From: an uncultured Clostridia bacterium | GTDB lineage: Bacteria; Bacillota; Clostridia; Christensenellales; Borkfalkiaceae | Length of the DNA: 13,540 nt | NCBI GenBank assembly: GCA_934273135.1 | Contig: CAKQSU010000010.1 | Coordinates: 1-13,540, forward strand | Direction: 5' to 3' | Shown: piece after piece, positions 1-13,540 of the stretch | Layout: each line of letters starts with the position of its first letter | Numbering within the stretch: position 1 is the stretch's first letter | Made by a program: the position numbers and the translations under genes | The notes under the pieces: model-generated | Seen by the model: only the letters and a program-made list of their open reading frames with translations | The model's database searches: none | What the model was told of the DNA's origin: nothing

Positions 1-354
1 TCCGTGACCTTTGGTGGTACCGATAACGTCTACTTTGTCGCCCGCGGCGAAAACTTCGCAAGTAACTTCCTTACCTACTTCGTACTTCGCAGCGTCGTCT
101 AAGCGGAATTCGCGAAGGTACTTCTGCGGCTCTACGCCCGCCTTCTTGAATTGACCCGCTTCGGGCTTGTTGATGTTCTTCTCCGCGGTCTTGCCGAAAC
201 CCATTTTTACTGCGGAATAGCCGTCGCGTTCGACGGTCTTAATCTGCACGACGGGGCAAGGACCCGCTTCGATTACGGTGACCGGGATTACTTTTCCGTC
301 TGCGGAAAAGATCTGCGTCATACCTAACTTTTTTCCAATGATTGCTTTATTCAT
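1..354 (-). CDS. rplC: 50S ribosomal protein L3, N-terminal part (cut by window edge)
   Basis: The first 118 residues of ribosomal protein L3 are visible; the remaining roughly 90 residues lie beyond base 1. L3 is an early-assembling 23S rRNA binding protein near the peptidyl transferase centre. The N-terminus [16 protein letters not shown] is the classic L3 start. It is followed by the [16 protein letters not shown] strand and the GFG segment typical of the family. The ATG is at 354, with a strong GGAGGTGA ribosome binding site about 11-18 nt upstream. It lies 38 nt downstream of rpsJ on the same strand, the conserved S10-operon order, and is most likely co-transcribed from the promoter at 1025-1053. 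Identification is near certain; the 3' end cannot be seen. Confidence 0.97.
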
Positions 355-392
355 CGATAAAGTTCACCTCCGTATATATTTCAAAAAAATTA

Positions 393-692
393 TCAAAGTT
401 TAATCTTTACGTCTACGCCCGCGGGAAGATGGATGCTGTCCAAAATTTTGGCGTTCGTGGAGTAAATGTCGATAAGGCGTTTGTGAGTGCGAAGTTCGAA
501 CTGCTCTCTGCTGTCCTTATACTTGTGCGGCGAGCGAAGAATAGTGACTATTTCCTTTTCCGTGGGAAGGGGAATAGGTCCGCTGATTTTCGCGCCCGCT
601 TTCTTCATCGTTTCGACGATGCGCGCGGTAGCCTGATCGACCATGTTGTGATCGTAAGCCGATAATTTGATTCTGATTTTCTGACCTGCCAT
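393..692 (-). CDS. rpsJ: 30S ribosomal protein S10
   Basis: Complete 99-residue S10, the usual family length (about 100-105). S10 is a 30S head protein and, in many bacteria, also NusE, a partner of NusB in antitermination. Diagnostic stretches are the N-terminal [11 protein letters not shown], the [10 protein letters not shown] segment, and HKRLIDIYS near the C-terminus. The ATG at 692 follows a clear GGAGGAA ribosome binding site. It is the first gene of the S10 operon, followed by rplC 38 nt downstream. A leader of about 325 nt precedes it, so expression is probably controlled at the leader level. The gene upstream is birA rather than the tuf/fusA/str genes often found there in other Bacillota. 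Confidence 0.98.
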
Positions 693-1018
693 TTTTAGTT
701 CCTCCGTTTTATACTAACTTGTAAGTCGCCCCGCCGGCAAAAGCGGACGTTCACAACTAAAATCAGCCTTTTAATAAGGTTTTTTAGCCGATAAACGAGT
801 TTTGACAACTTTGCCGTGTGTATCGCGTTTACTCTCAATAAAAAAATCATCTGCGCCGTGTTTTTAAAGCAGATGACCACTACCGAGGGCGCGGTTAGTC
901 GCAGAAGTCAAGCTTCCGCAATTGTCGGTAAAAATTATCTTCTTGCGCCTTCGACCCTGCTTTTTCGGGGCGCGCGCAAGTTTGAAGTAACTTTTTACCT
1001 CAACCCTTATGACACAGC
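693..1018 (-). promoter_or_regulatory. Long structured 5' leader of the S10 operon
   Basis: No convincing coding sequence lies between the predicted transcription start (about 1018) and the rpsJ start codon. In transcript orientation the leader folds into successive hairpins. The first is a 9-bp stem with a 4-nt loop (982-1003). The second has arms CTTGCGC/GCGCAAG and an inner CCC/GGG pairing (942-980). The third is a 7-bp stem with a 5-nt loop (901-919). A terminator-like hairpin with a U run follows (840-875), then about 150 nt lead to the rpsJ ribosome binding site. S10-operon leaders are regulated by ribosomal protein L4 in some bacteria (Escherichia coli is the known case). Whether L4 is the ligand here is inference; the structures are seen by hand pairing only. 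Confidence 0.6.
840..875 (-). terminator. Terminator-like attenuator inside the S10 leader
   Basis: In the minus-strand transcript, CATCTGC pairs perfectly with GCAGATG across a 14-nt loop. The stem can be extended to about 9 bp with a G-U and a U-A pair. After one A comes a run of seven U. This is the layout of an intrinsic terminator, yet it sits between the operon promoter and rpsJ. A conditional terminator (attenuator) is therefore the simplest reading. The loop is large and the stem has moderate G+C, so readthrough is likely to be substantial. Confidence 0.6.
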
Positions 1019-1024
1019 TATACA

Positions 1025-1053
1025 ATAATATCCTATATAGCTTTTTTTGTCAA
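1025..1053 (-). promoter_or_regulatory. Promoter of the S10 operon, with A/T-rich UP-like tract
   Basis: On the minus strand a perfect -35 TTGACA (1048-1053) is separated by 17 nt from TATTAT (1025-1030), giving a start near 1018. Immediately upstream, 1055-1094 is almost pure A/T with phased A and T tracts. That resembles the UP elements that raise transcription of ribosomal genes. Together they fit a constitutive, very strong sigma-A promoter for ribosomal proteins. Confidence 0.85.
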
Positions 1054-1230
1054 CCTTTTTTCAAAGATTTTTTAAATTTTTAAAAATATTTTTTCGCTTT
1101 TGTTTTTCAGCCGACAGCCTACGGCTTTTTATCGGCGTTTTTCGGCAAGATTCGCTATTATTATATATAATATGAAAGCGTTTTTGCTCTCCCGCCGCTT
1201 TTAAAGCCGTTTTTTAAAGCCGCATTCGGC
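1054..1230. other. Intergenic region between birA and the S10 promoter
   Basis: No gene is visible here. The part next to the promoter is A/T-rich. At 1109-1130 AGCCG and CGGCT can pair around an 8-nt loop, followed on the plus strand by four to five T. This is a weak terminator-like hairpin facing away from the S10 promoter. A short A/T palindrome (ATTATATATAAT) lies near 1158-1172 without a matching -35 on either strand. No good terminator for birA was found in the minus direction, so some tyrS-operon transcripts may read into the S10 unit. Confidence 0.4.
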
Positions 1231-1905
1231 TCATAGAAGCTTGATTTCCGCAACGGAGAGTATTTTCCCGTTTGCAAGTTTTAATCTGCCGTCGGGCAGA
1301 ATTTCGTCCACCTTTTCCTCGTAAGCTTCCTTTTGCGGCTCGAAAACTTTAACCTTTTTGCCTACCACGCAGGAAAACGACGGATAAAGTTCCACGTTCT
1401 GAAATTTTTCGAGGTTATATACGAGGGTGAACAGCACGGATTTTAAGTCAACCTCTCTGCCGAGTTCTTTTTTTAAGGACGTAGCAATGCCGTCGAGTTC
1501 TATCGGCAAATCGTTGTTTACGTTTATCCCGACTCCGCACAAGGTTTTTTCGACGTAACCGTTCTTGATTTCGTTCTGCGTGAGCATACCGCAAATCTTC
1601 TTTTTGCCGACGTAAACGTCGTTCGGCCACTTTATCTCGGCTTTAACCCCGAACGCGCGCAACGTAAGCGCGACGGAAAGGGAAATATCCTCCGTCACTT
1701 CGTACGCCTTTTCGGCTTTCAAGCCGCGATAGTGCTTTATAAACGAGATATATATTCCGCCCTCGGGCGAAGCAAAACTTCTGCCCTTAGTGCCTCTCCC
1801 GCCCGTCTGACGGCGTGCAAAGACGGCAATATCCTCGCCGAGGTCCCAATATTTTTTAACCTCGTCGTTTGTCGATTCGGTCACTTCGAGTTCAATAATC
1901 TTCAT
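1231..1905 (-). CDS. birA: Biotin--[acetyl-CoA-carboxylase] ligase, monofunctional (group I)
   Basis: Attaches biotin, via biotinyl-5'-AMP, to the biotin carrier of acetyl-CoA carboxylase and other carboxylases in the cytosol. The 224 residues hold only the catalytic and small C-terminal domains. The DNA-binding winged helix of bifunctional BirA is absent, so the protein is not expected to repress biotin genes. Visible motifs are the biotinyl-AMP loop QTGGRGTKGR (33-42), KWPND (93-97), the KKICGML segment (102-108) and GVGINVN (124-130). The C-terminal part from about 180 fits the SH3-like BPL_C domain. The ATG at 1905 overlaps the recX end by 14 nt, implying translational coupling. It is the last gene of the tyrS-yigZ-recX-birA cluster. 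Confidence 0.93.
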   Translation of the reverse strand: MKIIELEVTESTNDEVKKYWDLGEDIAVFARRQTGGRGTKGRSFASPEGGIYISFIKHYRGLKAEKAYEVTEDISLSVALTLRAFGVKAEIKWPNDVYVGKKKICGMLTQNEIKNGYVEKTLCGVGINVNNDLPIELDGIATSLKKELGREVDLKSVLFTLVYNLEKFQNVELYPSFSCVVGKKVKVFEPQKEAYEEKVDEILPDGRLKLANGKILSVAEIKLL

Positions 1906-2512
1906 CGTCTTTCTTTATTTTGTCGAGCGTTTCTTTTGCGGTATCGTAGGAAAACCCTTTGGACAAAAGATATCGATAGCACTTGCCGCGCGTTTCAAAG
2001 TCGAGTTCGCGCCCCTTTAAGTACTTGACGGCAACGCGCATACACCCCTCGTCCTCGCTTTCCGCTTCGTCCATAACCTTGTCTATCGCTTTCTCGTCCA
2101 CGCCTTTTATTTTCAGTTCGTAAGCGATAGCCCTTTTGCCTTTCGAAAGCTTTTTTTCCGCCGCGAAACGCTTTGCGTAAAGCTCGTCGTCCACGTACCC
2201 GTACTCAAAAAGTTTGTCGATGACTTTGGCTATGGTTTTTCCGTCGTAGTTTTTGCCTTTCAAATAAGTTATGAGCTGCACTTTGGTGCGCATAGTTTTC
2301 GATATGTAGCCGAGAGCTTTGTCGAGCGCGGAAGAATATTCCGACCTCGCAACGACCTCTTCGAGCCGTTTTTCGTCTATCTCCGTTCCGACCTTTATCC
2401 GCTCCGACATAACCGTGAACAAATCCATTCCGCAACAAAATTCGCCGTCGAGATAAACGTTCACGCGTTTTTTATCTTTTTTTTGTCCAACTATCGCCGT
2501 AACGGTTTTCAT
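1892..2512 (-). CDS. recX: RecX family regulator of RecA
   Basis: Regulatory protein that binds RecA filaments and modulates recombination. The protein has 206 residues, within the range of Gram-positive RecX. It is rich in helices and has the repeated three-helix units of the family: a first repeat around ALGYISKTMRTK (65-76), and GYVDDELYAKRF (105-116) followed by KLSKGKRAI, the best conserved RecX signature. The frame stays open upstream to 2587, but I place the start at the ATG at 2512. It has a strong GGGAGGGG ribosome binding site, and the longer N-terminus would be made of yigZ codons in another frame. It overlaps the yigZ stop by 4 nt (ATGA) and birA by 14 nt. recA itself is not in the window. 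Confidence 0.88.
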   Translation of the reverse strand: MKTVTAIVGQKKDKKRVNVYLDGEFCCGMDLFTVMSERIKVGTEIDEKRLEEVVARSEYSSALDKALGYISKTMRTKVQLITYLKGKNYDGKTIAKVIDKLFEYGYVDDELYAKRFAAEKKLSKGKRAIAYELKIKGVDEKAIDKVMDEAESEDEGCMRVAVKYLKGRELDFETRGKCYRYLLSKGFSYDTAKETLDKIKKDDEDY

Positions 2513-3144
2513 TGTTTCTCCCCTCCCGTTTCGGCAAAGTCCTCTCCTATGTTTTCTACCGCGACTTTTCCCGAAAAATAATCGCAAAATTTATCGATAA
2601 ACGACTTATAGGCGGACTTTTCAACCGAAAACTCAACGCTTACGCCGTCGGAAAATTCGGTTTTTAAAACACTCAAAGCGTTGACGGAAGCAAACCGCAA
2701 AAACTTTTGATAGGCTTCGTAATCGAGGCTTACCCGACAAAAAGAGGACAAAACGTAAGTCTTTACGCCGCACTCCTTTAAAGCCGCCGCCGCTACTGAG
2801 CCGTATGCGCGCGTAAGCCCGCCCGCGCCTAACTTTATGCCGCCGAAGTACCTTGTGACGACCACGGCGGTATCCGTAAGGTTGAGATTTTTTATGGCTT
2901 CGAGTATAGGCGCGCCGGCGGTGCCGCCCGGTTCGCCGTCGTCGCTGAATTTGGAATATTTGCCGAGTTCCGTTATATACGCGTAACAGTTATGCGTTGC
3001 GGCGGAATGCTTCTTTTTTACAGCGTAAACGAACGCCTTCGCCTCTTCTTCCGTCTTGACGGGCGCGCAGGCGGCGATAAAACGGGAGCGTTCTATAACG
3101 ACTTCCTTTTCGTGATTTTTCGATACGCTGTAATACTTATCCAC
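2509..3144 (-). CDS. yigZ: YigZ/IMPACT family protein (UPF0029)
   Basis: Member of the YigZ/IMPACT family, 211 residues (family members are usually about 200-220). The eukaryotic relative IMPACT acts on translational control through GCN1; the bacterial function is not settled. The N-terminal UPF0029 domain shows SRFIA (20-24), SDDGEPGGTAGAPIL (67-81) and VVTRYFGGIKLGAGGLTRAY (95-114), which together are diagnostic. Residues from about 135 form the small C-terminal ferredoxin-like DUF1949 region. The start is a GTG at 3144, only 6 nt after the tyrS stop and without a convincing Shine-Dalgarno. Translation is therefore probably coupled to tyrS. The downstream end overlaps recX by 4 nt. Confidence 0.9.
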   Translation of the reverse strand: MDKYYSVSKNHEKEVVIERSRFIAACAPVKTEEEAKAFVYAVKKKHSAATHNCYAYITELGKYSKFSDDGEPGGTAGAPILEAIKNLNLTDTAVVVTRYFGGIKLGAGGLTRAYGSVAAAALKECGVKTYVLSSFCRVSLDYEAYQKFLRFASVNALSVLKTEFSDGVSVEFSVEKSAYKSFIDKFCDYFSGKVAVENIGEDFAETGGEKQ

Positions 3145-3150
3145 TTTTAA

Positions 3151-4350
3151 TTACTTCAATATAACTCTTACGTGAACTTTTTTGCCTTTGTGAAGCACGA
3201 ATTCGCCTTTTTCAAGCGCGGACGCAGGCAGAGTAAGCCCCGTTATCTTTTCATCGTCCACGGCAACGCCGCCGCCCGAGATGAGCGTTCTTGCTTCGCC
3301 TTTCGACTTGGTTATGCCCGCCGCGACCATAACGTCGGGAATAAAATCTGTTTTTTCGATGGTGACGGTCGGCATTTCTTCCGCGTTTCCCCCGAAAGCC
3401 GCCTGCGCCTGTTTGCGCGCGAGCGTAGCCTTTTCTTCGCCGTGTACGAGCTTGGTTACCTCGTAAGCAAGCCTTTCCTTTGCCGCGTTCATTCTCTCGT
3501 CGTTATGCGCGGTAAGCTCGGCGATTTCCTCTAAGTCCATAAAAGTCAAAAGCTTCATGCATTCGGCAACTTTCACGTCCTCTATATTGCGGAAGTACTG
3601 ATAAAATTCGTAAGGCGTGGTCTTGTTTTCGTCAAGCCAGAGCGCGCCTTTCGCCGTTTTGCCCATTTTTTTGCCCTCGCTCGTAAGAAGAAGCGAGCAA
3701 GTCGCGGCAAACACGTCCTCGGAATGTTTTCTTCTCACAAGGTCCACGCCGGCAAGCATGTTCGACCACTGATCGTCGCCGCCCATTTCGAGCTTGCAGC
3801 CGTAATCTTCGTATAGCCTCAGATAATCGTAGCCCTGCATGAGCATGTAGTTGAATTCGAGGAAAGTAAGCCCCTTTTCGAGCCTTTGCTTAAAGCACTC
3901 CGCGGTGAGCATTCTGTTCACGGAAAAGCAAACGCCGATATCGCGCAAAAAGTCGATGTAGTTAAGCCCCAAAAGCCAATCGCCGTTGTTGACCATAAGT
4001 GCGCCGTTTTCGCCTTCGAAAGAGATAAACCTGCTCATCTGTTCCTTAAAACGGGAGATGTTGTGCAGAATCTGCTCCTGAGTGAGCATAGAACGCATAT
4101 CCGTTCTGCCGCTCGGGTCGCCCACCATAGCCGTGCCGCCGCCGAAAAGCGCGATAGGTCTATGCCCGGCGCGTTGCATGTGCGCCATAGCCATAATGGG
4201 GATATAGTGTCCTATATGCAAAGAATCGGCAGTAGGGTCGAAGCCGACGTAAAAACTTATCTTTTCGCTATCCAAAAGTTTGTAAAGCTCGTCGCCGTAA
4301 ACGGTCTGTTTTAAAAACCCGCGGGCTTTGAGCGTGTCGAGAACGTTCAT
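3151..4350 (-). CDS. tyrS: Tyrosyl-tRNA synthetase
   Basis: Charges tRNA-Tyr with tyrosine; class I aminoacyl-tRNA synthetase, 399 residues. The Rossmann domain carries YVGFDPTADSLHIGH with the HIGH motif at 45-48. GDDQWSN (191-197) is the tyrosine-site signature, and KMGKT (228-232) is the usual TyrRS form of the KMSKS loop. The C-terminal S4 RNA-binding domain covers about 337-399. The frame extends three codons further to a GTG, but the ATG at 4350 is preferred. An AGGTGA site lies 6 nt before it, and MNVLDTLKARGF matches the usual N-terminus. It is first in the tyrS-yigZ-recX-birA cluster. The leader is only about 41 nt, too short for a T-box. Confidence 0.96.
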   Translation of the reverse strand: MNVLDTLKARGFLKQTVYGDELYKLLDSEKISFYVGFDPTADSLHIGHYIPIMAMAHMQRAGHRPIALFGGGTAMVGDPSGRTDMRSMLTQEQILHNISRFKEQMSRFISFEGENGALMVNNGDWLLGLNYIDFLRDIGVCFSVNRMLTAECFKQRLEKGLTFLEFNYMLMQGYDYLRLYEDYGCKLEMGGDDQWSNMLAGVDLVRRKHSEDVFAATCSLLLTSEGKKMGKTAKGALWLDENKTTPYEFYQYFRNIEDVKVAECMKLLTFMDLEEIAELTAHNDERMNAAKERLAYEVTKLVHGEEKATLARKQAQAAFGGNAEEMPTVTIEKTDFIPDVMVAAGITKSKGEARTLISGGGVAVDDEKITGLTLPASALEKGEFVLHKGKKVHVRVILK

Positions 4351-4398
4351 GAATCTCACCTTTTTATATAATTATTAGGGGGTAAAACCTTATGAATT

Positions 4399-4427
4399 AT
4401 TGTATCACACAAAAAATCTTTTGTAAA
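4399..4427 (-). promoter_or_regulatory. Promoter of the tyrS-yigZ-recX-birA cluster
   Basis: Minus-strand TTTACA (4422-4427), a 17-nt spacer and TACAAT (4399-4404) predict a start near 4392, about 41 nt before the tyrS ATG. The -35 is 24 nt from that of the divergent promoter at 4452-4480, so a regulator bound between them could affect both units. Confidence 0.75.
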
Positions 4428-4451
4428 CCGAAAAAAAGCCTTTAAAAAATA

Positions 4452-4480
4452 TTGAAAAAGCTTTTTAATTGTGTTATACT
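4452..4480 (+). promoter_or_regulatory. Promoter of the NifU-like/GGGtGRT operon
   Basis: TTGAAA (4452-4457), a 17-nt spacer and TATACT (4475-4480) predict a start near 4487, about 26 nt before the first ATG. It sits directly before a strong GGAGG ribosome binding site at 4500-4504. Confidence 0.8.
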
Positions 4481-4512
4481 TTTAGACGAACAAAATGTAG
4501 GAGGATACAACA

Positions 4513-5205
4513 ATGCAATATTCAAGCGAAGTCGAAAACATGCTTTGCGTCGCAAAAGGACCCAAGCATGAACCGTCGCCTATCCCCGAGGAAGGCAAAT
4601 GGATATTCGCTAAGGAAATCAAAGACATTTCCGGCTTTACGCACGGCGTGGGCTGGTGCGCTCCGCAGCAAGGCGCGTGCAAACTGTCTTTAAACATCAA
4701 AGAGGGCGTAATCGAAGAAGCCCTCGTCGAGACGATCGGCTGCTCCGGTATGACTCACTCCGCCGCTATGGCTTCTGAAATCTTACCCGGCAAAACCATT
4801 CTCGAAGCTTTGAACAGCGACCTTGTTTGCGACGCTATCAACACCGCTATGAGAGAACTCTTTTTACAGATCGTCTACGGCAGAAGCCAGTCGGCTTTCT
4901 CCGACAACGGCTTGGTCGTCGGCGCGGGGCTTGAAGACCTCGGTAAAGGGCTTCGTTCCCAGGTCGGCACTATGTACGGCACAAAAGCCAAAGGCGTAAG
5001 ATATCTCGAAATGGCTGAAGGCTACGTAACCCGCCTCGCCCTCGACGAAGATATGCAAGTCATCGGCTACGAATTCGTTTCTCTCGGCAAGATGACCGAC
5101 TTCATCAAGAAAGGCTTGGAACCCAACGAAGCTTACAAAAAAGCTATGGGGCATTACGGCAGATTCGATAACGCGTTTAAGTATATCGACCCGCGTAAAG
5201 AATAA
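4513..5205 (+). CDS. NifU/IscU-like iron-sulfur scaffold homologue
   Basis: 230-residue protein whose residues 45-120 resemble the NifU N-terminal/IscU fold. GACKLSLNIKEGVIEEALV (54-72) corresponds to the first strand pair. GCSGM (76-80) corresponds to the second cysteine loop, and the helix after it begins THSAAMASE. Cysteines are at 12, 49, 56, 77 and 106; C56 and C77 fit the first two IscU ligands. The third IscU cysteine (in an HCS-type context) is not evident: the equivalent region reads YGRSQSAFS. The C-terminal extension of about 100 residues, with LRSQVGTMYGTKAKGVRYLEM- and GYEFVSLGKM-type stretches, is not part of canonical IscU. It is followed 17 nt later by a GGGtGRT-family gene. 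Iron-sulfur handling is inferred from homology; the actual cofactor and client are unknown. Confidence 0.75.
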   Translation: MQYSSEVENMLCVAKGPKHEPSPIPEEGKWIFAKEIKDISGFTHGVGWCAPQQGACKLSLNIKEGVIEEALVETIGCSGMTHSAAMASEILPGKTILEALNSDLVCDAINTAMRELFLQIVYGRSQSAFSDNGLVVGAGLEDLGKGLRSQVGTMYGTKAKGVRYLEMAEGYVTRLALDEDMQVIGYEFVSLGKMTDFIKKGLEPNEAYKKAMGHYGRFDNAFKYIDPRKE

Positions 5206-5222
5206 TAGAGGAGGAGTTTAAA

Positions 5223-6224
5223 ATGGCTTTATTCGAAGGTTATGAAAGAAGGATTGACAAAATCAACGGCGTCCTTAAAGAATACGGTATCTCCTCTATA
5301 GAGGAATGCAAAGACATCTGCCTCGCTCACGGCGTCGATTGCGACAAAATCGTGAGAGGCACTCAGCCTATCTGCTTTGAAAACGCGGTTTGGGCATACT
5401 ACGCGGGCGCGGCTATCGCCATAAAGAGCGGAGCTAAAAAGGCTTCCGACGCCGCAGCCGCAATCGGCAAAGGCTTGCAGGCTTTCTGCATCGTAGGCTC
5501 CGTTGCCGAAAACAGAAAAGTAGGCTTAGGTCACGGCAACCTCGCCTCCATGCTTTTAAACGACGACACCGATTGCTTCTGCTTCCTCGCCGGTCACGAA
5601 TCTTTCGCTGCGGCGGAAGGCGCAATCTCTATAGCTCTTAACGCAAACAAGGTCCGCGGCAAAGAACTCCGCGTTATCTTAAACGGTCTCGGTAAAGACG
5701 CCGCTATGATAATTTCTCGTATCAACGGCTTTACTTACGTCGAAACGGAATTCGACCCCTATTCGGAAACGGTTAAAGTCGTTTACGAAAAGGCTTATTC
5801 CGACGGTCCGAGAGCGAAAGTCAAATGCTACGGCGCGGATAACGTTCCCGAAGGCGTTGCTATCATGAAAATGGAAAACGTCGGCGTATCCATCACGGGT
5901 AACTCCACTAACCCGACGAGATTCCAGCACCCCGTTGCAGGCACTTACAAAAAATGGTGCGTCGAAAACGGCAAAAAGTATTTCTCGGTTGCTTCGGGCG
6001 GCGGCACGGGCAGAACGCTCCACCCCGACAACATGGCGGCAGGTCCGTCCAGCTACGGCATGACCGACACTATGGGCAGAATGCACTCCGACGCGCAGTT
6101 CGCAGGCTCCTCTTCCGTTCCCGCCCACGTCGAAATGATGGGGCTTATCGGTATGGGCAACAACCCGATGGTCGGCGCAACGGTTGCCGTGGCGGTTGCC
6201 GTTGAAGAAGGCTTCAAAAAGTAA
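5223..6224 (+). CDS. GGGtGRT family protein (function unknown)
   Basis: 333-residue protein with the exact motif GGGTGRT at 259-265, the name-giving signature of the GGGtGRT family (Pfam PF14057), which has no assigned function. Other visible stretches are the Gly/His-rich GLGHGN (101-106), CFCFLAGHESFAAAEGA (118-134), TGNSTNPTRFQHPVAGTY (225-242) and a glycine-rich C-terminus. Cysteines are at 29, 40, 51, 89, 118, 120, 202 and 246. No signal peptide or membrane segment is seen, so it is likely cytosolic. A very strong GAGGAGGAG site precedes the ATG. Codons favour C-ending choices (AAC, GGC, ATC, TAC), as in highly expressed genes. Linkage to the NifU-like gene suggests a metallocluster-dependent or cluster-delivering role, which is inference only. 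Confidence 0.85.
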   Translation: MALFEGYERRIDKINGVLKEYGISSIEECKDICLAHGVDCDKIVRGTQPICFENAVWAYYAGAAIAIKSGAKKASDAAAAIGKGLQAFCIVGSVAENRKVGLGHGNLASMLLNDDTDCFCFLAGHESFAAAEGAISIALNANKVRGKELRVILNGLGKDAAMIISRINGFTYVETEFDPYSETVKVVYEKAYSDGPRAKVKCYGADNVPEGVAIMKMENVGVSITGNSTNPTRFQHPVAGTYKKWCVENGKKYFSVASGGGTGRTLHPDNMAAGPSSYGMTDTMGRMHSDAQFAGSSSVPAHVEMMGLIGMGNNPMVGATVAVAVAVEEGFKK

Positions 6225-6276
6225 AAACCCGCCTTTTTGCGATTTGCGGACATATTCCGCCTAAAACTCTAAAACT

Positions 6277-6309
6277 AAATCCGTCGCTTTTTCCGCGGCG
6301 GATTTTTTT
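6277..6309 (+). terminator. Intrinsic terminator after the GGGtGRT gene
   Basis: AAATCCGTCGC (6277-6287) pairs with GCGGCGGATTT (6295-6305) over a 7-nt loop with one G-U pair. The T run continues to 6309. In the minus direction the stem is followed by TTTAGTTTT, so it may also stop the ATPase gene that converges from the right. Confidence 0.85.
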
Positions 6310-6350
6310 GCGTGATTTTTCGTGGGACTTATCTGAATGATAAAAATAAA

Positions 6351-7679
6351 TTACAGAAAAATCGACATATAAACGGGTAAATAAACGACATCTTGTTCTT
6401 TTGTGAAATCCTTCGTATAAACAAGATATTTTTTTGAAATGCGGCTTGAAAACTTCTTACAAAATTCATCGAGCGATACGTGCGATTTATATCCCGAAGA
6501 CTTAACTTCAACAGGACAAATTTTATCGTTTTTCGCGAGCAAAAAGTCTATTTCGTAATTGTGTTTCGACGTTTCGTTAAGCCATGTGTGATAAAATAAT
6601 TCATTCCCGTTAGAAACAAGTATTTGCGCTATAACGTTCTCATACAAGTAACCGAGATTAGCCGAAAGCTTATCGTTTAACAGCTTTTCATAAATTACGT
6701 TCTCGGTAAAATCCTTATCCTTGAACATAAGAGTCGTAAAAAGCCCCGTATCGCAAACAAACAATTTAAATTGAGATAGATTTATGTTTGACGACAACCC
6801 TGCGTTCGGGTCATTCGCGTGATAAGAAACAAGAACCGTTTTTGAACTCTTCATTTCGGCAATAAGACCGAGAATATCGTCCGCTCTTGTGTTTTCCACA
6901 ACTCCGGACACTTGATATCTCGATGCATTTGCCGCAAGTTGCGCCGGTATTGCATTAAACAACGTAGATATACGCCCCGTCGAATCTATTTTCATGAAGT
7001 CGGAATCGTATAGCTCTAATATATCTCTCTTGACAAGGTCGACCTTTCTAAAATTATTTGTCGCGATATATTCGTTAACCGCTTGCGGCATTCCGCCCAC
7101 CAACATATATAACCTGAAATTGCGCAACATTATTCTATTCACATCGTTGCCGAGCGAAACACCCGTTTCATAAAACTTTTTTAATAGCGGTACGGTAACG
7201 TTATCCCCTATCGCCCACAAAAACTCTTCATAATCCATAGGGTACATATTTATTTTGCGTTCTTCGCTCGGGATAAGAATATCTTTGACGTTTCTTTTTA
7301 TGCTGATAAGCGAACCCGTCTCGATATAATCGTATCTACCGTCCTTGACAAGGATTTTTATCGCTTGACGGGCAAGCGGACAAAACTGTATTTCATCGAA
7401 TATAATCAAAGACTTTCTTGTAACTAAATCAACCTTGTATATAAGTTGCAACTGAAGGAAAAAATAATTAAGGTCGCTCATATCGCGAAACAAATCTTTA
7501 ACGGATTGAGCGGCAAAAGCAAAATCAATCAAAATATAACTTTCGTATTCGCTCTTGGCAAACTCTTCCGCTATAGTGGATTTTCCTATTCGCCTTGCAC
7601 CCTCTATCAAAAGAGCGGTGCTTCCTTTTGATTCGTTTTTCCAATCCACGAGTTTTTTGTAAATCTTACGTTTAAACAT
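6351..7679 (-). CDS. AAA-type ATPase with DUF4143 nuclease-like C-terminus
   Basis: 442-residue protein of the large AAA_14/DUF4143 group of prokaryotic ATPases, whose biological role is unresolved. The N-terminal P-loop domain has Walker A GARRIGKST (27-35) and Walker B LIIFDEIQ (91-98). A sensor-like TGS follows at 121-123. The characteristic GGMPQAV is at 195-201. The C-terminal DUF4143 half ends in a PD-(D/E)XK-like core: E346, D378 in YEIDFLL, and EVK at 391-393. The ATG at 7679 is preferred over an upstream in-frame start because a GGGAGGAG site lies 8 nt before it. The gene is clearly richer in A/T codons than its neighbours and lies between duplicated terminator sequences, both suggesting acquisition by transfer. 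Its promoter is overlaid by direct repeats. Confidence 0.88.
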   Translation of the reverse strand: MFKRKIYKKLVDWKNESKGSTALLIEGARRIGKSTIAEEFAKSEYESYILIDFAFAAQSVKDLFRDMSDLNYFFLQLQLIYKVDLVTRKSLIIFDEIQFCPLARQAIKILVKDGRYDYIETGSLISIKRNVKDILIPSEERKINMYPMDYEEFLWAIGDNVTVPLLKKFYETGVSLGNDVNRIMLRNFRLYMLVGGMPQAVNEYIATNNFRKVDLVKRDILELYDSDFMKIDSTGRISTLFNAIPAQLAANASRYQVSGVVENTRADDILGLIAEMKSSKTVLVSYHANDPNAGLSSNINLSQFKLFVCDTGLFTTLMFKDKDFTENVIYEKLLNDKLSANLGYLYENVIAQILVSNGNELFYHTWLNETSKHNYEIDFLLAKNDKICPVEVKSSGYKSHVSLDEFCKKFSSRISKKYLVYTKDFTKEQDVVYLPVYMSIFL

Positions 7680-7717
7680 TTCAAAAACTCCTCCCGCAAA
7701 ATTTTTTTCGGCAAAAA

Positions 7718-7799
7718 ACCGCAAATCCGCAAAATGTTTTTTGCACTATTACCGCAAATCCGCAAATTCTTTTTTATATTATAACCGCAAATCCGCAAA
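7718..7799. repeat. Three 16-bp direct repeats at exact 33-bp spacing (candidate operator)
   Basis: ACCGCAAATCCGCAAA occurs identically at 7718-7733, 7751-7766 and 7784-7799. Each unit is itself an imperfect tandem of CCGCAAA. The 17-nt spacers differ in sequence. The third copy fills the -35/-10 spacer of the ATPase promoter, and the other two lie in its 5' untranslated region. The constant spacing of about three helical turns puts all copies on the same DNA face, as expected for cooperative binding of a repressor. Confidence 0.85.
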
Positions 7800-7806
7800 A
7801 TGTCAA
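7778..7806 (-). promoter_or_regulatory. Perfect-consensus promoter of the ATPase gene
   Basis: On the minus strand TTGACA (7801-7806), a 17-nt spacer and TATAAT (7778-7783) match the sigma-A consensus at every position. The predicted start is near 7771, giving a leader of about 92 nt. The spacer is occupied by one of the three direct repeats. A factor bound there would exclude RNA polymerase, so the promoter is probably silent until released. Confidence 0.85.
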
Positions 7807-7834
7807 ACGAAAATTTATATAAAATATACTGATT

Positions 7835-7891
7835 GTAGGGATTGCATTCTTCATCACTAATTATTTTTGCGGCAATGAATGCAATCCTTAC
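7835..7891. repeat. 57-bp palindromic element (15-bp inverted repeat)
   Basis: GTAGGGATTGCATTC (7835-7849) is the inverse complement of GAATGCAATCCTTAC (7877-7891) except for one G-U position, around a 27-nt A/T-rich loop. It has no T run on either side and no gene ends next to it, so it does not look like a terminator. It could be a small REP/MITE-like element or a structured RNA. A TATACT at 7825-7830 would place a plus-strand start at its left edge, but the -35 is poor. Confidence 0.6.
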
Positions 7892-7945
7892 CCTTTGTTT
7901 CTAAGGATAAAAATTTCGTAAACAAGCCGTCAAACCGCATAGCAA

Positions 7946-7972
7946 GCTTTTTCCGCGGCGGATTTTTTGCGT
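7946..7972 (+). repeat. Duplicated right half of the GGGtGRT terminator
   Basis: 27 bp here match 6286-6313 except for one missing T in the T run. A preceding CCGTC (7928-7932) also matches the left copy but is separated by a 14-nt insertion. No plus-strand gene ends upstream, so there is nothing obvious to terminate. The two copies bracket the ATPase gene and its promoter. The rest of 7680-8063 holds the ATPase promoter and repeats, the palindrome and the promoter of the next gene; no further coding sequence is seen. Confidence 0.7.
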
Positions 7973-7999
7973 TCTTTTTTTGTTTCCTTTTTCTTTCGA

Positions 8000-8028
8000 T
8001 TGACTGTTGTTTATCTTTATGTTAATAT
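8000..8028 (+). promoter_or_regulatory. Promoter of the seven-helix membrane protein gene
   Basis: TTGACT (8000-8005), a 17-nt spacer and TAATAT (8023-8028) predict a start near 8035, 29 nt before the chosen ATG. This argues against an in-frame ATG at 8007, which lies inside the promoter. Confidence 0.7.
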
Positions 8029-8063
8029 TGTTGCATAATCAAAACAATACACGAGGCGGCGGT

Positions 8064-8819
8064 ATGGAGATAATCGCGGCAAGGAATTTCAACCTTGCGT
8101 ATATAATTCTTGACAGCATATTTTTGCTTGTATTCGCGGGGCTTTTAATCTACAAAAAGCGCAGACTTACTCTTTTATGGGGCTTGTTCGGCGGTATACT
8201 TTACTTTGCCGTCGATTACGGAATATTCCACCTTTTGACTCACTCCCGCTCGATAACGGGCGGAAGCATGTTTTGGGTGCTTTTGTGGATGAGTATGAGC
8301 TACGGATTCACGAACTTTGCCTGGATTTGGCTTGCCTTAAAGCGTGACGAATACCTTAAAGAATGGTCTTTTTTAATATTCGTATGGTGGTTGTCCTGCC
8401 CCATTCTTTCAAGAACGATTCCTTCGGCGGAAATACACATCGAGCGGACAACGGGAGCATACCACGGCGTTATGGGAGCGATACTCTTTGTTTCGTATCT
8501 CGCGGCGATAATCTACAACTTTACGCAGAGCGACAAGTCAACGAGGTTCAATATTCTTTGGCTGTTTATAATAGGTGTTCTCGCTCAATTCGGTTGGGAA
8601 TTCGCGCTTCTTGTCGGCGGGATACGAAGCGACGGATTTACCGTCGAGCAAAAACTGATAACGCTTTTCGTCAACAGCCTTATCGAAACTAATTTGGGGC
8701 TTCCCGCGATATATCTTATATATCTTGCCGTCACAAGCAAAATCAAAGAGGACTTATCCGAAGAAAACAAAACGATTAAAGAACGCTTGCGAGAAAACAA
8801 TTCGCAAAAATTCGTATAA
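8064..8819 (+). CDS. Unrecognised seven-helix membrane protein
   Basis: 251 residues, which I do not recognise as a known family. Hydrophobic stretches suggest seven transmembrane helices at about 10-30, 36-56, 68-92, 101-117, 134-153, 163-187 and 198-224. A charged C-terminal tail (225-251) probably lies in the cytosol. Tryptophans are frequent in helices 3, 4 and 6. Polar or charged residues inside or at the edge of membrane segments include D51, H56, N84 and E179, which could matter for ligand or ion binding. The ATG at 8064 is chosen for its GAGG site 7 nt upstream and the promoter position. It is monocistronic, with its own promoter and a strong terminator overlapping the stop codon. A sensor or transporter role would be a guess. 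Confidence 0.75.
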   Translation: MEIIAARNFNLAYIILDSIFLLVFAGLLIYKKRRLTLLWGLFGGILYFAVDYGIFHLLTHSRSITGGSMFWVLLWMSMSYGFTNFAWIWLALKRDEYLKEWSFLIFVWWLSCPILSRTIPSAEIHIERTTGAYHGVMGAILFVSYLAAIIYNFTQSDKSTRFNILWLFIIGVLAQFGWEFALLVGGIRSDGFTVEQKLITLFVNSLIETNLGLPAIYLIYLAVTSKIKEDLSEENKTIKERLRENNSQKFV

Positions 8820-8864
8820 AAACACACGAGCGAAAACAAATTGTTTTCGCTCGTGTGTTTTTAT
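8816..8864. terminator. Bidirectional intrinsic terminator between convergent genes
   Basis: A perfect inverted repeat with 24-bp arms starts inside the stop codon of the membrane protein gene. The GC core CACACGAGCG pairs with CGCTCGTGTG, and A and T tracts flank both sides. It can end the plus-strand gene as well as the minus-strand ABC ATPase gene. Confidence 0.9.
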
Positions 8865-8875
8865 AAAAGCCTGTC

Positions 8876-8888
8876 TATAAGTCGATTA
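8876..8888. repeat. TATAAGTCGATTA repeat, copy 1
   Basis: First of three identical 13-bp copies. It lies between the terminator and the end of the ABC ATPase gene. It forms a short inverted repeat with ACTTAT 11 nt further on. Confidence 0.6.
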
Positions 8889-8906
8889 TCGCAACTTATG
8901 CTACTT

Positions 8907-9956
8907 TCAACCTATCAATTTTTCCGTTTCGAAATCGTATAAAAGCACGCCCGAATCCTTAAAGGAAAGCTTAACGATTTCGCCATCTTTAGGCAATACG
9001 TCGGCAAAAACGGTCAACGAATAGTTAGGGGTTATCTCGGCTGCAAACGTGCCGTATTCCTTGTTCGCGGCAAGCACTTTCGCTTCGAACGCGTCCCCCG
9101 CGACAACGTCCTCGCCCCTTACGGCAAGGTAAACTTTTTTGCCCGTTCCGTCGTAGTCTTTCGCCCTTTCTCCGACGGGGATTTTAATATCCGCGCCGAC
9201 AAAGTTACCGTTTTCGATTACGCCGTCTAAGATGTTTATCTTAGGTCTGCCGAAGTAAGTCGCAACGCCGACGGTCGCCGGGCGGTCGTAAATTTCGGAG
9301 GGAGCGGCGTACTGCACGAGTTCGCCCTTTTCAAAATAAGCAATCTTGTCCGCCATAACGAGCGCGTCGGCAGCAGAGCGCATTGCGACGATAAAGTTCA
9401 CGCCGAGCCGCTTTGACAGCTTGACTATTTCCGTGCGCATTTCGTTTTTAAGCCCGTCGTCAAGTCCTTTGAACGGTTCGTCAATCATAATTATTTTCGT
9501 GCGGCGAGCGATCGCGCGGGCTAAAAACGCGCGTTGGCGTTCGAGCGAAGAAAGATTTTTCGGCTTTTTTAAAAGCACGCTTTCAAGCCCCATAATCGCC
9601 GCGGCTTCGTTCACCCTCGCTTCGATTTCCGCTTTCGGGAGCTTGCGAAGATTGAGCGAATACGCAAGATTGTCAAAAACCGTAAGGTGCGGATAAAGCG
9701 GAATGTTCTGCATAACGACGGCAATATCTCTGTCTTTCGGCAAAACGTCGTTTATAAGAACGCCGTCGACATACGCCTCTCCGCTCGTGATATCGTCAAG
9801 CCCGCAAACAGAGCGAAGTAGCGCGGACTTGCCGCTTGCCTGCCCGCCCGTAACAACCGTGAGTTCGCCGCTTTCGATTTTCATGTTTACGCCTTTTATG
9901 CCGACCGTGCCGGACGGATAAGTTTTGCTCAACGAATTAAGAATTATTTCAGCCAT
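8907..9956 (-). CDS. Orphan MalK/MsmX-like ABC ATPase with degenerate catalytic motifs
   Basis: 349 residues with the layout of carbohydrate-importer ATPases: nucleotide-binding domain (1-235) and a C-terminal TOBE-type regulatory region (about 240-349). Walker A GGQASGKS (37-44), the Q-loop glutamine Q83 in MQNIPLYPHLTV, Walker B IIMIDE (155-160) and D-loop GLD (164-166) are present. The signature motif is LSSLE (135-139) instead of LSGGQ. The H-loop segment reads VAMRS (190-194), where relatives have VTHDQ, so the switch histidine is missing. No permease or binding-protein gene is adjacent. The ATG at 9956 follows AAAGGAGC; an upstream in-frame start at 9983 lacks such a site. It may hydrolyse ATP poorly, pair with a second ATPase, or serve regulation. 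These roles are inference. Confidence 0.85.
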   Translation of the reverse strand: MAEIILNSLSKTYPSGTVGIKGVNMKIESGELTVVTGGQASGKSALLRSVCGLDDITSGEAYVDGVLINDVLPKDRDIAVVMQNIPLYPHLTVFDNLAYSLNLRKLPKAEIEARVNEAAAIMGLESVLLKKPKNLSSLERQRAFLARAIARRTKIIMIDEPFKGLDDGLKNEMRTEIVKLSKRLGVNFIVAMRSAADALVMADKIAYFEKGELVQYAAPSEIYDRPATVGVATYFGRPKINILDGVIENGNFVGADIKIPVGERAKDYDGTGKKVYLAVRGEDVVAGDAFEAKVLAANKEYGTFAAEITPNYSLTVFADVLPKDGEIVKLSFKDSGVLLYDFETEKLIG

Positions 9957-10007
9957 TTTGTAAGCTCCTTTGTCGCCGCGCAACGTTACGCGCGCTTTTC
10001 ACATACT

Positions 10008-10036
10008 ATTTTACAATATTTGCAATAAAATTTCAA
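10008..10036 (-). promoter_or_regulatory. Promoter of the ABC ATPase gene
   Basis: Minus-strand TTGAAA (10031-10036), a 17-nt spacer and TAAAAT (10008-10013) place the start near 10001. The leader of about 45 nt contains a small GC-rich hairpin (CGCGC/GCGCG around AACGTTAC) before the AAAGGAGC site. Confidence 0.7.
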
Positions 10037-10053
10037 TAAAGTGAAGGCTTAAA

Positions 10054-10082
10054 TTGCTTTTTTTATACATTTCTGTTAAAAT
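10054..10082 (+). promoter_or_regulatory. Promoter of the carbamoyltransferase-like/yfbR operon
   Basis: TTGCTT (10054-10059), a 17-nt spacer and TAAAAT (10077-10082) give a start near 10089, about 25 nt before the ATG. It is divergent from the ABC ATPase promoter, with 17 nt between the two -35 boxes. Confidence 0.6.
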
Positions 10083-10113
10083 AATGTAAAGAATTACGTT
10101 TAAAGGTGATTTT

Positions 10114-11001
10114 ATGGATTTAAAAAATTACTCGCCGAAAGGCATTTTATCGGTTTCTTCCGTTCTTTCGCTCGAAGCCCTTCCCTCGACGGACATTCTC
10201 GAAATCCTTTCGGAAGCTCTTTCATTAAAAAAGAAAACGGAATACGGCGAAAGCATACAGCTTAAAAACAATCCGTCCGTCGCGCTCATAACTTCAAACA
10301 GGCTCGGCGCAAGCAGACTTGCTTTCGAAGTTGCTGCGTCGTCGCTCGGCGCGAACTCGATAACCCTCCCGATAGGCGGAAGCAACATCGATTCCTTTTT
10401 ATCAACGCCCGAAAGCGTTAAAGCCATTTCCAAACTCGGCATTTCCGCCTTCTTTGTCGGAACGCTTATGAAAAAGGACGCTTTCACTCTGAGCGAAAGC
10501 TTAAAATCCCTTTCGGTCGTCAACGCCTGCATAGACGACGGACCCGTCATCGCGCTCGCCTCGCTTTTAACCGTTTACGAACATATAGGCAGACTTTCGG
10601 GGACAAAGGCTTGCTTTTTGGGCAACGTAACCAAACACGAAAACTTACTGTACGCGCTCTCTAAGTGCGGCGCGGACATAACGGTTGTCGGCGAGGACGC
10701 GGAAGAACTTTTTGAAAACTGCAAACAGTACTCCGACGTTAAGCCCGTTTTGGACCCGTTTGTCGCGGCGGCGAAAGCCGACCTCATATACGTCGATACC
10801 GAAAACGAAGAATACTTTTTGACGGACGAGATAATGGCGGCGGCAAAGGACGACTGCGTTATTCTTCACACCGTTCCCGCTTCCGCCTCAAACGACATCG
10901 ACGAAAAGTTTTTGCCGCGCACCGAGGACTTTCTATCGGACGTAATCGCAAACATGATGCACGTAGAACGCGCGATAATTTCGCTTATTGCAAAAAAGTA
11001 A
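10114..11001 (+). CDS. Carbamoyltransferase-fold protein lacking catalytic motifs
   Basis: 295 residues aligning over the whole length with aspartate/ornithine carbamoyltransferases. AFEVAASSLGAN (70-81) corresponds to the SFEVAAYDLGA helix. LASLLTVYEH (148-157) corresponds to ADLLT-x-x-EH. The GTKACFLGN strand (163-171) opens the second domain, and NMMHVERAI (280-288) matches the C-terminal NRMHTIKAI helix. The carbamoyl-phosphate residues are gone: STRTR is LGASR (64-68), HPTQ is DGPV (142-145), HCLP is HTVP (252-255), and the ornithine SMG loop is shortened after YVDT. It is therefore unlikely to make citrulline or carbamoyl-aspartate. It has an AAAGGTGA site and is followed 9 nt later by yfbR. 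It may be a binding or regulatory protein, or an enzyme with another substrate. Confidence 0.75.
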   Translation: MDLKNYSPKGILSVSSVLSLEALPSTDILEILSEALSLKKKTEYGESIQLKNNPSVALITSNRLGASRLAFEVAASSLGANSITLPIGGSNIDSFLSTPESVKAISKLGISAFFVGTLMKKDAFTLSESLKSLSVVNACIDDGPVIALASLLTVYEHIGRLSGTKACFLGNVTKHENLLYALSKCGADITVVGEDAEELFENCKQYSDVKPVLDPFVAAAKADLIYVDTENEEYFLTDEIMAAAKDDCVILHTVPASASNDIDEKFLPRTEDFLSDVIANMMHVERAIISLIAKK

Positions 11002-11010
11002 AGGTGTAAA

Positions 11011-11589
11011 ATGAACTATGATTTTTTCGCCTACATGGCGCGAATGAAGTACATACGGCGTTGGTGCTTAATGCACTCGGTGACGGACGAAAACATTATG
11101 GAACACACCCAGCAAGTGACCGTCATCGCTCACGCCTTAGCCGTTATCGGCAACAAGTATTACAGCAAGAATTACGACGTCGAAAAGGTTTTACTGCTCT
11201 CGACGTACCACGAATGCAGCGAAGTCATCACCGGCGATTTGCCAACTCCCATAAAATACTTTAACGAGGACATAAAAGTCGCTTACAAAAACCTTGAAAA
11301 CCTCGCTTGCGAAAAAATACTTTCAACCCTTCCCGACGAGCTTCGCGGCGAATACGCAAATTTCGTTATTCCTGACGCTTCTTCGCCGGAATACCTTATC
11401 ATGAAGCGCGCGGACAGAATTGCGGCGTACCTTAAATGCGTCGAGGAGCTGAAAGCCGGCAACAAGGAATTCAAAAAAGCAAAGGACTCGATAGGAAAAG
11501 AACTTTTTGCCGCAACGGAAGAAGAAGTACGGTTTTTTTTGAAAAACATCCTGCCCGTTTACTCCAAAACGCTTGACGAACTCGAATAA
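11011..11589 (+). CDS. yfbR: YfbR-type 5'-deoxynucleotidase (HD domain)
   Basis: 192 residues, close to the 199 of Escherichia coli YfbR, which removes phosphate from dNMPs with a divalent metal ion. Similarity is strong along the whole protein: RRW (16-18), EH (31-32), HALAVIGNKYY (41-51), the block EVITGDLPTPIKYFN (71-85) and AAYLKCVEELKAGN (138-151). The metal ligands H32, H67 and D135 are present, but the HD pair itself is H67-E68 (YHECSE, where E. coli has YHDASE). That is a conservative change whose effect is unclear. It has an AAAGGTG site and forms an operon with the carbamoyltransferase-like gene 9 nt upstream. A role in dNMP balance (pyrimidine salvage or dUMP supply) fits the family. 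Confidence 0.9.
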   Translation: MNYDFFAYMARMKYIRRWCLMHSVTDENIMEHTQQVTVIAHALAVIGNKYYSKNYDVEKVLLLSTYHECSEVITGDLPTPIKYFNEDIKVAYKNLENLACEKILSTLPDELRGEYANFVIPDASSPEYLIMKRADRIAAYLKCVEELKAGNKEFKKAKDSIGKELFAATEEEVRFFLKNILPVYSKTLDELE

Positions 11590-11638
11590 AAAAACAGTCT
11601 CGTTTTTTCGCGTTGCGCGAAAAAACGAGGCTGTTTTT
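11590..11638. terminator. Bidirectional intrinsic terminator after yfbR
   Basis: A 23-bp stem (11590-11612 with 11616-11638, one T-G pair) with a TTG loop is flanked by A and T tracts. It starts directly after the yfbR stop codon. It also faces the end of the DegV gene on the other strand. Confidence 0.92.
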
Positions 11639-11666
11639 ATTATGCAAAATTTTTAATAGGTTTACG

Positions 11667-11679
11667 TATAAGTCGATTA
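11667..11679. repeat. TATAAGTCGATTA repeat, copy 2
   Basis: Second identical 13-bp copy. Its last three bases are the TAA stop codon of the DegV family gene on the minus strand. Confidence 0.6.
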
Positions 11680-12570
11680 ACCGCAAATTGTTACTTCCTT
11701 GCCGAACCCGTAAACGGCAATGGTGCCGGGTCCTGCCGACGCGCCGACAATCGGACCTATATAGGAAGTTATGACTTCGACGTTCTTATTTTCAAGCCTT
11801 GAAAGCACGGCGGCGGCAAGCTCGTCGGCGGCGGCTTCGCTGTCGGCATGCGCTATTCCTATCATCGGAAACTTGTCGTTCGGGTCGTACGCTTCTTTAA
11901 ACAAATCGGCTATCCTTTCGATTGAGTTTTTTCTGCCCTTAACCTTTTCCACGGCAAAGTTCTGCCCCTTTGCGTCGGAAATTATTATCGGCTTAACTTG
12001 CAAAAGACCGCCGAAAACCGCACTCGTAGTGCTTACTCTGCCCGCCCGCTTTAAGTAAGCAAGACTTTCGACCGTGCAGAACTGATTCATTCTCAGCTTG
12101 TTTTTTTCCGTGTATTCGGCAACCTCTTCGATTGTTTTGCCCTCCGCGCGGAGCTTAGAAGCGGCTATGCAGATAAGCCCCAAACCTAAACAGGAATTAA
12201 GCGAATCTACGCAAATTATCTTTCTGTCGGGATATTTTTTCTTCATCTCGTCGCGAACCGTCAACGAAATATTATACGACGCGGAAAGAGCCGACGAGCA
12301 AGCGATATACAAAACGTCCTCGCCCTTGTCGAGATATTCCTCGAATTTTTGTCTGAACTCCTCGGCATTGACTTGCGAAGTCTTTATTCTCTTGCCCTTA
12401 CGCATTAAGTCGTAAAAATCTTTAAGCGGAACATATTCCCAGTCGAGAGAAGCGGGAACGTCTACGTCGTCATAAGAAAACCTCATCGGAGCGTAATCGA
12501 TGCCGTATTTTTCCCTTAAATTTTCCCCTAAGTCCCCGCACGAGTCGGTTACGATTGCAAAGTTTTTCAT
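11677..12570 (-). CDS. DegV family fatty-acid-binding protein (FakB-like)
   Basis: 297 residues, normal for DegV proteins (about 280-300). These hold a fatty acid and present its carboxylate to the kinase FakA, which makes acyl-phosphate for phospholipid synthesis. Visible family marks are TDSCGDL (8-14), KTSQVN (63-68), ACSSALSASYN (90-100), VDSLNSCLGLG (121-131), YLKRAGRVS (172-180), LLQVKPII (189-196) and IAHAD (239-243). The ATG at 12570 follows a perfect GGAGGA site. The gene lies 34 nt downstream of the fakA stop on the same strand, which supports the FakB assignment over other DegV roles. The preferred fatty acid cannot be read from the sequence. Confidence 0.92.
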   Translation of the reverse strand: MKNFAIVTDSCGDLGENLREKYGIDYAPMRFSYDDVDVPASLDWEYVPLKDFYDLMRKGKRIKTSQVNAEEFRQKFEEYLDKGEDVLYIACSSALSASYNISLTVRDEMKKKYPDRKIICVDSLNSCLGLGLICIAASKLRAEGKTIEEVAEYTEKNKLRMNQFCTVESLAYLKRAGRVSTTSAVFGGLLQVKPIIISDAKGQNFAVEKVKGRKNSIERIADLFKEAYDPNDKFPMIGIAHADSEAAADELAAAVLSRLENKNVEVITSYIGPIVGASAGPGTIAVYGFGKEVTICG

Positions 12571-12582
12571 AAAAAGTCCTCC

Positions 12583-12595
12583 TATAAGTCGATTA
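12583..12595. repeat. TATAAGTCGATTA repeat, copy 3
   Basis: Third identical 13-bp copy, in the 34-nt gap between fakA and the DegV gene, directly before the DegV ribosome binding site. Here ATAAGT and ACTTAT form an inverted repeat with a 6-nt loop. Confidence 0.6.
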
Positions 12596-12604
12596 ACTTA
12601 TTAT

Positions 12605-13540
12605 TTACTGTAATATAATCACAAAGTCGAAGGTGTCCTGCTCGCCGATGAGAGTATACACTTCAAGGTGTGAAAAAGCCTTTGTAAAAGCTTCGTAAGC
12701 TTCGTCGGTTTCGTTTAAAGCGTCCTTGCCGATTATCGCAATCAAAAATTCGTTTTCGTCCGAGACTACTTTTTTTATGCCGTCTTTTGCGGCTTTCAAC
12801 CTGTCCTTATCGGCGGCAAGCATTTGTTTTCCGCAAAAACTTATGTATTCTCCCTCGGCAATATCCACTCCGCCGACCGTAGTGGAACGCACGGCTTTGC
12901 AGACCTCTATCGTCTTGCTTTTTCCCATGGCTTCCGTCATTAAGGAAAATATTTCCTCGGCGTTTTCGCAAGACAAATCGAGCGCGGAAAGCGCGGAATA
13001 CCCGTCGCCGACGCTTTTTGCTTTTAAAACGAAAATCTTGCTTTTCGTATAAATTTCCGCGCTTTTTTCGGCTACGGGAATAATGTTTCCGTTGTCGGGA
13101 AGAACAAAAATATTGTCGGCGTTAAGCGCGTCGTAAGCGTCCAAAAAATCCTCCGTAGACGGGTTTTTGCCCTGTCCGCCGTCGATTACGATATCCGCGC
13201 CAAGCTCCTCAAAAGTATCTTTAAGCCCCTTGCCGGTAGCGACCGCAACCACGCCGAAAGGCTTCCTCACGGCGTTCTTTTTGAATTTTTGCTTATTCTT
13301 TTCGTTCGACTTAACCGTTCCCTCGTGTTGGAGCGTCATATTTTCGATTTTAATCGTTAAAAACTCGCCGTACTTTTGGCAATGATTAAGCACGTTGCCG
13401 GGGTTGAAGGTGTGAACGTGAACTTTTACTATCGTTCCGTTTTTAAAGCACACTATGGAATCGCCGAAAGTTTTAATTTCTTCGATGAATTTTTCGGTGT
13501 CGAATGAATTTACGTCGATTTTAGAATTCTGCAATCTCAA
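12605..13540 (-). CDS. fakA: Fatty acid kinase FakA (YloV/DAK2-type), C-terminal part
   Basis: The visible 311 residues are the middle and C-terminal parts of FakA. FakA phosphorylates the carboxyl group of fatty acids bound to FakB/DegV proteins. The frame is open to the window edge, so the N-terminal DhaL-like ATP-binding domain (roughly the first 230-240 residues) lies beyond 13540. The apparent first codon there is a TTG inside the gene. Marks, counting visible residues, are FGDSIV (25-30), KVHVHT (39-44, the histidines of the middle domain), IKIENM with QH just after it (63-72), and a C-terminal FakB-interacting region from about 95 with DGGQGKNPSTEDF. A basic linker (KNKQKFKKNAVRK) separates the last two. 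It is followed by the DegV gene, forming a fakA-fakB pair. Confidence 0.93.
   Translation of the reverse strand: MRLQNSKIDVNSFDTEKFIEEIKTFGDSIVCFKNGTIVKVHVHTFNPGNVLNHCQKYGEFLTIKIENMTLQHEGTVKSNEKNKQKFKKNAVRKPFGVVAVATGKGLKDTFEELGADIVIDGGQGKNPSTEDFLDAYDALNADNIFVLPDNGNIIPVAEKSAEIYTKSKIFVLKAKSVGDGYSALSALDLSCENAEEIFSLMTEAMGKSKTIEVCKAVRSTTVGGVDIAEGEYISFCGKQMLAADKDRLKAAKDGIKKVVSDENEFLIAIIGKDALNETDEAYEAFTKAFSHLEVYTLIGEQDTFDFVIILQ

Follow-up and report, generated by a model that had tools for sequence, protein, structure and literature searches.

The 13,540-nt stretch of DNA analyzed here (hereafter the window) carries a minus-strand gene for a 442-residue AAA_14/DUF4143 ATPase, preceded by a promoter over which lies an array of direct repeats (Table 1). 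The protein matched Pfam AAA_14 with 78.1 bits (cut-off 27) and DUF4143 with 61 bits (cut-off 28.1), and PADLOC assigned it to PDC-S01 (329 bits), with PDLC04786 matched over residues 1-439 of 442 (E 8.3e-99). Its predicted domains are an AAA core (1-145), a helical lid (148-235), a winged helix (~236-308) and a PD-(D/E)XK-like domain (~311-442). Walker A, Walker B, lid and winged helix are all present in the family, as in the NBD of STAND/archaeal ATPases, and the predicted C-terminal domain has the core alpha-beta fold of PD-(D/E)XK enzymes and a conserved acidic/lysine motif, with E347, D378 and K393 invariant and E391 nearly invariant among 87 sequences. We take these four residues to be the PD-(D/E)XK motif, going by the usual motif residues and by strand order. 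A PDB sequence search with the family profile gave a best match of only E 0.14. Classical STAND proteins carry a C-terminal repeat sensor; in the C-terminal model, which was computed for the PDC-S01 family only, no repeat domain is seen and the fold is nuclease-like. The window protein shares its NBD-lid-winged helix order with STAND/archaeal ATPases and Orc1/Cdc6 and differs from them in having a nuclease-like C-terminal part.

Passages of a 2026 survey describe PDC-S01 as an ATPase fused to PD-(D/E)XK and as a phage defence candidate that is not validated, and rank it as the fourth commonest defence across prokaryotes, with 9986 archaeal and 29,494 bacterial instances (PMC12988326). The window protein is of the same family, and those passages of the survey contain no mention of an operator array or of regulation. 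A defence or toxin-antitoxin label for the window gene is putative, coming only from the PADLOC candidate name. Gene and array together have a G+C content of 37.6%, against 46.0% for the window and 52.1 and 47.3% for the neighbours, which is consistent with horizontal gain. A membrane-protein-like neighbour (8064-8816) has no family match. In a search for an empty site, relatives of the downstream membrane-protein gene were present in 3 of the 291 genomes covered from the class of genome G001; none of the four loci fetched, with flanks of ~1.5 kb, holds another window neighbour. Positions 4513-6224 contain a gene with a weak NifU/IscU match (below cut-offs), then a GGGtGRT-family gene (PF14057, 636 bits).

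The array consists of three identical 16-bp copies of ACCGCAAATCCGCAAA, which read TTTGCGGATTTGCGGT on the minus strand and follow each other at exactly 33 bp, and of a fourth partial unit, CCGCAAAA; TRF reports the whole as a single 33-bp array at 7694-7801. The 15-mer core has 3 matches in the window at <=2 mismatches and no further copy, against 0.42 matches expected, with 1 of 200 shuffles reaching 3. Comparison with homologues showed the 16-mer to be part of a ~20-bp unit. The promoter on which the array sits scores 12/12 (TTGACA, 17 nt, TATAAT) and is the best of 9 promoter-like matches in 6000-8200, where 5.9 are expected. Sequence and TRF thereby bear out what the preliminary description had reported: the three exactly spaced copies, the perfect-consensus promoter and the placement of one copy in its spacer and two in the untranslated leader. 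It had also stated that no separate regulator gene is adjacent, and none was recognized among the larger ORFs, of which the 8064-8816 neighbour is without a family match. A 15-bp inverted repeat (7835-7849 / 7877-7891, 93% complementary, 27-nt gap) lies just upstream of the promoter. In viral contigs, a pattern search for two window units 10-30 nt apart gave 0 matches.

Table 1 Gene, repeats and expression signals at the array (positions in the window)
Feature	Position	Strand	Details
AAA_14/DUF4143 ATPase gene	6351..7679	-	442 aa, ATG 7679-7677; PADLOC PDC-S01
Shine-Dalgarno GGAGGAG	7688..7694	-	read from sequence
Half copy TTTTGCGG	7694..7701	-	in register with the 33-bp period; adjoins Shine-Dalgarno
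Repeat 3	7718..7733	-	5' leader, 33 bp from repeat 2
Repeat 2	7751..7766	-	5' leader, 33 bp from repeat 1
-10 hexamer TATAAT	7778..7783	-	promoter scan
Repeat 1 (first in gene orientation)	7784..7799	-	occupies 16 of 17 bases between the -35 and -10 hexamers
-35 hexamer TTGACA	7801..7806	-	promoter scan

Repeats spaced about 33 bp apart upstream of homologous genes

We searched for such arrays upstream of homologues with a lag test, in which the best ungapped 18-nt self-match of the upstream 200 nt at lags of 18-60 is compared with shuffles and called significant at p<=0.05. A profile from 14 close relatives found at least 520 relatives in genome contigs, whose best 80 (56-76% identity) were kept, and 12 in viral contigs. 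This first sample combined the window, the best 80 of at least 520 relatives and the viral loci, less two loci whose upstream DNA was too short; 70 of its 91 regions were significant: 65 at lag 33, two at 32 and one each at 31, 34 and 51. For a second sample we searched 299 genomes from the family of G003 and 16 from the order of G001, which supplied 30 and 5 loci, and fetched 40 more to reach 75. With three loci lacking an intact gene by the finder, 68 of 72 were significant, and their lags were 33 in 57 cases, 34 in five, 32 in one and some other value in five, two of the loci being repeats of first-sample loci (L182 of L009, L210 of L001). The third sample drew 50 loci, a few of them duplicates of first-sample loci, from the 301 genomes searched in the family of G009; 43 were significant, with a lag of 33 in 33 loci, 32 in five, 34 in four and 30 in one. 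Ten of 59 plasmid matches were inspected (25-72% identity), and seven, from Agathobacter, Segatella, Collinsella, Fusobacterium, Criblamydia, Vescimonas and Acinetobacter, had p<=0.05 at lag 32 or 33; the Glaesserella locus had lag 33 at p=0.088, and the lag test found no repeat at the Phocaeicola and Vibrio loci.

Pooling these 223 regions, the ten plasmid loci included, left 202 non-redundant ones with the window among them and no archaeal member. A significant repeat was present in 169, at 32-34 bp in 161 and at exactly 33 bp in 142, and the lag test found none in the other 33. The phased repeats that the preliminary description had proposed looking for upstream of AAA_14/DUF4143 homologues, and whose absence it had named as a refutation, are therefore common. 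Among other genes of the first-sample loci, used as a control, 25 of 323 passed, with scattered lags; four of these were at 33, two of them AAA_14/DUF4143 paralogues (L020, L073) and two second arrays of the locus's own unit behind the ATPase gene (L043, L072). The repeat period may depend slightly on unit sequence. Units of the ATTTGGTGGAWAnnGnCA type are often spaced by 32 bp (L022, L263, L264, L271, L285, L287) or 31 bp (L035); units of this type at L275, L278 and L279 are nevertheless 33 bp apart.

Unit diversity and covariation with the encoded protein

The aligned units have the consensus AAATTTkSGGATTTkNGNNA, in which the 5' A/T-rich part is conserved and the core and 3' part are variable. 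Across 133 loci of the >=54% identity clade we counted 125 different 20-mer consensus units, which group into 78 clusters when <=2 mismatches of 17 are allowed and into 52 when <=3 are, with common units among close relatives. Diversity also extends to single genomes. Two genomes have 30 and 28 DUF4143 matches; of 20 places fetched per genome, 38 of 40 had a usable gene, and repeats were significant in 22 of these 38 (L142 and L154 already belonging to the first-sample count). The lag was 33 in 12 of them, 32 in four, 34 in one, 40 in three and 23 in two, the lag test being not significant in the other 16. By eye, the units differ among the paralogues of one genome. The arrays at 40 bp (with partly palindromic units) or 23 bp, found at L158, L159, L160 and L131, L132, perhaps represent subfamilies with another protomer geometry.

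We then asked where individual units occur, using whole-genome searches with three units across six genomes. Of the six matches to the L043 unit (<=3 mismatches) in its own genome, five surround its own gene; a second genome has four, each directly upstream of the DUF4143 paralogue L262, which has a related unit, and a third genome has one. The L072 unit (<=2 mismatches) has four matches in its own genome, every one of them near its own gene, and one in another genome, and both occurrences of the L034 unit (<=3 mismatches) are at its own gene. Within their own genomes, these three units are thus almost exclusively located at their own genes.

To assess covariation of unit and protein, we related pairwise unit distance to pairwise protein distance within windows of 20 residues, with the remainder of the protein as a control variable. 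In the first set (77 loci), correlations peaked at residues 301-330 and 356-385, with a maximum of 0.29 against 0.154 in 500 permutations. Here and below, label permutation models phylogeny incompletely, and the scans took in 85 windows x four site partitions. A register-free version reproduced these peaks in the first set and did not replicate them in 67 later, mostly more divergent loci, which had their peaks at 116-160 and 261-280. When the comparison was confined to the >=54% clade, the 57 loci added to it gave a peak at 351-390 (0.37 vs. a permutation maximum of 0.20), and all 133 loci one at 356-380 (0.27 vs. 0.109). With control DNA from positions -40..-21 of the same loci the peaks vanished (-0.02, 0.03), and with positions -20..-1 they were weak (0.11, 0.10; largest value 0.16).

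Because some new loci repeated old ones, we redid the analysis at <=90% identity within and between sets, leaving 68 and 40 non-overlapping loci (300 permutations). Site positions 1-6 covaried with residues 381-410 in both sets (0.42 and 0.40; permutation maxima 0.29 and 0.38), as did positions 7-12 with residues 351-385 (0.27 and 0.34; maxima 0.17 and 0.28), an unrelated window, 206-225, also passing in the second set (0.33). Positions 13-20 covaried with the winged helix (246-275) in the first set (0.32 vs. 0.21) and in the pool (0.26 vs. a maximum of 0.16), and fell below the permutation maximum in the second set (0.25 vs. 0.33). Window 301-320, at the top in the first set, was outside the top seven in the second. 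The residues tied most closely to the unit are 371, 318, 368 and 370. A residue-by-residue mutual information analysis of the 77 loci was set aside, being noisy and topped by near-invariant columns. By this covariation, the AAA/DUF4143 protein, which the preliminary description had named as a candidate binder, is the best candidate.

Transfer, promoter phase and other readings of the array

Array and gene also share their limits of homology. In 60 of 83 nucleotide-similar pairs (>=78% identity), homology ends between -215 and -60 relative to the gene start and between -60 and +70 relative to the last codon, with median limits of -128 and +3.5. Among the remaining 23 pairs, six are one locus fetched twice, and most others have longer common flanks. 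When the 60 pairs were screened for additional colinear homology, one was flagged (L064/L067, through a stretch far away); the screen overlooked L299/L300, a pair that is homologous in its left flank and that we excluded as evidence for a sharp left limit. The clearest case is L194/L195, 99.3% identical from -132 to +65 in a single match with no homology beyond; as judged from this alignment, the pair shows a recent transfer of array and gene alone, and by eye no target-site duplication is present. Of 86 loci, eight have a second array of the locus's own unit, of one or more units in the same orientation, no more than ~450 nt beyond the end of the ATPase gene (L014, L031, L043, L049, L065, L072, L075, L078), mostly without a promoter box by eye. 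Behind the second array of L072 is a short ORF with a sub-threshold Y1_Tnp match. An insertion-sequence-like end, TGTCTACTTTTCTTGACTGSTACA, occurs upstream of arrays in different hosts, as an exact pattern at L016, L059, L203 and L204 and as variants, by eye, at L032, L194, L219 and L313.

These limits raise the possibility that the array is the end of a mobile unit or a recombination site, recognized and perhaps nicked by the nuclease-like domain and used by the cassette to move, with transcriptional control a by-product. The usual extent of homology, which begins shortly before the array and stops at the end of the gene, the L194/L195 match and the second arrays all speak for such an end. 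Against it, the search used found no second array in 78 of the 86 loci, the common stretch encodes only the ATPase, and in pairs of 78-90% identity the limits may be due in part to selection acting on gene and operator; the fixed phase of the repeats to the -35/-10 or -7 box, described below, is moreover hard to explain without transcription. We regard this reading as unlikely as a full account, and operator and mobility roles may coexist.

The phase to the promoter was analyzed in the >=54% clade (133 loci). The count took in boxes close to repeats, and grouping was by box rather than by taxon, so the result lies in the fixed offset. In 67 loci, a TAnnTTTG sequence, which we take to be the Bacteroidota -7 box, lies within 45 nt of a repeat start, at an offset of 26-28 nt in 56 of them (27 nt in 43). 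In 37 loci a sigma-70-like site lies inside the array, with the -10 at 17-19 nt in 27; in a further 8 the only such site is outside the array, and the other 21 lack a recognized promoter box. Among the 67 -7-box loci, 60 have the promoter at the final repeat, leaving the remaining copies upstream and untranscribed; in the sigma-70 group the promoter-bearing unit can be the first, middle or last, and therefore an element acting at the transcript level cannot be the common theme. One repeat in fixed phase to the core promoter, with the others extending downstream or upstream, argues for a DNA operator.

The upstream copies of those 60 loci occupy positions where activators sit, and a protein-bound array might accordingly activate the promoter or hold it poised. 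The window and several Clostridia loci (L001, L004 and L007, for example) instead have copies in the spacer and leader, as is typical of repression, and the full-consensus window promoter would need no activation. As a general function, activation seems quite improbable to us; in place of repression it is possible chiefly where most units sit upstream of the promoter.

We give very little credence to a device in the 5' leader RNA, be it an attenuator, a translational operator, a small-RNA target or a leader peptide with an 11-codon period. Two and a half window copies do lie in the leader and 33 is divisible by three, but folding of the window leader is no better than that of shuffles (z -0.49) and Rfam has zero matches within the window. 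A meaning for the 11-codon period that the preliminary description had noted is likewise not supported, and the leader peptide is rejected, because spacings of 31, 32 and 34 bp occur and because 60 of the 67 -7-type loci have their arrays at the promoter and further upstream. Binding by a host regulator encoded elsewhere, formally conceivable since most regulators are encoded in trans, is highly improbable given that units differ, by eye, between paralogues of one genome, that each of the three units searched for is nearly confined to its own gene, and that unit sequence tracks segments of the adjacent protein.

A private operator as the proposed reading

We consider it likely that the array is a private operator of its own ATPase gene, in which protein-bound ~20-bp units, a 33-bp protomer geometry, autorepression and transfer as a cassette go together. 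From the covariation and the privacy of the units we strongly infer that the protein binds its own array. Each ~20-bp unit would be an asymmetric site for one protomer of the encoded AAA+ ATPase, with the winged helix reading the 3' part of the unit (positions 13-20) and the nuclease-like domain reading the core (7-12), mainly via a hairpin around residues 367-372, and also the 5' A/T-rich part (1-6). The 33-bp spacing would result from neighbouring protomers assembling side by side on DNA in a fixed geometry. As one unit overlaps the core promoter, the bound array would exclude RNA polymerase and the gene would be autorepressed. The preliminary description had the operators masking the promoter; occlusion fits the fixed core-promoter phase, and autorepression by the window-type ATPase is, at moderate confidence, the most likely effect of binding. 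A putative trigger, such as phage infection, ATP state or an invading target, would release or redirect the protein. Array and gene would move jointly as a ~1.5-kb cassette; because they travel together, each copy would keep its own specificity, and paralogues could coexist with little cross-regulation.

A more speculative extension, which we hold to be doubtful, is a self-addressed lock carried by a huge class of such single-gene cassettes. Here the nuclease fold and winged helix would read the private 20-bp unit colinearly, and the filament on the array would be a resting state that keeps the nuclease safe on self DNA; release by competing phage DNA or a change of nucleotide would both de-repress the gene and free the nuclease, and the array would also mark the end of the cassette during transfer.

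The closest comparison is RptR, described in passages of PMC12255303 as a separate small regulator of defence islands with 9-bp repeats containing a conserved palindrome, TAGCTA, and a repressor array of three direct repeats. The window array resembles that of RptR in being a direct-repeat array for a proposed repressor; unlike there (PMC12255303), the candidate reader is the NTPase-nuclease itself, the repeats have a 33-bp period, and their sequence differs between genes. Compared with other PD-(D/E)XK nucleases (McrC, Can2, Card1, EndoMS, Hjc, restriction enzymes), the domain here seems also to read its own promoter. Among the matches listed for the open PMC literature, as distinct from subscription papers and preprints, no description of these promoter repeats was found.

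For the family, the array offers a predicted DNA ligand for each member that can be read from its own promoter, making binding, oligomeric geometry (33 bp), specificity and control testable. The covariation also points to a natural protein-DNA recognition code in a nuclease fold, one that exists in many natural variants. Private operators would also explain how up to ~30 DUF4143 genes are found in one genome.
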